64,000 nucleotides of DNA from Centipeda noxia ATCC 43541 (GTDB lineage: Bacteria > Bacillota > Negativicutes > Selenomonadales > Selenomonadaceae). Within the stretch, counting starts at the first letter, position 1. Every line of letters begins with the position of its first letter. The notes under the pieces were generated by a model. It searched no databases. It saw nothing but the letters and a program-made list of their open reading frames with translations, and had not been told where the DNA came from. Positions 1 to 64,000 of this stretch are shown here, in pieces. The DNA is taken from positions 7,702-71,701 of the forward strand of contig NZ_GG749278.1 of the NCBI RefSeq assembly GCF_000160555.1. The letters are read 5' to 3'. Made by a program: the position numbers and the translations under genes.

Positions 1-1
1 C

Positions 2-385
2 GATGTGTGGAAAAAAGGTTCCTTTAAAAGAGGAGACATGATCGATGACGCGTTAGGGAACAATCTCGGTCATAGTTTCCCAAAAATAGACAAATTGGAT
101 AATGGCGTAGCCGTCAGCATTAAGAGTATAAAACTCAGTGATAAGACTTACGAGACGGCAAAAGGTATCTATAACAAGTTAAGGAGAGATGTAGATGCGT
201 TGGATGAATTTAAAGAGGCGGCTGATAAAAAAAGAAATATCAGCCCCAAAGATTATTCCGCTAAAAAGCTAGAAATTGCTGTACAAGACATGAAGATAAC
301 AGCGGAACAACAAAGGGGGCTCGAAATGGTGAAGGAATACGCAAAAGAAAAAGGGATTGAAATCAGTATAACTATTGTAAAATGA
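2..385 (+). CDS. CdiA C-terminal nuclease toxin domain (5' end cut by window)
   Basis: This is the C-terminal tip of a CdiA-like contact-dependent inhibition effector. The frame is open to the first base, so this is the end of a longer protein. The segment GDMIDDALGNNLG, followed by an Asp in PKIDKL and a Ser-Ile-Lys in VSIKSIK, fits the acid-Asp-Lys layout of a PD-(D/E)XK nuclease. It matches my recollection of the Burkholderia 1026b-type CdiA tRNase family. A close copy lies at 2087-2521 with the same signature residues. An immunity gene follows 13 bases later. Whether the upstream part is a full CdiA or another displaced fragment cannot be seen. Family assignment is from memory; the target RNA is unknown. 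Confidence 0.72.
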   Translation, partial: DVWKKGSFKRGDMIDDALGNNLGHSFPKIDKLDNGVAVSIKSIKLSDKTYETAKGIYNKLRRDVDALDEFKEAADKKRNISPKDYSAKKLEIAVQDMKITAEQQRGLEMVKEYAKEKGIEISITIVK

Positions 386-398
386 AAGGAGTATAGAA

Positions 399-839
399 GT
401 GAGAGGATTAGTACATATGTATGTAAACAAAAAAAATAGAGAAATCAACTTGTTAAAAGCATACATCACAAAAATTGGATATGGAAATATTATGGGCTAT
501 TTGATTCATACGGATCGAGGATCATTAAAACAGGAGGTTCTTGTTTGTATAAGAGATAGTCTATCTTCCTATGAAAAAGATGTCGAGGATACAGATCCAT
601 TTATAGCATCTCCATACAAAACGTGGAATAAATTTTTTAAGTATCACGATCATGTATCTATTTATTATGATACAAGAGATAGAACCTATTCGATAACTAT
701 GGGTGAAAGAAATGAGAAAAAACATTATTACGGAAATCCTCTTCCTGGTTGTGAATTTACACTAACGGAAGAAGAGTTTGATGAAAAATTCGATGAGATC
801 ATGGATTTTCTGATCAACAAAGTAGAAATCATTAAATGA
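399..839 (+). CDS. CdiI-type immunity protein for the adjacent nuclease toxin
   Basis: This 146-residue acidic, soluble protein is encoded directly after a CdiA-CT toxin. It is expected to bind and neutralise that toxin in the cytoplasm of kin cells. It starts with GTG at 399, supported by a good AAAGGAG ribosome site 8 bases upstream. No signal peptide or membrane segment is seen. The protein is rich in aromatics (KTWNKFFKYHD) and ends in an acidic helix. A clearly homologous but diverged copy lies at 2535-2975 behind the paralogous toxin, which supports the immunity role. I do not recognise the family by name; the function is inferred from position and co-duplication. Confidence 0.7.
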   Translation: MRGLVHMYVNKKNREINLLKAYITKIGYGNIMGYLIHTDRGSLKQEVLVCIRDSLSSYEKDVEDTDPFIASPYKTWNKFFKYHDHVSIYYDTRDRTYSITMGERNEKKHYYGNPLPGCEFTLTEEEFDEKFDEIMDFLINKVEIIK

Positions 840-883
840 CATTACACGGCTAAGTCCTTCGCTATACCTATATAGGTTTCTTT

Positions 884-1372
884 TGTCCCCTATTCCATGC
901 CCGTTAAGAGCAATGCGAGCAGCAGGACAAAATCTGCCGTTGCAGAGGGAACCATCAACATCCGCGAGAATCCGACGCAGGATATCTCGGCGCTCAGCCG
1001 TGACACAGAGAATGCACTCAATGAGCTCGGCAGAATCTTTGACAAGAAGAAGATCGAGGAGCAGCAGGAGCTTGCGGCTGTCTTCGGTGAGGAGGCATTC
1101 CGTCTTGCCCACAACATGAAGGACGACGGAAGCGGACGAAAGATAATCGTTCATGCCGCCATCGCCGGACTCATGAGTCGGATCACAGGCGCAGGCTTCA
1201 CCTCAGGTGCCGTAGCTGGAGCTCTGAACGAAGCACTGATCAACAGCCTCAAAGGACTAGACCCCAGCACAGCGCAAATCGTCAGCGCCATCATCGGCGC
1301 CGCCGCGGCGAAAGTCGCCGGAGGAAGTGCCGCTGCAGGAGCAAGTGCTGCGGCAGCAGGAACGAAGTGGAA
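884..1372 (+). repeat. Pre-toxin module, copy 1 of a dispersed direct repeat
   Basis: About 490 bases, diverged but easily aligned with 3021-3507. Both copies begin at a CCCCT..CCATGCCCG block just after an immunity gene. Both encode IRENP.QDISALSRDT.NALNELGRIFDKK-type sequence, and both end at an Ala-rich stretch followed by AGTK. It looks like the recombination-prone constant region that carries variable toxin tips. Confidence 0.65.
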
Positions 1373-2054
1373 CAAATACCAAAAAGAGCCCGCAATCAAA
1401 TTTCAGTTAATGCAGCTCTTGGAAAAAAAGGACTATGAATCCCTCGATGAAAACGAATACCTTGTCCTTTACACAACATTGAAAGACGGAAACGTTGTTG
1501 GGGTCCTTGTGAATCATGAAGGAGAAGTACAGGACTTTGACAGCGAGACCGCACAGTATCTAAGCAGCCGTTTCCGCATCGATGCGCCGTTAAAGGAAGG
1601 CGAAGTAAAAACCATCACCATCTACAGAGATTACTATCAAACCAATCAGCCCAAGGATTCTACGCAAAAGTCATGGAACATCAAAATTGGAGAAAGTGAC
1701 GGAAACATAACCCATGCGTTAACTTTTGGCGATGGTGTCAGAAAAGTTCTCTCTGACAAAGTCATAGATGTTTCGGACATCGCATATAATGTTGTGTTTC
1801 AAACGGCAGATACATTCTCTGCAGTAAAAAATATGCTTATTAATCTCATCGAAAACGGGTCAGAAGCGCCAAAAGCTATAATGCAAAAAGCAAAGGCGTA
1901 CTTGGAAGAAGCAAACGATATCTCAAAAAACGGTACAAAGTATGAACAAGGAAAATTGTTCGCAGAAATAGTTACGTCGATCGTTCCTGCCGGAGGCGGA
2001 GCAAAAGCCGGAATCTCAGGAGCAAAGGTACTAAAGAACCTGTCAAGGTTCTAA
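897..2054 (+). CDS. Displaced CdiA pre-toxin fragment, cut off from its toxin by a 20-bp duplication
   Basis: This 385-residue frame resembles the C-terminal region of a CdiA/filamentous haemagglutinin effector, without signal peptide, TPS domain or repeats. Residues 20-75 carry the pre-toxin sequence ISALSRDTENALNELGRIFD. Residues 90-160 form an Ala/Gly-rich, probably membrane-interacting segment. The rest is a variable linker ending in KVLKNLSRF. The stop falls in the second unit of a perfect 20-bp tandem repeat. Removing one unit gives LSRF-ETFAKM and runs in frame into the toxin at 2087. The ATG at 897 has no visible ribosome site, as expected for an orphan cassette used as a recombination donor. 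The same module recurs at 3032. Confidence 0.7.
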   Translation: MPVKSNASSRTKSAVAEGTINIRENPTQDISALSRDTENALNELGRIFDKKKIEEQQELAAVFGEEAFRLAHNMKDDGSGRKIIVHAAIAGLMSRITGAGFTSGAVAGALNEALINSLKGLDPSTAQIVSAIIGAAAAKVAGGSAAAGASAAAAGTKWNKYQKEPAIKFQLMQLLEKKDYESLDENEYLVLYTTLKDGNVVGVLVNHEGEVQDFDSETAQYLSSRFRIDAPLKEGEVKTITIYRDYYQTNQPKDSTQKSWNIKIGESDGNITHALTFGDGVRKVLSDKVIDVSDIAYNVVFQTADTFSAVKNMLINLIENGSEAPKAIMQKAKAYLEEANDISKNGTKYEQGKLFAEIVTSIVPAGGGAKAGISGAKVLKNLSRF

Positions 2055-2070
2055 AGAACCTGTCAAGGTT
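2031..2070 (+). repeat. Perfect 20-bp tandem duplication that breaks a toxin frame
   Basis: The 20-base unit CTAAAGAACCTGTCAAGGTT occurs twice without a mismatch (2031-2050 and 2051-2070). Because 20 is not a multiple of 3, the second unit shifts the frame and creates the TAA at 2052-2054. With one unit, the pre-toxin frame starting at 897 continues through GAA ACA TTT GCC AAG into the ATG at 2087. Confidence 0.93.
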
Positions 2071-2086
2071 CGAAACATTTGCCAAG

Positions 2087-2521
2087 ATGACGACCCGCAC
2101 CTCCAAGATTGCCAATCGAACCGTTTCGATCGGAGACAATGTGTGGAAAAAGGGGCCGGCTAAAAGAGGGGAGATCATAGATGATGCTTTAGGGAACAAC
2201 CTTGGTCGGAATTTCCCTGTCATAGACAAACTGGAGAACGGAGTCATCACGAGCATTAAGAGCATGGATCTGAGTGCGCCAAGTTATCAGAAATCGAGGG
2301 ACATTTACAATAAGCTCAAAAGAGATGTGGATAAGTTGGATGAGTTTAAAAAACAAGAATGGAATAACAAATCGATAAGATCGAATGATTATTCCTCTAA
2401 ACGCCTTGAGATTGCCATACCAGATATGGAGATAACAGTAGAGCAACGAAAGGGGCTCGAAATGATCAAGGAATATACAAGAAACAAAGGAATTGAAACA
2501 ACAATCATTGTCGTAAAATGA
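2087..2521 (+). CDS. Orphan CdiA-CT nuclease toxin (paralogue of the toxin at the window start)
   Basis: This 144-residue toxin tip carries the same signature as the 2-385 copy: GDNVWKKG, then GEIIDDALGNNLG, then the Asp of PVIDKLENG and the Ser-Ile-Lys of TSIKSMD. The presumed PD-(D/E)XK catalytic residues are therefore intact. It has no convincing ribosome site at 2087, and its natural 5' extension is the pre-toxin ending at 2054, separated only by the 20-bp duplication. It is probably silent at present, but could be re-expressed by slippage at the repeat or by recombination into an intact cdiA. The matching immunity gene starts at 2535. The RNase role is from family recollection. Confidence 0.7.
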   Translation: MTTRTSKIANRTVSIGDNVWKKGPAKRGEIIDDALGNNLGRNFPVIDKLENGVITSIKSMDLSAPSYQKSRDIYNKLKRDVDKLDEFKKQEWNNKSIRSNDYSSKRLEIAIPDMEITVEQRKGLEMIKEYTRNKGIETTIIVVK

Positions 2522-2534
2522 AAGGAAGATTGAG

Positions 2535-2975
2535 ATGAGAGGCTCTGTACGGATATATGTAAATAAAAAGGATAGAGAAATTTACTTACTCAAAGAGTAT
2601 AAAACAAAAATTGGATATTGGAACGTTATGGGCTACTTGACTCAAACGGGTCGAGAATCATTAAAAAAAGAGATTCTTGTATGCATACGAGACAGTATCT
2701 CTGCCTATCAACAGGAAATTGAACCAACAGAACCATTTAAATCCTCTCCATACAAAACATGGAATAAGTTTTTTAAGTATCATGACTCCATATCTTGCGA
2801 GTATGACTCACAAATGGAAGAATACCGTATTGCAATGAATACAAGAGAAGAAAAAACACATTCTTATAGTTCACCCGCTCCTGGTTTTGAATTTATACTA
2901 ACAAAAGAAGAATTCAATGAAAATTTCGATAAGATTATAGATTTCCTTATAAGTAATGTAAAAATGATTAAGTAA
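2535..2975 (+). CDS. CdiI-type immunity protein, paralogue of 399-839
   Basis: This 146-residue protein is exactly as long as the first immunity protein and alignable end to end (shared MRG..., KTWNKFFKYHD, ITKEEF/LTEEEF and FDxIxDFLI motifs), with many substitutions. It starts at ATG 2535 behind AAAGGAAG, 13 bases after the toxin stop. It is soluble, with no signal peptide. It probably protects against the 2087-2521 toxin. Whether it cross-protects against the 2-385 toxin is open. The ribosome site is good even though its partner toxin is frame-broken, so the immunity gene may stay expressed on its own. Confidence 0.7.
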   Translation: MRGSVRIYVNKKDREIYLLKEYKTKIGYWNVMGYLTQTGRESLKKEILVCIRDSISAYQQEIEPTEPFKSSPYKTWNKFFKYHDSISCEYDSQMEEYRIAMNTREEKTHSYSSPAPGFEFILTKEEFNENFDKIIDFLISNVKMIK

Positions 2976-3020
2976 CACAGCATAGCTCAGTGCCCCTATA
3001 ATCCCCATAGATCTCTTTTA

Positions 3021-3507
3021 ATCCCCTCTCCATGCCCGCGGAGGGAGATGCGGGCAGAACAACGAAGTCTGCCATCGCGCCCGGTACCATCGATATCAGG
3101 GAGAATCCCGCGCAGGATATCTCGGCGCTCAGCAGAGATACTGCGAATGCACTCAATGAGCTTGGCAGAATCTTTGACAAGAAGAGTGTCGAGGAACAGA
3201 AGGAACTCGTAAACGTGTTCCGCGAAGAAGCCTTCCGTCTCGCGCATAATCTCCCCGACGATGGCAGTGGACGCAAAGTCTTGATTCACACCTTTATCGG
3301 CGGACTTATCAGCCAACTTTCAGGAGCAGGCTTTGCGTCAGGGGCAACAGGCGCAGGACTCAACGAAGCGCTGATCAACAACCTAAAAGTTCTCGATCCT
3401 GCCCTCGCCCAAGGAGTTAGTGCTCTTTATTGGAGCAGCTGCAGCGAAAGCGGCCAACGAGAATGCTGCGGTCGGCGCATCAGCAGCGGCGGCAGGGACA
3501 AAATACA
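3021..3507 (+). repeat. Pre-toxin module, copy 2 of a dispersed direct repeat
   Basis: This copy aligns with 884-1372 and likewise sits directly behind an immunity gene. It carries one extra T in the TTT at 3426-3428 relative to the expected frame. Confidence 0.65.
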
Positions 3508-3598
3508 ACTTTTTGATTGCAGCATTACCTCTAGTTCTTTCAGATTATATATTGGTAATCGCTGGTTTATCTGGCTATGTTGTCTTAAGCACCGATGA
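3032..3598 (+). pseudogene. Second displaced CdiA pre-toxin fragment, frameshifted
   Basis: Residues 1-130 match the pre-toxin at 897 (IRENPAQDISALSRDTANALNELG in both, with small changes). After ALAQGVSAL the frame degenerates into Cys/Ser/Arg-rich nonsense and stops at 3598. The expected continuation (IGAAAAK...GASAAAAGTK) is present one frame over, beginning near 3420. One T too many in the TTT at 3426-3428 explains the break: removing it gives AGT GCT CTT ATT GGA. No ribosome site precedes the ATG. It is best read as the 5' half of a decayed orphan cdiA-CT cassette whose toxin half is at 3420-3911. Confidence 0.7.
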
Positions 3599-3911
3599 TG
3601 GACAACAATTCTTAATGAATGCTACCGGCAAAATAATTGCAAAATGTAACAACCTTGGAGAATGGATGGTTAGTAATGGAGAAGAAGCATTTGATTATAT
3701 TGGCGATACAGTAGAAGATATTATATATTGGGTTAGTACGGGTACCCCCCGTAATAATAAGGCTCAAAATGAGCAGGCTAGATCAGCAGCTAATAAGCAT
3801 GGGCTGAACCGCGAACAACGTAGAAAATTACATGATGAAATTTCAGGTCAAAATTATGGCTATAAGGAAATAGACGAAACTGCCAGACGTATCAAAAATG
3901 GAGAATTATAA
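3420..3911 (+). CDS. Toxin-bearing half of the second displaced CdiA-CT cassette
   Basis: The frame resumes the Ala-rich pre-toxin segment (GASAAAAGTKYN). It then has a hydrophobic stretch LSDYILVIAGLSGYVVL and a C-terminal soluble domain, PRNNKAQNEQARSAANKHGLNREQRRKLHDEISGQNYGYKEIDETARRI, given here as positions of roughly 112-160. The closing RRKLHDEISGQ block is reminiscent of a C-terminal domain on Rhs and other polymorphic toxins, but I cannot name its activity. It is unrelated to the nuclease tips upstream. The listed GTG start is only the first start codon after the frameshift and is unlikely to be used. Its stop abuts the next gene (TAA then ATG), so the two are coupled. Confidence 0.55.
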   Translation: MLFIGAAAAKAANENAAVGASAAAAGTKYNFLIAALPLVLSDYILVIAGLSGYVVLSTDDGQQFLMNATGKIIAKCNNLGEWMVSNGEEAFDYIGDTVEDIIYWVSTGTPRNNKAQNEQARSAANKHGLNREQRRKLHDEISGQNYGYKEIDETARRIKNGEL

Positions 3912-4382
3912 ATGCACGACTTTAAATTTATATCTAGTATACTAAAAGGAACAGTTTGTTATGAGGTTGGAAAAGGAGGCTTAACCATATGGATAGGATT
4001 TGGAGAGAAAATCAAAATAAACAAAAAAGAAAAACGAACGTATTATCTTGTTGTTCAAACTCCATGGAGATTTTTACAAGACAAAAGAATTATTTTAGCT
4101 TCTGGAGATATGTATATCCCCATTGACAGTACCAAGCCATTTGATGTGGGAAATGATTATAATAGCTTATATGATGAGAGAGTAAAAGAATTGAATACAA
4201 AACTGTCTTGCGGTATCAAAGTAGTAGAAGCCACTTTTTCTGCTATAGGAGACATCACCTTATCTCTCGAAAATCACCTTCTGTTCCAAACATTTATAGA
4301 TGAATCAACCAAAAACGAATTTTGGCGTTTTATTTCAAATGAACAAGAAGAATCCATGCATGTCGTTTTTTGGGATGTATGA
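3912..4382 (+). CDS. Putative immunity protein for the second displaced toxin
   Basis: This 156-residue soluble protein starts on the base after the stop of the toxin frame. That arrangement is typical of toxin-immunity pairs. It has no signal peptide, is Lys/Ile-rich, and contains TYYLVVQTPWRF and a C-terminal acidic stretch NEQEESMHVVFWD. It resembles neither of the two upstream immunity proteins, matching the different toxin tip. The AT-rich composition agrees with its toxin and contrasts with the chromosomal genes after 4932. I do not recognise a family; the function is inferred from position only. Confidence 0.55.
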   Translation: MHDFKFISSILKGTVCYEVGKGGLTIWIGFGEKIKINKKEKRTYYLVVQTPWRFLQDKRIILASGDMYIPIDSTKPFDVGNDYNSLYDERVKELNTKLSCGIKVVEATFSAIGDITLSLENHLLFQTFIDESTKNEFWRFISNEQEESMHVVFWDV

Positions 4383-4468
4383 ATGTTTTATACGGTAGCG
4401 CGAGCGTTGGGTTAAATCTCACAATTGGGTATACTTTTTTCGTTGGAACACTATAGGAACTTGATATT

Positions 4469-4916
4469 ATGCACAAAAATCCAATAGTAATGATGAAAAA
4501 AATATACAGAAGAGCTGTGCCCTTAATATCCTGCAGTATTCTAGTTTTATTTATATGTTGGCTGATATTAGGATAAGGTCTTAGATCAGTATACTCTGCA
4601 AAATATACATCTAGAGAAAAATACAAGGGCTTTAATTGCTCAATCACTTACCGCCTATTTCGTCACAGAAAAGGATAAAAACATCGTTCTTATAGAAATA
4701 AAAGAGTACCTATTAAACAATGGTTGGAAGATAGAATCGCATAGGGATATGAATCTTATTATTTCTCTGGAGTCTAAAAAAGATGATTATATATGTACCA
4801 TAGAGACTTTAAAGGACGACACAGCTCACGCTTGGCATATAATAATTGAATATGTTGATTTTTTATCCGATTTAATTTATAAATCCAAATCCATGTCAAA
4901 CAGCATTATTTCTTAA
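4469..4916 (+). pseudogene. Small membrane-anchored protein gene broken by one frameshift
   Basis: Between the last immunity gene and cdiB lies a hidden coding remnant. From ATG 4469 (or 4490) the frame encodes a Lys/Arg-rich start and one hydrophobic helix (AVPLISCSILVLFICWLIL), then stops at 4574-4576. One frame over, from about 4572 to TAA 4914-4916, about 114 codons run open without a start codon. They encode a plausible soluble domain (KDKNIVLIEIKEYLLNNGW, then WHIIIEYVDFLSDLIY). A single-base shift near 4570 would join the two into a roughly 145-residue, single-pass protein. The family is not recognised. Its slot resembles that of the small accessory gene before the exporter in Burkholderia-type loci. 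Positions 4383-4468 hold nothing I can identify. Confidence 0.5.
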
Positions 4917-4931
4917 AGAAAAGGGAGCTTT

Positions 4932-6602
4932 ATGTCAATCAACAAAACATCTGTGATCCTTCTTACCTCTCTCCTCTCACTCTCGGCGCTTTCGGCCTCT
5001 GCCGCTCCGCCCTCTCAGCAGGAGCAGCTGGATCAGTCGCGTGCGCAGGAGGCTGAACGACAGGAACGTATGAACAAGGAGCGTGCGGAGGTCGTTGCGC
5101 CGCCCCCTCCCTCCTCTGATCTCCCCGCCGATGAGAGTGTTCGCTTTCATATCTCTCACGTCACGGTCGAGCATCAGACGGAGCGCTTTCGCTTCCTCGA
5201 ACGCGCTGCCCGTCCCTATGAGGGGAGAGAACTCTCTCTGCGCGAGATCAATGAACTGGTCACCGCGATGAACCGCACTCTCATGTCCCGCGGTTTTTCG
5301 ACAAGCCGCGTTGCCGTTCCCGAACAGAATCTCTCCTCCGGCGAGCTGCGCCTTGTCCTCCTCGTGGGGTATATTCATGCCGTCCGTTTTGCAGACGGCA
5401 GTGATATGGTCTACTGGAAGAATCTCTTCCCCTTCCGCGCGGGAGATGTTCTGAACGTGCGGGACATTGAGCAGGGCATCGAACAGGCAAAGCGTCTCCC
5501 CTCACAGGATATCTCCGTTCGGCTGCTGCCTGCCGATGAGCCCCAGATGACGGATATCGTACTGAATGTGAAGCGCGGCAGGAATGTCTACGGAACGATC
5601 TCGTTCGATGACTCCGGTCTGGAGGACACGGGGAAGCTCCAGTGGTACGCCTCTCTCGGCATCGATCAGCTCTTTCATAAGAACGATATGCTCCGCATCG
5701 GTCTAAATCTCGACAGTGCGCAGGACGGATATGAGAAAGGAACGCGCGGCCACAATATCAGCTACACCTATCCCTACGGACGCCATACCTTTTCCCTCTC
5801 CTACCAGCGGTCAAAATATCATCAGACGGTGGACAGCATGCCCTACGATTTCATCAGCGCGGGCGATACGAATATCTCTACGCTCTCATGGGACTATGTG
5901 CTGAGCCGTTCGGCAAATCGAAAGACGAGTATGGACATTCGTCTGCGCAAGCGGAACTCGCATCGCTTCCTCAACGATGTCGAGCTGCCCATTCAGGCGA
6001 TGCATCAGACATCGATGGAGGTCGGGCTTGCAGAGCGTCTGTATCTGAAAAGAGATACGCTCTACTTCCGTTTGGCCCACAGATTCGGTCTCGGGTGGAT
6101 GGGGGCGCAGGAGGAGAGTCCCTATGAGGATATGCCGCGGACGCGGTATCGAATGTGGCTCCTGGATGCGGACTATGTGCATCCGTTTGAGTTCAGCCAC
6201 CGTCCTGCGACGTTTACGACGTCCTTTCACGGGCAGTGGACGATGGACGGGATGGAGCTCTACGGCACAGATATGATCAGCATAGGGAACCGGTACACGG
6301 TGCGGGGCTTCGACGGCGAGGTTACGTTGATGGGAACGGACGGCTGGTATCTCCGCAATGAGTTTGCGACGCGGTTCCCGAAGCAGAAGCTGGAGGTCTA
6401 TCTCGGCCTTGATGTCGGTGCAGTGTACGGCGCCGGTGCAGATCTCTACAACGGGCACACGATCGCGGGAGCGGCGCTCGGCGTGCGCGGGATGATTGAT
6501 GCTCTGTCCTATGATGTCTTTGCGGCGATGCCGATCCGAAAACCCGACGGGTTCCATACGGCTGATGTGACGGGCGGATTCTCTCTCGGATGGCGGTTCT
6601 GA
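4932..6602 (+). CDS. cdiB: CdiB/ShlB-type two-partner secretion outer-membrane transporter
   Basis: A TpsB pore that exports a CdiA-type exoprotein across the outer membrane. The signal peptide is residues 1-24 (LLSLSALSASA then APP). A Gln/Arg/Glu-rich linker with PPPPSS follows. A POTRA domain lies at about 70-150 (FHISHVTVEHQTERF onward) and a second POTRA region at about 150-215. The C-terminal half is a beta-barrel with the family loop motif VRGFDG at about 454-459 and a terminal aromatic residue (WRF). At 556 residues it has the usual family length. The start is backed by AAAGGGAG, spaced 4-5 bases. It is the first gene after the toxin array and is followed by a strong terminator, so it closes the CDI locus. 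The exported cdiA itself must lie before the window. Confidence 0.9.
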   Translation: MSINKTSVILLTSLLSLSALSASAAPPSQQEQLDQSRAQEAERQERMNKERAEVVAPPPPSSDLPADESVRFHISHVTVEHQTERFRFLERAARPYEGRELSLREINELVTAMNRTLMSRGFSTSRVAVPEQNLSSGELRLVLLVGYIHAVRFADGSDMVYWKNLFPFRAGDVLNVRDIEQGIEQAKRLPSQDISVRLLPADEPQMTDIVLNVKRGRNVYGTISFDDSGLEDTGKLQWYASLGIDQLFHKNDMLRIGLNLDSAQDGYEKGTRGHNISYTYPYGRHTFSLSYQRSKYHQTVDSMPYDFISAGDTNISTLSWDYVLSRSANRKTSMDIRLRKRNSHRFLNDVELPIQAMHQTSMEVGLAERLYLKRDTLYFRLAHRFGLGWMGAQEESPYEDMPRTRYRMWLLDADYVHPFEFSHRPATFTTSFHGQWTMDGMELYGTDMISIGNRYTVRGFDGEVTLMGTDGWYLRNEFATRFPKQKLEVYLGLDVGAVYGAGADLYNGHTIAGAALGVRGMIDALSYDVFAAMPIRKPDGFHTADVTGGFSLGWRF

Positions 6603-6609
6603 ACCAAAT

Positions 6610-6655
6610 ACAACACGGGGCGCAGTCTCATATGAGACTGCGCCCGTGTTGTGTT
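6610..6655. terminator. Strong bidirectional terminator between cdiB and the convergent gene
   Basis: A near-perfect stem: ACAACACGGG(G)CGCAGTCTCA pairs with TGAGACTGCG(C)CCGTGTTGT, followed by GTTTTT. It lies between convergent genes and can serve both. Confidence 0.88.
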
Positions 6656-6656
6656 T

Positions 6657-7277
6657 TTATGGAGTTGTTTCACATTCCTTCTGCTCCGAGAGGAGCACAA
6701 GCCCGCCTCGGCGCTCGTATCCGGTCTCCCAGAGCGTGCGCAGGTCGAGCCAGCGAAAGTTTCCGTAGGTGACCGCCTTAACGGCGCATTCCCCGTCAAA
6801 GTCCTCGTATCCCGTGAGGAGATACCAGTGCCAGACGTAGAACTCCATCGATGGGGCGCGGTGTTTCAGCGTGAGGCACGGGATGGGCATGCCGGCATCG
6901 ATCTGCCGTCGAATGACCTCGCGTGTCTCTGCATAGGAATGCATCCCCTCCCACGGCTTAAGTGCAATCGCATCCACGCCGCGATCGCGCAAGTAGGAAC
7001 CGAATCCGTCGATGTAGATATCGAGACGGTCAATCCCCGTCCAACGCGGGCTAAGGTAGGGGCGCATAATCTCGGAGAACTCGACGTAGTCCTCGCGCAC
7101 CGCAGGAATACGGAACGGGTACGCGCGCGGGATGCCGCGATATACCGCAAGGTAGACCGAGACATCACAGGCAGTCTCCGCACCGCAGCCGCCCTCGCGC
7201 ATCCAGTAGTCCGAGAACCAGTCCTGATTCCCGCCGTAGGATGCGCCGATCTGAAAATAAGGAAGTTCTTTTTTCAT
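6657..7277 (-). CDS. Papain-like (C39-type?) cysteine peptidase-like protein
   Basis: A soluble protein of about 206 residues, without signal peptide, encoded just after dnaJ on the same strand (start overlapping or 2 bases from the dnaJ stop). A Gly-Cys-Gly motif (REGGCGAETACDVS) about 30 residues from the N terminus is preceded by a Gln (GGNQDW), as in the oxyanion Gln/catalytic Cys arrangement of papain-like folds. A His lies in YVWHWYLLTGYED near residue 165, followed by an acidic residue. I chose ATG 7277 over the upstream TTG at 7286. It may be co-transcribed with the heat-shock operon. Fold and activity are inferred from motifs only; a non-catalytic member is possible. Confidence 0.5.
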   Translation of the reverse strand: MKKELPYFQIGASYGGNQDWFSDYWMREGGCGAETACDVSVYLAVYRGIPRAYPFRIPAVREDYVEFSEIMRPYLSPRWTGIDRLDIYIDGFGSYLRDRGVDAIALKPWEGMHSYAETREVIRRQIDAGMPIPCLTLKHRAPSMEFYVWHWYLLTGYEDFDGECAVKAVTYGNFRWLDLRTLWETGYERRGGLVLLSEQKECETTP

Positions 7278-7278
7278 A

Positions 7279-8430
7279 TCAGGCAAAGAGATCCTTAAAT
7301 TTTTCAGTAAAACTCTTCTGCTCGGGGTTCACCGCATCTCCGCTGAGTTCGGCAAACTCCTTGAGAAGTTCCTTCTGCTTGGCCGAGAGTTTCTGCGGCG
7401 TTGTAACCTTGACGCGGACATGTTCATCGCCGCGTCCCGAACCACGCAGATTGGGAATGCCCTTCCCTTTCACGCGCAGCACGGTACCGGTCTGGATCCC
7501 AGCAGGGATCTTGAGGTCAACCGCACCGTCGAGAGTCGGCACCTGCACGGTATCGCCGAGCGATGCCTGTACAAAGGTGATCGGGATCTCGATGATGACA
7601 TCGTTCCCGCGCCGCTGAAAGAGTTTATGTGGGCGAATAAAGATGTAGACGTAGAGATCGCCGTTTGCACCTCCGCGCACACCCGCCTCGCCGCCGCCCG
7701 TAACGCGGACGCGCTGTCCGTCGTCCACGCCGCGCGGGATATTGACCTTGATCTTCTTCGTTACGCTCTTGCGTCCTGTACCGTGGCAGTCTTTGCATGG
7801 ATCCTTGATGATCTTGCCCGTACCGTGGCAGTGGCTGCAGGTGCGTGAGGTCATCATGCTGCCGAACATAGTCCGCTGCATGACTTGCTCCTGTCCCGTG
7901 CCGTGACATACCGAACAGGTCTCGGGGGTCGACCCCTTTGCCGCACCTGAACCGCCGCAAGTCGGACAGTTCTCCTCGCGCGGGATAGAGAGCTCGATCT
8001 CCTTGCCGAACGCCGCTTCTTCGAACGAGATCTCCAGATCATAACGCAGATCAGCCCCGCGTTCGGGGCCCTGTCTGCGTGCACGGCGACTGCCGCCGCC
8101 CATGCCGAACATATCAAAGATGTCGTCCATGTCAAATCCGCCGAATCCGCCGGCAGCGCCGAAGGGGTTTCCCCCTCCGGCGCTGCCGCCGCGGCGCGGA
8201 TCAAAGGCATCGTGTCCGAACTGATCATACGCTGCCTTTTTCTGCGGATCCTTCAGCACATCGTACGCCTCGTTGACTTCCTTGAATTTCTCCTCAGCAG
8301 TCTTGGGGTCGTTACGGTTGAGATCGGGATGGTATTTGCGCGCGAGTTTCTTATATGCTTTTTTGATTTCATCGTCCGAGGCGCCCTTCGGGACGCCCAG
8401 GACTTCGTAGTAATCGCGTTTCTCGCTCAC
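7279..8430 (-). CDS. dnaJ: Chaperone protein DnaJ (Hsp40)
   Basis: Co-chaperone that delivers unfolded clients to DnaK and stimulates its ATPase. The J domain (1-70) has the catalytic HPD at 34-36. A Gly/Phe-rich region lies at about 75-125. Four CxxCxGxG zinc-binding repeats follow at about 150-215 ([32 protein letters not shown]), then the client-binding C-terminal domains. At 383 residues it is a standard type I DnaJ. It starts with GTG behind AGGTGG and is 9 bases downstream of dnaK in the hrcA operon, so it is under CIRCE/HrcA control. Confidence 0.97.
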
Positions 8431-8439
8431 GATACCACC

Positions 8440-10296
8440 TTACTTCTCGTCATCCTTAACTTCGGTAAACTCTGCGTCGACAACATTGTCATCCTGCGGT
8501 GCACTGCTCTGTGCTCCTGCATCTTCACTCGGTGCTGCTCCTGCCGCGCCCGCTGCCTGCTGCGCCTGCTGATAGGCTGCTGCAGAGAGTTCATAGAGCG
8601 GCTGGCGTGCTTCCTCCGTTGCCGCCTTGATCGCCTCGATGTCCGAGCCTTTGAGAGCCTCCTTCAGCTTATCGACGGCAGTCTGGGTCTTTCCAACGAG
8701 TGCCTGATCCGCGTTCTCGCCGAGATCTTTGATGGCCTTCTCCGCCTGATAGACGAGAGAGTCGCCCGCATTGCGCGCATCGACAGCTTCCTTCTGTTTC
8801 TTATCCTCAGCGGCGTGCGTCTCCGCCTCTTTGACCATGCGCTCGATATCCTCTTTGCTCATGCCGCTGTCAGACTGAATCGTGATCTTCTGTTCCTTGC
8901 CCGTGCCGAGATCCTTCGCCGATACATTGACGATGCCGTTCGCATCAATGTCAAATTTGACCTCGATCTGCGGCACGCCGCGCGGTGCGGGCGGGATATC
9001 GGTGAGCTGGAAACGGCCGAGGGTCTTGTTTCCCGCTGCCATCTCGCGCTCGCCCTGCAGGACATGGATCTCAACACCCGGCTGATTGTCCGCCGCAGTT
9101 GAGAATACCTGACTCTTTGAAGTCGGTATGGTTGTGTTGCGGTCGATGATCTTCGTGCAGACGCCCCCGAGCGTCTCGATGCCGAGCGAGAGCGGCGTGA
9201 CATCGAGGAGCAGCACATCCTTGACCTCACCGACGAGGACGCCGCCCTGGATCGCGGCGCCGATGGAGACGCACTCATCCGGGTTGACCCCCTTCGAGGG
9301 CTCTTTGCCGAGAATCTTGCGGATCGCATCCTGCACGGCAGGGATACGGGACGAGCCACCGACGAGAATGATCTTGTCGATGTCGCTGCCCGAAAGGCCT
9401 GCATCCTCCATCGCCTTGCGTGTCGGAACCATCGTGCGCTCCACGAGATCCGCCGTGAGTTCATCAAATTTTGCACGGGTAAGCGTGAGGTCGAGATGCT
9501 TCGGCCCCGATGCATCTGCCGTGATGAACGGCAGGTTGATATTGGTCTGCGTCATGCTGGAGAGCTCGATCTTCGCCTTCTCCGCCGCCTCGATGAGGCG
9601 CTGTGCGCTCATCTTGTCCTGCGAGAGGTCGATGCCGTTCTCCTTTTTGAATTCCTCGACCATCCAGTCCATGATCTTCTTATCGAAATCATCGCCGCCG
9701 AGCACGGTGTCGCCGTTCGTCGCCTTGACTTCGAAAACACCTTCACTGAGTTCGAGGATCGAGACGTCGAATGTACCGCCGCCGAGGTCGAAGACGAGGA
9801 TGGTCTCGTCCTGATCCTTGTCGAGGCCGTACGCGAGCGCCGCTGCTGTCGGCTCATTGATGATGCGCAGCACCTCGAGTCCCGCAATCTTCCCCGCGTC
9901 CTTCGTTGCCTGACGCTGACTGTCGTTAAAATACGCAGGGACAGTAATCACTGCCTGCGAAACCGTCTCGCCAAGATACGCCTCTGCATCGCTCTTGAGC
10001 TTCTGCAGGATCATCGCAGAGATCTCGGGCGGCGTGTAGTTCTTGCCGTCAATCGTGACGTGATAGTTCGGATCGCCCATATGGCGTTTGATCGACGAGA
10101 CCGTGCGATCTGGGTTCGAGACCGCCTGATTCTTTGCGAGGCGGCCGACGAGACGCTGCCCGTCCTTCGTAAAGCCTACGACGGACGGCGTGATGCGGCT
10201 CCCCTCGGGGTTCGTGATAACAACGGGCTCTCCGCCCTCCATGACCGAGACAACGGAGTTCGTCGTGCCAAGATCAATACCTATTACTTTAGCCAT
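8440..10296 (-). CDS. dnaK: Chaperone protein DnaK (Hsp70)
   Basis: ATP-dependent Hsp70. The N-terminal nucleotide-binding domain opens with GIDLGTTNS and contains the phosphate-2 motif [10 protein letters not shown] and VGGSSRIP. The linker [11 protein letters not shown] leads to the substrate-binding domain, and the C-terminal lid ends in an acidic tail rich in Gln/Ala. It is 618 residues from MAKVIG. I chose that start rather than an in-frame ATG five codons upstream because GGAGG sits 7-8 bases before it. It is the third gene of the hrcA-grpE-dnaK-dnaJ operon. Confidence 0.98.
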
Positions 10297-10331
10297 TTTA
10301 TATTCCTCCAAAATCTTTTCGATGTTATTTT

Positions 10332-10910
10332 TTAGCTTCCGGCTACCTGTACCATTGCGGGGCGGATGACTCTGCCCTTTGCCTGGTAGCCCTTTTGCAG
10401 CACCTGCGTGATCGTTCCGTCCGGAGCGTCGGAATCCTCAACACGCATGACCGCCTGATGGAAATTCGGGTCGAAGGTCTGTCCCTCTGCCTCGATACTC
10501 TGGAGACCATGTTTGTCGAGTACCTCGCGCAGCTGCGTGAAGATCATCTCCACGCCCTTTTGGAACGCCTCCCCATCCGTCTGCTCCACTGCCATCGCTC
10601 GCTCAAAATTGTCGAGAAGCGGCAGCAGATCGCCGAGGATATTCTGTGTGATGACGGCCGCGAGTTCCTCCTTTTCTTTCGCTGTGCGGCGGCGAAAATT
10701 TTCAAAATCCGCCTGAAGCCGCAGGATGCGGTCGCTTTTTTCCTTGAGCTCCGCTTCGAGCGCGGCGGCCTTGTCTTCGACAGGCGCAGCCTCTGCAGTC
10801 TCCGTTTCGGGCGAGGGCGTCGTTTCCGCCGCGTTCTCCACGAGCTGCTCCTCCGCCGTCTCCGCGGTCATCTCTTCCTTTTCCTGCAAGCCGTTCACCT
10901 CTCCTACCAT
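10332..10910 (-). CDS. grpE: Nucleotide exchange factor GrpE
   Basis: Exchanges ADP for ATP on DnaK. The acidic, Glu/Ala-rich N terminus (about 55 residues) precedes a long coiled coil ([20 protein letters not shown]) and the conserved beta-wing segment ending RPAMVQVAG. The most upstream start overlaps the hrcA stop by 7 bases. Later starts are possible: a TTG at about 10889 behind GGAGAGG, or the ATG at 10871. The true N terminus is therefore uncertain by up to 13 residues. It is second in the HrcA-regulated operon. Confidence 0.95.
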
Positions 10911-11938
10911 TTCAGTTGATAGATCATTTCTGTTAAATTTGTGTTCACATAGTCCAGTATGCGCATCGCCTTTGCATATTCCATGCGTGTCGGTCCGAGA
11001 ACCGCAATGGTCCCGAGCAGCCTTCCGTCAACATGATAGGTCGCCGTGATGAAGCTGCTGTCCCAGAACGTGCTGTTCGTGTTCTCGCGTCCGATTGTAA
11101 CCTCAAGGCCCTCGCCTGCGTGCGTATGCAGGATGTCCTTGACGAGATCCTCGCGTTCGAGAACGAGCAACATTGCACGGACACGTTCGAGGTCCTGAAA
11201 CTCTGGATTGCCGAGCAGCTGTGCCGTACCGCCGAGATAGAGGCGATCCTCTGACCGTCCCTCCAAAGCCCGGTGCATGACCTCTACGGCAGCAACAAAG
11301 ATCGACTCATCACCGATTGCATCGCGTACACGCCGCATATCCTGCTTTGTTACATCGCTGAGCGCTTTTCCGGCAAGTGTTTCGTTGACTGCGGCCGCCA
11401 TCCGCTGGAAATCAGCGAACGTCGCGCCGTCGGGAATCTCTACGATACGGTTCTCAACGAACCCTGCGTCCGTCATAAGGACGGCAATCGCGTGCCCCAT
11501 ATCGAGGGGCAGAAACTGGAGCATGCGGAACGTCGACTGTGCCGCCTGCGGCGCAAGCACGAGCGAGACATTGCGCGTCACATCTGCAATCAGACGCGCA
11601 GTCTCTTGAAACACCTCGTCGAGACGCCGCACGCGCCCGCGATACCAATCGTGAATCTTTGACTTCTCGGCATCCGTTACCGGAGCTACGGGCTGCAGCC
11701 CGTCGACATAGAAGCGATACCCCTTGGATGAGGGAATACGCCCGGCGGATGTGTGGGGATGCTCCAGATAGCCGAGCATCTCGAGATCCGCCATCTCATT
11801 TCGAATGGTCGCGGGGCTGATGCCGAGATTGTATTTCTGCGCGAGCGTCCGCGAGCCGACAGGCTCAGCCGATGCGATATAATCATCGACAACCGCCCAC
11901 AGGATCTGACTTTTTCGCGCGTCCAGATCGTCCGACAT
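10904..11938 (-). CDS. hrcA: Heat-inducible transcription repressor HrcA
   Basis: Represses class I heat-shock operons by binding CIRCE, and needs GroEL to be active. The N-terminal winged helix (about 1-85) includes PVGSRTLAQKYNLGISPATI, followed by GRIPSSKGYRFYVD. The rest is the GAF-like dimerisation/insert region. It is 344 residues, usual for the family. It is the first gene of the operon, starts at ATG behind GGAGAGG, and a perfect CIRCE lies 29 bases upstream, so the gene represses itself. Confidence 0.97.
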   Translation of the reverse strand: MSDDLDARKSQILWAVVDDYIASAEPVGSRTLAQKYNLGISPATIRNEMADLEMLGYLEHPHTSAGRIPSSKGYRFYVDGLQPVAPVTDAEKSKIHDWYRGRVRRLDEVFQETARLIADVTRNVSLVLAPQAAQSTFRMLQFLPLDMGHAIAVLMTDAGFVENRIVEIPDGATFADFQRMAAAVNETLAGKALSDVTKQDMRRVRDAIGDESIFVAAVEVMHRALEGRSEDRLYLGGTAQLLGNPEFQDLERVRAMLLVLEREDLVKDILHTHAGEGLEVTIGRENTNSTFWDSSFITATYHVDGRLLGTIAVLGPTRMEYAKAMRILDYVNTNLTEMIYQLKW

Positions 11939-11967
11939 TCACCCCTCTCCTCTCCTTTCAATCTCTG

Positions 11968-11994
11968 TTAGCACTCTATAAAACTGAGTGCTAA
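11968..11994. promoter_or_regulatory. CIRCE operator (HrcA binding site)
   Basis: A perfect match to the CIRCE inverted repeat: TTAGCACTC, nine bases, GAGTGCTAA. It lies between the promoter at 12010-12038 and the hrcA start, where bound HrcA would block transcription. Confidence 0.97.
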
Positions 11995-12009
11995 TCAAAA
12001 TCTATACTG

Positions 12010-12038
12010 AATATACACGGTAAAAAGCAAAAAGTCAA
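12010..12038 (-). promoter_or_regulatory. Sigma-A-type promoter of the hrcA-grpE-dnaK-dnaJ operon
   Basis: On the minus strand TTGACT and TATATT are separated by 17 bases. The CIRCE element begins about 16 bases downstream of the -10 box. Confidence 0.82.
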
Positions 12039-12069
12039 GTATAAAATGACAAAAAGTCAAAGATTCTTC

Positions 12070-12107
12070 AAAAAAACCTGCTGTACAAAAAATACAGCAG
12101 GTTTTTT
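12070..12107 (-). terminator. Terminator after the DUF1877 gene
   Basis: The stem CCTGCTGTA/TACAGCAGG has a 7-base loop and is flanked by A and T runs. It ends transcription from the gene at 12171-12650 before the hrcA promoter. Confidence 0.85.
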
Positions 12108-12170
12108 AAAGATCCGAGGTATGAAAATCACTTACGCATATCGGCCGGATCGTGCCGGCAGGAAGAGGCA

Positions 12171-12650
12171 TCACAGGATGTAAAAGATAACGGCCTTCCC
12201 CTCCTCCGCATTTTTCTTAAAGTAGGAGATCAGCTCCAACAGATAGGAATGCAGATATGAGTAAAATTCCTCTGCATCGTCTTCGGCAGTGATCGGATAG
12301 GTCCCGTCTCCCCGCATAGAGTCAAAACCATACATGTCTCGCAGCGCATCGTCGTCCAGCGTGCTCAAAAAATCAGCCGCTTCCTTTACCTCCGAAGGCG
12401 TGATGTAGAACGCACCGAAATCCGATTCACTCTCGATCCTGTTGTCATACTGCAAAGGAACGACATATCCCATGGGAGGATCGCCTTCAAACGGTTCACC
12501 ACAGAGGAGCTGATGAATTCCCTGCCATGATTTGTCGATGTCAAGCGTTTTTTCACCCGACGGATCAATGCCAAGAACAGATTGCGCTCCATCGATGACG
12601 TCCTGCAGCAGGGCATCATCGACGGCAATATAGTATCCGCTCATCCCCAT
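12171..12650 (-). CDS. DUF1877 (YfbM-like) family protein
   Basis: A 159-residue soluble acidic protein. The opening MSGYYIAVDD, the central KSWQGIHQLLCG and the spacing of aromatic residues match DUF1877, whose members bear no proven activity. I chose the start at 12650 because GGAGG lies just before it; an upstream extension in the same frame lacks a ribosome site. It stands alone, between the rplL terminator and its own terminator. Such small proteins are often found near polymorphic toxin loci, but nothing here links it to the CDI region. Confidence 0.72.
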   Translation of the reverse strand: MGMSGYYIAVDDALLQDVIDGAQSVLGIDPSGEKTLDIDKSWQGIHQLLCGEPFEGDPPMGYVVPLQYDNRIESESDFGAFYITPSEVKEAADFLSTLDDDALRDMYGFDSMRGDGTYPITAEDDAEEFYSYLHSYLLELISYFKKNAEEGKAVIFYIL

Positions 12651-12694
12651 TGTATTTTCCTCCTTTAGCAAGGGCATTCTCGTTATCCCAGTCA

Positions 12695-12726
12695 AAAACC
12701 GCCTTCCCATGCGGGAAAGCGGTTTT
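12695..12726 (-). terminator. Terminator of the ribosomal-protein operon (after rplL)
   Basis: The stem AAAACCGCCTTCCC pairs with GGGAAAGCGGTTTT around a 4-base loop. T residues follow on the minus strand. Confidence 0.85.
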
Positions 12727-12747
12727 CAAAAATCAGTATCGGCTGAA

Positions 12748-13122
12748 TTACTTCAGTTCGACCGTTGCGCCGGCCTCTTCGAGCTTTGCCTTGAGCTCGT
12801 CAGCCTCGGCCTTTGCAACATTCTCCTTAACCGGCTTCGGTGCGCCGTCAACGAGCTCCTTCGCTTCCTTCAAGCCAAGCCCCGTTGCCTCACGGACGGC
12901 CTTGATGACGTTGATCTTCTTGTCGCCGGCAGCTGCGAGAACAACCGTGAACTCCGACTTCTCCTCACCGCCCGCAGCAGCCGGGGCAGCGCCGCCGGCA
13001 GCAGCAACAGCAACCGGTGCAGCCGCACTGACACCAAACTTCTCCTCCATAGCCTTAACGAGCTCGGAGAGTTCGAGAACGGTCATGTTCTCAATGGCTT
13101 CCAGAATCTGATCCTTATTCAT
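12748..13122 (-). CDS. rplL: 50S ribosomal protein L7/L12
   Basis: The stalk protein that recruits translation factors to the ribosome. The N-terminal dimerisation segment ([20 protein letters not shown]) is followed by an Ala/Gly hinge (about 38-55) and the C-terminal domain with [20 protein letters not shown]. It is 124 residues, typical. The start at 13122 has GGAGG upstream; five extra in-frame codons before it are not translated signals. It is last in the L10 operon, 41 bases after rplJ. Confidence 0.97.
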
Positions 13123-13163
13123 ACTGTATACCTCCAAAAATGTATAGTTTCTTCTTTATTCTG

Positions 13164-13700
13164 TTATGCGGACGCCTTCTGCGCACGCACTGCATCAAGC
13201 ACATAGACGGCATTGCGGAGAACGCCGTGGAGCACATTCACCGTATTCGAGATCGGTGCATTCATGCTGCCCATAAGCTTTGCAATAAGCTCTTCGCGCG
13301 ACGGGAGCGAAGCAAGCGCCCGTACCTCATTCGTCTCGATGACCTTGCCCTCGACGGTACCGACCTTGATCGACAGGATCCCCTTTTCGTCGAGCTTATT
13401 CTTCTTAATGTAGTCGCAGATGACCTTCGCCGGAGCGACTGCATCCTCTGCTGAGAATGCAAATGCCGTCGTCCCCTCAAGATGCGGGTCAAGGCCCTCG
13501 AGCCCCAGCGCATCGGCAGCGCGGCGCAGCATTGTGTTCTTCACAACGTGATAGGTAACGCCTGCAGCGCGCAGTTCACGGCGCAGCTCTGTATCCTGTG
13601 CCACGGTGAGCCCGGTATAGGTTGTGAAGACCGCGCCCTTCGCCGAAGCGAGCTGCTCTTTCAGCTCTGCAACGATGACTTCTTTCTTATGATCTGCCAT
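13164..13700 (-). CDS. rplJ: 50S ribosomal protein L10
   Basis: Base of the ribosomal stalk; binds 23S rRNA and carries L7/L12 dimers on its C-terminal helix. The first half contains VFTTYTGLTVAQDTELRREL and YHVVKNTMLRRAA, both family hallmarks. It is 178 residues, typical. GGAGGG lies before the ATG. An L10 leader sits in the upstream gap, so L10 (with L12) probably represses its own operon. Confidence 0.97.
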   Translation of the reverse strand: MADHKKEVIVAELKEQLASAKGAVFTTYTGLTVAQDTELRRELRAAGVTYHVVKNTMLRRAADALGLEGLDPHLEGTTAFAFSAEDAVAPAKVICDYIKKNKLDEKGILSIKVGTVEGKVIETNEVRALASLPSREELIAKLMGSMNAPISNTVNVLHGVLRNAVYVLDAVRAQKASA

Positions 13701-13724
13701 TAAAAATTTTCCCTCCTTTCTTAT

Positions 13725-13862
13725 TGCCGTTCGTCTCTGAGACGGCTTTTGTTTTGCCTAACTAAAAATCTCCGGCTGCTCTGCTGCCGGAGATGAATGT
13801 TCAAATTCACGTCCGGCCTCGGCAGGCGACTACGTCGTTAGATGCTTGCGCAAACCTGCTGT
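13725..13862 (-). promoter_or_regulatory. Ribosomal protein L10 leader with attenuator hairpin
   Basis: The 196-base gap between rplA and rplJ contains, on the minus strand, the GCCTGCCGAGG block I associate with the L10 leader. It is followed by a strong GC-rich stem (ATCTCCGGC.../...GCCGGAGAT, 13768-13794) and a run of five T, which is an intrinsic terminator inside the leader. This layout fits L10-mediated attenuation of rplJL. The exact ends are approximate. Confidence 0.75.
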
Positions 13863-13896
13863 CTACAGCCCGGGGAAATTCCGTATGCGCCTTACT

Positions 13897-14580
13897 TTAG
13901 CTGAGCGCAACGGGGACGGCGGGACCCATCGTCGCCACAACCGTGATGGAGCGGATATACTGCCCCTTTGCCGCTGCCGGCTTCACACGGATGAGCGTGT
14001 CGATGATCGCCTGATAGTTCTCGCGGAGCTTGTCCGCGTCGAACGACGCCTTGCCGATCGGGACATGGACGTTGCCCGCCTTGTCTGTGCGGTACTCTAC
14101 CTGTCCTGCCTTGATCTCGGTAATCGCCTTCTTGAGATCCATGGTGACTGTGCCGAGTTTCGGGTTCGGCATGAGTCCCCGGGGGCCGAGCACCTTTCCA
14201 AGACGGCCGACCGTGCCCATCATATCGGGCGTTGCGACGGCGACGTCGAAGTCGAGCCAACCGCCCTGGATCTTCTGCACGATCTCATCCGAGCCAACGA
14301 AGTCGGCCCCTGCGGCCTCTGCCTCCGCGACCTTTTCACCTTTGGCGAAGACGAGAACGCGCTGGGTCTTGCCCGTGCCGTGCGGCAGGACAAGTGCACC
14401 GCGCACCTGCTGGTCTGCATACTTCGGATCGACGCCGAGGCGCACGTGCAGTTCGATGGTCTCGTCAAATTTAGCAGTTGCCGTCTTCTTTACGAGCTCC
14501 ATCGCCTCCTGCGAAGCGTAGAGCTTGCCGCTCTCGATGAGCTTCGCAGCATCTTGGTATTTCTTACCAGATTTTGCCAT
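13897..14580 (-). CDS. rplA: 50S ribosomal protein L1
   Basis: Primary 23S rRNA binding protein of the mobile L1 stalk. It is recognised from the N terminus [13 protein letters not shown], the central [16 protein letters not shown] signature and ...[13 protein letters not shown]. It is 227 residues, full length. It is second of the rplK-rplA pair, 54 bases after rplK. Confidence 0.97.
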
Positions 14581-14634
14581 TATAGTCTCCCTTCGTGGTC
14601 ATAACGGGCATGTGCCCTTCCACTGCATCATAGA

Positions 14635-15060
14635 TTAATCTACGATTTCGATTCCCATGCTGCGGGCAGTCCCCTCAATCATGGATGTTGCCGCCTCGAT
14701 CGACGCGGCATTCAGATCCGGCATTTTGGACTCCGCAATCTCGCGCGCCTTTGCACGCGGGAGCTTTGCCACCTTCGTCTTGTTCGGCTCGCCCGATGCC
14801 TTCTCAATACCCGCCGCTTTCTTCAGCAGAACCGCTGCCGGAGGGGTCTTCGTGATAAAGGTAAAGGAACGATCTTCAAAGACCGTGATCTCAACCGGAA
14901 TGATGAGCCCCGCCTGTTTCGCCGTGCGCTCATTGAAGTCTTTGACGAACGCCATGATGTTCACGCCCGCCTGGCCAAGCGCAGGTCCAACCGGAGGAGC
15001 CGGTGTCGCCTTGCCCGCAGGAACCTGCAGCTTTACGACACGCGCAACCTTCTTTGCCAT
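14635..15060 (-). CDS. rplK: 50S ribosomal protein L11
   Basis: Binds the GTPase-associated region of 23S rRNA. It is recognised from [20 protein letters not shown], the proline-rich N-terminal domain that contacts L7/L12 and thiostrepton, and the C-terminal [10 protein letters not shown]. It is 141 residues from ATG 15060, behind GGAGGTG; a GTG two codons upstream is the alternative. It follows nusG by 40 bases. Confidence 0.97.
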
Positions 15061-15100
15061 CGACACATCACCTCCTTTCGGTGTATATGTTTTTAGACAA

Positions 15101-15652
15101 TCAGATCAGTTCGACCTGATCGATTTCCACATCGAGGGGTGTCCCCTCCACGTCGACCTGCACGCGCAGCCCCGACGAGTCGATTGACGTGATCTTGCCC
15201 GCATAGTCCTCGAACGCGCCCGAAGCGATGCGGACCGTGTCTCCAACACTCACCTTTGTGCGGCGCTTCGGCGCACCGCCCACAGAACCGGAGAGAATGC
15301 GTTCTGCCTCCTCCGCCGTGAGAGGGATGGGGTGTTTCTCCGAACCGACAAAGCCCGTGACGCCTGTCGTATTGCGCACAACATACCAAGAGTGCTCGTC
15401 GACAATCATGTCGACCAGCACGTAGCCCGGGAACACCTTGCGCGGGACGACCTTTTCCTTGCCGTCCTTGACCTCGATCTCATTCTCTACAGGAACGACG
15501 ACGTTAAAGATCATCTCGCTCATGCTTGCCGAGTGCATCAGGCGCTCAAGGTTCGCCTTGACCTTGTTCTCATAGCCCGAATAGGTGTGGATGACATACC
15601 ATGCCCGGTGCGGGTTCGCCTGTCTGAGATAGAGTTCTTCCTTATCCGCCAT
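15101..15652 (-). CDS. nusG: Transcription termination/antitermination protein NusG
   Basis: Binds RNA polymerase and links it to Rho or to the ribosome. The NGN domain has [21 protein letters not shown] and FPGYVLVDM. The C-terminal KOW domain has [19 protein letters not shown]. It is 183 residues from ATG 15652, which I chose over a GTG three codons earlier because of the adjacent GGTGAGGG. It lies between secE and rplK, the standard order. Confidence 0.97.
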
Positions 15653-15666
15653 ATCCCTCACCTAGC

Positions 15667-15852
15667 CTAGTAATGCAGAATGACCTGAAACACACGGGCA
15701 AAAATCGTATCACAGATCCAGATCAATGCGCAGACGACGACGATGGCGATGCCGACGACACCCGTATAGGTGACGAGCTCCTTCTTCGTAGACCACGAGA
15801 CCTTCTTCATCTCGGCGACGACTTCCCGCAGGAATTTGACTATTTCTCCCAT
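15667..15852 (-). CDS. secE: Protein translocase subunit SecE
   Basis: Small clamp of the SecYEG channel. It is 61 residues with an amphipathic N-terminal helix (FLREVVAEMKKVSWSTKKEL, the family signature) and one transmembrane helix (VVGIAIVVVCALIWICDTIF). The single-helix form is usual in Firmicutes. The ATG is at 15852; longer in-frame sequence upstream is the antisense-free overlap with rpmG in another frame and is not coding. It sits between rpmG and nusG. Confidence 0.95.
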   Translation of the reverse strand: MGEIVKFLREVVAEMKKVSWSTKKELVTYTGVVGIAIVVVCALIWICDTIFARVFQVILHY

Positions 15853-15865
15853 GATAGAGATGCGC

Positions 15866-16015
15866 TTACTTCGTCTCTTTGTGCGGCGTGTGCTTGCGGC
15901 AGAACTTGCAGTACTTGCTGAACTCAAGACGGTCCGGGTTGTTCTTCTTGTTCTTGTTCGTGCGATAGTTGCGGCTATGGCACTCCGTGCACTCAAGCGT
16001 AATGTTGTTGCGCAT
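15866..16015 (-). CDS. rpmG: 50S ribosomal protein L33
   Basis: A 49-residue protein read from ATG 16015 to TAA 15866-15868: [12 protein letters not shown] opens it, and [16 protein letters not shown] ends it. It keeps both Cys pairs (CTEC, CKFC), so this is the zinc-binding C+ type. It is the first gene of the rpmG-secE-nusG operon, 13 bases before secE, with GGAGAG before its start. Confidence 0.95.
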
Positions 16016-16060
16016 GAATATCAACTCTCCTCAATAAGTTCTTGTAAAATCACTCTTACC

Positions 16061-16089
16061 AATTTATCATACTTGGAAAATACTGTCAA
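16061..16089 (-). promoter_or_regulatory. Promoter of rpmG-secE-nusG
   Basis: TTGACA and TAAATT are spaced by 17 bases on the minus strand, about 45 bases before the rpmG start. Confidence 0.65.
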
Positions 16090-16129
16090 CGTATGCCGCG
16101 CATTTTCGTAAGGAAGCAGCGATAAAAGC

Positions 16130-16154
16130 ATAAAAGAACCCCCGAGGCGGGGGT
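16130..16154 (-). terminator. Terminator of the tRNA operon
   Basis: A compact stem ACCCCCG/CGGGGGT, followed on the minus strand by TTCTTTTAT. It lies just after the last tRNA and before the rpmG promoter. Confidence 0.75.
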
Positions 16155-16163
16155 AATATACAA

Positions 16164-16240
16164 TGGTGGCGGCACAGAGATTTGAACTCCGGACACTGCG
16201 GGTATGAACCGCATGCTCTAGCCAACTGAGCTATGCCGCC
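16164..16240 (-). tRNA. tRNA-Met (CAU, elongator)
   Basis: A 77-base cloverleaf with acceptor GGCGGCA/TGCCGCC, D-arm TAGCTCAGTTGG, anticodon loop TTCATAC and encoded CCA. The regular 1-72 pair and the absence of the three G-C pairs of the initiator stem mark an elongator. A lysidine-type Ile tRNA is less likely from the GGTTCATACCC stem. Confidence 0.9.
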
Positions 16241-16246
16241 GTTATA

Positions 16247-16322
16247 TGGAGCTGATGACCAGGATTGAACTGGTGACCTTATCCTTACCAAGGATACGCT
16301 CTGCCGACTGAGCTACACCAGC
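16247..16322 (-). tRNA. tRNA-Thr (GGU)
   Basis: A 76-base cloverleaf with acceptor GCTGGTG/CATCAGC, anticodon loop TTGGTAA giving GGU, T-arm GTTCAATCC and encoded CCA. Confidence 0.93.
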
Positions 16323-16331
16323 ATACAGACT

Positions 16332-16407
<76 letters not shown>

Positions 16408-16413
16408 ATATGG

Positions 16414-16499
16414 TGGTGGGCAGGGATGGATTCGAACCATCGTAATCCGAAGATGACAGATTTACAGTCTGTTGCCTTTAACCACTCGGCCACCTACCC
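16414..16499 (-). tRNA. tRNA-Tyr (GUA)
   Basis: An 86-base class II tRNA with a long variable arm (CATCTTCGGATTACG region), anticodon loop CTGTAAA giving GUA, acceptor GGGTAGG/CCTGCCC and encoded CCA. Confidence 0.94.
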
Positions 16500-16517
16500 A
16501 TGATAATTATGCGATTT

Positions 16518-16593
<76 letters not shown>

Positions 16594-16643
16594 ATATTTC
16601 TGTCGCTCGGACAGGTGCTTGCGCATTGCGCTAACAAGACGAT

Positions 16644-16672
16644 ATTATACGGCATAGGGCTGCGCCCGTCAA
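16644..16672 (-). promoter_or_regulatory. Promoter of the tRNA operon
   Basis: TTGACG and a consensus TATAAT are separated by 17 bases on the minus strand. The -10 box ends about 50 bases before the first tRNA, and a GC-rich segment follows it. Confidence 0.85.
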
Positions 16673-16682
16673 TACCTAAAAT

Positions 16683-16714
16683 AAAAAATGGAGCAGAATT
16701 TTTCTGCTCCATCG
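16683..16714 (-). terminator. Terminator after the phosphofructokinase gene
   Basis: The stem ATGGAGCAGAA/TTCTGCTCCAT is followed on the minus strand by a run of T. Confidence 0.85.
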
Positions 16715-16736
16715 GTTTCTTTCAAAAGAATAAGTG

Positions 16737-17999
16737 TTACTCCTCCGCATCACCGTCGAAGAGATATGCATAGCGCTCTTTGAACTCCTCGGGCGTCATA
16801 CGGTAGGCGTTTGCAAGCCCCGGATCATCGAGGTCGCCCTTCTCAATGCGCATCATAAAGCCGCGCGCAATGCGGTAGTGTACGGAATCGATGTTGACCT
16901 TGCGCACCTTCGTCTTGCCCGTCTCTGGGTCACGGATCTCATCGAACCGCATCGGCACAGCCTGGTTGTCCTGGATGGTGATGATCGCGCCTGAGTCGCC
17001 GCTCATCAGGAACTTCACGGCAGAGTAGCCGAGCGAGCGGCAATAGTCAATGTCGTATGCGATCGGAGCCGTGCAGCGCAGTTCGTAGCCGATCTCCTTG
17101 TCAATGATGGTGAGGGCAATGCCGAGCTTCTTCGTCTCGGCGAGCACTGCCTGCTTGAGGATCTCGCCGAAGTCCAGCTCGCTGTAACGAATGTGTCCGT
17201 GCTCATCGGTAACGACACTGCCGAGCTTTGCGAAATCCTCCTCCGCGATCTTTTCAATGACGCCCTCGGCGATAACGGCGACGCCGTAGTTGCGGCCCGT
17301 AAGATAGCGCTTCACAATGGAGCCGGTGATGACGTCGACAACCTGCTGGAGCGGGATCTTATCCTGTGCGAACTCCTCAGGGATGACGGTGATCGCTGCG
17401 CCCGCGCTGCGGCCCATGCCAAGCGCAAGATGGCCTGCCGTGCGCCCCATCGCGATGGTGAAGTACCAACGGTTATTCGTCGTACTCGCGTCCTCCATGA
17501 GATTTTCAATCTCCATCGTACCGAATGCACGCGCTGTCTCGAAGCCGAAGGTCGGCACGCCCTCAGGCAGCGGTAGATCGTTGTCGATGGTCTTAGGGAC
17601 GTGTACAACATTGATCGTGCGTCCCATCTTGCGCGCATATTCGGAGACGGCCATCGAGCTGAACGCGGTATCGTCGCCGCCGATGGTAACAACATGGGTA
17701 ACGCCGAGTTCCGTAAGCGTCTCGACGACGGTACGGAGATCGGATTCCTTCTTCGTCGGATTAAAACGCGACATCTTGAGGATGCAGCCTCCGGTCAGAT
17801 GGATGCGGCTGATGTTCGCCGTCTCGAGGCGCACATAGTTCTTCTCGCCGCGCGCGAGCCGCGAGAATCCGTCGTAAATGCCGAGTACATCCCAGCCATG
17901 GCGCGTCGCCTCACTGGTAACTGCGGAGATAACACTGTTGATGCCGGGCGCGGGGCCGCCTCCGCAGATAATCGCAATCACATTCTTGATACCAATCAT
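16737..17999 (-). CDS. 6-phosphofructokinase, pyrophosphate-type active site
   Basis: Phosphorylates fructose 6-phosphate in glycolysis. It is 420 residues. The phosphate-donor loop reads IGGDDTA and the catalytic loop PKTIDND. In ATP-dependent enzymes such as E. coli PfkA these positions are Gly-rich (GGDGS, PGTIDND), whereas the Asp and Lys seen here are the known determinants of pyrophosphate use. The substrate motif MGRTAGHLA is present. A weak GGAGG lies before the ATG. The gene is monocistronic with its own terminator. Donor specificity is inferred from two residues, so an ATP-using or dual enzyme cannot be excluded. Confidence 0.85.
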   Translation of the reverse strand: MIGIKNVIAIICGGGPAPGINSVISAVTSEATRHGWDVLGIYDGFSRLARGEKNYVRLETANISRIHLTGGCILKMSRFNPTKKESDLRTVVETLTELGVTHVVTIGGDDTAFSSMAVSEYARKMGRTINVVHVPKTIDNDLPLPEGVPTFGFETARAFGTMEIENLMEDASTTNNRWYFTIAMGRTAGHLALGMGRSAGAAITVIPEEFAQDKIPLQQVVDVITGSIVKRYLTGRNYGVAVIAEGVIEKIAEEDFAKLGSVVTDEHGHIRYSELDFGEILKQAVLAETKKLGIALTIIDKEIGYELRCTAPIAYDIDYCRSLGYSAVKFLMSGDSGAIITIQDNQAVPMRFDEIRDPETGKTKVRKVNIDSVHYRIARGFMMRIEKGDLDDPGLANAYRMTPEEFKERYAYLFDGDAEE

Positions 18000-18133
18000 G
18001 AAATCCGCCTCCTTTTTGGAATTGTCTGTACTTTATATAAATTCGACGAGGTGGAATGTTTTCCTTCTCTGTGAAAAATTTTGGTTCCCCATAGGGTCGT
18101 CATTCATGGTGACAGTTTTCCGCAGGTACGGAT

Positions 18134-19411
18134 TCAAGGACGTTTTCTGCTGCGTCGTCCGAGGTTTGTGACAGTCTTTCCCGCCTTCCTTCCGTGCGTA
18201 TGGGATTTCGCGAATTTTTTCCGTCCCCTTGTCTGAGACGCACGAGGCGGACGGGGGGCCCCGTTTCGCGGCTTCTCGGTGCACGTTTTCGGGCGCGGCT
18301 TCTTCTTCGCCGCCGTGCGGCGCAGACGTTCCTTGAGCGCGGCCTCCATCTTCCGCAGCTTCTCGTGCTGATGCGCCGCGACAAGCGTGATCGCCTTCCC
18401 CTGCGCTCCGGCACGCCCCGTACGGCCGATGCGGTGGATGTAGTCTGTCACGGTCGGCGGCAAATCATAGTTGTAGACGTGGGTCACGCCCTCGATGTCG
18501 AGGCCGCGCGCGGCAATGTCGGTCGCACAGAGAATCTGCAGCTTTGCCTCACGGAACCTGCGCAGGACGAATGCCCGCTGCGTCTGCGTGAGGTCGCCGC
18601 TGAGCGCATCGACAAGATAGCCGCGGCGGGCAAGCTCCATCATGACGGTATGCGTACGCTCCTTCGTTGCGCAGAACACCATTGCGAGATAGGGCGCCTC
18701 CTCATTGATGGAGGCACAGAGGCGGTCGATCTTTTCCCCCTCACTCACCGAGAGTGCAATCTGCTCAATGGAGGCGAGCGTCGTCGTCTCCCCTTCAATG
18801 CGGATGTGCGCCGGGTTCGTCATAAATTTCTTCGTAAGGCGCACGATGCGCTCAGGCATTGTCGCTGAGAAAAGCGCGAGCTGATAGTCCTGTGCCGCAC
18901 AGCCAAGAAGGCTTTCCACGTCCTCAATGAAGCCCATCTTAAGCATTTCATCCGCCTCATCAAGAACGATTTTGTTCACGCTGCCGAGTGCAAGCGTGCC
19001 GCGCCGCACATGGTCGAGCAGGCGGCCGGGCGTGCCGATGACGAGCTGCGGGCGGCGGCGCAGCTTCTCCTTCTGCCGCTCGATATCCGCACCTCCGTAG
19101 ATGACGATCGTCCCGATGCCGAGCGGCTCTCCAAGCGGTTCCGCCACACGGGCAATCTGGATCGCAAGTTCGCGCGTCGGTGCGATGACCAGTGCCTGTG
19201 CTACCGTTCCCTGCGGCTTGATCTTCTCAAGCAGCGGCAGGAGGAACGAGAGTGTCTTGCCCGTACCAGTCTGTGCCTGCGCGATCACATCCCGTCCTGC
19301 GCGCATCGGCGGGATCGCCTGCTCCTGCACGGGGGTCGGCTCCGTAATGCCCTGTCTTTGGAGAAGCGCTGTCAGCACCTCCGAGACGCCGAGCGCATCA
19401 AATTTCATCAT
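18134..19411 (-). CDS. DEAD-box ATP-dependent RNA helicase
   Basis: Unwinds structured RNA (ribosome assembly, cold adaptation or mRNA decay). Motifs in order: Q motif FDALGVSEVL...GITEPTPVQEQAIP; Walker A AQTGTGKT; PTRELAIQ; TPGRLLDH; Walker B VLDEADEML; FSATMPE; then the second RecA domain with ATDIAARGLD and HRIGRTGRAG. A basic tail of about 60 residues (KKKPRPKTC to RSRKRP) probably binds RNA. It is about 425 residues. The start overlaps the map stop (ATGATGA), which gives coupling. It resembles CshA/DeaD, but I cannot assign a specific subfamily. Confidence 0.93.
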   Translation of the reverse strand: MMKFDALGVSEVLTALLQRQGITEPTPVQEQAIPPMRAGRDVIAQAQTGTGKTLSFLLPLLEKIKPQGTVAQALVIAPTRELAIQIARVAEPLGEPLGIGTIVIYGGADIERQKEKLRRRPQLVIGTPGRLLDHVRRGTLALGSVNKIVLDEADEMLKMGFIEDVESLLGCAAQDYQLALFSATMPERIVRLTKKFMTNPAHIRIEGETTTLASIEQIALSVSEGEKIDRLCASINEEAPYLAMVFCATKERTHTVMMELARRGYLVDALSGDLTQTQRAFVLRRFREAKLQILCATDIAARGLDIEGVTHVYNYDLPPTVTDYIHRIGRTGRAGAQGKAITLVAAHQHEKLRKMEAALKERLRRTAAKKKPRPKTCTEKPRNGAPRPPRASQTRGRKKFAKSHTHGRKAGKTVTNLGRRSRKRP

Positions 19412-20280
19412 GATGAGAGCACCTCTGCGCCGGTCTCCGTGATGAGGATGGTCTTTTCCCACTGCGCTGACAAGCTGCGGTCCTTTGTCCGCACCGTCCA
19501 TCCGTCCTCCGCGTCCACCGTCACATCATAATCGCCTGCGTTGATCATGGGCTCGACCGTAAATACCATGCCGGGCACCATAAGCATCCCCGTGCCCGCC
19601 TCGCCTTCGTGCGGAACAAACGGTTCCATGTGGAAGTCCTTGCCGACGCCGTGCCCGCCGAGGGCGGTGACAACGGAGTAGCCGTTCGCATGCGCCCAGT
19701 CGCCGCACGCTGCACTCACGTCACCGAGGAAGTGCCACGGACGCGCCGCCGCAATGCCGCGCTCCATGCACTCCTTCGTCACCTGCACGAGACGCTCCGC
19801 CGCCGCGGGCACCTTTCCCACGAGATACATACGGGAAGCATCCGCATAGTAGCCGTCAACAATCACGGTGGAGTCGACGTTGACAATATCCCCCTCTTTG
19901 AGGACATCCTTCTTTGACGGAATCCCGTGGCAGACCACATTGTTGATTGATGTGCAGATGCTCTTCGGGAACCCCTCGAACCCGAGGCAGGCCGGAATGC
20001 CGCCTCTCTCAACGATGTAGTCATGTGCCGCGCGGTCAAGTGACTCCGTATCGGTGCCGGGGCGCACAAGCGTCTCCATGAGATCGAGCACGCCGTCGTT
20101 GATGACCGCGGCCCGGCGGATCCCCTCGATGTCCGCAGCGTTGTTGATGATCTTGCGCGGCGGGCGCACCTGCCCCTTCAGCACATCGTACCGGATGGAT
20201 GCAATACGATCGTCAAAGTCTTCATGGCACTTTTTATATTTCTTTCCGCTGCCGCACCAGCATAGCTCGTTTCGGTTCAT
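19408..20280 (-). CDS. map: Methionine aminopeptidase with N-terminal SEC-C zinc motif
   Basis: Removes the initiator Met from nascent proteins. It is 290 residues from ATG 20280 behind AAAGGAAGAGGA. An SEC-C motif opens the protein (MNRNELCWCGSGKKYKKCH), a small zinc finger also found on SecA and thought to bind ribosomes. The metal-dependent pita-bread domain follows, with ligands in VNVDSTVIVDGYYAD, GHGVGKDFH and TVEPMI. Codons upstream of 20280 in the same frame are antisense to a deacetylase and not part of the gene. The stop overlaps the helicase start. Confidence 0.95.
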   Translation of the reverse strand: MNRNELCWCGSGKKYKKCHEDFDDRIASIRYDVLKGQVRPPRKIINNAADIEGIRRAAVINDGVLDLMETLVRPGTDTESLDRAAHDYIVERGGIPACLGFEGFPKSICTSINNVVCHGIPSKKDVLKEGDIVNVDSTVIVDGYYADASRMYLVGKVPAAAERLVQVTKECMERGIAAARPWHFLGDVSAACGDWAHANGYSVVTALGGHGVGKDFHMEPFVPHEGEAGTGMLMVPGMVFTVEPMINAGDYDVTVDAEDGWTVRTKDRSLSAQWEKTILITETGAEVLSS

Positions 20281-20377
20281 TCCTCTTCCTTTCATAGATG
20301 CTTTACCTCTCGTATTATAGACCGAAAATGTATTTTTATCAAAGCTTTTTCCTGCCGAACCAGCACATGCAGAGTGC

Positions 20378-20406
20378 TTGACATAAGGCGAGGTATCGGC
20401 TACACT
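20378..20406 (+). promoter_or_regulatory. Promoter of the polysaccharide deacetylase gene
   Basis: TTGACA and TACACT are separated by 17 bases, 37 bases before the TTG start. Confidence 0.78.
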
Positions 20407-20442
20407 GGTCGCGGTATGGATTCTAAAAAGAAGGTAATTTAA

Positions 20443-21288
20443 TTGAAATTCTCTCCTAAGCGGCTCATATTGATCCTCCTCTGCGTGTTCGGGCTCCTTG
20501 CCGCAGCAGTCTTTGTCGGGATGGCTTCTGCCCCCGGCGTTCCGGTCCTCAACTATCATCAGGTCGAGGATAAGGACGGAAACCCGCTCACCCTGTGGAC
20601 GGACCAGTTCGAGGCGCAGATGGCCTATCTTGCTGCCGAGGGATACACGACGATCACCATCGACGAGATGATGGACGCCTATGAACACGGAACGCCGCTG
20701 CCGGAAAAACCGGTCATTATTACGTTCGATGACGGCTATGCCGACAACTATGAGAACGCCTATCCCATTCTGAAGAAGTACGGATTCAAAGCGACTATCT
20801 TCCTCATCTACGATTTCACGAACACCTACCCGAACTATCTGACATGGGATCAGATTGCGGAGATGAAAGAGTCCGGGCTGATCCGCTTCGAAAGCCACAC
20901 GATGACGCATGCAAATCTGGCAGAGCTCACATCCATCGATGACCTGCGTCACGAGATTGCAGACTCGCATGATCTGCTCTCCGAGAAGCTCGGCTATGAC
21001 ATGCACTACATCGCCTATCCCGGCGGCCGCGTCAACGCAGAGATCGAGGAGATCACACGCGCGGCCGGATATCGGGGCGGCTTCACCGTTCACTACGGCC
21101 TCTCCACGCCGTCCGAAGGCGTCTATCAGATGGACCGCATCCCGATCTTCGGCGCAAACATGCATACCCTGAGCCGCTTCAAACTGCGCCTCGCCTTTGC
21201 GCCGCTCATTGCCCCACTCGAGGATCTGCGGCTGGATTGCCGCGCATGGGGTCTTCCCTGGCTCGCCAACTGTATGCCCATCCCCTGA
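20443..21288 (+). CDS. Membrane-anchored polysaccharide deacetylase (CE4/NodB fold)
   Basis: Probably N- or O-deacetylates a cell-envelope glycan. A single N-terminal hydrophobic segment (about 7-27) anchors it or acts as a signal peptide. The NodB domain follows: TFDDGYADN holds the catalytic Asp and a metal Asp, and SHTMTHANL supplies the metal His pair. IAYPGGR is the third motif. It is 281 residues. It starts at TTG 20443 with AAGGT upstream. It is monocistronic, divergent from map. The substrate (peptidoglycan, poly-GlcNAc or another glycan) cannot be read from sequence. Confidence 0.9.
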   Translation: MKFSPKRLILILLCVFGLLAAAVFVGMASAPGVPVLNYHQVEDKDGNPLTLWTDQFEAQMAYLAAEGYTTITIDEMMDAYEHGTPLPEKPVIITFDDGYADNYENAYPILKKYGFKATIFLIYDFTNTYPNYLTWDQIAEMKESGLIRFESHTMTHANLAELTSIDDLRHEIADSHDLLSEKLGYDMHYIAYPGGRVNAEIEEITRAAGYRGGFTVHYGLSTPSEGVYQMDRIPIFGANMHTLSRFKLRLAFAPLIAPLEDLRLDCRAWGLPWLANCMPIP

Positions 21289-21313
21289 GCATGCTGAGAA
21301 AAATCTGTATAAG

Positions 21314-21344
21314 TTGGGACAGCATTTGAAAAATATGCTATAAT
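21314..21344 (+). promoter_or_regulatory. Extended -10 promoter of the small gene at 21380
   Basis: TATAAT preceded by TG at the extended position (ATGCTATAAT), with a weak TTGGGA 19 bases further up. It lies 36 bases before the start codon. Confidence 0.65.
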
Positions 21345-21379
21345 ATAGGCACTGTTTATTGTATGAAGGAGGACTTTTC

Positions 21380-21580
21380 ATGGATTTTGAAGCATTGGTC
21401 AAGGCAAAATTTGATGAAGCATATGCATCGTCAGAGCATCCGAAAAAATTCTTCCTCACGGAAAACGGCCGCGGCGTCGTCGACGGCGGCGAGATGTACA
21501 ATGCGCTGCTTCAGGATGTACTCGACGTCGTGCAGAAGGCAATCGTCGGCATTTTGAAGGACAGCCATCATACACATTGA
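21380..21580 (+). CDS. Small conserved-looking protein of unknown function
   Basis: A 66-residue soluble protein, MDFEALVKAKFDEAY... to ...KDSHHTH, with an excellent AAGGAGG site and its own promoter and terminator, so it is surely expressed. A short Gly-rich turn (NGRGVVDGGEMY) is followed by an amphipathic helix (ALLQDVLDVVQKAIVGIL). The His-rich end could bind metal, but that is speculation. I do not recognise the family. Confidence 0.75.
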   Translation: MDFEALVKAKFDEAYASSEHPKKFFLTENGRGVVDGGEMYNALLQDVLDVVQKAIVGILKDSHHTH

Positions 21581-21592
21581 CAACAGACACAC

Positions 21593-21636
21593 AAAGAAGC
21601 GGCTGCATGTCAGATGCAGCCGCTTCTTTTATTTTT
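21593..21636. terminator. Bidirectional terminator between convergent genes
   Basis: The stem AAGAAGCGGCTGCAT/ATGCAGCCGCTTCTT has a 5-base loop and is flanked by A and T runs. It serves the small gene and the convergent GH32 gene. Confidence 0.9.
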
Positions 21637-23101
21637 ATGATATTCTCTCGTAGTGAAACGGTTCAAGCTCCCAGAGCACACCTGAGAGTGCTGTCATATC
21701 CACATCGGAGAAGATGCGCAGCATCGGGCGGATGTTCTTCTCCGGGAAGACGGCAATCGCCGCCGCCTCCTCCCCGTGCTGGAAGAACACCTCCACGGCG
21801 CTGTGATCGACGTACATGCGCAGGGACAGCGTATGCTCGGCATAGAGTTTGAAGGTGCGGGTGCCGCGTCCGCCAAGCTTCATGCCGCTGCGGTCAATGG
21901 TCATGACCTGTTCCAGCCGGTTATAGCGCAGGACCAGCTTTTCAAGCCCAAAGACCAGTTCCACAGAGATGGTGTACGCATCCCCCATCGTCAGATCAAG
22001 GATGATCTCCGTAAGGTCATAGAGCGTCGTACTGAACGAGTTCTCCCCCTCCGCCTCAAGCGCGCGTTCCGTCTCGCGGTGGCGCAGGGCCTTCAGCTCG
22101 TGCGCCGGCTCGGAGAATATATGCCCCTGCCGGAGCGTCAGCACGCGCGGCAAAGTCAGGCTGTGCATCCAGCCCTCCTCCCGGGTCGGGTATTCCTCCT
22201 CGCGGTCTGGCATCCCCATCCAGCCGATCAGGATATGCCGTCCTTCGTGCGTCAGAATCTGCGGCGCATAGAAGTCAAAGCCATGGTCGAGCTCCTTGAA
22301 GCGCCCGTGCATGAGCATCTCCATCGCGTCCATAGAGGCATGTCCCACGATATACCCTGCCTGATAGACGTTCTGTCGGTCGTATGCACGCGCCTCCACA
22401 CCCTGCGGGCAAAATGCGAGCACATCATAGTCGCCGAAGGAGAGCAGGTTCGGACACTCCCACATATAGCCGAAATCCTTCAGCTGCGTCCGGAATTCCC
22501 CGAGGAACATCCAGCCGTCCGCCGTCTCCCGGTAGACAAGCACACAGCCGCGCTTCTCCTCTGTCTGTGCGCCGATGACAAGGTGACGGGTACCGCGCCA
22601 GTCAAATAGATAGGGGTCGCGAAAATGTGCCGTAAAGCCCGGAGGAGGACCGTCGATAATGATCTCTTCCTTCTTCACTGCGCCCGCTGCCTTCGTATAG
22701 GTGCCGAAACGCTGTACGGACCTCCGATTGCCTGCTTCATCCTTCGCATTGCATGTGTAGAGAACACGCAGGCGCCCTTCCTCCTCTGCGGCGCAGCCCG
22801 AGTAGCAGCCGTCCTTGTCATGTTCATCCGTCGGCCAGAGCGCCAGATGCGGAACGGCATAGGTGCAGAAATCCCGCGTCTTCGTATGCGCCCACGACTT
22901 ATTCTTATGCGCACAGCCGAAGGGATTCCACTGGTAAAAAATATGGTAGGCGCCGTTGTGGTAGGTCAGCCCGTTCGGGTCGTTGATGAGGCCAAACGGC
23001 ATCTCCAGATGAAAGCGGTTGTGCCAGCGGTGCGTGAAGGGAAAGCCCTCCGCAAGGCGGGCGTCAATTGCGCTCTTGTCAAAATTCTCCACAGTGCTCA
23101 C
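21635..23101 (-). CDS. Sucrose-6-phosphate hydrolase / beta-fructofuranosidase (GH32)
   Basis: Hydrolyses sucrose or sucrose 6-phosphate in the cytoplasm (no signal peptide). The five-bladed propeller has the nucleophile motif NDPNG at about 40-44, the transition-state FRDP at about 160 and the acid/base WECPN at about 215. The C-terminal beta-sandwich follows. It is 488 residues, standard. It starts with GTG overlapping the TGA of a predicted micropeptide (GTGA), so it is translated by coupling. No sucrose PTS or regulator is adjacent, so the uptake route is not visible. Confidence 0.92.
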   Translation of the reverse strand: MSTVENFDKSAIDARLAEGFPFTHRWHNRFHLEMPFGLINDPNGLTYHNGAYHIFYQWNPFGCAHKNKSWAHTKTRDFCTYAVPHLALWPTDEHDKDGCYSGCAAEEEGRLRVLYTCNAKDEAGNRRSVQRFGTYTKAAGAVKKEEIIIDGPPPGFTAHFRDPYLFDWRGTRHLVIGAQTEEKRGCVLVYRETADGWMFLGEFRTQLKDFGYMWECPNLLSFGDYDVLAFCPQGVEARAYDRQNVYQAGYIVGHASMDAMEMLMHGRFKELDHGFDFYAPQILTHEGRHILIGWMGMPDREEEYPTREEGWMHSLTLPRVLTLRQGHIFSEPAHELKALRHRETERALEAEGENSFSTTLYDLTEIILDLTMGDAYTISVELVFGLEKLVLRYNRLEQVMTIDRSGMKLGGRGTRTFKLYAEHTLSLRMYVDHSAVEVFFQHGEEAAAIAVFPEKNIRPMLRIFSDVDMTALSGVLWELEPFHYERIS

Positions 23102-23196
23102 TCCTCAGGACGAAAGAAGACGAAGATCAGACCAAACGCAGCGAGAAAACTGACGATGTTGACGAAAATATATGCAGAAAGATGGTCAGAACGCAC
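23098..23196 (-). CDS. Predicted 32-residue membrane micropeptide ahead of the GH32 gene
   Basis: A short frame starting at GTG 23196 with GGAGA upstream and ending in TGA overlapping the GH32 start. It encodes one strongly hydrophobic helix (SAYIFVNIVSFLAAFGLIFVF) and the tail FRPEE. It sits inside the transcript from the promoter at 23234-23262. It could be a functional small membrane protein, a translational coupler, or a relic of the end of a lost sugar transporter. An in-frame extension to 23358 lies mostly upstream of the promoter. Confidence 0.45.
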   Translation of the reverse strand: MRSDHLSAYIFVNIVSFLAAFGLIFVFFRPEE

Positions 23197-23233
23197 ATTG
23201 AGTCTCCGCACGATCCGGTTTCTTCTAAATAAA

Positions 23234-23262
23234 AGTGTACTAATTTCCTTTTCTGTTGTCAA
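23234..23262 (-). promoter_or_regulatory. Promoter of the micropeptide-GH32 operon
   Basis: TTGACA and TACACT are separated by 17 bases on the minus strand, about 40 bases before the GTG at 23196. Confidence 0.75.
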
Positions 23263-23284
23263 TGCGCACGGCCGGTGAAAAGAT

Positions 23285-23313
23285 TTTACAACGCGAAAAC
23301 CATGTGATAGAAT
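23285..23313 (+). promoter_or_regulatory. Promoter of the PTS IIA gene
   Basis: TTTACA and TAGAAT are separated by 17 bases, 47 bases before the ATG at 23361. It diverges from the GH32 promoter. Confidence 0.72.
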
Positions 23314-23360
23314 GGTTAAGGGAAATTCATAAATCCGGAGCACCTGGGGAGGAATCATAT

Positions 23361-23723
23361 ATGAATGTAAAGTATGAGGGTACCGTCACGGCTATCGGCA
23401 AGTTGGCGCGCAAGTTCCTCGAGACCAACAACAGTGTTATTCTGCTCGATGAAGGCGCTCATCCGAACCTCGCCGAGATGGTTGTCGAGCATACGCCCGG
23501 CGAACTCAAGGGAGATATTGCCGTCGGCGACACGTTCTCGCTCGGAAAGCAGAAATACAAGGTCACACGCATTGGAGAGAACGTGAACGACACGATCCGC
23601 GAGAGCGGACACTGCACCCTCCTCTTCAATGCAAAGGGATCAATGCCGGGGCAGATCGAACTGGAAGGAGGCGCCGTTCCTCCGCTCTCACAGGGTCAGA
23701 AATTCGCCTTTGCAGGAAAATAA
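23361..23723 (+). CDS. PTS glucitol/sorbitol-type IIA component, orphan
   Basis: A 120-residue phosphocarrier domain of the glucitol family: VKYEGTVTAIGKLARKFLE, then ILLDEGAHPNLAEMVVEHTPG, where a His would be the phosphorylation site, then YKVTRIGENVNDTIRESGHC. It starts at ATG 23361 behind GGGAGGA. No IIB, IIC or sorbitol-6-phosphate dehydrogenase is next to it, and it has its own promoter and terminator. It may serve a distant transporter or act as a regulatory phosphocarrier. Confidence 0.82.
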   Translation: MNVKYEGTVTAIGKLARKFLETNNSVILLDEGAHPNLAEMVVEHTPGELKGDIAVGDTFSLGKQKYKVTRIGENVNDTIRESGHCTLLFNAKGSMPGQIELEGGAVPPLSQGQKFAFAGK

Positions 23724-23739
23724 CAGACGGCATAAAAGG

Positions 23740-23776
23740 CCGGCCGCACATCACTGCGATGTGCGGCCGTTTTTTG
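23740..23776. terminator. Terminator between the convergent IIA and pilC genes
   Basis: The stem CGGCCGCACATC/GATGTGCGGCCG has a 5-base loop and is followed by TTTTTT on the plus strand. Confidence 0.88.
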
Positions 23777-23783
23777 ATGCCCC

Positions 23784-24998
23784 CTACATCAACGCATCCA
23801 TTGCGTCAAAGACGGGCAGCAGGAAAGAAAGCACGGCAAAGAAGATCACAGCCGCGATAAAGACGGTCATCACGGGTTCGGCAAGCGCTTCCATACGCGC
23901 TGCGTACTGCGCCGATCTGCGCTGACAATAGTCCGCCGTCTGCCAGAGCAGGCGTTCGAGATCGCCCGCGGCATCCCCCGCCGCAAGCATGCCGCGCACA
24001 AGGATCGGCAGATACGGATCCCGCGCCGTCGTCTGCGCAAACGTCCGCCCCTGCAGGAGTCCCTGCTCGATCTGTACAAGGCGATGCGAAAGTGCACGGT
24101 TCTGTGTGACGGAACGCGCAAGGCTCACAGCACGATCCAGACGAATCCCGCTGCGCATGAGAATGGCAAGCGTACGCAGGATCATGCGCCACTCCGCAAG
24201 ACATATGAATGTACCGAGTACGGGAATGCGCAGGAGCAGCTCATCCAAGCGAAACCGCACCTTCGGCATGCGCAGCAGCGCTGCAGCGGCGGCGAAAACC
24301 ACGGCAATACTGAGAGGAATGAGATAAGGCTCTGCAGCAGCAATATCAGAGAGCGTGAGGAGCAGCTGCGTAGGCAGAGGTACTTCGGCGCGCAGATCGC
24401 GCAGGAGCGCAGCGAAGATCGGCAGAACGAATATTGTCATGAGCAGCAGCGATGCCGTCGCCGCAGCGAGCAAAAAAAGAGGATAAGCAAGCGCACTCCG
24501 CAAAGATTCGCGCATAACATGGCCTTCTGTAAGAAATTCGGCCGTCTCCCGCAGGATCACATCGAGCGTACCGCTCTCCTCCGCCGCGCGCACCATGCCG
24601 ACAACACTCGGCGCGAACGCCTGTGGATGCATCTCCATCGCCTGCGACAGCGCCGTTCCGCGCGTCACCGACCGATGCAGCTCCGCGACAAGTTTTCCAT
24701 AGGCAGCCGAGGAAGCCTTCGCCGCTTCCGCGAGACGTGCAAGCGCCTCATGGACAGGCATGCCTGCCTGGAGAAGAGCCGCCGATTCATGAAAGAATGC
24801 AATCCTCTCCTCCGCCGTGATGTTGCTGCGCATACGCAGGAACGACGGCAGATGAAATTCCCTCCGTTCCTCAAGACGTACGACCATTCTGCCCTGCGCC
24901 GCAAGCGCCCGCACTGCCGCGGGCGCACTCTCGGCCGCAAGATGCCCGCGCACCTCTGCTCCATCCGTCGTGCGGGCACGATAGGAGAATGTCCTCAT
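23784..24998 (-). CDS. pilC: Type IV pilus / type II secretion inner-membrane platform protein (PilC/GspF)
   Basis: Polytopic platform on which the assembly ATPases act. Two GspF domains are visible. The first is at about 65-190 (HESAALLQAGMPVHEALARL) and the second at about 270-395 (LRTLAILMRSGIRLDRAV). They are separated by hydrophobic helices, with a final transmembrane segment (VFIAAVIFFAVLSFLLPVF). It is 404 residues, full length. It starts by a 4-base overlap with pilT. It is last in the operon; no pilin, PilM-O or PilQ gene is adjacent. Confidence 0.88.
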   Translation of the reverse strand: MRTFSYRARTTDGAEVRGHLAAESAPAAVRALAAQGRMVVRLEERREFHLPSFLRMRSNITAEERIAFFHESAALLQAGMPVHEALARLAEAAKASSAAYGKLVAELHRSVTRGTALSQAMEMHPQAFAPSVVGMVRAAEESGTLDVILRETAEFLTEGHVMRESLRSALAYPLFLLAAATASLLLMTIFVLPIFAALLRDLRAEVPLPTQLLLTLSDIAAAEPYLIPLSIAVVFAAAAALLRMPKVRFRLDELLLRIPVLGTFICLAEWRMILRTLAILMRSGIRLDRAVSLARSVTQNRALSHRLVQIEQGLLQGRTFAQTTARDPYLPILVRGMLAAGDAAGDLERLLWQTADYCQRRSAQYAARMEALAEPVMTVFIAAVIFFAVLSFLLPVFDAMDALM

Positions 24999-25990
24999 AC
25001 GATAATGCCCTTCGAGCGCAGCATCGCCTCCGCCATCTCAGACGTCTGCATCCCCTGCTCCGCGCCGCTCATCATCACAGAGAAAAGTTGGCTGTACTGC
25101 CCATTCCGCACAATATTGCGCACCGCCGGCATGGCACGAAGCACCTCGAACGCAGCAGCGCGGCCTCCGCCCACACGCGGAAGAAGCCGCTGCGCAAAGA
25201 TCCCCGTCACGGCATCGGCGAACTGCGCACGCACGGCATCCCGCACATCTGCCGGGAACATACTCTCCACGCGCATCGCTGCCTGCGCCGCACTGCGCGT
25301 ATGGAGCGTACCGAGTACGAGTATGCCTGTCGCCGCCGCCATGAGCGCCGCTTCCATCGTCGCACGGTCTCGTATCTCGCCGGCGAGCAGGATGTCGGGA
25401 TCCTCACGCAGAGCGGAGCGCACAGCATCCGGGAAGGAAGAAAAATCGCGGCCCAGCTCCCGTTGACTGATAAACGCGGATGCGGGCAAAAAAATATATT
25501 CGATCGGATCCTCAAGCGTAATGATATGCACACGCCGTGTCTGATTGATGACCTCGATCAACGACGCGAGCGTCGTCGTCTTACCCGCGCCCGTCGGTCC
25601 GCAGACAAGCACCAGACCGTCCCGCACGTCAGCGATGGAGCGCAGCGCATCCGGCATGCCGATCTCATCCGGCGTCATGATGCGTGCAGGCAGGAGGCGC
25701 AGAGCCAGTCCGATCCCATTCTCCATATGGTAGGCATTCCCGCGAAAGCGACGGCCTGCATATGTCCACGAAAAATCAACATCATGTCCAGGGAGGATCG
25801 CACGGCGGCCCTCCGAGATCATCTCGCCCAGCAGCGCATCCATAAAAGAAGCACTCGGAACGAATGCATCCGATACAAGAGCTCCGTCTCTGCGTATCCG
25901 AACGCACTGCCCCGGCGCCGCATGGAGATCAGATGCCTCGACCGCAATCATATGCTGAAGGAGTTCCTTCCACTTTCCTTTCTCATCCAT
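24995..25990 (-). CDS. pilT: Type IV pilus retraction-type ATPase (PilT)
   Basis: Hexameric ATPase that depolymerises pili, driving twitching or DNA uptake. It is 331 residues. N-terminal PAS-like domain, then Walker A GPTGAGKTTT, Asp box ITLEDPIEYIF, Walker B LLAGEIRDRATMEAAL and His box GTLHTRSAAQ. The small N-terminal domain (ASDLHAAPGQCVRIRRDG) and the absence of the zinc tetracysteine fit PilT rather than PilB. It lies between pilB and pilC with short overlaps on both sides. Confidence 0.88.
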   Translation of the reverse strand: MDEKGKWKELLQHMIAVEASDLHAAPGQCVRIRRDGALVSDAFVPSASFMDALLGEMISEGRRAILPGHDVDFSWTYAGRRFRGNAYHMENGIGLALRLLPARIMTPDEIGMPDALRSIADVRDGLVLVCGPTGAGKTTTLASLIEVINQTRRVHIITLEDPIEYIFLPASAFISQRELGRDFSSFPDAVRSALREDPDILLAGEIRDRATMEAALMAAATGILVLGTLHTRSAAQAAMRVESMFPADVRDAVRAQFADAVTGIFAQRLLPRVGGGRAAAFEVLRAMPAVRNIVRNGQYSQLFSVMMSGAEQGMQTSEMAEAMLRSKGIIV

Positions 25991-27227
25991 AGAGCGCTCT
26001 CTCTACCTCCTCCAACGTCGTCTCTCCGGCACACGCCTTTGCCATGCCGTCCTGCCACAGAGTCTCCACGCTGTCCGCCTCCGCAGCTCTGCGCAGCGCG
26101 TCCCTATTGTTCCCGCATAGGATTGCCTCCCGTATCCGCTCCGATACGAGGAGCACCTCATGGATCGCCATCCGCCCGTGATATCCGCTCCCATGACAAA
26201 GTGCGCATCCGTGCCCGCGCACGAGAGTCATCCCCTCATGATAGTCCGCGCCAAGCCGGATTGCCTCGCGCGATCCCGGCAGCACGATATAGTCTTCTCG
26301 GCAGTGCGTACACACGCGCCGTACGAGCCGCTGGGCAATCACGCCCGAGAGTGTCGCCGCGAGCAAATAGGGAGGCACGCCCATCTCGATCATGCGAAAG
26401 ACCGCCGAAACCGTATCCTCCGTATGCAGCGTTGAAAAGAGCGCATGTCCTGTGAGCGCAATGCGCACGGCCATCTCCGCGGTTTCTCGATCGCGGATCT
26501 CCCCAAGCAGGATCTTCTGCGCATCCTGTCGGAGCGCCGCACGCAGTCCCGCAACAAAGGTCAGCCCCGCCTCCGGATGCACCTGAAACTGACTGATGCC
26601 CTCGATGCGCCGCTCTACCGGGTCCTCAAGCGTCATGATATGACAGCTTGGATCATTCAGCGCCGAGAGCGCCGCATAGAGCGTTGTCGTCTTGCCTGAG
26701 TTCATCGGACCGCAGAGGAGCAGCAGCCCCGTCGGCCGACGAATCAGCTGCTCGAAGATCTCCTGATTGCGCGGTGTAAAACCGAGTTCCGCACAGCCGA
26801 GAAAACGCTCCGCCGCGTCCATGATTCGCACGACCATACGCTCCCCGTCCACTACAGGCAGCACGGCCGCACGCATATCGATCGTGCGCCCGCCGTGCAC
26901 ATAGCGGATCTGTCCATCCTGCGGGCGATTGCGCTTTGCCGTATCGATGCCCGCCATTACTTTCAGCCGCGCAATGATCACCGGCGCAAGCTCCGCCGGG
27001 AACTGCACGGGATTCTCCTGCAGCAGTCCGTCCACACGCATGCGGATGCGCAGCCGACCGCCCATGGGCTCGAGGTGAATATCGGTCGCCTCTTCTTCCA
27101 GCGCCGTATCCAGAATAATATTGACCAATGTAAGGACGTGACTGCCGCGGACACCGTCCTCAGATGTACCGCGCCGCACCTCGCGTGCAGCTTCCGTCAC
27201 CAGACGCTGCAGTGCTTCCTGCTCCAT
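25983..27227 (-). CDS. pilB: Type IV pilus assembly ATPase (PilB/GspE), short form
   Basis: Extension ATPase. It is 414 residues, clearly shorter than the roughly 560 of typical PilB, because the N-terminal MshEN-like domain is missing. It starts almost directly at the TDIHLEPMGGRLRIRMRVDG domain. Walker A CGPMNSGKTTT, Asp box MTLEDPVERRI, Walker B LLGEIRDRETAEMAV and His box FSTLHTEDT are intact. The zinc-binding Cys pairs CTHC and CALC are present. It is the first gene of pilB-pilT-pilC and 13 bases downstream of truA. Confidence 0.86.
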   Translation of the reverse strand: MEQEALQRLVTEAAREVRRGTSEDGVRGSHVLTLVNIILDTALEEEATDIHLEPMGGRLRIRMRVDGLLQENPVQFPAELAPVIIARLKVMAGIDTAKRNRPQDGQIRYVHGGRTIDMRAAVLPVVDGERMVVRIMDAAERFLGCAELGFTPRNQEIFEQLIRRPTGLLLLCGPMNSGKTTTLYAALSALNDPSCHIMTLEDPVERRIEGISQFQVHPEAGLTFVAGLRAALRQDAQKILLGEIRDRETAEMAVRIALTGHALFSTLHTEDTVSAVFRMIEMGVPPYLLAATLSGVIAQRLVRRVCTHCREDYIVLPGSREAIRLGADYHEGMTLVRGHGCALCHGSGYHGRMAIHEVLLVSERIREAILCGNNRDALRRAAEADSVETLWQDGMAKACAGETTLEEVERALYG

Positions 27228-27239
27228 GCCGTTCTCCCT

Positions 27240-28022
27240 TTAATCCGCCGATTTTTGCGGCGCCGCATCATAGTCCACGTGAAGGAGATAGAGTCCGCAG
27301 GCAGGCGCCGTCGGACTCGCAAGGCGACGGTCGCGCGCAGCAAAAATCTCCGCAAAACGTCCCACAGAGATGCGCTCCTGCCCCACACTGACGACCGTGC
27401 TCATGATATTGCGCACCATATGGTAGAGGAATCCGTTCCCATGCAGATAGCATGACAGGCGGCCTTCTCCCTCATCCTCCAGCCGTATCTCATCGATTGT
27501 GCGCACAGGCGACATTGGGGCGCCGCCCGCCGCACGAAAGGAACTGTAATCATGCGTCCCCACAAGCATGGCAAGTGCCGCACGCATCGCCTCCACATCA
27601 AGTGGACGAAAGATCTGCCACGCATAATTGCGCGTGAAGGGATTCGGCACTGTGCATTGCTCCATGCGATAGACATATGCCTTGCCCTTCGCGCTGTGCC
27701 GCGCGCTGAAATCACGCGCCGCCTCCCATGCATCCGTAACGGCAATATCCGGCGGCAGGAGTCCGTTCACCGCACGCGGCAGACGTTCCGTCGGGATGCG
27801 TCCGTCCGTAAAGAAATTCACCACCTGCCCGCAGGCATGCACACCCGCGTCCGTGCGGCCGGCAGCGGCAAGCTCCACTGTCTCCCCGCATACCTCCGCA
27901 AGTGCTGCCTCGAGGGCGTTCTGCACGGCAACAACAGGCGGTGACTGCCGCTGAAAGCCATGATAGCGCGTTCCGTCATAGGCAATTTTCAACGCGAGAT
28001 TGCGCGCGCGCCGCTTCATCAT
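27240..28022 (-). CDS. truA: tRNA pseudouridine(38-40) synthase TruA
   Basis: Modifies uridines 38-40 in the anticodon stem of many tRNAs. It is recognised from KIAYDGTRYHGFQRQ near the N terminus, the catalytic Asp motif AGRTDAGVHACGQV, and FLYHMVRNIMSTVV. It is about 260 residues. I chose the ATG at 28022 (28019 is equally possible), behind GTGGAG. A TTG at 28043 is possible but has no ribosome site. The gene overlaps or abuts ecfT upstream. Confidence 0.95.
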   Translation of the reverse strand: MMKRRARNLALKIAYDGTRYHGFQRQSPPVVAVQNALEAALAEVCGETVELAAAGRTDAGVHACGQVVNFFTDGRIPTERLPRAVNGLLPPDIAVTDAWEAARDFSARHSAKGKAYVYRMEQCTVPNPFTRNYAWQIFRPLDVEAMRAALAMLVGTHDYSSFRAAGGAPMSPVRTIDEIRLEDEGEGRLSCYLHGNGFLYHMVRNIMSTVVSVGQERISVGRFAEIFAARDRRLASPTAPACGLYLLHVDYDAAPQKSAD

Positions 28023-28032
28023 CTCCACATTT

Positions 28033-28854
28033 TCAGGGCGCAAGGGTCAGCCCTCCGAAACTCACGGCGCAGATCCCCGCCGCTCCGAGAAAGAATATGC
28101 CGATCGCCGCATAGTCCAGCCGGCCCGTGCGGAGTTCCTTCATCTGCGTACGTCCTTCGCCGCCGCGATAGCAGCGCGCCTCCATCGCGAGTGCGAGTTC
28201 GTCCGCGCGGCGAAACGCCGAGAGAAAAAGCGGCACAAGAACCGGCACAATCGCACGCAGGCGCTGCATGATATTTCCGCGTTCAAAGTCCACCCCGCGT
28301 GCCTTCTGCGCCTTCATAATGCGGTCGAGTTCCTCGAGCAGTGTCGGTACAAATCGCAGAGCAATCGTCATCATCATCGCGAGTTCGTGTACCGGCACAC
28401 CCACACGCCGCAGCGGAGAGAGCAGCGCCTCGAGGCCGTCGGTCAGACGCAGAGGACTCGTCGTCAGCGTCAACAGTGTGCTGAGAAGGATCAGCAGAAT
28501 AAGGCGCAGTCCAATGTATGCGCCGCGCACAATCCCCTCCCACGTCGCTGTGAGGAATCCGATCCGGAACGCCTCCGTGCCCGGCGTCATAAAAAGATGC
28601 ACAGCGAAGGTGAAGAGCACGATCCAGAGAATCGGACGGATCGAGCGCAGCTGCATCATGAGCGGAACCCGCGAGAACACCATGAGAAGTGCGACAGCGC
28701 ATGCGAGCGCGGCAAAGCCGGCCGCATTCTCGACAAAGAAGATCAGCAGCAAAAAGAAAAAGAGCAGGACAATCTTCACGCGCGGATCCATGCGGTGCAG
28801 GAACGAATCTCCAGGCAGATAGCGTCCGATTTGTATATCGTTAAGCAAAATCAA
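28033..28854 (-). CDS. ecfT: Energy-coupling factor transporter transmembrane protein EcfT
   Basis: Scaffold of ECF vitamin/metal importers that links the two ATPases to an S component. It is 273 residues with about six transmembrane segments. The two coupling-helix Ala-Arg motifs are present: KAQKARGVDF and AMEARCYRGG. It opens with DSFLHRMDPRVKIVL, a family signature. The usual ecfA1-ecfA2 partners are not upstream: the gene has a TATAAT box of its own about 35-40 bases before the start. The ATPases must be encoded elsewhere. Confidence 0.88.
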   Translation of the reverse strand: MILLNDIQIGRYLPGDSFLHRMDPRVKIVLLFFFLLLIFFVENAAGFAALACAVALLMVFSRVPLMMQLRSIRPILWIVLFTFAVHLFMTPGTEAFRIGFLTATWEGIVRGAYIGLRLILLILLSTLLTLTTSPLRLTDGLEALLSPLRRVGVPVHELAMMMTIALRFVPTLLEELDRIMKAQKARGVDFERGNIMQRLRAIVPVLVPLFLSAFRRADELALAMEARCYRGGEGRTQMKELRTGRLDYAAIGIFFLGAAGICAVSFGGLTLAP

Positions 28855-29010
28855 TCACTTCCAATTTTATGAACTTTCACCATTATAACATTAAAGAAAG
28901 TCTTTTTCATTTCTTTTTCGCATAATATATGCTATAATTCTCTTACTATAATTTAAGATATCGAATGGATACAGCAGTAATTCGGTGTAATGACACAGAA
29001 AGGCTCTCTT

Positions 29011-30234
29011 ATGGAAGAAGCATTTATCGGGCGGCAAGCCATATTGGATCAGAAAAAGAACGTATACGCATACGAGATTCTCTTTCGCAGCGGTCTCAAG
29101 AATGCTTTCGATCCGAGTCTCGACGGAAACGTGGCGACACAGAGCGTCATGGTGAATACCATGCTGGACTTCGGCATGAAAAAACTGGTCTCGGACAAGA
29201 AGGCGTTCATCAACTTTACCGAAAAAAATCTGCTGAACCGTGCGCCGCAGCTTCTGCCGGCAGACAGCATTGTTGTGGAGATTCTCGAGACGGTACAGCC
29301 GACGCCCGCGATTTTGGAGGCCGTACAGGAGCTCAAGGACGAGGGATACAAAATTGCCCTCGACGACTTCGTCCTTCTGCCGGGCTACGAGCCGCTTATC
29401 GACATGGCGGACATCATCAAGGTGGACTTTCGAATCACGGAGGATCCGGAGGAACGCAAACGCCTGCGCGAGATTCTGCCGGGACATGTGCGTCTGCTCG
29501 CCGAGAAGATCGAAACCGAGGAGGAATTCCACCAGGCCCTCGAATACGGCTATGTCCTCTTCCAGGGATATTTCTTCTGCAAGCCCGTTGTCCTGCATAA
29601 GAAAAAGCTCACGAGCAACGCGCTCTCGCAGATACGTCTCCTAAAGGAAGTTAACCGTCAGGACTTCGATTTCTCCGCGATCATCAATGTAATCTCCTCG
29701 GATACGAACCTTGTTCACAAGCTGCTCACGTATATCAATTCCGTCGGCATCGGTCTCACCTATCACATCTCGAACCTGCGGCAGGCGGCGGTCCTCCTTG
29801 GATCCGGCGGCATGCGCCGCTGGGTGACCCTCATCAGCCTCCAGACATTCTCTGAGGATAAACCGCCCGAGCTCTTCACGATCTCACTTCTGCGCGCAAA
29901 GTTCTGCGAGCTGATCGCCCACGAGATCAAACGTCCCGATCTCACGCCCGATACCGGCTTCCTGCTCGGCATGTTCTCGCTCCTGGACGTTCTGCTGAGC
30001 CAGCCGATGGAAGAGGTGCTCAAAGAAGTTGGACTCTCATCCGAACTCAACGCGGCGCTGCTCGGCGAAGACAATATCCTCCGTCATGTGCTCGATCTCG
30101 TTATCGCCTACGAGCAGGGCGATTGGGATAAGGTGATCGCGTGCTGCAGGCGCGAGAATATCCCGGTCGAACATTTGCAGCCCTGCTATGACGAAGTGCT
30201 CAAATGGTATAACACACTGCAGACGGTCCGCTGA
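29011..30234 (+). CDS. EAL-HDOD (YuxH/CdgJ-type) signalling protein
   Basis: About 407 residues. The EAL-like half (1-195) shows YEILFRSGLKN, VEILETVQPT, KIALDDFVLLPG, IIKVDF, KIETEEEF and QGYFFCKP, equivalent to the EAL, DDFG and QGxxFxKP motifs of c-di-GMP phosphodiesterases. The DDFG glycine is changed. The second half is an HDOD domain (LTYINSVGIGLTYHISNLRQA). Family members are usually degenerate signal transducers in motility or surface attachment. I chose ATG 29011, with GAAAGG about 9 bases upstream. It converges on the HD-GYP gene. Confidence 0.87.
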   Translation: MEEAFIGRQAILDQKKNVYAYEILFRSGLKNAFDPSLDGNVATQSVMVNTMLDFGMKKLVSDKKAFINFTEKNLLNRAPQLLPADSIVVEILETVQPTPAILEAVQELKDEGYKIALDDFVLLPGYEPLIDMADIIKVDFRITEDPEERKRLREILPGHVRLLAEKIETEEEFHQALEYGYVLFQGYFFCKPVVLHKKKLTSNALSQIRLLKEVNRQDFDFSAIINVISSDTNLVHKLLTYINSVGIGLTYHISNLRQAAVLLGSGGMRRWVTLISLQTFSEDKPPELFTISLLRAKFCELIAHEIKRPDLTPDTGFLLGMFSLLDVLLSQPMEEVLKEVGLSSELNAALLGEDNILRHVLDLVIAYEQGDWDKVIACCRRENIPVEHLQPCYDEVLKWYNTLQTVR

Positions 30235-30242
30235 CACAACAG

Positions 30243-30276
30243 TAAAGAGCCCATCGGAAAATCGATGGGCTCTTTG
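30243..30276. terminator. Bidirectional terminator between the EAL-HDOD and HD-GYP genes
   Basis: The stem AAAGAGCCCATCG/CGATGGGCTCTTT has a 6-base loop. Confidence 0.87.
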
Positions 30277-30290
30277 CATGCTTTGCTGTT

Positions 30291-31346
30291 TTATTTCGGG
30301 TTATATTCTACGATTGTAATATTTTTATTCTCGTTGAGATCAATGACCTCATCCTCCGAGATCGTAATGATCGGGAGCGGCACAACACCGTGCGGATATG
30401 CCGTGATCGTCCCCTCGCGATGATTGCTCAGCAGCACGCGCGAACCGAGGAACGCATTCTTGATATTCGTCAGCACCGGCATGCAGACCTGCGGATCAAG
30501 TGCAGTATACATCTGCCGTGCGATCTCTGTCACCGCGTCGAACGGCGTGCGGCGCGGATATCCCTCGCGCTCAATCGTGATATTATCATAGAGATCTGCC
30601 ACCGCGACAATGCGCGCATAAAGATGAATATCATCCCCCTGGATGTTAAAGGGGAATCCGCTCCCATCCATCCGTTCATGGTGCTGCAGCGCGGTGAGCC
30701 GAACGCCCTCCGTCAGCCCGGCAACATGGTTGAGGATCTGCGCACCGTCCACTGTATGCTGGATATACCGCTCATAGTCCTCTCCCTCAAGCGTCTCAAT
30801 ATTCTTTTCGAGCAGACGCTGGTCGAACCTCGACTTTCCGATATCATGCAGGAATCCCGCGAGTACGATGTCCTTTGCCGTCTCACGGTCGAGGCGCATC
30901 CACTTCGCGAAGACGCCCGAAAGGATCGAAACGCGGAGCGAGTGGTTGTAGATGTCGCTCGCCAGATGGTTGATCTCGTTCAGATAGTCGATCGTCCCGC
31001 TGCGTCGCGAGAGCGGCAGCAGCTCTTCCTGCACCATCTCGTTGGTTTCTTCGACCGGCACATTCCCTGTCCGCTTTGTCTCTTCAAAGATGGACTTTGC
31101 CGTCCCGACGACGTTCTCATACTGCTTGATAAAGAGGTTGCTGCGCGAGAAGATGGGCGAGCGTTCCTCCTTCAGCTCGGTCTCATCCTTAATGTAGACA
31201 ACGGGAATCTTGAGAAATTTGAGACGCGTGATGTGCGCCTGCGTCAGCTCTGTATTCTCAGACACGACCACCACACGCTTGGCGTTGACGATCGTTCGCG
31301 CAAGTATCATTCCATTTTCCAGATCATCCACGGATATTGCACGCAA
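30291..31346 (-). CDS. HD-GYP domain c-di-GMP phosphodiesterase-like protein
   Basis: A 351-residue cytoplasmic protein. The C-terminal HD-GYP domain has FLHDIGKSRF (metal HD) and QHHERMDGSGFP (the HHExxDGxGYP motif, with Phe for Tyr), consistent with an active phosphodiesterase. The N-terminal 60 residues form a small domain seen with HD-GYP proteins (DLENGMILARTIVNAKRVVV, then LKFLKIPVVYI). It starts with TTG behind GGGAGGG. Together with the convergent EAL-HDOD gene it marks a c-di-GMP output pair. Confidence 0.9.
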   Translation of the reverse strand: MRAISVDDLENGMILARTIVNAKRVVVVSENTELTQAHITRLKFLKIPVVYIKDETELKEERSPIFSRSNLFIKQYENVVGTAKSIFEETKRTGNVPVEETNEMVQEELLPLSRRSGTIDYLNEINHLASDIYNHSLRVSILSGVFAKWMRLDRETAKDIVLAGFLHDIGKSRFDQRLLEKNIETLEGEDYERYIQHTVDGAQILNHVAGLTEGVRLTALQHHERMDGSGFPFNIQGDDIHLYARIVAVADLYDNITIEREGYPRRTPFDAVTEIARQMYTALDPQVCMPVLTNIKNAFLGSRVLLSNHREGTITAYPHGVVPLPIITISEDEVIDLNENKNITIVEYNPK

Positions 31347-31450
31347 TGTAAGCCCTCCCTCGGTTTACGTTGTTGATCACGTACGAAATCATTGCACTTA
31401 TAGATATTTCGACCTTTATTAAAAAAAACCTGCCTTGCAGAAAATAATTC

Positions 31451-31480
31451 TTGACTTTATTTTAATTTGTAACGTATAAT
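31451..31480 (+). promoter_or_regulatory. Promoter of the amino-acid ABC transporter operon
   Basis: TTGACT and consensus TATAAT are separated by 18 bases, 59 bases before the ATG at 31540. Confidence 0.82.
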
Positions 31481-31539
31481 AGCCTACGTTAGTGCTTTAT
31501 CTTATTAAAGGGGTAATTAATTTAAGGAGAGATACTGCA

Positions 31540-32343
31540 ATGAACTGGAAAAAAATCCTGACGGGCACGGCAGTCTTTGCCTGCGCGGCGGCGCTGCTCA
31601 CGGGCTGCGGCGGAGACAAGGCGGCTGCGCCGGACAAAGGCGCAGACAAGAGCAAGATCGTCGTAGGACTCGACGATAATTTCCCGCCGATGGGCTTTAA
31701 AAATGAGAAAAACGAGATCGTCGGCTTCGACGTTGACCTTGCCAAGGAGGCAGCAAAGCGTCTCGGCCGTGAAGTCGAGTTCAAGGCGATCGACTGGTCG
31801 AGCAAGGAGGCCGAACTCAAGAGCGGCCGCGTACAGATCCTCTGGAATGGGCTCGACATCACCGAGAAGCGCAAGGAGAACATGCTCTTCTCAAATCCCT
31901 ACATGGACAACCGCCAGATCATCTTCGTGAAGAAGGGCAGCACCGCCGTCTCGGACGAGAAGAGCCTCGCGGGCAAGACGATCGGCGTTCAGAGCGCCAG
32001 CACCGCCGAGGAGTACACCGATACAACGGACTTCTACAAGAATGAGGTCAAGGAGGTCAAGAAGTACCCCGACTATGTCGCAGCATTCATGGACCTCGAG
32101 AACGGCCGTCTTGATGCGGTCATCGGCGATGAGATCGTCGGCCGCTACTACATGAGCAAGCATCCGGATGAGCTGGAAGCACTCCCGATTGTCGTTGGCC
32201 CTGTGAGCGAGTTCGGCATTGCATTCGCAAAGGATAACACGGCGCTGCAGAGCGAGGTGCAGAAAGTCATCGACGAGATGAAAGCAGATGGTACCATAGC
32301 AAAGATCTCCACCGAGTGGTTCGGCAAAGACATCACAAAATAA
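31540..32343 (+). CDS. Polar amino-acid ABC transporter substrate-binding lipoprotein
   Basis: Captures an amino acid in the periplasm for the importer encoded just downstream. It has a signal peptide with lipobox LLTGC (Cys about 24), then the SBP_bac_3 fold: KIVVGLDDNFPPMGFKNE, GFDVDLAKEAAKRLG, and DWSSKEAELKSGRVQILWNG. It is 267 residues. The start is at ATG 31540 behind AAGGAGAG. The ligand (glutamine, cystine or another polar amino acid) cannot be set from sequence. A hairpin with a T run separates it from the permease. Confidence 0.9.
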   Translation: MNWKKILTGTAVFACAAALLTGCGGDKAAAPDKGADKSKIVVGLDDNFPPMGFKNEKNEIVGFDVDLAKEAAKRLGREVEFKAIDWSSKEAELKSGRVQILWNGLDITEKRKENMLFSNPYMDNRQIIFVKKGSTAVSDEKSLAGKTIGVQSASTAEEYTDTTDFYKNEVKEVKKYPDYVAAFMDLENGRLDAVIGDEIVGRYYMSKHPDELEALPIVVGPVSEFGIAFAKDNTALQSEVQKVIDEMKADGTIAKISTEWFGKDITK

Positions 32344-32352
32344 ACAAAACCA

Positions 32353-32388
32353 AAGGAAGCTGCCGTTTTGTGCGGCAGCTTCTTTTTG
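32353..32388 (+). terminator. Intra-operon terminator/attenuator after the binding protein gene
   Basis: The stem GGAAGCTGCCG/CGGCAGCTTC is followed by TTTTT. Partial read-through would give more binding protein than permease and ATPase, a common arrangement in ABC importers. Confidence 0.8.
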
Positions 32389-32406
32389 ACGACTGGGATG
32401 AAATGA

Positions 32407-33051
32407 ATGGATAAGATACTCGATACTGCTCTTTTGATGCTCGAGGGGTCGACCGTTACCCTCGAAATTTTCTGCGTGACCCTCGCTCTCTCCCTCCCGC
32501 TCGGCCTCTTTGCCGCGCTCGGGAGGCTTTCGCGTTTCCGCATACTCAGCCGTCTGCTCGAGGTCTACATCTGGATCATGCGCGGTACACCGCTCATGCT
32601 GCAGCTGCTCTTTGTTTACTTTGCCCTGCCGATGATCGGCATCATGCTCCCCGACATCGCGGCGGCTCTTCTCGCCTTCGTCCTCAACTACGCGGCGTAC
32701 TTCGCCGAGATCTTCCGCTCCGGCATCCAGGCGGTGCCGCGCGGACAGTTCGAGGCCGCGCGCGTGCTTGGCATGAGCGCGCCGCTCACCATGCGGCGCA
32801 TCATCCTACCGCAGGTGCTGCGCATCACACTCCCTCCCGTCAGCAACGAGACCATCAACCTCGTCAAGGATACCTCACTCGTCTACATCCTCGCCATGAA
32901 TGACCTGCTGCGCGTTGCGCGCACGATCGTCCAGCGCGAGTTCGACATGACCCCCTTCCTCATCGCCGGCATCTTCTACCTCGCGATGACCGCCGTGCTC
33001 ACCTATGGATTCAAAAAACTGGAGGTGCACTATGGCAGATACGAGAACTGA
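32407..33051 (+). CDS. Polar amino-acid ABC transporter permease (HisM/GlnP type)
   Basis: A 214-residue inner-membrane subunit with about five transmembrane segments. The EAA loop that docks the ATPase reads FEAARVLGMSAPLTMRRIILPQ. The family N-terminal YIWIMRGTPLMLQL is present. The permease is probably homodimeric, since only one gene is present. Its 3' end overlaps the ATPase gene by 20 bases. Confidence 0.92.
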   Translation: MDKILDTALLMLEGSTVTLEIFCVTLALSLPLGLFAALGRLSRFRILSRLLEVYIWIMRGTPLMLQLLFVYFALPMIGIMLPDIAAALLAFVLNYAAYFAEIFRSGIQAVPRGQFEAARVLGMSAPLTMRRIILPQVLRITLPPVSNETINLVKDTSLVYILAMNDLLRVARTIVQREFDMTPFLIAGIFYLAMTAVLTYGFKKLEVHYGRYEN

Positions 33052-33817
33052 TGCGGACGTCATGCTCCGCATGACCGGCATCTGCAAATCCTTCGGCGGT
33101 CTCGAGGTTCTGCGCGGCATCGATCTCAGTCTCACGCGCGGCGAGGTGCTCGCCATCATCGGCCCCTCCGGCTCAGGGAAATCTACCCTGCTCCGCTGCA
33201 TCAACAAGCTCGAGACCATCGACCGCGGCAATATTACGATCCGCGGGGAGAAACTCTGTTGGACGAATCCCGGCGGCACAACAGCGACCTACGCGAGCAC
33301 CAACGACGTGCGGCGCATCCTCATGTCGACGGGCATGGTCTTCCAGCAGTTCAACCTCTTCCCGCATATGACCGTCATCGAGAACCTCATCGAAGCGCCC
33401 TGCCATGTCAAAGGCATGAAGCGGGACGAGATTCTCCCCTATGCGCGTGAGCTTCTCGCCAAGGTCGGCCTCGTGAACCGCGAGGATTACTACCCGAGTC
33501 AGCTCTCCGGCGGACAGCAGCAGCGCGTCGCCATCGCACGGGCGCTTGCCATGCGGCCCGACATCATGCTCTTTGACGAGCCGACCTCCGCGCTCGATCC
33601 TGAGCTCACGGGCGAGGTGCTGCGCACCATGCGCGCCCTCGCCGCCGAGCGTATGACTATGATCGTCGTCACGCACGAGATGGCATTCGCACGCGAGGCA
33701 GCGACCGACATCATCTTCATGGAGGACGGCGTCATCGTCGAGCAGGGCCCTCCGGCCGAGTTCTTCAGCGCACCGAGAGAAGAACGGACAAAGGAGTTTC
33801 TGCAGAATATGCTTTGA
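33032..33817 (+). CDS. Polar amino-acid ABC transporter ATP-binding protein
   Basis: Energises the importer. Walker A GPSGSGKST, Q loop FQQFNLFPHMT, signature LSGGQQQRVAIARAL, Walker B IMLFDEPTSALD and switch His VVTHEMAFA are all intact. It is 261 residues from ATG 33032, chosen because GGAGGTG lies just before it inside the permease end. It is last in the operon, before a strong terminator. Confidence 0.94.
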   Translation: MADTRTDADVMLRMTGICKSFGGLEVLRGIDLSLTRGEVLAIIGPSGSGKSTLLRCINKLETIDRGNITIRGEKLCWTNPGGTTATYASTNDVRRILMSTGMVFQQFNLFPHMTVIENLIEAPCHVKGMKRDEILPYARELLAKVGLVNREDYYPSQLSGGQQQRVAIARALAMRPDIMLFDEPTSALDPELTGEVLRTMRALAAERMTMIVVTHEMAFAREAATDIIFMEDGVIVEQGPPAEFFSAPREERTKEFLQNML

Positions 33818-33830
33818 GATTCTTCGCAAG

Positions 33831-33876
33831 AAAAGGGCATCGATGGAAATGTACTGCTTCCATCGATGCCCTTTTT
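33831..33876. terminator. Terminator after the amino-acid importer operon
   Basis: The stem AAAAGGGCATCGATGG/CCATCGATGCCCTTTT has a T run. It lies between convergent genes. Confidence 0.9.
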
Positions 33877-33889
33877 TATTGGCTACTGT

Positions 33890-34330
33890 TTATTTCGGCT
33901 CTGGGTAGCCGCGCCCGTTGTTCATCTCGTCGAATGTCATGGATTTGTCGCTGACGCGGTCGTAACTATGCTTGTCTGCTACGAGTTTCCCGTCTTGAAT
34001 ATAATATTTGACTGAAAAATCTTTTTCAAGAATCCCGTCTTTATACTGCGCAGGGAATTGTTTCTTGTTGGTATCAAGTTTTGTTTCCCCAGAAGGTTTT
34101 GCAACATCATTTTTTAGCTCATATTTTGTAACGATATATGCAGTATCTCCATTCTGAGCTTTTTCAATAACATAGAAAATATCATATGTTTTATCATAGT
34201 GTTCACCTCTATATTGTCCAGAGTATTTCCACGTCCCGACAAATTCCCTGCCGGGCTGTTTCCCGCATCCTGCCAGAGCCATGCAGAGTGCAGCAAGCAG
34301 GAGCATAACTGTTGTCATCTTCTTTATCAT
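33890..34330 (-). CDS. Small lipoprotein of unknown function
   Basis: A 146-residue protein with a lipoprotein signal peptide (lipobox ALAGC, Cys about 22). A beta-rich domain starting GTWKYSGQYRG follows, reminiscent of small periplasmic lipocalin-like proteins, but I cannot assign a family. It is more AT-rich than its neighbours. It is monocistronic; GGAGG lies before the ATG. Confidence 0.72.
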   Translation of the reverse strand: MIKKMTTVMLLLAALCMALAGCGKQPGREFVGTWKYSGQYRGEHYDKTYDIFYVIEKAQNGDTAYIVTKYELKNDVAKPSGETKLDTNKKQFPAQYKDGILEKDFSVKYYIQDGKLVADKHSYDRVSDKSMTFDEMNNGRGYPEPK

Positions 34331-34410
34331 AGCAAAACCTCCAATGAATCCTATTACCCACAGGACAAATCATAGCATATTTCACCCCCCCGTAAAGACA
34401 TTGCGCATAC

Positions 34411-34440
34411 AAAAAGAGCAGATTGAACTCTGCTCTTTTT
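34411..34440 (-). terminator. Terminator of the DUF218-MATE operon
   Basis: The stem AAAAAGAGCAG/CTGCTCTTTTT lies just after the MATE stop on the minus strand. Confidence 0.85.
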
Positions 34441-34456
34441 CTGTTTGTGAATTATT

Positions 34457-35803
34457 TTATTCCGCCGCAGGGCGCAGCGTTTTCTCCGTCCAAAGGTATG
34501 CAAGCACAACGGGAACGGCAGCGCCGATCCATGCGAGCGGATTCGCAAGGCATGCGCCGAAAAAGCCGAGATACGTACAGAGGAAGATCGCTGCAGCTGC
34601 GCGCATGAGGAGCTCCATCGCGCCCGCAATCGTCGGTATGACACTCTGTCCGAGTCCCTGCAGGACATTGCGGTAGACAAGCAGGAGGGCAAGGATAACA
34701 TAGGTTGATCCGTTGACGAGGAGGAAGGTCTCCCCGTAGGCAATGACCTCCTCTGCTCCTGCCGCGTCCGCGCCGACGAAGAGGGCGAGCACATGCGAGC
34801 CGAATGCGATGAGCAGCGCGCCGATGGCCACGGCGAACGCCATTGACATTTTGAGACAGGCACGCACGCCCATGCGGATGCGCTCGTATTTCTGCGCGCC
34901 ATAGTTCTGCGCGGTATACGCCGCCAGCGCATAGCCGAAGGAGAGCATGGGCATGACGGCGACGGCGTCGATCTTTTGCGTGGCCGCATACGCCGCAACT
35001 GGAATCGCGCCGAGATTGTTCAGCGCTACCTGCAGGATGATCGCACCGAATGCAATGACGGAGGCCTGGAACGCCATGGGGAGACCCATACGCAGATGCG
35101 CCATGAGGACGGCACGATCTGGCTTCCAATCCGTCCAGCGCGTATGGAGCGCCGGCACGCGCCGCCAAATGTAGACAAAAAACAAAACTGCTCCAATCGC
35201 CTGCGAGAATACGGTCGCGAGCGCTGCTCCCGGAATGCCCCAGCCAAGCACAAGAATGGCGACCGGCTCGAGCGCGACGTTGATGGCGAGCGTAACGGCA
35301 AGGAAGATCGTGGGCGTTGTGCTGTCGCCGAGCGAGCGGATGAGACAGTTCTGCAAATAGAGCAGGAGGAAGATTGTCAGCCCCGCAAAGACGATGGAGA
35401 TAAAGTCCTGCGCGCCGTCGATGATCTCAGCCGGTGTCTCCATCAGCAGGAGCAGACTGCGCGTCAGCGGCAGAATGATTGCCGTCAGTGTGAGTACCGC
35501 GAGTATGCCGAGCACGACGCATGCCGCCGCACTCCTGCGTACGCCCTGCGCATCGCCCGCACCGAAGCGCTGCCCCGTATAGATGGTGACGCCCGTACAG
35601 AATCCCATGATGAAGCCCAGCGTGAGAAACATAAGACTGCCTGTACAGCCGACTGCCGCAAGTGCATTTACCCCGAGAAAGCGCCCCACGATGAGCGTGT
35701 CGATGAAGGCGTAGAGCTGCTGCATCATATTCCCCGCGACAAGCGGCAAGGCAAAGAAGAAGATCAGCCGCGCGGGATCTCCCTCGGTCAGATTCTTTGT
35801 CAT
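34457..35803 (-). CDS. MATE family multidrug/cation efflux transporter
   Basis: Probably exports drugs or metabolites using a sodium or proton gradient. It is 448 residues, twelve hydrophobic segments in two homologous halves, opening with LTEGDPARLIFFFALPLV and GRFLGVNALAAVGCTGS, both typical of the DinF/NorM superfamily. It overlaps the DUF218 gene upstream by 4 bases, so the two are co-translated. The substrate is unknown. Confidence 0.93.
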   Translation of the reverse strand: MTKNLTEGDPARLIFFFALPLVAGNMMQQLYAFIDTLIVGRFLGVNALAAVGCTGSLMFLTLGFIMGFCTGVTIYTGQRFGAGDAQGVRRSAAACVVLGILAVLTLTAIILPLTRSLLLLMETPAEIIDGAQDFISIVFAGLTIFLLLYLQNCLIRSLGDSTTPTIFLAVTLAINVALEPVAILVLGWGIPGAALATVFSQAIGAVLFFVYIWRRVPALHTRWTDWKPDRAVLMAHLRMGLPMAFQASVIAFGAIILQVALNNLGAIPVAAYAATQKIDAVAVMPMLSFGYALAAYTAQNYGAQKYERIRMGVRACLKMSMAFAVAIGALLIAFGSHVLALFVGADAAGAEEVIAYGETFLLVNGSTYVILALLLVYRNVLQGLGQSVIPTIAGAMELLMRAAAAIFLCTYLGFFGACLANPLAWIGAAVPVVLAYLWTEKTLRPAAE

Positions 35804-36558
35804 TCCAAATACCTCGTTATAAAAGTCCGAAGCTTTTCTTGGAGAAATACAGTGTTCGTGAGGAGTGCCGATGCGTTCGGCGCGAATTTGAGCGCATAGA
35901 GCTGCGGGTTGCCGCTTACCCAGAAGTCCGTCGGGTAGGGCGTCACCGCAACTCCCTCTTTCTCAAAGTTGAGCACGGCGCGCGGCAGATGAAATGCTGA
36001 AGTCACGAGGATGGGATGCGCAAAGCCCTCGCGGCGCAGAATCTCCGCCGAATAGCGCGCGTTCTGCCCCGTCGTGCGGCTGTGCGTCTCCACATAGATC
36101 ATCTCGCTGGGCACACCGAGCGAGCGCAGAACACGCCGCGCGATCTCCGCCTCCGAGCCCGTATCGCTGAACACCTGTCCGCCCGAGAGGAGGATCGGCA
36201 GATGATAGCGGCGATGGAGACGGAGCACCGCGAGGAGACGTGAGGAGGGACTCTGCGCGAGCATCCCCGTACCGTCCACATCCCGCACATCGGCGATTGC
36301 CCCGCCGCCAAGCATGACGATGATATCCCCCTGCGGATGCACAGGCACCTCGTACGTCCGTTCGAGGCTTCCCATCAGGGAGTCGGCAGCCGCCCCCGTC
36401 GAGAGCAGGTAAAGTGCACACGCAATTCCGCAAAGGACTCCGGCGGCAAGCCGCGCCCCGCATTTTTTCCAAAGCCATGCAGCAGCCGCAAGCATCACAA
36501 GAATAAAAATGCCCGGCGGAAGAATCCAAGCCGCCCCGAATTTCAAAATATAGATCAT
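35800..36558 (-). CDS. DUF218 (YdcF/SanA/ElyC-type) membrane protein
   Basis: 252 residues. Two hydrophobic segments (about 10-30 and 40-58) are followed by a DUF218 domain: IIVMLGGGAIADV, LLSGGQVFSDTGSEAEI, VETHSRTTGQNARYSA and ILVTSAFHLPRA. E. coli members act in envelope integrity or in undecaprenyl-carrier metabolism; the exact reaction of this one is unknown. It is the first gene of a two-gene unit with the MATE transporter. Confidence 0.85.
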   Translation of the reverse strand: MIYILKFGAAWILPPGIFILVMLAAAAWLWKKCGARLAAGVLCGIACALYLLSTGAAADSLMGSLERTYEVPVHPQGDIIVMLGGGAIADVRDVDGTGMLAQSPSSRLLAVLRLHRRYHLPILLSGGQVFSDTGSEAEIARRVLRSLGVPSEMIYVETHSRTTGQNARYSAEILRREGFAHPILVTSAFHLPRAVLNFEKEGVAVTPYPTDFWVSGNPQLYALKFAPNASALLTNTVFLQEKLRTFITRYLE

Positions 36559-36683
36559 AAAAAAGGAAAATACGCCTCCATCGCGAATATTTTAGAACAT
36601 ACAACGAAACACGTCTTCATACGCGCTTCGTTTTCTCATTCTATCAGAAACTGTGTCCAATTACAAAGGAGAGATCCATTTCT

Positions 36684-37028
36684 ATGGCAATCATCGAATC
36701 CGAGCACATTGATGCCGAGAAGCGGTTCGGCGGCAGCGGCACGATCCACATTCAAAAGCTGCTCAGCCCGGCAGAGCTCGACGGAAAGTGCGCGATGTAC
36801 GCGCGCGTAACGATCCCGCCCCATGCGTCGATGGGTGTGCACAAACACGAGGGCAATACCGAGACCTATCACATTCTCTCGGGGCGCGCCCGCTACAACG
36901 ACAACGGCACGGAGATCGAGATCGGTCCCGGTACAACGACGTTCTGCGCAGACGGAGAGGTGCATGCCATTGCCAATGCCTCCGACACGGAGGACCTCGT
37001 CTTCATGGCGCTGATCATCAATAAATAA
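36684..37028 (+). CDS. Cupin-domain protein
   Basis: A 114-residue single-domain cupin. Motif 1 (IPPHASMGVHKHEGNTETYHIL) carries the His-x-His and the Glu metal ligands, and motif 2 (FCADGEVHAIANAS) the last His, so metal binding is likely. AAAGGAGAG lies before the ATG. It stands alone with its own terminator. Such small cupins can be isomerases, dioxygenases or sensors; nothing here decides. Confidence 0.88.
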   Translation: MAIIESEHIDAEKRFGGSGTIHIQKLLSPAELDGKCAMYARVTIPPHASMGVHKHEGNTETYHILSGRARYNDNGTEIEIGPGTTTFCADGEVHAIANASDTEDLVFMALIINK

Positions 37029-37041
37029 CTGCAGAGATGGG

Positions 37042-37080
37042 AAAAGCCCGCGGCGGGAACAACCCCGCACGGGCTTTTTT
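37042..37080. terminator. Terminator between the cupin and MacB-like genes
   Basis: The stem AAAAGCCCG/CGGGCTTTTTT contains an inner GCGGGG-type pairing. It is placed between convergent genes. Confidence 0.85.
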
Positions 37081-37105
37081 GCTATATTCAGCTGCTGTTC
37101 AAATC

Positions 37106-38320
37106 CTATTCATACCGCAGAGCATCGATTGGATCGAGGCGTGCGGCTTTGCGTGCGGGATAGATGCCGAAGAAAAGGCCGATCCCGACGGCGAAGGAGA
37201 AAGAAACGAGCACCGGCAGGATATCGACGGTGGTCGTGAGCCCGCCGAAGGCACCGATCGCTTTGGAGAGCAAGATCCCGCTCGCGATGCCGATAACTCC
37301 GCCCACGATGCCGATGACCATGGACTCGATCATGAACTGCATGAGCACGTTCGACGAGGTCGCGCCGAGTGCCTTGCGGATGCCGATCTCACGTGTGCGT
37401 TCGGTCACCGAAACCATCATAATGTTCATGATGCCGATACCGCCGACGAGCAGCGAGATGCTCGCGATCGAGCCGAGGAGCAGCGTGATCATATTGGTAT
37501 TCTCCGTGAAGCTCTCCATGAGACTGGTCATATTGCGGACGGTAAAGTCATCCTCCATGCCGGCACGGATGTGGTGGCGCTGCCGCAGGAGGTTCTCGAT
37601 CTCCGCCTGTACCTGATCCATCTTCTCCGGACTCGATACCTGTATGTTGACCGAATGTATATGGGTGATCGCAAGCATGCGCTCCTGCGCCGTCGTCAGC
37701 GGAATGTAGATCACATCGTCCTGATCCTGGCCGATGGACTGCCCCTTGGATGCCGTGATACCGATGACCTTGAACGGCTGGTTGTTGATGCGGATGTTCT
37801 GTCCGACGGGATTCTCCGCACCGAACAGGTTCGCCGCGACGGTCGGTCCGATCACGGCGACGCGGCTGCGCTTATTCATATCGCTGGCCGAAATGAACGA
37901 CCCGTTTTCCACCTTCAGCGCACGAATCTGCATAAGTTCGGGCGTGACCCCCTCCACCGAAGTATTCCAGTTCAGATTACCATTGACAACCTGATACGAG
38001 GAAGAAACCGTGGGGGAAACGTAGTCGATGCCTTTGATCTTGCTCTCAATCGCCTTGGCATCATCATACTTCAGCGATTTGCGTGAGCCGGCTGCGCCGC
38101 GCACACCTCCGTGATTGGTCGATCCCGGCATGATGATGAGCATGTTCGAGCCGAGGCTGGCGAAGGAGTCTGCAACGCTCGTGCGCACGCCCATGCCGAT
38201 GGATACCATCGCAATGACGGCGCCGACGCCGATGATGATGCCGAGCATCGTGAGCAGGGAACGGAGCTTGTTCGCGAGGAGGGCGTTGACCGCCATGCCG
38301 AAGCATTCTTTAAACAACAT
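37106..38320 (-). CDS. MacB-like ABC transporter permease
   Basis: 404 residues. One N-terminal transmembrane helix follows ALLANKLRSLLTMLGIIIG, then a MacB_PCD periplasmic domain (about 45-240) and three C-terminal helices of the FtsX family (GIMNIMMVSVTERTREIGIRKA). It is a mechanotransmission-type exporter that works with the adjacent ATPase, adaptor and TolC to push a substrate from the periplasm across the outer membrane. Its start overlaps the ATPase gene by 11 bases. Confidence 0.92.
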   Translation of the reverse strand: MLFKECFGMAVNALLANKLRSLLTMLGIIIGVGAVIAMVSIGMGVRTSVADSFASLGSNMLIIMPGSTNHGGVRGAAGSRKSLKYDDAKAIESKIKGIDYVSPTVSSSYQVVNGNLNWNTSVEGVTPELMQIRALKVENGSFISASDMNKRSRVAVIGPTVAANLFGAENPVGQNIRINNQPFKVIGITASKGQSIGQDQDDVIYIPLTTAQERMLAITHIHSVNIQVSSPEKMDQVQAEIENLLRQRHHIRAGMEDDFTVRNMTSLMESFTENTNMITLLLGSIASISLLVGGIGIMNIMMVSVTERTREIGIRKALGATSSNVLMQFMIESMVIGIVGGVIGIASGILLSKAIGAFGGLTTTVDILPVLVSFSFAVGIGLFFGIYPARKAARLDPIDALRYE

Positions 38321-39026
38321 CCATCACGACCCCCTTCCCTTCATCGCGCGTGATCCTGCCGTCGCGGACGAGGAGCTGCCGGCTCGCGCGCACGGCGATC
38401 TCAGGCTCGTGCGTAACGAGAATGATCGTATGTCCTCTCTCATGCATCCGTTCGAAGATGTCCATGATCTCCTTCGTAGATTTTGTGTCAAGGTTTCCCG
38501 TAGGCTCGTCCGCCATGATGATATGCGGCTCGTTGACGAGCGCACGGGCGATGGCGACGCGCTGACGCTGTCCGCCCGAGAGTTCGTTCGGCAGATGCTG
38601 TCCGCGGTCGGCGAGGCCGACGGAGGACAGCACTTCCTGTGCCCGCTCCAAGCGCTCGCGCCGCTTTATCCCCGCATAGACGAGAGGAAGAGCGACATTA
38701 TCGAGTGCCGAGATACGCGGAAGCAGGTTGAAGTTCTGAAAGACGAAGCCGATCTTCTTGTTGCGCGTGAGTGCCAGCGCATCATCGCCGAGCCCTGCGA
38801 CTTCCTCACCGTCGAGCTTGTACGAGCCCTCAGACGGACGGTCGAGACAGCCGAGAATGTTCATCAACGTGGATTTTCCCGACCCCGAGGGTCCCATGAG
38901 TGCAGCAAATTCCCCGCGTCCGATATCCAGATCGATGCCGTCGAGCGCTGCGAGCGTCTCCCCGCCAATGCGATAGAGTTTCCGAATGCCGCGCAGGCTG
39001 ATCGTGGGCGTCTCCTTTTTTTCCAT
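38310..39026 (-). CDS. MacB/LolD-type ABC transporter ATP-binding protein
   Basis: Walker A GPSGSGKSTL, Q loop FQNFNLLPRI, signature LSGGQRQRVAIARAL, Walker B IIMADEPTGNLD and switch His LVTHEPEI are all present. It is 238 residues from ATG 39026, behind GGGGTGATC. It sits 15 bases after the adaptor gene, in the order tolC-adaptor-ATPase-permease. Confidence 0.93.
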   Translation of the reverse strand: MEKKETPTISLRGIRKLYRIGGETLAALDGIDLDIGRGEFAALMGPSGSGKSTLMNILGCLDRPSEGSYKLDGEEVAGLGDDALALTRNKKIGFVFQNFNLLPRISALDNVALPLVYAGIKRRERLERAQEVLSSVGLADRGQHLPNELSGGQRQRVAIARALVNEPHIIMADEPTGNLDTKSTKEIMDIFERMHERGHTIILVTHEPEIAVRASRQLLVRDGRITRDEGKGVVMDVV

Positions 39027-39041
39027 TGAGATCACCCCGCA

Positions 39042-40154
39042 TCAAAACGGCGGAGGCCCGTCGTCATGTCCGTTTTTAGACGCTGATGTCTTTGCCTTAT
39101 AGGTATTGACGACGCGCTCTCCATCGCTGAGCCCGGACAGGATCTCCACGTACTCATCGCTGTAGATGCCGGTCTCAACATAACGCTGCTCCTGCGTGCC
39201 GTCTTCGTTCATCACGAGCACATACGAGCCCGCCGCATCCGTTTTAAGCGCAGAGAGCGGCACGACGAGCGCGTCGTTCCTGTCCGCCGTATTGATGACG
39301 ACGCGCGCCGTCATCGCAGGCAGAAGGAGGTTCTCGGGGTCCTCCACATCAAGGGTCACATAGTAGTAGATAACGCTTGCACTCGTGGACGTGGAAGACG
39401 AACCCGACGAGCTCGTATCCCAGCTGTTGGATACATCGGTCTGCGAAATCTTCGAGACACGGGCCTTGAACGTCTCATCCGCATGAGCGTCGACGGTAAA
39501 TGTCGCCTCCTGTCCGATGCGAATGTTGCCGATGTCAGTCTCATCGACCTTTGCCTTGATCTGCTTTGCGGAGAGGTTGGCAATGCGCATGATGACAGTC
39601 GGATTATCCGAGCCCTGTACCGCCATTGTTCCGACGGTCTTCGGCTCGCCGACGACAACGCCCGAGATCGGTGCAGTGATGATGGTCTCGTTGGCATCCG
39701 AGTTCGCTTCCTCTAGATTCGACTGCGCCGTGTCATAGTTGTACTCGGCATCTTCGAGATCGGATTTGGACTTTGCTCCGATGCTTTCCAGATAGTTCAT
39801 GCGGTTGTACTTGGCGCGCGTATTCGTGACGCGGTACGCTGCCTGGTCGCGCTTTGCCTCATAGTCCTTGCCGTCGAGGGTTGCAACAACCTGCCCGGCC
39901 GTGACGGTATCGTTCTCCTTGACCAGGACAGAGTTGATGCGCGCCGTGATCTTCGAACTGACCTCGACAGAATCCACCGGGCGAATCGTACCGGTCGCCT
40001 CGACCGTGGACTTGATATCCATGCGCTGTACCGTAAACGTTTCCACAGCCTGTGCGGACTTGTCCGCCTCGCTTGAGGCATAGTAGAGATAGGCGCCGCC
40101 GGCGGCCAATACGGCAGTCAATAGGCCGATGCCGATGATTGTTCTTCGCTTCAT
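39042..40154 (-). CDS. Periplasmic adaptor (HlyD/MacA family) of the tripartite exporter
   Basis: Bridges the inner-membrane ABC exporter to TolC. It is 370 residues: a single N-terminal anchor (IGLLTAVLAAGGAYLYY), a lipoyl half (VEATGTIRPVDSVEVSSKI), a hairpin coiled coil (about 95-150), the second lipoyl half (ITAPISGVVVGEP), a beta-barrel and a membrane-proximal domain. It overlaps tolC by 4 bases. Confidence 0.92.
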   Translation of the reverse strand: MKRRTIIGIGLLTAVLAAGGAYLYYASSEADKSAQAVETFTVQRMDIKSTVEATGTIRPVDSVEVSSKITARINSVLVKENDTVTAGQVVATLDGKDYEAKRDQAAYRVTNTRAKYNRMNYLESIGAKSKSDLEDAEYNYDTAQSNLEEANSDANETIITAPISGVVVGEPKTVGTMAVQGSDNPTVIMRIANLSAKQIKAKVDETDIGNIRIGQEATFTVDAHADETFKARVSKISQTDVSNSWDTSSSGSSSTSTSASVIYYYVTLDVEDPENLLLPAMTARVVINTADRNDALVVPLSALKTDAAGSYVLVMNEDGTQEQRYVETGIYSDEYVEILSGLSDGERVVNTYKAKTSASKNGHDDGPPPF

Positions 40155-41557
40155 TTTTGCGCCCCCTTCTGCGCTGCTGCCTTCGATCCTGCCTCTGCAT
40201 ACGCCGCCTGCGCAGCATCACGCTCTTCCTGCGTCACAGAGAAGAGCTCGTTCGCCGCCGCATGCTCGCTGTCGGTAAGGGCCTCCCCCATAATGCTCTC
40301 AACCTGTGCCCGATAGCGCGCATAGTCATAGCGCGCGCTGATTGCATTCTGCTGCGCCGTCGACAGGGCGGCCTGCGCATCGAGAATATCAAGCAAAATG
40401 CCCTCACCCGCACGATAGCGTTCATTTGCGATGTAGTAGTCGTTCTGTGCCTGCTGGACCGCATCCCCCGTCGAGGTGAAGCGCTTCTCCGCCTCGCGCA
40501 TATTGAGATAGGCCTTTCTGAGATCCAGATCGATGGTCTCTTCCGTCTTCTTCACGTTCAGCAGGGCAATGTCACGCTCCGCCTCCGCCGCCTCGATCTG
40601 TCCGCGCGTCACGCCGCTGTCAAAGATGTTCCACCGAACACCGACGGACGCGGACACATCCGAACTCGTATCGTGCCGTGGACGGAACTGGCTCGTGAGC
40701 CCCGATCCGACCGTGAGATCCACGGTCGGTTTTTTGCCCGCCTTTGCGATATCGACGGCAAGTTCGCGCTGACGAAGCTTTTGCCGCTCTGCCGCGAGGT
40801 CGAGTCGATTTCGATAGGCATATGCAATGCAGTCCTGCATGGAGGTCTCAAAGGGCTGATAAGCAACCTCCGTTGTGAGCTGAATCGGCTCTGCACGATC
40901 GATGTTCAGCAGATTGCGCAGTGCCGCAAGGTTCACCTCGTAGGTATTCTCCGCACGGATAAGTTCCTGCCGTGCATTCGAGAGTTCTACGGAGGAGCGG
41001 AGGACATCAATGCGCGCCTGTGCCCCGGCGCCGTAAAGCGCTGTCACATTCTGCAGATGCGCATCGTATTTGTTCACGGTGTCGCGCTGCACATCAATCT
41101 TCTTGAGCGCTTCCGCCGCGTTCCAATACGCAGAGATCACCTCATACTTCAGTTCTTCACGGGCACGCTCCGTCGCAAAGCGCGCGGCACGCGCACCGAT
41201 TTCGCCGGATTCGATGCTCGCCTGGTTCGCACCGCCGCTGTAAAGCGGAAGACTCGCCGACAGATTCACGCCGTTGCTCGCCTGTGCGCTCTCATCCTTT
41301 GCCTTGCTCGTACGCAGCGTATCGCTCGCTGTCACCGAGACGCTGTTCTTTCCGCGTGCCTGCTTCAGCGCGGCGTCTGCCGTCCGCTCGCCCTCATGCG
41401 TGATACGCAGTCCCGTGTTTGCAGCAAGCGCCGTATTGATCGCCTCTTCGAGCGTAAGGCTCATCGCATCCGCAGATACCGGAAGGAAGAGTGCCGTACT
41501 CAGAGCGAGCGCGGCAAACATCCGGCGGCGGCGCGGCCTGTACCGTTGATCGTACAT
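40151..41557 (-). CDS. TolC-family outer-membrane efflux protein
   Basis: A trimeric channel-tunnel. It is 468 residues with a signal peptide (about 1-31, FLPVSADA then MSLTLEEAI). Two outer-membrane-efflux repeats follow, at about 35-220 and 240-440, rich in Gln/Ala/Glu coiled coil, including the hallmark ALSTAQQNAISARYDYARY. It is the first gene of the tripartite exporter unit. A GC-rich hairpin at 41600-41623, without a clear T run, lies in the 98-base gap behind ctpA. Confidence 0.92.
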   Translation of the reverse strand: MYDQRYRPRRRRMFAALALSTALFLPVSADAMSLTLEEAINTALAANTGLRITHEGERTADAALKQARGKNSVSVTASDTLRTSKAKDESAQASNGVNLSASLPLYSGGANQASIESGEIGARAARFATERAREELKYEVISAYWNAAEALKKIDVQRDTVNKYDAHLQNVTALYGAGAQARIDVLRSSVELSNARQELIRAENTYEVNLAALRNLLNIDRAEPIQLTTEVAYQPFETSMQDCIAYAYRNRLDLAAERQKLRQRELAVDIAKAGKKPTVDLTVGSGLTSQFRPRHDTSSDVSASVGVRWNIFDSGVTRGQIEAAEAERDIALLNVKKTEETIDLDLRKAYLNMREAEKRFTSTGDAVQQAQNDYYIANERYRAGEGILLDILDAQAALSTAQQNAISARYDYARYRAQVESIMGEALTDSEHAAANELFSVTQEERDAAQAAYAEAGSKAAAQKGAQK

Positions 41558-41655
41558 AAAGGCCTCCTACTAGGAAATCAAAAATACATCCATAATAATG
41601 CGCCCATGCTAACGCAGGGGCGCTAATTATTTCTTAGAATCCCATTATTTTTATA

Positions 41656-42801
41656 TTAGAGCGTCGGATGTTCCAGGAGCCACTGCTTTGCCGCCTCGAA
41701 CTGTGCGTCTGTCACATCCTTCGGTGAACGATCGACAATGATATCCGGCGTAATGCCTGTACCGTCAATGGAGCGTCCATTCGGTGTCACATATTTTGCG
41801 ATCGTCAGTTTCAGCCCATCCTCGTGAAAGAGCGGCAGGACTGCCTGTACAGATCCCTTGCCGTAGGAAGTTGTGCCGATGATCTCTGCCGCACCCGTAT
41901 CCTGCAGCGCACCTGCGAGGATCTCTGACGCGCTCGCACTGTTCTCGTCGATGAGTACGGCGATGGGATATTTCCGCGCGGTGAGATGTGATTTGTAGAC
42001 TTCCTCGTCACCGTCGCGGTTGATCACGGAGACGATTGGGCCCTCCGGCACGATCTGCTCGGCGACAGCGACACAGCTCGTGATGAGGCCGCCCGGATTC
42101 TCGCGCAGGTCGATGATGAGCGCCGTCATGCCCTCGCCCGCAAGACGCTTCATCTCAGCGGAGAATTCCTCGCCTGTGTGCTCGGCAAAAGAGCCAATGC
42201 GAATATAGCCGATCGTCGTCCCCTCGATCATTACGCCACGCACGGAAGGCACCTGGATGACGGCACGCGTAATCGTATACTCCTGCTCTGTCCCGTCGCG
42301 CAGGATGCGCAGGAGGACATTCGTCCCCGCTTCACCGCGAATGCGCAGAGCGACCTCCTCGCTCTGCATCTCGCTCGTCGGCGTGCCGTCCACGGTCAGG
42401 ATCTCGTCTCCTGCGCGCAGACCCGCCGCCTCGCCGGGCGTCCCCTCAAGAACGGAGATGATCTTCACCGTCCTGTCCTTGAACCCCATCGTCACGCCGA
42501 TGCCGCCGAAGGCGCCCTCGGTATGCTGGCGCAGCTCCTTGAACATATCGGGCGGCATGTAGACGGAATGCGGATCGCCGAGCGATGCGACCATGCCGTT
42601 GATCGCTCCGTCGATGAGCGCCGTCGTATCGGGTGCGCTCACATAGCGTGCTTGTATGAACTTCATCACGCCAAAGAGGCGCAGAACATCATCGCCGTAG
42701 ATCCCCGTCATGCGCAGGAGGCCGCCGGCGAACAAGACAGTCAGCATACTCCCAAAGGCTGCGGACAGGACGATGGTTAAAATGAGTTTCTTTCTGTTCA
42801 T
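41656..42801 (-). CDS. C-terminal processing peptidase (CtpA/Prc family, S41)
   Basis: Periplasmic tail-specific serine protease. It is 381 residues: an N-terminal signal anchor (about 5-27), a PDZ domain at about 90-175 (GGIGVTMGF then GLRAGDEILTVDG), and a protease core with the catalytic Ser in DENSASASEI and the Lys in TSYGKGSVQAV. It lies directly downstream of the M23 peptidase of the ftsEX operon. CtpA-type proteases often trim or degrade cell-wall hydrolases, which makes a functional link plausible. Confidence 0.94.
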   Translation of the reverse strand: MNRKKLILTIVLSAAFGSMLTVLFAGGLLRMTGIYGDDVLRLFGVMKFIQARYVSAPDTTALIDGAINGMVASLGDPHSVYMPPDMFKELRQHTEGAFGGIGVTMGFKDRTVKIISVLEGTPGEAAGLRAGDEILTVDGTPTSEMQSEEVALRIRGEAGTNVLLRILRDGTEQEYTITRAVIQVPSVRGVMIEGTTIGYIRIGSFAEHTGEEFSAEMKRLAGEGMTALIIDLRENPGGLITSCVAVAEQIVPEGPIVSVINRDGDEEVYKSHLTARKYPIAVLIDENSASASEILAGALQDTGAAEIIGTTSYGKGSVQAVLPLFHEDGLKLTIAKYVTPNGRSIDGTGITPDIIVDRSPKDVTDAQFEAAKQWLLEHPTL

Positions 42802-42817
42802 ATCCTCTTTCGCTCAA

Positions 42818-43936
42818 TCAAAGGTAAGCGAGCGGGTTCACCGGCTCGCCGTTGACGCGCACCTCAAAATGGCAGTGCGGACCTGTCGAGTTGCCCGTAG
42901 AACCACATTCCGCGATCAGCTCGCCCTGCGCCACACTCTGCCCCGTACTCACCTCAAGCGACTGACAGTGGCCGTAGAGCGTCGAGATGCCGCCGCCGTG
43001 GTTGATGATGACAGCATTGCCGTAGCCCGAGATCCAGCCCGCATATTCGACGGTTCCCGCCTGCGCTGCATAGATCGGATCGCCGTAGTCACCGCCGATA
43101 TCAATGCCGCTGTGGAAGCGCTGTGCGCCCGTGATCGGGTGCGTGCGCCATCCGAAATCCGATGTGATCGAGCCTGCGAGCGGCCAGATCATCGCCCCCG
43201 AGCCCTGCACGGGGAGATTGCGCAGTCCGCTGCGCTGAAGCATGCGCGTGATGCGCTCCGATGCGGCGCGGGATTCATCCTGCTGTCGGTCGATTGTCGC
43301 CTTATCGTATTTCATCTGCTCGATGAGTACCTGCTGCTGTGCGACCTTGTCCTCCATCGCCAGACGTGCCTCACGTGCCTTTTTCTCGAGCGGTTCTTGT
43401 TCCGCTCGGTCCTTCTCCAGCTCCTCCTTGAGGGCACGCATCGCGTCACGGTCGGCGAGAATCCCGTGCACGAGATCATAGTCCTGCTTGATGACGCGCT
43501 TGAGGAGATCCATGCGCGTAAGGAAATCCGAAAAATCCTTTGCGCCAAAGAGGACGTCCACATAGGAGATCTGTCCGTTGATGTAGATATCGCGTACGCG
43601 TCTGCCGAGGACATCGCGCTTGCGCTCGTATGCGCGCTCCGTAATTTCGAGTTTCTCCTCGTTCTCCTCAAGGCGCGCGAGCGTCTCATTCAGCTCGGCA
43701 CGGCGCACTTTATGCTCGGCGATCGCCTCGTCCGCCGCCTCATCCAGAATGCGCTTCTGCTCGGAGAGAGAGTCGATCTTTCCGGCGAGTTCAGCACTCT
43801 GTCGTCCAAGTTCCTCGACCTGCGCGTCGTAGCTGTCGCGTTCCTCCTCAAGCGTTGCCGCAGCTCCCTGCCCTGCGGCAAGTAATGTAGTGGCAAGAGC
43901 TGCGCAGAGGCCCCTTTTTATCTCTGATCTCATCAA
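42818..43936 (-). CDS. EnvC-like murein hydrolase (coiled coil plus M23 peptidase)
   Basis: 372 residues: a signal peptide (about 1-26), a long coiled coil (about 28-230, EERDSYDAQVEELGRQSAEL onward), then an M23/LytM domain. The metal ligands look intact: RFHSGIDIG supplies His and Asp, and GPHCHFEVR the HxH. It may therefore be catalytic itself, unlike E. coli EnvC, which only activates amidases. Its gene is immediately downstream of ftsX, so it is likely the periplasmic partner controlled by FtsEX at the division site. Confidence 0.92.
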   Translation of the reverse strand: MMRSEIKRGLCAALATTLLAAGQGAAATLEEERDSYDAQVEELGRQSAELAGKIDSLSEQKRILDEAADEAIAEHKVRRAELNETLARLEENEEKLEITERAYERKRDVLGRRVRDIYINGQISYVDVLFGAKDFSDFLTRMDLLKRVIKQDYDLVHGILADRDAMRALKEELEKDRAEQEPLEKKAREARLAMEDKVAQQQVLIEQMKYDKATIDRQQDESRAASERITRMLQRSGLRNLPVQGSGAMIWPLAGSITSDFGWRTHPITGAQRFHSGIDIGGDYGDPIYAAQAGTVEYAGWISGYGNAVIINHGGGISTLYGHCQSLEVSTGQSVAQGELIAECGSTGNSTGPHCHFEVRVNGEPVNPLAYL

Positions 43937-44824
43937 TTACACCCTCAGGAAACGCTTGAGCGACACCCATGCGCCGGTCGCACCGATCGCCATGCCGAGC
44001 AGGATGATGATGAGACCGACATAGTTCATAAATGGCGACTGCGGAATCAGCGGGAAGAAGGCAAGTGTATCGTAAACCTTGCTCGCCACACCCGCATAGA
44101 AACTGCGCAGAACGATGGCTGAGATCAGTCCGCCGATGAAGCCGAGCACGACGCCCTCAAGCACGAACGGCCAGCGGATGAATCCGTCCGTAGCGCCGAC
44201 GTATTTCATGATCGCGATCTCACGCCGCCGCGCGAATACCGTCAGGCGGATCGTGTTCGCGATGATAAAAACGGTCGCGCCGCCGAGCAGCAGAATGAGC
44301 ATGACGCCAAAGATACGCACAAGCCGCGTAATGTCGAAGAGATGCTGCACAACATCCTGTCCGTATTTCGCTGACTCTACGCCGGACATACGCTCGATCT
44401 GATGTGCCGCTGTCTCCACCATGTCTGGCTGGCGTACAGTCACCTCATATGCGTTTGGCAGAGGGTTTGTTTCTCCGAGCGCATCGAGCAGATATTTCTG
44501 CTCGCCCAGGCGCTCAGAGAGACGCGCGCGTGCCTCTTCGCGCCCAACGTATTTCACAGACTCGATTCCCTGCAGCGCACGGATCTTTGCGCCCAGTTCC
44601 TCCTCCTCTTCTTCGCTCAGATCATCCTCCATATAGACGCTGATCTGTACCTGTGACTCAAGGAGAGATGCCGCGCGGTTCATATTGAGCGCGAGGATGA
44701 GAAACACGCCGAGGATGAAGAGCGAGACTGCAACTGTGCCGACAGCGGCAAATGTCATCCAGTTGTTGCGGCGCAGCGATCGAAAGACCTCCTGGACATA
44801 GTATTCGGCGGTCCTAATCTTCAT
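43937..44824 (-). CDS. ftsX: Cell division protein FtsX
   Basis: Inner-membrane half of FtsEX, which transmits ATP hydrolysis to periplasmic wall hydrolases. It is 295 residues: a cytoplasmic N terminus (YYVQEVFRSLRRNNWMTFA), one helix, the extracytoplasmic domain (about 50-160) and three C-terminal helices (MLILLLGGATVFIIANTIRL and following). I chose ATG 44824, overlapping the ftsE end by 11 bases. The longer frame upstream is inside ftsE and not translated. Confidence 0.95.
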   Translation of the reverse strand: MKIRTAEYYVQEVFRSLRRNNWMTFAAVGTVAVSLFILGVFLILALNMNRAASLLESQVQISVYMEDDLSEEEEEELGAKIRALQGIESVKYVGREEARARLSERLGEQKYLLDALGETNPLPNAYEVTVRQPDMVETAAHQIERMSGVESAKYGQDVVQHLFDITRLVRIFGVMLILLLGGATVFIIANTIRLTVFARRREIAIMKYVGATDGFIRWPFVLEGVVLGFIGGLISAIVLRSFYAGVASKVYDTLAFFPLIPQSPFMNYVGLIIILLGMAIGATGAWVSLKRFLRV

Positions 44825-45500
44825 ATCCGTATCCTCCGCGCATCTCATCACGTACAATGTGACCGCCCTCAATGGCGACCACGCGGCGCTGCATTGTGTC
44901 GACGATGCCCTTGTCATGCGTCGCCATGACGATCGTCGTACCTGCTGCGTTGATACGCTTGAAGATATCCATGATATCCCAACTCGTCTCAGGGTCGAGA
45001 TTGCCCGTCGGCTCGTCCGCAATGAGGATCGCAGGATCGTTGACGATGGCGCGCGCGATCGCTACGCGCTGCTGCTCGCCGCCTGAAAGCTGCGAGGGGA
45101 AGTTGCGGTATTTGTCCCGCAGCCCGACCACGTCGAGCACGGCGTTCACACGGCGTTGGATCATCTGGCGCGGCGCCTCGATCACGCGCATCGCGAACGC
45201 CACATTCTCATAGACCGTCTTGTCCGACAGCAGACGATAGTCCTGGAAGATGACGCCAAGGCCCCGCCGGAGATACGGTACATCCTTTACATTCATATGA
45301 ACAACATCATGTCCGTTGACGAAGAGTTCCCCCTCCGTCGGCAGCTCCTCGCGAAAGAGCATCTTAATGAATGTGGACTTGCCCGCGCCGCTCACACCGA
45401 CGACAAAGATGAACTCTCCTTTTCCGATCTCAATGTTCACGTGGTCCAGCGCAAGCGCGCCATTCCCATATATCTTTGAGACATTTTTCATCCGAATCAT
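44814..45500 (-). CDS. ftsE: Cell division ATP-binding protein FtsE
   Basis: ATPase partner of FtsX. It is 228 residues: Walker A GVSGAGKSTF, FQDYRLLSDKTVYEN (the FtsE-type Q loop), signature LSGGEQQRVAIARAI, Walker B LIADEPTGNLDP, switch MATHDKGIV. It is the first gene of the run ftsE-ftsX-M23-ctpA, with a promoter 68 bases upstream. Confidence 0.96.
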   Translation of the reverse strand: MIRMKNVSKIYGNGALALDHVNIEIGKGEFIFVVGVSGAGKSTFIKMLFREELPTEGELFVNGHDVVHMNVKDVPYLRRGLGVIFQDYRLLSDKTVYENVAFAMRVIEAPRQMIQRRVNAVLDVVGLRDKYRNFPSQLSGGEQQRVAIARAIVNDPAILIADEPTGNLDPETSWDIMDIFKRINAAGTTIVMATHDKGIVDTMQRRVVAIEGGHIVRDEMRGGYGYED

Positions 45501-45567
45501 TGTATTCGTCTCATTCCTCTCCGCTATGACTCCCCTATGAATCCGGAGTCACTAAAAACCGTTTTTT

Positions 45568-45595
45568 ATTATAGCACAAATCAAAAAAACTACAA
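45568..45595 (-). promoter_or_regulatory. Promoter of ftsEX
   Basis: Consensus TATAAT, with TTGTAG 16 bases upstream, on the minus strand. It lies in the 175-base divergent gap before the DUF454 gene. Confidence 0.65.
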
Positions 45596-45675
45596 AATGC
45601 CGCGTTGCCATTTTCTTCGCCCCATGTTATTCTCATCCCCATGAGAACATATTTCATTTCAAGAGAACGCCGCCT

Positions 45676-46050
45676 ATGATCTTAAAAAAATTTTTATTTA
45701 TCGCGCTCGGCCTCGTCAGTCTCGGGCTCGGCATCCTCGGCGCCTTCCTCCCCATCCTGCCGACCGTGCCGTTCGTCCTGCTCTCTGCCTGGTGCTTTGC
45801 GCGCGGGTCGCATCGCCTCGATCGCTGGCTGCAGGCCACGCGCATCTATCGACAGACGATGCTTCTCATGCACAGCGGACGGCGCGGCATGACCATCGTC
45901 CAAAAACTGCGCGTCATGCTCCCCGTTACCGTGCTCATGGGCGTCTCCTTTCTCGTGGCCGACCCTCCGCACGCACGCATCGCGATCGGCATCGTGTGGA
46001 CGGCGCATGTCATCGTGCTTGTCTTTCGCGTTCCTACGATAAAAAAATAA
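45676..46050 (+). CDS. DUF454 (YbaN-like) inner-membrane protein
   Basis: 124 residues: the family opening KKFLFIALGLVSLGLGILGAFLPILPTVPF, split over residues 4-33, then CFARGSHRLDRWL, and two further helices near the end. YbaN-type proteins have no settled role. It stands alone with a weak ribosome site and its own terminator. Confidence 0.87.
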   Translation: MILKKFLFIALGLVSLGLGILGAFLPILPTVPFVLLSAWCFARGSHRLDRWLQATRIYRQTMLLMHSGRRGMTIVQKLRVMLPVTVLMGVSFLVADPPHARIAIGIVWTAHVIVLVFRVPTIKK

Positions 46051-46073
46051 GCTGCCGCGGCAGCTCTTTTTTT
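46050..46073 (+). terminator. Terminator after the DUF454 gene
   Basis: The hairpin AGCTGCC/GGCAGCT is followed by CTTTTTTT, beginning at the stop codon. Confidence 0.8.
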
Positions 46074-46175
46074 GCAGAATTTTATGGACGGTGCAATCCC
46101 CGCTGAATTGACAAAAACAAAAGGATTCGATAGAGTATACATATATTGTCATATGCAAATTCAGGGAGATCAATC

Positions 46176-46931
46176 ATGACAAACTGGAAAGAAGCGAATT
46201 GGCACAGTACGCGGCTGAACCGCGTGATGAATATACGCGTCTACGGAATGCCGAGCGGTGTTCCCATGCTCATCTTCCCGACACAGGACGCAATGAGCGA
46301 CAACTTCGAGAACTTCGGCATGATCGAGTTGCTGTCGGAGGATTTGCGCCGCGGACGCATCCAGCTCTTTTGCGTGGATACGGTCGACACGGAGACATGG
46401 TCCAATATCTGGGGCGACAAAACGTGGCGCGCACAGCGGCAGGAACAGTACTACGGCTACATCATCGACGAGGTCATCCCCTTCATACGCACAGAGAATA
46501 CGAGCAAACGTCTGCCCATTGCCGCCGGATGCAGCCTCGGCGGTCTGCATGCAGCCATCGCATTCTTCCGCCGTCCCGATCTCTTTGACGGCGTGCTCGC
46601 TCTCTCGGGCGTCTACGACGCAAAATTCTTCACCGACGGCTGGATGAACGACACACTTTACGACAATTCTCCGCTTGACTTTCTCGCGAACATGCCCGGC
46701 GATCACCCCTATATCGACCTCTACAATCAGCGGCGCATCGTGCTCTGTGTCGGACAGGGCCGTTGGGAGGAGGAGGGACGCCGCACGACGGCGCTCATGG
46801 GCGACGTGCTCTACGGCAAGGATATTCACGCATGGGTGGATTTCTGGGGCTATGATGTCGATCATGACTGGGACTGGTGGAAGAAGCAGTTCGCTTATTT
46901 CCTCCCCTTCGTTCTGCGCGAGCAGACATAA
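46176..46931 (+). CDS. Esterase D-like alpha/beta hydrolase
   Basis: A 251-residue cytoplasmic protein. The nucleophile elbow reads AAGCSLGGLHA (G-x-S-x-G). A candidate acid and His follow (VGQGRWEEEGRR region; DVDHDWDWW near the end). The N-terminal strand order (RVYGMPSGVPMLIFPTQDAM) fits the putative esterase family. It starts at ATG 46176 behind GGGAG. It is 16 bases upstream of an ATP-grasp gene with which it forms a two-gene unit. The ester or amide substrate is unknown. Confidence 0.82.
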   Translation: MTNWKEANWHSTRLNRVMNIRVYGMPSGVPMLIFPTQDAMSDNFENFGMIELLSEDLRRGRIQLFCVDTVDTETWSNIWGDKTWRAQRQEQYYGYIIDEVIPFIRTENTSKRLPIAAGCSLGGLHAAIAFFRRPDLFDGVLALSGVYDAKFFTDGWMNDTLYDNSPLDFLANMPGDHPYIDLYNQRRIVLCVGQGRWEEEGRRTTALMGDVLYGKDIHAWVDFWGYDVDHDWDWWKKQFAYFLPFVLREQT

Positions 46932-46947
46932 CCTATGAGGTACGATC

Positions 46948-48141
46948 ATGAACTTTGTCTTTGTATCCCCGCAGTTCCCGCGCGTCTATTGGAATTTCTG
47001 CGACCGTCTGAAGAAAAAGGGCGTCAACGTCCTCGGCATCGGTGACACGCCCTATGATCAGCTCGCACACGAGGTGCGCGAGTCGCTGACCGAATACTAC
47101 TTCGTCCCCTCGCTGGCCGATTACGATCAGATGATGCGTGCCGTCGCGTTCTTCACCTTCAAATATGGGCGCATCGACTGGCTCGAATCCAACAACGAAT
47201 ACTGGCTCGAGAGCGATGCGCATCTGCGTACGGATTTCAATATCCGTACGGGCTGGCAAAGCAGTGACATGGAGCACATCAAAAATAAATCCGCCATGAA
47301 GCCCTTTTACAAGAAGGCAGGCATCCCGACGGCACGCCTCTCAAAAGTGACAACGCTTGCCGCTGCCGAGGAGTTCCTCGCCGCGGTCGGCTATCCCGTC
47401 ATCGTTAAACCCGACACGGGCGTCGGTGCGACGGACACTTACCGCATCGACAATCATGACGAACTCTGTCATTTCTACGCATCCAAACCAACGGTGCCCT
47501 ACGTCATGGAGGAGTTTGTCACAGGCGATATATGCTCCTACGATGCCATCGTGGATGCGGATGCCAACCCGATCTTTGAGTCTATGACCGTCTGGCCGCC
47601 GTCTGTTATGGACATCGTGCTCTATCAGCTCGATCTCTCCTACTATACAACGGATCGCGTGCCCGACGCGCTGAAGAAGGCGGGGCGCGCCACACTCAAA
47701 GCATTCCATGTGCACAGCCGCTTCGTTCATTTCGAGTTCTTCCGGCTGACAAGGGCAAAGCCGGGGCTCGGCGATATCGGCGACTTCGTTGGGCTCGAGG
47801 TCAACATGCGGCCGGCCGGCGGCTACACTACGGATATGATGAACTACGCGCACTCCACCGATGTCTATGAGATCTGGGCCGATATGATTACGGAGAACCG
47901 CCGCGTTCTCCCCGATCGCAGCGAGCACTGCTACTGCGCCTATGCGAGCCGCCGCGACTTCCATCGCTATGTCCGCACGCACGAGGATATCCTGCGCCGC
48001 TACGCAGGACAGATCGTTATGTGCGAGCGCATGCCCGAGATGATGTGGCCGCAGATGGGCAATCAGATGTATACGGCAAAGCTGAACGGACAGGAAGAAA
48101 CGGATGAATTTATCCGCTTCGTCCAGGAACAACAGAACTAA
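46948..48141 (+). CDS. ATP-grasp ligase of unknown specificity
   Basis: A 397-residue soluble protein. The N-terminal Rossmann-like segment (MNFVFVSPQFPRVYWNFCDRL) is followed by the ATP-grasp fold: KSAMKPFYKKAGIPTARL, the ATP-binding Lys in YPVIVKPDTGVGATDTYRI, VMEEFVTGDICSYDAIVD, and metal-binding GLEVNMRPAGGYTTDMMNYA. ATP-grasp enzymes couple a carboxylate to an amine or thiol through an acyl phosphate. The pairing with an esterase suggests a make-and-trim peptide or ester metabolite, but the substrates are unknown. Confidence 0.85.
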   Translation: MNFVFVSPQFPRVYWNFCDRLKKKGVNVLGIGDTPYDQLAHEVRESLTEYYFVPSLADYDQMMRAVAFFTFKYGRIDWLESNNEYWLESDAHLRTDFNIRTGWQSSDMEHIKNKSAMKPFYKKAGIPTARLSKVTTLAAAEEFLAAVGYPVIVKPDTGVGATDTYRIDNHDELCHFYASKPTVPYVMEEFVTGDICSYDAIVDADANPIFESMTVWPPSVMDIVLYQLDLSYYTTDRVPDALKKAGRATLKAFHVHSRFVHFEFFRLTRAKPGLGDIGDFVGLEVNMRPAGGYTTDMMNYAHSTDVYEIWADMITENRRVLPDRSEHCYCAYASRRDFHRYVRTHEDILRRYAGQIVMCERMPEMMWPQMGNQMYTAKLNGQEETDEFIRFVQEQQN

Positions 48142-48148
48142 CGACATA

Positions 48149-48179
48149 AAAAAAGACTGTGCATGCAGTCTTTTTTTTA
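48149..48179. terminator. Bidirectional terminator between the ATP-grasp and methyltransferase genes
   Basis: The short stem AAAAAGACT/AGTCTTTTT has a GTGCATGC loop and long A/T runs on both sides. Confidence 0.83.
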
Positions 48180-48830
48180 TTATCTCATTCCGCAGACAGC
48201 GATCCAGTATTCGCCTTCCTTGAAATGCATATGAACTTCTTGGAATCCCGCCGCACGGAAGAGCCGCTCAAACTCCTCAGGCGTCGGATTTGTCAGTTGA
48301 TAGCCGGCGATCTTCTCACGTATGCTCTGCGGCAGATCGTCCCGCCCATAGACCTCTGCAAGCAGGAGGAACGTGCCGCCCGGCTTCAGCACACGAGCGA
48401 CCTCTTTCAAGCTTTCGGCGGGATTCGGCCAGAAATAAAAGCTCTCCACCGTGACGATCTCGTCAAAATGTACGTCATCGAACGGCAGCGCCTCGACCGA
48501 CGCGTGCAGAATCTCCATCCGCCCCGCCTCAATGAGAGGTGCATTGAACGCGCGCGAAGCCTCCACCGAGGTCTCCGCATAGTCGATGCCGACGAGATGC
48601 CCCTGCGTCACACACTCCGCCATCCGTGCGAGAGTATTCCCGCCGCCGCAGCCGATATCGAGCACGATATCACCCGCATGGAGGGTGATCTGCGCGAGTC
48701 CCCAGTCGACGAGCCGCGCATGGCTTTCATTCATGCGGGCGAGCATTGCGCGTCCGGCCGCTCCCTCAGGACGCCTCGGATTTCCCTCTGCAGTCACGCG
48801 GTCCGTCTCTGTCCAATCAGCATCTGCCAT
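48180..48830 (-). CDS. SAM-dependent class I methyltransferase
   Basis: About 216 residues. Motif I is VLDIGCGGGNTLARMA at about 55-70. Motif II VGIDYAE, then a DDVHFDEIVTVESFYF segment and LKEVARVLKPGGTFLLLAEV. This is the Ubie/Coq5-like small-molecule methyltransferase layout. The substrate is unknown. I chose ATG 48830, 2 bases after the stop of the gene upstream, with GGGAG nearby, so the two are coupled. Confidence 0.88.
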   Translation of the reverse strand: MADADWTETDRVTAEGNPRRPEGAAGRAMLARMNESHARLVDWGLAQITLHAGDIVLDIGCGGGNTLARMAECVTQGHLVGIDYAETSVEASRAFNAPLIEAGRMEILHASVEALPFDDVHFDEIVTVESFYFWPNPAESLKEVARVLKPGGTFLLLAEVYGRDDLPQSIREKIAGYQLTNPTPEEFERLFRAAGFQEVHMHFKEGEYWIAVCGMR

Positions 48831-48832
48831 CG

Positions 48833-49474
48833 TCACTCAACTCCCATCGTCTGTTTTGACAAATCAAAGCCGAATTGCATGGGATCGGCAGGATCCCAGA
48901 TTCGTGTTTTCTCGTTATAGCGTACGGGCACATAGAATGTCACCGTTCCCATAGGCTGCAGCTCGCGATACACCTCTGCCGTTGCCTCTACTGCTATGCG
49001 GCGCAGCTCCTCCGGCGAGGCATCCAGCTTCATCCGCTGGCGAAAGAGCGCCGATGCCTTTTCCCGTGCCGCCGTCATATTGAACCGCGTCACCGTCACC
49101 TCGACCATCGCCTGTTCCTTCCCCTGCTCAGAAACAGCAGTCTCCACCGTCGCGCTCCGCAGAGACTCCAGATAAGCATCGCCGATCTCCGCTGCCTCTT
49201 CCGGTGTGAGCATCGCCCCCGAGGTCTGCAGCGCATTTGAAAATGCCATTTTCATATTGAACGAATCCGTTGACGCACCGTATGAGACAAGCTGTTTCTG
49301 AGCCGCCTCATCCTGCCGCACAAAAGCATCGCAGTAGAGCTTAATGCTTTCCGCGGCATCCGCCTTCTCCATGCGCCCGATTGTTGCGAAATAGAGCGCC
49401 GCAAAAATCGCGGCACTAAAGATCATAATGAAGATGACGGGGAATCGAATCTTGGGTGAAATCACCTTTATCAC
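48833..49474 (-). CDS. Membrane-anchored extracytoplasmic protein of unknown function
   Basis: 213 residues. One N-terminal hydrophobic helix (FPVIFIMIFSAAIFAALYF) is followed by a mostly helical, Glu/Ala-rich domain beginning ESIKLYCDAFVRQDEAAQKQL and ending with a beta segment (TVTFYVPVRYNEKTRIWDP). The layout recalls DUF5105-like lipoproteins, but there is no lipobox and the match is weak. It is probably co-transcribed with the methyltransferase. It starts with GTG; GGAGGA lies immediately upstream, so a slightly later start is possible. Confidence 0.6.
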   Translation of the reverse strand: MIKVISPKIRFPVIFIMIFSAAIFAALYFATIGRMEKADAAESIKLYCDAFVRQDEAAQKQLVSYGASTDSFNMKMAFSNALQTSGAMLTPEEAAEIGDAYLESLRSATVETAVSEQGKEQAMVEVTVTRFNMTAAREKASALFRQRMKLDASPEELRRIAVEATAEVYRELQPMGTVTFYVPVRYNEKTRIWDPADPMQFGFDLSKQTMGVE

Positions 49475-49495
49475 TCCTCCATATCTATTTTATCG

Positions 49496-49527
49496 GCCAA
49501 AAATCCGCGTCGTATTAGGCGCGGATT
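49496..49527 (-). terminator. Terminator after the metallo-beta-lactamase-fold gene
   Basis: The stem AATCCGCG/CGCGGATT is followed on the minus strand by a run of T. Confidence 0.8.
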
Positions 49528-49554
49528 CATCTTTCATCAGAATGTAATATGTTT

Positions 49555-50685
49555 CTATGCCATCCCCTCCCACCAACGGGGGAAGTCTGCGGGGCTATCC
49601 ATATCGACCATCTCCCCGATGCGCGGCGTAACCATCCGGTAGGGGCGTCCCGCACTCTCCTTCAGGAGTTCTGCATAGGGCTCCTGCCACGTGTGCAAAG
49701 CAAGCGCAAACTTTCCGCCGTGCGCGGGCAGCATCAAACGCGTACGGACATCCTCCGCTGCCTGCGCTGTCTCGTTCGGGAGCATGTGTATTGCGTGCCA
49801 CTGCATATTATACTGTCCGTTCTCCATCATCGCGAGATCAAAGCCGTCAAAGCGTGCGCCGATGTCCTTGAAATGCTTTCCATAGCCGCCGTCACCGCTG
49901 ATGTAGACGCGGCGCTCCGGCGTTATAACGGCAAAGCCGCACCACTGCGTATTATTGCGCGTCAGAAAACGTCCCGAAAAATGCTGCGACGGCAAAATGT
50001 GGATGTGAAAATCATCAGCCAGCGCAATGTCAGTGTCCCAGTCCTCCTCGTGCAGGTGCGCGAGATCAAAGCCCCACTGCTCAAAAAACTCGCCGACGCC
50101 GAGCGGGCAGATGACCTCCTTCACCTTTGGCTTCACCCCCATCACCGTATCATAGTCGAGATGATCCCAGTGATCGTGCGTCATGAGCAGCACATCGAGT
50201 TCCGGGATATCCGCGGACGTATAGACATTGCTCCCGCGAAACGCGCGGTTGATGAAAAAGATCGGCGAACCGTATGCCGAAAATACGGGATCGACGAGAA
50301 TACGGCGCCCGCCGACCTGCAGATAGAACGTCGAATGCCCCATCCATATCACAACATCCCGCTCGCGCGGAATCGCGTGCAGATCCGTTTTATTGCTTGG
50401 GATGGCCTCCTTCGGCACACGCCCGTCATCGCCGCCGAAGAGCACGCGATAGAGCGTCTCGATCCGGTTCGGCTTCTCCTCGTCAGGCAGATCCTCCGTC
50501 ATCACCTCGACCGGCTCAAGGCAAACGAATTGCCCGTTCACATAATGCGGCGACGCCTTGATCCGCTCAAGGCGCGCTCCCGAAGGCGCACGCCCGAACT
50601 TCTCCTGTCGCACAAAGAGCCCGGCGCCGCCGGCAAGCGCACCGATCCCCGCCAGCGCACCAAAAATAAAATTCCTTCGTTTCAT
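49555..50685 (-). CDS. Metallo-beta-lactamase-fold hydrolase (NAPE-PLD/UlaG-like), Tat-type signal
   Basis: 376 residues. The N terminus KRRNFIFGALAGIGALAGG has a twin-Arg and a hydrophobic core, a possible Tat signal or anchor. The MBL core has IWMGHSTFYLQVGGRRILVDP, the metal motif LLMTHDHWDHLDYDT (HxHxDH), later ligands LPSQHFSGR, ISGDGGYG and LPAHGGKF. The PxxSGR region and the length resemble N-acyl-phosphatidylethanolamine phospholipase D relatives. It could act on an envelope phospholipid; this is inference. Confidence 0.87.
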   Translation of the reverse strand: MKRRNFIFGALAGIGALAGGAGLFVRQEKFGRAPSGARLERIKASPHYVNGQFVCLEPVEVMTEDLPDEEKPNRIETLYRVLFGGDDGRVPKEAIPSNKTDLHAIPRERDVVIWMGHSTFYLQVGGRRILVDPVFSAYGSPIFFINRAFRGSNVYTSADIPELDVLLMTHDHWDHLDYDTVMGVKPKVKEVICPLGVGEFFEQWGFDLAHLHEEDWDTDIALADDFHIHILPSQHFSGRFLTRNNTQWCGFAVITPERRVYISGDGGYGKHFKDIGARFDGFDLAMMENGQYNMQWHAIHMLPNETAQAAEDVRTRLMLPAHGGKFALALHTWQEPYAELLKESAGRPYRMVTPRIGEMVDMDSPADFPRWWEGMA

Positions 50686-50831
50686 AAAATCCCCTTACTA
50701 AATATCAAATACAGCGGTCCCCGCCATAAAAGAATTATCCCCTGTTGTCCAACAAGCTAATCCTATATCGCTATCATAAAATATAAGTGAAATACCGCAA
50801 ACAGATTCGATGCATAACTATTTCAGCATTC

Positions 50832-51239
50832 CTAAAACAATGGAGAAATAAGGATTTCGTAACTCCCCCAGCCCTGCGAAACCTGAATAAGGCAGTCTGC
50901 TCGTTTTCCCTGAACGGTATCTTTCTCTCTGCGGACATCATACCATCCGGTCCGCGTCATCATCTCCTCTGTAAATGCGCCGTTCATATCGCCGCGCACT
51001 TTGATTTTAAGCTTTCGATCGCCGCCAAGGAAGTCGATTTCCTCGATGCTGACAATCGGTGCATTCTGAATCTCCTTCAGATCATTCAGTGCGTAGACCA
51101 ATGCCAGTTCGCGTGCCGGCGTATCTGCTCCTTGATGCCGCTGATAATATGTATCGCTCCAAAAAACTATAAATAAAAGGACGATCACAGCGGAGAGAAG
51201 GATTTTATTTGCTCGCAAGAACTTATTAATATCCTCCAT
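50832..51239 (-). CDS. Single-pass membrane protein of unknown function
   Basis: 135 residues: a short cytoplasmic start (MEDINKFLRANK), one helix (ILLSAVIVLLFIVFWSD), then an extracytoplasmic domain with alternating strands (NAPIVSIEEIDFLGG, KLKIKVRGDMNG). Its start overlaps the end of the gene upstream by 14 bases, so the two are translated together. No family is recognised. Confidence 0.6.
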   Translation of the reverse strand: MEDINKFLRANKILLSAVIVLLFIVFWSDTYYQRHQGADTPARELALVYALNDLKEIQNAPIVSIEEIDFLGGDRKLKIKVRGDMNGAFTEEMMTRTGWYDVRREKDTVQGKRADCLIQVSQGWGSYEILISPLF

Positions 51240-51642
51240 TTGAAATCCTCATTTGATATGTATCGTCCTTCCTGCTCAGATAAAAATGAAGCAAATGATC
51301 GGGCGCGTGAAAAACATATTGCTGCGCATCGCCTTTTTCCATAACAAAATGTTCCCGTTCCAGCATAGGACGGTAGCCCTCCAACTCTTTCTCCATATCA
51401 TTCCGGCTTCTATATGTGAGCGCAAACGAAAAAGGTGTTCCTATTCTGTCATGGATATCTACTTTGATGACATCTGCTTTATCAGGCAGTGCAACGCCTT
51501 GAAAAAACACGATGAAATTCATCCAGTTGGAGCATTTTTTCATGCTGACATCGTATACGGAAATACCAATCCCCACGATGAAGCAGATCACCATAAAAAG
51601 GGAAAACAGACGCCGCTTCTTCATGCGAAGAATCTTTTTCAT
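51226..51642 (-). CDS. Single-pass membrane protein of unknown function, partner of the next gene
   Basis: About 138 residues. A very basic start (KKILRMKKRR), one helix (LFSLFMVICFIVGIGISVY), then an extracytoplasmic domain containing DKADVIKVDIHDRIGTPFSF and a C-terminal strand region. The architecture is the same as in the downstream gene but the sequences are not obviously similar. I preferred ATG 51642 to an upstream TTG. No family is recognised. Confidence 0.55.
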   Translation of the reverse strand: MKKILRMKKRRLFSLFMVICFIVGIGISVYDVSMKKCSNWMNFIVFFQGVALPDKADVIKVDIHDRIGTPFSFALTYRSRNDMEKELEGYRPMLEREHFVMEKGDAQQYVFHAPDHLLHFYLSRKDDTYQMRISNGGY

Positions 51643-51695
51643 CCAGACATATCCCCGTTCTGACAAATCAACACCTCCGCAGTATTGCCCTCATA

Positions 51696-51726
51696 ACAAA
51701 AATACGGCTGCTCTCAGCCGTATTTT
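51696..51726 (-). terminator. Terminator after the flavodoxin gene
   Basis: The stem AATACGGCTG/CAGCCGTATT has a 4-base loop and a T run on the minus strand. Confidence 0.87.
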
Positions 51727-51745
51727 CATATTCACTGCATCGCCT

Positions 51746-52234
51746 TCAGATTCCGAGCGCTGCGATCCACGAGTTGATGGCCATCGGCGTCTCTCCCATC
51801 TCAAAGCGGCGGCCTTCCTTCATCTGTGCCCCCTTGGCAGAGGGACGCAGATGCGCCGTCGTCTGTCCCATGGGACTGCCGCCCGAGGTCGCGAACGGGA
51901 CGACAGTCTTGCCCGTCAAGTCATAATGCTCGAGGAATGTGTTGATAATATGCGGCGCAACGTACCACCAAATCGGAAAGCCGACGAAAATTGTATCGTA
52001 TGCCGAAAGATCCGGCAGCTCCCCCGCAATCTCCGGACGGCTGTTCGGATCGTTCATCTCAATGCTCGAGCGGCTTTTGCGGTCGTTCCAGTTGAGATCA
52101 TCCTTCGAATACGCAGCGGCGGGCACAATCTCATAGAGCTCGGCACCGATTACATCTGCAAGTTTATGCGCAACTTTCTCCGTACGGCGCGAGGGCGAAG
52201 CGGAGAAGAAGGCAATCAGGGCTCTCCCGTGCAT
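51746..52234 (-). CDS. Flavodoxin-family protein
   Basis: 162 residues from ATG 52234, behind AAAGGAG. FMN-binding flavodoxin fold: LIAFFSASPSRRTEKVAHKL replaces the usual T/SxTGNT loop, then YDTIFVGFPIWWYVAPHII and TSGGSPMGQTTAHL. The WWYVAP and SGGSPMG motifs are those of the flavodoxin_4/5-like reductases that keep quinones or other small molecules reduced. It directly follows the DUF4127 gene. Confidence 0.88.
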   Translation of the reverse strand: MHGRALIAFFSASPSRRTEKVAHKLADVIGAELYEIVPAAAYSKDDLNWNDRKSRSSIEMNDPNSRPEIAGELPDLSAYDTIFVGFPIWWYVAPHIINTFLEHYDLTGKTVVPFATSGGSPMGQTTAHLRPSAKGAQMKEGRRFEMGETPMAINSWIAALGI

Positions 52235-52235
52235 A

Positions 52236-53879
52236 TCATTTTCTCCTTTCGAGGAATTCATGAGCAAATCCGCGGTCATCAGGCAGAATATCCGATTCAA
52301 ACAGGCGGTTCCACGGGAAGGTCACCTCAACGACATTGATCTCTGCAATCGGCGGCAGATTCTCCTCAATGAAGCGGTTCATCATACGCGTCGAACGCAC
52401 GGAAACAGCATCTTTCTTCGTGCCGAGGCTGCCGTAGAAGCCATCGCCGCGCAGCCATGTGAGCTGGCGCGCAATTGTATTGCGCACATTCGCCTGATAT
52501 GCCCAGTCGTCAAGATAGCGCGTGGTAAGGAGATGGTCAACGGCATCCGGCTCCATATGGCGGACGAGCATACCCTGCCCGATGGCAAAACCAGAGCTGT
52601 TTGTCGGTGTATTCCATCCGGCATAGGCGCGAATCTTATAGAGGAGTCCGCGGTGCTGGAGCGCCGCCATGAGCGCGTTGTCAGAGCCGTTCGCAAAGGC
52701 GATGTCCGCGATGGCCACAGGATATCCTTTTGCCACATAGTCTGCGACAATATCGGCGAAATATTTCGTACCGTCCCGCTCCTCGCCGTCATTCATCAGA
52801 GCGTTCGCCTCATAGGTCTTCCCGTCCGGGTTCGTGTTCACCGTGAGCACGACATCTGCTTTCTCGGGTGCGCGGACGATCATGCCGCCTGCCGCCGTCA
52901 CGGCGTCACTGATCGATGTTCCGATCTTTTCATCCGAGTAGGCAGGCACTGTGTCCTGCCCGCGCCCCCAATTGTAGCGCGCATAGACAAACGGAACTTC
53001 GCGCCGTTGTTCGTTTACTGCGCGCGTCAGCATCAGCAGGGCGATCTCATCGATGCCCGCCATCGTCTGAAATCTCGTCTTGCCGAGATCTGCACCCGTC
53101 TCAGTGAGATGACGGCTCTCAAGATGCGTCTGCGAGAAAGGCGCGTTGTCGTCGCGTCCGAGCGCGAGATAGCGGAATGTGCCGCGCTTGCGCATGAGAT
53201 CGATCATATACTCGTTGACCGCATAGTTCTTCTCGCGCCGTCCCATCCAGTCGGCAAGCGCCTCCTTCGGGATCAGACGTCCGAGGAAGGCGTATTCCTT
53301 GCGCTCGCGGCGGGAGAGTCCCTCGACCTCCTCCTTATCGCGCAGAACGGTATAGCGGAAAATATCCGCGCCGTAGCGGCGGTAATACTCCGGCTCCTCA
53401 TGTCCTGAAGCCTCGCCTGAGCGCGGCGTGCGCATAATGGACCCGAACACATAGAGCGGCGTCTTCGGATGCGCGCGCTGCAGCTCATCAAACCGAGCCG
53501 CCCGTGCAAGCACCTCCTCACGCGTATAGCTGTGCTTGCGCGAACCGACGAGGCTGCCGTAGATCATTGCGTCCGAAGAGATGACCGCAGCCTTTACCCC
53601 GGGCTGCGCCATATTCTCCCGCGCCCACGCCCAAAGTTCGTCCGGATGTCCCCAGTCGTCACGGCTGCCGAGCAGTTCCTGCGGCGGCACAATGACGTCA
53701 TAGCCGGCCTGCTGGACAACATCCGCCGTCTGCTTGCTCGAGATCGGGCGTCCGTCGTGCGGGATGAAGATGATCTTCTCTTTTGTCGGCTCCGCCTTTG
53801 CCGCATCAATTGTCTGCGGCAGCAGCAGCATGACAAGCATCGCCATACAAAGCGTACGAATCAAGCGGGATGTGCTCAA
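52236..53879 (-). CDS. Exported DUF4127 family protein
   Basis: 547 residues with a signal peptide (about 1-26, LLLPQTIDA then AKA). The DUF4127 signature is clear: FIPHDGRPISSKQTADVVQQ, SSDAMIYGSLVGSRKH, LALGRDDNAPFSQTHLES, DEIALLMLTRAVNE and DIAFANGSDNALM. The family has no established activity. Conserved Asp/His/Asn clusters look like an enzyme site. TTG start overlapping the previous stop (TTGA), behind GGAGG. It is third in the operon DUF2225, unknown, DUF4127, flavodoxin. Confidence 0.85.
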   Translation of the reverse strand: MSTSRLIRTLCMAMLVMLLLPQTIDAAKAEPTKEKIIFIPHDGRPISSKQTADVVQQAGYDVIVPPQELLGSRDDWGHPDELWAWARENMAQPGVKAAVISSDAMIYGSLVGSRKHSYTREEVLARAARFDELQRAHPKTPLYVFGSIMRTPRSGEASGHEEPEYYRRYGADIFRYTVLRDKEEVEGLSRRERKEYAFLGRLIPKEALADWMGRREKNYAVNEYMIDLMRKRGTFRYLALGRDDNAPFSQTHLESRHLTETGADLGKTRFQTMAGIDEIALLMLTRAVNEQRREVPFVYARYNWGRGQDTVPAYSDEKIGTSISDAVTAAGGMIVRAPEKADVVLTVNTNPDGKTYEANALMNDGEERDGTKYFADIVADYVAKGYPVAIADIAFANGSDNALMAALQHRGLLYKIRAYAGWNTPTNSSGFAIGQGMLVRHMEPDAVDHLLTTRYLDDWAYQANVRNTIARQLTWLRGDGFYGSLGTKKDAVSVRSTRMMNRFIEENLPPIAEINVVEVTFPWNRLFESDILPDDRGFAHEFLERRK

Positions 53880-54604
53880 TGTGTTCCTCCTTCTTCCGCG
53901 CCGCTTGACGCGGCGCCGGTCTTCTCTTTCAAAATCGCCTTGAGGGCTTCTCTTACATCATCGGGCACATTCAGCTTTGTATCGAACATGATGCCGCCCT
54001 CGCGTACCTGGGCCCCCTCAATCTCGACCATATCCATCAGACGATGCCCGCGAAACTCGGTCTGTCCGAGCTTCGACGCGGCAAGTACACCGCGAAAATC
54101 GACGCGCACCTTATTCCCTTTGATGTCCACGGGCAGACGCTCGGATACGTCCAGATGCCCAACCATGCGCTCCACCATCGAGAGCGAGATGCGGGAAAAT
54201 ATCCACGATACAAGCCCGTGGTCCGGCACTTTCTTCTTTCGAACGCGATAGACAGCATAGGACTTTTTACCATCGTGAACAAATTCTTCGATGGTGCCTG
54301 AGAGCTCGATTTTCTTGTATTTTTTTGTTGTCGTACAGACGATATCGAGGCGCCCATTCTCATGTGATGTGAGTTCTATCCCGCGTATGGTGCCCTCTGT
54401 TCCGATGTTGTGGGCAATCGCATCATTCAGCACGGCGTCGCGTACGAAAAGATGCCCCTCAGCGATCTGAGCCAGCGTCTCGCGGTCCCACGTATCGCGC
54501 AGGACCGTCAGCGCGGGACCATAATCCTGCACGGCCTCCCGGAGGCTGCTCCAATCGATGTTCTGCACCTGCTCAACAACATGCGCAGGGATATCAATGA
54601 CCAT
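53876..54604 (-). CDS. Protein of unknown function between DUF2225 and DUF4127 genes
   Basis: 242 residues, no signal peptide or membrane helix. The N-terminal helical part (SSLREAVQDYGPALTVLRDTW) is followed by a beta-rich part (DIVCTTTKKYKKIELSGTI, then SERLPVDIKGNKVRVDFRGVL). The repeated-strand pattern vaguely recalls lipid-binding DUF2993/LmeA proteins, but the match is too weak to name. It overlaps both neighbours by 1-4 bases, so the operon is tightly coupled. Confidence 0.6.
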   Translation of the reverse strand: MVIDIPAHVVEQVQNIDWSSLREAVQDYGPALTVLRDTWDRETLAQIAEGHLFVRDAVLNDAIAHNIGTEGTIRGIELTSHENGRLDIVCTTTKKYKKIELSGTIEEFVHDGKKSYAVYRVRKKKVPDHGLVSWIFSRISLSMVERMVGHLDVSERLPVDIKGNKVRVDFRGVLAASKLGQTEFRGHRLMDMVEIEGAQVREGGIMFDTKLNVPDDVREALKAILKEKTGAASSGAEEGGTH

Positions 54605-55302
54605 TATTTTCCTGCCTTTTCCATTTCTGCTTTCTTTTCGCGCAGATCAATCCAGAGGTTCTGCACGCGTGCAAAGAGCTTTGCATCGTTTCTGCGCACT
54701 TCCTGATCGCTCATGAGGCGAGAGAGTATCTGCGTCGCTTTCCCATAGTCGCCCAGGCGATAATAAGCCGCGCCTGCAATGTAGATCGCCATGTTCTCGC
54801 TCATGCCATGGACCGGATAGTGTTCCGTCATCACGGATTCCTCGTAGAGTTCGGCGGCGCGGCGCAGCATTTCCGCCTCCTTGTCTCTCTCCTCCGTATC
54901 GCGGTAGACCCATGCCATACCCATGCAGTAGCCCGCCTGCTTTTGAAGCGACCAGCCAAGGCGCTCGGCAAAGTAGATGCCGAGCTTATAGGCACGGATC
55001 GCTTCCTCTGCCGTGCGCTCTTCTGTATATGGCAGATTGATCTTGTGCCCTTCGAGCATCTCCTTGATCTTTTCCCTATCGTGCGTACTGATCGGCTCCT
55101 CCGTGAACTGCTTTTCATCGGCAGCAAATCCGCAGTGCTCGCACATCCAAACGCGGTAGCGATAGGGATTGACGCCCTGATAATGTACGCAGAAATCCTC
55201 GTCCGTCTCAAGCGTGATGAGACGAGACTTCAGCTTCGTCACGTGCGTCTTTTCTCCACAGATCGGACACGTCTTCTCGACGGTATATGTGTACTCTGCC
55301 AT
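54604..55302 (-). CDS. DUF2225 family protein (zinc ribbon plus TPR)
   Basis: 232 residues. The N terminus holds two Cys pairs (KTCPICGEK and MCEHCGFAA) about 45 residues apart, forming a zinc ribbon. The rest is a helical TPR-like array (EAIRAYKLGIYFAERLGWSL, then GAAYYRLGDYGKATQILSRL). This is the DUF2225 layout. The function is unknown; such proteins are typically scaffolds. It is the first gene of the operon, with GGAGG before the ATG. Confidence 0.85.
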   Translation of the reverse strand: MAEYTYTVEKTCPICGEKTHVTKLKSRLITLETDEDFCVHYQGVNPYRYRVWMCEHCGFAADEKQFTEEPISTHDREKIKEMLEGHKINLPYTEERTAEEAIRAYKLGIYFAERLGWSLQKQAGYCMGMAWVYRDTEERDKEAEMLRRAAELYEESVMTEHYPVHGMSENMAIYIAGAAYYRLGDYGKATQILSRLMSDQEVRRNDAKLFARVQNLWIDLREKKAEMEKAGK

Positions 55303-55354
55303 AGTTCTTCCTCCCTACAAAATCCCCTTTAGGATACCACAAAATACGGAAAAA

Positions 55355-55400
55355 GGCAAAGAAGAGGACCTGCGCGCAGCAAGTGCGGCAGGTCCTCTTC
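55355..55400 (-). terminator. Terminator of the glycogen operon
   Basis: The stem GAAGAGGACCTGC/GCAGGTCCTCTTC, then T-rich sequence on the minus strand. It lies 40 bases after the last gene of the glycogen locus. Confidence 0.75.
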
Positions 55401-55441
55401 CCCTTTCCCCTCTTGCTCCGAGCGCCATGGTTCCGCGCTGC

Positions 55442-58400
55442 TCACCGATGGTACCGAATGCAGAGCGCCTTCAGCTTTTTCGGATCGAGTTCGAGGAGAT
55501 AGTCCTTCTTTAGGCTCCAGCGCCAGTTGATGCCGACGGTGCCCGGCGTGTTCATGCGCGCGCGCTCATCGAGTGCCAGAAGGTCCTGCATGGGGATGAT
55601 CGCCATGCGTGCGCGCGAGGCATATGCCATCTTGATGAGACGCTTGCAGATGGTCTTCGGGCGATCAGAGGTTGTGCCCGTGAGATTCGCAAGCGTCTCG
55701 CGCAGCACCTCGTCAATATCACGCGTGAACCAACCGACGGTCGTATTGTTGTCGTGCGTACCCGTGTAGACGATGCTGTTCTCGGGCGCAGTAAAGCCGA
55801 CGCGCCCTGATTCGTTCGGTGCGAGCATGAAGTGAATGATCTTCATCCCCGGAAAGCCGCAGTCATCGCGCAGCCGCTCGACATCATTCGTGATGACGCC
55901 GAGATCCTCAGCGACAATGTCGAGCGTTCCGAGTTCGCGCTCAATCGCATCGAAGAAATGTATACCGGGTCCCTTGACCCAGCGCCCGTTGATCGCAGTC
56001 TCCGCCTTGCCGTCCACAGACCAGTAGGACTCAAATGCACGGAAATGGTCAATGCGGATAATATCGACCTGCTCGCGCAGCTTTTGGAAGCGCCGTTTCC
56101 ACCATGCGTAGTTTTCTGCTGCCATCGCGTCCCAGTTGTACTGCGGATTCCCCCACAGCTGCCCATTTGCTGCAAAGTAATCGGGCGGAACGCCTGCCAC
56201 GGTACGCGCCGTTCCGTCCTCATTCAGGTCAAAGAGCTGCTGATGCGCCCATGCATCCGCGCTGTCCTGCGCAACGAAGATCGGCATGTCGCCGAGAACT
56301 TCAATGCCCTTCCTGCGTGCATAGTCATGCAGACGGTTCCACTGGACATGGAAGACATATTGCTTGAATCGATCGAGTTCCACCTCGTCCCGCTGCCGCT
56401 CAGCAAGCGCTTTCAGTGCCTCGGGATCGCGCTGCTTGATCTCCTCCGGCCACTCCATCCACGCCGTCCGTCCATACTCCTTCTTTGCCGCGTGAAAAAG
56501 GGCGTAGTCGTCGAGCCAGTATGCTTCCTGTTCGCAAAAGGCACGATAGTCCGCATCCTCCGCGCTTGTCCTGCGAAAGACGCGGAATGCCTTCTCGAGC
56601 ATATTTTTCTTAAACTGCTTCACGCGCTGGAAGTCAATGAACGCCGTATTTGCCTCATACGGCAGAAAGATATCCCTCTCGGTCAGCCAACCGCGCGCCG
56701 CGAGTTCCTCAAGATCAATCAACATGATATTCCCTGCGAACGCGGAGATGGACTGATAGGGAGAATAGCTGCATCCAACGGGGCTGAGCGGCAGGATCTG
56801 CCAGACCTTTTGCCCCGCCTCCGCGAGGAAGTCGAGGAAACGATATGCCTCCCTGCCGAAGTCGCCGACGCCGTACTTCGACGGAAGGGAAGTCGGATGC
56901 AGGAGAACGCCCGCTTTGCGCTCATAGCGGCGCGGCTCTTTGCGCTCGCGCAGGAGGAGCCCGAACAGCGGCGGGATTTTGATGCGCAGCCGTCCGCACT
57001 CGACCTCATACGTACGCGAGGGTTTGAATGCATCCTCGAACACGCCGCAGGCAAAGTCGCTTACATCTGCCTCGATGCTCAGCGTCTCCGTGAGGCTGCG
57101 GTTGAACGCGGCAATGAATACGCCGTCCTCCTTCTCGTGGTTGAACACATCGTAGCCTGAACGGATCGTGCGCGCATAGACGACAACATCCCCCGTGCCA
57201 TAAAGCGGCAGAATGTCGCCCGTGCGCAGCGCGTCGTTCTCATTTCGTATGGCAATGAAACGCTCGAACCATCCGCGAATCTCCTTATTGCCGTGCTCCC
57301 AATCATATGGTCTGCGGTTGAAGGGGTCCTTGAAGCCCTGCATCCCGATCTCATCACCGTAGTAGACACTGGGCACGCCGGGATAGGTCATCTGCCAGAG
57401 CGTCGCCATGAGAAGGCGGCGCGAGCCGAGCGCGAACTGCTCCGGCGTCATGCGTACGCGCGACTGCTCGATCGCCGGCATCCCCTCGTAGTAGGGAACG
57501 CCGGCAAGCACGGTAATCGCGCGCTGCACATCGTGGCTGCTGATGAGGTTCATCATTGCGTAGAGATTTTCTCTCGGGTAGTTCTCGATCTGACTGGCGA
57601 GGCGCCGCGCCGTCTGCCGTCCGTCCGATGCGCCTGTGAGGAAGTCGAACCAGATCGTGCGCAGCGGATAGTTCATCGCCGAGTCCATCTCATTGCCCGA
57701 GAGATATTCGCGCGGCGTCCCATAGGCGACTTTGTTCGACGCGTCCTCCCAGACCTCGCCGATCATGACGGCGTCCGGGTTGCTCTTTTTAAGCTCTGCA
57801 AAAAACGCCTTGGAGAAGGTCGGCGGCAGCTCATCGATCACGTCCAGGCGCCAGCCTGCGATGCCCTCCTTCATCCAGTGATGGAGCACGCTGTCCTCGC
57901 TCGTAATGACGAAGTCCATATAGGCGGGATCGGTCTCATTGACGTTCGGCAGCGTGTCAAAGTTCCACCAGCAGTCATACTCATTCGGATAGCTGCGAAA
58001 ACGGTACCACGAGTAGTACGGCGACTCTTTCGACTGGTAGGCACCGAGCGAATGATACTGCTGCTGCCGGTTGAAGTAGATGCTGTTGCTGCCCGTGTGA
58101 CTGAACACGCCGTCGAGAATGATGCGGATGCCGCGCTCCCGGGCAGCCGCGATGAGGCTGCGAAAATCCTCGATATCGCCAAGCATGGGATCAATTTTAT
58201 GATAATCGCCCGTGTCGTAGTGATGGTTGCTCTCCGACTCAAAAACAGGATTGAAGTAGATGCACGAAATCCCGAGATCCTGCAGATAGTCCAGCTTTTC
58301 CATAACCCCGCGCAGGTTGCCGCCGAAGAAATCATACGCGATGATCTCCTTTGTATCGGGGTCCTTCAGATACATGGGATCGTCTGTCCAATCCGTACGG

Positions 58401-58891
58401 ATAACCGCGCCCTTTTTGCGTACGATTGTATCACCCGAGCGTGCGAAGCGATCCGGAAAGATCTGGTACATGACGGCGTTTTTGAACCAGTCGGGGGTGT
58501 GCGCGCCCTTATTGTAGATTGTGATCTGATAGGATGCGGGCGCCGTATTGCTCAGGGTGCCGACACCGCCCAGCATCTCCTCGTTGTTCCCGTAAAAACA
58601 GGTCTCGTCCGCCATCGTGATGATGAAGTAATACCAAAGCAGACAGCCGTAATCCGGCAGCTCGAACCAGCAGGTATAGAAGCGCTGCTCTCCCCCCGTA
58701 TCCTTCGTCTCAAGGGGAATCAAGCGTTCCCCCGTCCGATCCTGCCACAGACGCACCAGCACTTGGCGCACAGGCTCATAGCTGCGGATGCGGATGCCGA
58801 GGCGTATCCGGCTGCCCGCCTCCGCCGCGCCGACGATCGAGCGGTAATAGATATTCTGTGAGTTGTGCTCCACCTGATAAGGTTCCAACAT
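55442..58891 (-). CDS. Fusion of GH13 alpha-glucan hydrolase and GH77 4-alpha-glucanotransferase (MalQ)
   Basis: 1149 residues, cytoplasmic. Residues about 1-130 form a starch-binding-like beta domain. About 135-650 are a GH13 neopullulanase/maltodextrin-hydrolase core: MYQIFPDRFARSGD, nucleophile GWRLDVIDELP, acid/base MIGEVWED, and SSHDVQRAI. A short RKEPRRYERK linker leads to a complete MalQ (about 660-1149): GVLLHPTSLPSKYGVGDFG, IIRIDHFRAFE, IVAEDLGVIT and YTGTHDNNTTVGW. Both active sites look intact. One chain could debranch or hydrolyse glycogen fragments and disproportionate the resulting maltodextrins. It is the last gene of the glycogen locus. Confidence 0.93.
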   Translation of the reverse strand: MLEPYQVEHNSQNIYYRSIVGAAEAGSRIRLGIRIRSYEPVRQVLVRLWQDRTGERLIPLETKDTGGEQRFYTCWFELPDYGCLLWYYFIITMADETCFYGNNEEMLGGVGTLSNTAPASYQITIYNKGAHTPDWFKNAVMYQIFPDRFARSGDTIVRKKGAVIRTDWTDDPMYLKDPDTKEIIAYDFFGGNLRGVMEKLDYLQDLGISCIYFNPVFESESNHHYDTGDYHKIDPMLGDIEDFRSLIAAARERGIRIILDGVFSHTGSNSIYFNRQQQYHSLGAYQSKESPYYSWYRFRSYPNEYDCWWNFDTLPNVNETDPAYMDFVITSEDSVLHHWMKEGIAGWRLDVIDELPPTFSKAFFAELKKSNPDAVMIGEVWEDASNKVAYGTPREYLSGNEMDSAMNYPLRTIWFDFLTGASDGRQTARRLASQIENYPRENLYAMMNLISSHDVQRAITVLAGVPYYEGMPAIEQSRVRMTPEQFALGSRRLLMATLWQMTYPGVPSVYYGDEIGMQGFKDPFNRRPYDWEHGNKEIRGWFERFIAIRNENDALRTGDILPLYGTGDVVVYARTIRSGYDVFNHEKEDGVFIAAFNRSLTETLSIEADVSDFACGVFEDAFKPSRTYEVECGRLRIKIPPLFGLLLRERKEPRRYERKAGVLLHPTSLPSKYGVGDFGREAYRFLDFLAEAGQKVWQILPLSPVGCSYSPYQSISAFAGNIMLIDLEELAARGWLTERDIFLPYEANTAFIDFQRVKQFKKNMLEKAFRVFRRTSAEDADYRAFCEQEAYWLDDYALFHAAKKEYGRTAWMEWPEEIKQRDPEALKALAERQRDEVELDRFKQYVFHVQWNRLHDYARRKGIEVLGDMPIFVAQDSADAWAHQQLFDLNEDGTARTVAGVPPDYFAANGQLWGNPQYNWDAMAAENYAWWKRRFQKLREQVDIIRIDHFRAFESYWSVDGKAETAINGRWVKGPGIHFFDAIERELGTLDIVAEDLGVITNDVERLRDDCGFPGMKIIHFMLAPNESGRVGFTAPENSIVYTGTHDNNTTVGWFTRDIDEVLRETLANLTGTTSDRPKTICKRLIKMAYASRARMAIIPMQDLLALDERARMNTPGTVGINWRWSLKKDYLLELDPKKLKALCIRYHR

Positions 58892-59021
58892 AGCCCCCTC
58901 CCCTTTCCCAAAAATAAACGCACAGAAACCACCGGTGAATGAAATTCACCGGCAGTTTCGTGTAAATGCGCCGCGCTCAAGAAAAGTTCGCCGGCGTACC
59001 CATGCGCCAACTGCCCGCCCC

Positions 59022-60467
59022 TCAATTTTCGAGCAAAAGTCGCTCATAGAGGGTCTCATACTCTTTTGCCGAGCGCGTCCAGCTGAAGTCACTGTGCATC
59101 GCCGTAAAGACCAGCTGGCGCCATTCGCGCAGATTCCCGTAGACAGCAAGCGCGCGCTTCAGCGCATACATCATCTCATGTGCGTTGTATTCGTAGAAGA
59201 GGAAGCCGTTCCCCTTATCCACATCCGAACGGTCGAACTGGATGACCGTATCCTTCAGACCGCCGGTCTCGCGCACGACCGGGATCGATCCGTACCGCAT
59301 GGCAATGATCTGGCTGAGCCCGCACGGCTCATACATGGACGGCATGAGGAAGATATCCGATGCCGCATAGATCCGCTGCGCAAGCTCGTTCGAAAAGCGG
59401 ATGTTGATCGACGTCTTGTTCGGGTAACGCCAAGCAAGTTCCTTGAACCAGTCCTCGTAGCCGCGGTCGCCCGTACCGAGCAGGACAAACTGCGCGTTCT
59501 CATGCTGGAGGATCTCATCCAGCACGCGCACGACGAGATCCAGCCCTTTATCTGCGACGAGACGCGTAACCATCGCGATCATCGGCGTGCGACGGTTCTC
59601 CGGAAGCCCGAGGTCGCGCTGCAGCTGTACTTTGTTGTCGCTCTTTCCCTCGACGGCGTTCTTTACGCTGTAATTGACATAAAGATTCTTGTCCGTCTTC
59701 GGGTTGTAGACATCGTAGTCGATCCCGTTCACAATGCCGAAGAGCTCTTCGCGGCGCTTGCGCAGCAGTCCGTCAAGGTGCTCGCCGTAGTAGTCGTATT
59801 GAATCTCCTCAGCATAGGTCTTGCTGACCGTTGAAATATAGTCCGCGTAAATGATGCCCGCCTTCATAAAGTTCACTGCATCAAAGAACTCAAAATCGCC
59901 GTTGTTGAAATACGCCCAGTCAAGCCCCAGAACATCCGTCATAACATCCTTGGGGAACACGCCTTGGTATTTCAGATTGTGAATGGTAAAGAGCGTCCGG
60001 ATCCCCGTATAGCGCAGATCATCCATATGCTCCAGGCGCAGGAACACATTGACAAGCGCCGCGTGCCAGTCGTTCGAGTGGATGATATCCGGCCAGAAAT
60101 CCAACGCGGGGAGGAGATTGAGAACAGCGCGGCTGAAGAACGAAAATCGCTCTGCATCATCCGGATAGCCGTAGAATCCGTCGCGGTTGAAGTACTCTTC
60201 GTTGTCCACAAAGTAAAAGGTGACGCCGTTCAGAACATACTTGTCGATGCCGACGAATTTATCCCGCCAAGCAACATTCAGAATACCGTCATAGATATGT
60301 TCCATGGAGCTGCGAATATCCTCGGCGATCGCACCGTACTTCGGCAGAATGACGCGGCAGTCCACTCCGTCCTTAACGAGCGCGGCGGGGAGCGATCCCG
60401 CTACATCCGCAAGGCCGCCGGTCTTAACAAAAGGAACTGCCTCCGATGCTACATATAGTACCTTCAT
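59022..60467 (-). CDS. glgA: Glycogen synthase GlgA (GT5)
   Basis: Extends alpha-1,4-glucan from ADP-glucose. It is 481 residues. The ADP-glucose loop is VKTGGLADVAGSLPAALV at about 15-32 (KTGGL). The C-terminal Rossmann domain has AMVTRLVADKGLDLVVRVL and the catalytic-loop region LMPSMYEPCGLSQIIAMRYG. GGAGG lies before the ATG. It lies between glgB and the GH13-GH77 gene. Confidence 0.96.
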   Translation of the reverse strand: MKVLYVASEAVPFVKTGGLADVAGSLPAALVKDGVDCRVILPKYGAIAEDIRSSMEHIYDGILNVAWRDKFVGIDKYVLNGVTFYFVDNEEYFNRDGFYGYPDDAERFSFFSRAVLNLLPALDFWPDIIHSNDWHAALVNVFLRLEHMDDLRYTGIRTLFTIHNLKYQGVFPKDVMTDVLGLDWAYFNNGDFEFFDAVNFMKAGIIYADYISTVSKTYAEEIQYDYYGEHLDGLLRKRREELFGIVNGIDYDVYNPKTDKNLYVNYSVKNAVEGKSDNKVQLQRDLGLPENRRTPMIAMVTRLVADKGLDLVVRVLDEILQHENAQFVLLGTGDRGYEDWFKELAWRYPNKTSINIRFSNELAQRIYAASDIFLMPSMYEPCGLSQIIAMRYGSIPVVRETGGLKDTVIQFDRSDVDKGNGFLFYEYNAHEMMYALKRALAVYGNLREWRQLVFTAMHSDFSWTRSAKEYETLYERLLLEN

Positions 60468-60574
60468 CCCAATATCCTCCTTTTCCCCACGGCCGCTCCC
60501 GTAATCATCAGCCCCATGAGCTTATCCTCCGGTTGGTCGCTGTTTTCGCCGTTCCCCTGCATGGGCAGCGTCGC

Positions 60575-62995
60575 TTAGGCTTTGCCTGCGCGTGCCTTCT
60601 TTGGTTTTTCTTCGCCTTCCCGCGTCGTTTTGCGCGTGCTCTTTTTCTTTGTTGCCGTCATCGACACTGTCTTCGTACTTTCTGCAGCGGCGGACTTCGT
60701 CGCCTTGGCGGATGCCGTTGGAGTTATGCCTGCCGTCTCCTTCGCAGAACTTCTGACCGTTCTCTTTGCCGCCTTCTTTGCGGATTTCTCTGCCTTCTCC
60801 CGGGTCTCTTTTGCCGCGGGCTTAGGCGCCTTCTTCGGGGCCGTCTTTTTTGCGGCAGCCGCCGCAGTCTCGTCTTTCTTCGCAGCGGTGCGCGTCCGCG
60901 GTGTCTTCTTCACTGCGGTCTTTTCTGTCGTCGCTTTCACTGCTGTGCGTTTCTTCGGTGCTGTCTTTTTCGCAGGCGCATGCTTCGGCGCCGCCTTTTC
61001 CGCCGCTGCCGCTCCGCGCCTTTCCGCTGCAGATTCTTTTTTTGCGACTGCATCCGCCGCCGCAGACAGCTCGCTCACAGGGGTTCCCGCGCCGCTCTGC
61101 CGCTTCAAGCGGTAGAATGTCGTGGCAAGCGGCGGTATCGTGAGGACGACAGACTGCTCGCGCCCGTGGAAGGCATAATCCTCGCTGATAATATTTCCCG
61201 TATTGAGCACGCCGCTGCCGCCGTATGCCTCCTCATCCGAGTTGAACACCTCGACATAGCTCCCCTTCGTCGGCACGCCGATGCGGTAGCCGTGCCGCAC
61301 CTCCGGGGTAAAGTTGTGCACGCAGACAATGAAGTCATTGTGATCGTCGGCGCGGCGAATAAGCGCAATAATACTGTTCTCACTGTCGTTGCAGTCAATC
61401 CACTGGAACCCGCCCCAGTCAAAATCCACCTGCCAGAGGGCCTTGTTGTCTACATAGAATTTATTGAGTGCCTTCGAATAGGCCAACATCTTCGCGTGCA
61501 TCGGATACTGCTCGACAAGATGCCAATCCATGCTGTCATCGAAATTCCACTCGATGAAATGCCCGAATTCACCGCCCATGAAAAGCAGCTTTTTGCCCGG
61601 GTGCGCGATCCAATAGCCGAAGAAGGCTCTGAGCCCCGCAAATTTTTGCCAGTAATCGCCCGGCATCTTGCTGATCAGCGAGCTCTTGCCGTGCACGACC
61701 TCGTCATGCGAGAGCGGGAGGACAAAATTCTCGGAGAATGCGTACATCAAGGAGAACGTAATCTTGTCCTGGTTCCACTTGCGATAGATCGGGTCGAGGC
61801 TCATATAGGCGAGTATGTCGTTCATCCAGCCCATGTTCCACTTGTAGTTGAACCCCATGCCGCCCATGTAGACAGGCTTGGAGATCAGCGGCCATGAGGT
61901 GGACTCCTCGGCAATCATAAGCGCATGCGGATGATATTTAAAAATTGTCTCGTTGAGCTTCTTGAGGAAATCCATCGCCTCGAGGTTTCCCGTATCGCCG
62001 TATTTGTTCGGCTGCCACTCGCCGTCCTTGCGTCCGTAGTTGAGATAGAGCATATTTGCAACCGCGTCAATGCGCAGCCCGTCAATGTGGAACTCCTCGA
62101 ACCAGAACAGCGCGTTCGAGATGAGGAAACTCTGCACTTCCGTGCGTCCGTAGTCAAAATTGGTCGTTCCCCACTCCCAGTTCTCCGCGCGCATTTCGTT
62201 GTCGGACTCATAGAGATTCTTGCCGTCGAAATGGCGCAGCCCCTGCTCGTCCTTGCAGAAATGCCCGGGCACCCAGTCCATGATGATGCCGATGCCGTTC
62301 TGGTGCGCCGTATCGATAAGATAGCGGAAATCATCAGGTGTTCCGTAGCGGCTCGTCACGGCGAAATAGCCCGTCGCCTGATACCCCCAGGAACCGTCAT
62401 AGGGATGCTCGCACAAAGGCATGAACTCGATGTGGGTATAGTGCATGTCTTTGACATAGGCGATGAGCTGGTCGGCAAGATCGCGATAGGAGAGATACTC
62501 TCCATCGAGCGAGCGGCGCCACGATCCCGCATGCACCTCGTAGGTGAGCATCGGGTGATCGTATGAGACTTCGCGTGCCTTGCGCTCCTGCCATGCTGCG
62601 TCCTTCCACTCATAGTGGTTCATATCATAGATGCGGGATGCGGTCTGGGGTTTCTTCTCCGCATAAAATCCATAGGGGTCAGCCTTCATGATGCGGGGCC
62701 CGCCCCACTCCGGCTCAATCGCATACTTATAGATTTCTCCTTCGCCGAGTCCTTCGACAAAGGTCTCCCAGATCTCGCCGTCACCGATGCGGCTCATCGG
62801 ATCGGCCAGCGTATTCCAGTCGTTGAATTCCCCGACAACGCTGACTTCTTTGGCATTCGGCGCCCAGACCGTAAAGCGAACACCGCGTTTCCCGTCCCGC
62901 TCGACGAAATGTGCTCCCAGCATTTCCTGCGCGTGATAATTCGTACCCTGATGAAAGAGGTAAAGATCAAACTCACTGAGCGCTGATGTTTTCAT
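60575..62995 (-). CDS. glgB: 1,4-alpha-glucan branching enzyme GlgB with basic histone-H1-like tail
   Basis: Makes alpha-1,6 branches in glycogen. It is 806 residues. CBM48 at about 35-125 (VRFTVWAPNAKEVSVVGEF) and the GH13 core with nucleophile GLRIDAVANMLY, acid/base LMIAEESTSWP and PLSHDEVVHGKSSL, then the C-terminal beta domain ending near residue 630 (IPPLATTFYRLKR). Normal GlgB stops about here. The remaining roughly 175 residues are Lys/Ala/Thr/Pro repeats (AAPKKRTAVKAT, KKTAPKKAPKPAAK), strongly basic and disordered. The tail is in frame with no stop or frameshift. GGAGGGG lies before the ATG. Confidence 0.95.
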   Translation of the reverse strand: MKTSALSEFDLYLFHQGTNYHAQEMLGAHFVERDGKRGVRFTVWAPNAKEVSVVGEFNDWNTLADPMSRIGDGEIWETFVEGLGEGEIYKYAIEPEWGGPRIMKADPYGFYAEKKPQTASRIYDMNHYEWKDAAWQERKAREVSYDHPMLTYEVHAGSWRRSLDGEYLSYRDLADQLIAYVKDMHYTHIEFMPLCEHPYDGSWGYQATGYFAVTSRYGTPDDFRYLIDTAHQNGIGIIMDWVPGHFCKDEQGLRHFDGKNLYESDNEMRAENWEWGTTNFDYGRTEVQSFLISNALFWFEEFHIDGLRIDAVANMLYLNYGRKDGEWQPNKYGDTGNLEAMDFLKKLNETIFKYHPHALMIAEESTSWPLISKPVYMGGMGFNYKWNMGWMNDILAYMSLDPIYRKWNQDKITFSLMYAFSENFVLPLSHDEVVHGKSSLISKMPGDYWQKFAGLRAFFGYWIAHPGKKLLFMGGEFGHFIEWNFDDSMDWHLVEQYPMHAKMLAYSKALNKFYVDNKALWQVDFDWGGFQWIDCNDSENSIIALIRRADDHNDFIVCVHNFTPEVRHGYRIGVPTKGSYVEVFNSDEEAYGGSGVLNTGNIISEDYAFHGREQSVVLTIPPLATTFYRLKRQSGAGTPVSELSAAADAVAKKESAAERRGAAAAEKAAPKHAPAKKTAPKKRTAVKATTEKTAVKKTPRTRTAAKKDETAAAAAKKTAPKKAPKPAAKETREKAEKSAKKAAKRTVRSSAKETAGITPTASAKATKSAAAESTKTVSMTATKKKSTRKTTREGEEKPKKARAGKA

Positions 62996-63027
62996 ACGAT
63001 CCCCTCCTATGATTGTCCTCGGTGCCT

Positions 63028-64000
63028 CTACGAGATGATGACAGGTCGGATGTTCCAGATATCCCGCGCATACTCGTCAATCGTGCGGTCCGAGGAAAAG
63101 CGGCCGGCGTGTGCGACATTCATTGCCGCCGTGCGCGCCCAGCCGTCCTTGTCCTTGAACCGCCGCATGACTTCGATGCGCGCGTTGTCGTACGCATTGA
63201 AGTCCTTCAGTATAAAGAACTCGTCGTTCGCGTGCAGCAGATAGTCATACAGCGAACGGAAGTCGCCGTAGGTGCCGTCAACAAGCTGGGTCATCACCGT
63301 GCGCACCTTTTCGTTCGTATGATACTCATCCCACGCAGAGTAGGCGCCTGACGCATAGTAGTTCATGACCTCTTCCGCCTTGAGCCCGAAGATGACACAG
63401 TGATCGCTGCCGACCGCATCGCGGATCTCGACATTCGCCCCATCGAGCGTGCCGAGCGTGATCGCGCCGTTCATCATGAACTTCATATTGCCCGTGCCCG
63501 ACGCCTCCTTCGACGCCGTAGAGATCTGCTCGCTGACATCCGCAGCCGGATAGACAAGCTCGCCGATCGAGACGCCGAAGTTCTCGATGAAGATGACCTT
63601 CATAAAATCGTTGACGCGCTTATCCTGATTGATGCGGTCGGCGACTACGTTGATGAGGCGAATCGTCTCCTTTGCGATATAGTAGCCAGGGGCCGCCTTT
63701 CCGCCGAAGAAATAGGTCACCGGCTGGGTCAGGAACGACGGTTCGCTGAGCGCCCGATGATAGCGGTACATGATGTGCAGAATGTTCATCAGCTGCCGTT
63801 TGTAGGAGTGGATGCGCTTGACTTGGATGTCGAACATGGAATCCGGGTTCAGCTTCACGCCGTTGTGCCGCTCAATGTATCGCGCAAGTCCCTCACGGCG
63901 CAGATGCTTGATCTTCATGAGCTGCTCGAGGAAGTTCTTGTCCTCAACATGATCATGCAGACCGTCCATCTGCTCCGGGTGCCGATGCCATTTATGACTG
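63028..64000 (-). CDS. glgP: Glycogen phosphorylase, C-terminal part (cut by window end)
   Basis: Releases glucose 1-phosphate from glycogen. Only the last 320 or so codons are in the window; the frame is open to the edge. FDIQVKRIHSYKRQ marks the glucan/phosphate site (Ser where Glu is usual in KRIHEYKRQ). KEASGTGNMKFMMNGA contains the Lys that binds pyridoxal phosphate, followed by LGTLDGANVEI. It is located 32 bases upstream of glgB and transcribed toward it. Confidence 0.96.
   Translation of the reverse strand, partial: SHKWHRHPEQMDGLHDHVEDKNFLEQLMKIKHLRREGLARYIERHNGVKLNPDSMFDIQVKRIHSYKRQLMNILHIMYRYHRALSEPSFLTQPVTYFFGGKAAPGYYIAKETIRLINVVADRINQDKRVNDFMKVIFIENFGVSIGELVYPAADVSEQISTASKEASGTGNMKFMMNGAITLGTLDGANVEIRDAVGSDHCVIFGLKAEEVMNYYASGAYSAWDEYHTNEKVRTVMTQLVDGTYGDFRSLYDYLLHANDEFFILKDFNAYDNARIEVMRRFKDKDGWARTAAMNVAHAGRFSSDRTIDEYARDIWNIRPVIIS

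Follow-up and report, generated by a model that had tools for sequence, protein, structure and literature searches.

A histone H1-like tail on the glycogen branching enzyme of Selenomonadaceae as a possible tether between glycogen and the nucleoid

Background

Why should a glycogen branching enzyme end in a long basic tail resembling histone H1? The question is raised by glgB in the window, the whole stretch of 64,000 nucleotides analysed here, which comes from an oral Selenomonas. A sequence-only reading described a complete GlgB of about 630 residues continued by about 175 codons rich in Lys, Ala, Thr and Pro; the core indeed runs to about residue 629 and is followed by 177 residues. The position given for the tail was also correct, its 60575 including the stop codon and the tail proper starting at 60578.

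Glycogen in E. coli collects at the old pole, phase-separates and displaces the nucleoid, giving unequal daughters (PMC12706056). S. ruminantium is named among glycogen accumulators (PMC10395257), and glycogen is absent from a review of organelle positioning (PMC13052382). No paper describing an H1-like or lysine-rich tail on GlgB turned up in a full-text search of open-licence PMC papers.

Results and discussion

The branching enzyme and its tail

The features concerned are as follows.

60575..62995 (stop codon included), minus strand: glgB, 1,4-alpha-glucan branching enzyme with a C-terminal extension, 806 aa (ORF and translation, NCBIfam GlgB models, Pfam domains)
61109..62995, minus strand: GlgB core, residues 1-629, comprising CBM48, GH13 catalytic domain and C-terminal beta domain (Pfam, NCBIfam, alignment)
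60578..61108, minus strand: H1-like basic tail, residues 630-806, 177 aa, net charge +34 (translation, composition, in-frame tails in 14 of 14 genomes of the genus)
61016..61108, minus strand: linker opening the tail, about residues 630-660; its QSGAGTP does not vary in the genus (14-genome alignment; similar linkers in other genera)
60578..60661, minus strand: C-terminal end of the tail, about residues 779-806, with MTAxKK..RK...PKK kept in the genus (14-genome alignment)
59022..60467, minus strand: glgA (glycogen synthase), which follows glgB and has no tail (Pfam)
63028..63999, minus strand: gene upstream of glgB, truncated by the window end and probably coding for the C-terminal part of glycogen phosphorylase (open-ended ORF, sequence reading)

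The core was matched by the NCBIfam models NF003811 (927.8 bits, cut-off 741) and NF008967 (920 bits, cut-off 577), both with E about 1e-279. These matches span residues 3-633 of the ORF (ends at 629 and 633), and that of the C-terminal beta domain (Pfam Alpha-amylase_C) stops at residue 630. D310, E363 and D431, which we take to be the catalytic Asp/Glu/Asp of GH13 enzymes, are invariant in an alignment of 23 relatives. The core is of the same GH13 branching-enzyme type as PDB entries 1m7x, 4lpc and 5gqw (phmmer); no ordinary GlgB in the PDB, these three included, was aligned by phmmer past residue 645 of the query. Judged by its domains and conserved residues, the core is a complete and otherwise normal GH13 branching enzyme.

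The tail consists mainly of A, K, T, E, R, S and P and has a pI of 10.8. Ala makes up about 27%, Lys 21%, Thr 14% and Arg 7%, hydrophobic residues account for 6%, and K, A, T, P, S and E together for 82% of the 177 residues. A query with the tail alone matched no Pfam family, even at E 10, no PDB sequence and no plasmid record. The window's own tail holds no RGRP (AT-hook core), and a repeat scan found no DNA tandem array in it. AlphaFold2, run with a 23-sequence alignment, gave pLDDT < 50 for residues 635-806 and about 25 over most of them; the catalytic domain was also largely poor because the alignment is shallow. The low-confidence model has one short helix at 644-666 and gives a faint hint that the tail may be intrinsically disordered in the cell.

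Used as a protein query, the tail failed to recover tails known from other genera; a composition scan replaced it, covering 1454 largely non-overlapping ORFs in 1.65 Mb of the 2.05 Mb genome (about 80%). The GlgB tail ranked first for H1-like character, with 90% K/A/T/P/S/E over 80 aa against 70% in the next ORF, and first again for basic minus hydrophobic content; the description of the tail as H1-like was well founded. Other basic tails in the genome are carried by proteins reading (from sequence) as a DEAD-box helicase, an RNase R-like protein, IF-3 and ribosomal protein L3; these are R/G/H-rich or short, unlike that of GlgB. The helicase (window 18137-19501, minus strand) has a long tail rich in Lys, Arg, Gly and His, and the IF-3 (L225, contig C18 of the same genome, near 110.4 kb) a short C-terminal SPKAQKPAKAAKPAK tail. 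A KxAK DNA pattern was about as frequent as in controls, and its short clusters were confined to the IF-3, L3 and GlgB tails and one membrane protein.

A tail on GlgA, as well or instead, was also considered and, judged by frame length, was not seen. All 86 family genomes examined for GlgA have it (86 of 86), mostly in open frames near enzyme length; a few frames are longer, up to 616 aa stop to stop. Downstream of glgA (window 55442-58891, minus strand) lies an ORF of 1149 aa with a GH13 alpha-amylase-type domain (143-535) and a GH77 4-alpha-glucanotransferase domain (664-1130). Elsewhere in the window, positions 2025-2075 form a tandem array of 2.5 copies of a 20-bp unit, AAGGTTCTAAAGAACCTGTC, which holds an inverted repeat.

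Distribution of the tail among relatives

The suspicion that the tail might be missing from relatives and arise from a local frameshift is dispelled by its presence, in frame, in all 14 genomes of the genus (open frames 786-833), which excludes frameshift and assembly error. Its length, for which variation between strains had been suggested, differs between species, ranging from about 150 to 190 aa within the genus; the tail of one genus genome matches that of Selenomonas artemidis DSM 19719 (L032).

A strong GlgB match was present in 167 of 189 family genomes, and tails were read from 26 genera. Taking as clearly basic those of at least 60 aa and net charge at least +10, the comparison of GlgB C termini across Selenomonadaceae that the sequence-only reading had suggested found such tails in 14 of the 26 (g1, g2, g3, g7, g9, g16, g17, g20, g21, g23, g25, g26, g27 in one species, and g30). 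A fusion peculiar to the window is thereby ruled out. GlgB ends no more than 16 residues past the core in the sampled g10, g12, g15, g18 and g28. The extension is 21 residues in g19, 35-50 in g6, g8 and g22, 2-40 in g29, and 71 in g24, where its charge is only +4; GlgB of g5 is cut by contig ends. Among named organisms, GlgB of Mitsuokella sp. oral taxon 131 (L033) ends in a long basic tail and that of S. ruminantium (L041) in about 48 nearly neutral residues past the core.

Shorter Lys-rich tails occur on GlgB in other families of Negativicutes (f28, f2) and likewise in some other Bacillota/Clostridia: f152 (L208, genome G629), f140 and a Ruminococcaceae genome (L058). Those outside Negativicutes suggest independent gains. 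In the phylum sample, most other GlgB open frames are near 630-690 residues.

Evolution of the tail

Across the 14 genomes of the genus, both ends of the tail are invariant (QSGAGTP at the start, MTAxKK..RK and PKK at the end) and the middle varies in sequence and length; sequence drifts while composition and charge are kept. In the 16 closest pairs, dN/dS was 0.11-0.30 for the tail, values that the alignment of low-complexity sequence may push downward, and 0.014-0.029 for the core. The pair G011/G008, which needs few gaps, gave 0.21 for the tail (167 codons, 82% identical). On these codon comparisons the tail evolves fast, yet under purifying selection.

On a tree of 40 cores, parsimony counted 10 changes of tail state, at least five of them on starred branches, against 12.8 with shuffled labels; one row (g5) was scored as tail-less though its contig ends early. 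Such repeated change argues that the tail is an accessory, gained or lost many times, and separate from the core enzyme. It would also suit a nearly neutral, low-complexity tail whose length changes through repeat slippage or a shifted stop codon and which is tolerated as harmless. Large variation in tail length points the same way, as does one relative's tail (L021, positions 983-1354), which is coded by 9.5 copies of a 39-bp unit (90% matches) and is a candidate source of length variation between strains. We nevertheless consider neutrality quite unlikely given the dN/dS values, the invariant motifs at both ends and the AT-hook cores in relatives' tails, which are far above shuffles. Moreover, no comparable stretch occurs elsewhere in the roughly 80% of the genome scanned, and the window's tail lacks a tandem array.

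What the tail may bind

Tails of at least 60 aa in the family held 11 RGRP cores, where within-tail shuffles led to an expectation of 0.034; they lie in 10 of 39 tails from five genera, and as these tails are related, the independent events number fewer than 11. Sub-threshold Pfam hits of relatives' tails included AT_hook, the H-NS C-terminal domain and HC2, besides unrelated low scorers. The AT-hook cores, with the precedents discussed below, favour DNA as the partner.

The earlier proposal of a tether to polyanions holds up best for DNA and is weakened for polyphosphate, since none of the 14 genomes of the genus gave a match to PPK1 or PPK2, while control genomes did. That the tail ties glycogen to polyphosphate is accordingly very improbable, even though the similar tail of AlgP sits on polyphosphate granules (PMC9239181).

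RNA is a possible partner. The tail may bind RNA or ribosomes, or serve as a general charged bristle, keeping GlgB and glycogen particles in solution and apart without being tied to the nucleoid in particular. Polycations bind polyanions of every kind, the composition of the tail is kept while its sequence drifts, and the helicase, RNase R-like protein, IF-3 and L3 of the same genome also bear basic tails. However, relatives' AT-hook cores point to DNA, and the tails of the RNA-related proteins differ from that of GlgB. We regard this alternative as unlikely, though one to be taken seriously.

The tail could instead act on the enzyme or its partners, folding on the acidic core or recruiting acidic glycogen enzymes and so tuning branching. 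The net charges of core and tail (-31 and +34) almost cancel, and the short stretches conserved at either end of the tail could serve as docking motifs. Yet tailed and tail-less GlgB have equally acidic cores (mean charge -31.4 and -30.1, respectively; Mann-Whitney p 0.28), which leaves charge compensation unsupported and disfavours simple neutralization, and the AT-hook cores are left unexplained. An effect on the enzyme is decidedly improbable.

A possible nucleoid tether

The best explanation, held tentatively and at a little under even odds, is that GlgB is bifunctional and that its tail tethers glycogen to the nucleoid, by analogy with PhaF, PhaM and AlgP. The core, with its CBM48, is a domain expected on the storage polymer and is fused to the basic tail; it would add alpha-1,6 branches and presumably remain on the growing glycogen particle in the cell. 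The +34 tail, presumably disordered, would bind nucleic acid irrespective of sequence, with chromosomal DNA the likeliest target, and tether the particle to the nucleoid. Tethering would keep glycogen particles dispersed, counter nucleoid exclusion and drift to the pole, and allow particles to be shared between daughter cells. A tail-less GlgB would presumably still branch glycogen, as in the tail-less genera.

We count in favour of the tether the tails in every genus genome and in 14 of 26 genera, purifying selection, the charge kept through sequence drift, the excess of RGRP, the precedents and the lack of PPK matches. Against it count the window's tail, which has neither AT-hook nor Pfam match, the several genera that do without a tail, and a tail state that changed at least five times on starred branches and 10 times by parsimony. 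The basic tails on RNA-related proteins also count against it, making RNA binding a fair alternative. The sequence-only reading had further suggested that the tail marks polar placement of glycogen; nothing here supports this, and precedents for nucleoid tethers would predict the opposite, placement off the pole.

A GlgB with a built-in tail of DNA-binding type is a concrete and easily tested candidate for avoiding polar glycogen of the E. coli kind. The family offers a natural pair for comparison, tailed in Mitsuokella sp. oral taxon 131 and tail-poor in S. ruminantium.

Comparison with known systems

Among the closest parallels are PhaF of Pseudomonas putida and PhaM of Cupriavidus necator, which have their N terminus on PHB granules and a histone-like C terminus on DNA; PhaM in E. 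coli suppresses polar placement of PHB granules (PMC13052382). Like tailed GlgB, both consist of a part that binds a storage polymer followed by a histone-like basic C-terminal part. They differ in that their polymer is PHA/PHB, where GlgB would bind glycogen, and in that PhaF, a phasin, has no enzyme part. Binding to DNA has been demonstrated for PhaF and PhaM and is proposed for the GlgB tail by analogy.

AlgP of Pseudomonas aeruginosa has a 154-aa KPAA-repeat tail needed to space polyphosphate granules; like GlgB of the window it has a Lys/Pro/Ala-rich H1-like C-terminal domain, which in AlgP is predicted to be disordered (PMC9239181). In contrast to GlgB, the repeats of AlgP are near-perfect, its N-terminal domain is helical and not an enzyme, and its granule is polyphosphate, for which no PPK was found in the genus studied here. 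The low-complexity composition makes homology of the GlgB tail with those of PhaF, PhaM and AlgP hard to judge.

CarD of Myxococcus xanthus has an HMGA-like disordered C-terminal tail with an acidic segment followed by basic RGRP AT-hooks (PMC4374960). Several relatives' GlgB tails resemble it in having an acidic segment and then basic RGRP AT-hooks, whereas CarD is a transcription factor and the window's tail is without RGRP. HMGA-like and H1-like domains are reportedly functionally equivalent, by the title of a further study on CarD, which PMC4374960 cites. Such equivalence would fit the alternation of AT-hook-rich and plain H1-like tails on GlgB.

Seen beside these systems, the window's protein is a normal GlgB whose H1-like tail probably works as the PhaF, PhaM and AlgP tethers do. 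More tentatively still, glycogen in Selenomonadaceae may have its own device for nucleoid tethering and partition in the H1/HMGA-like tail of GlgB, repeatedly gained and lost, and would be a third class of granule for which the same solution has been found. If this is true, the principle of the H1-tail tether extends from PHA and polyphosphate to glycogen.
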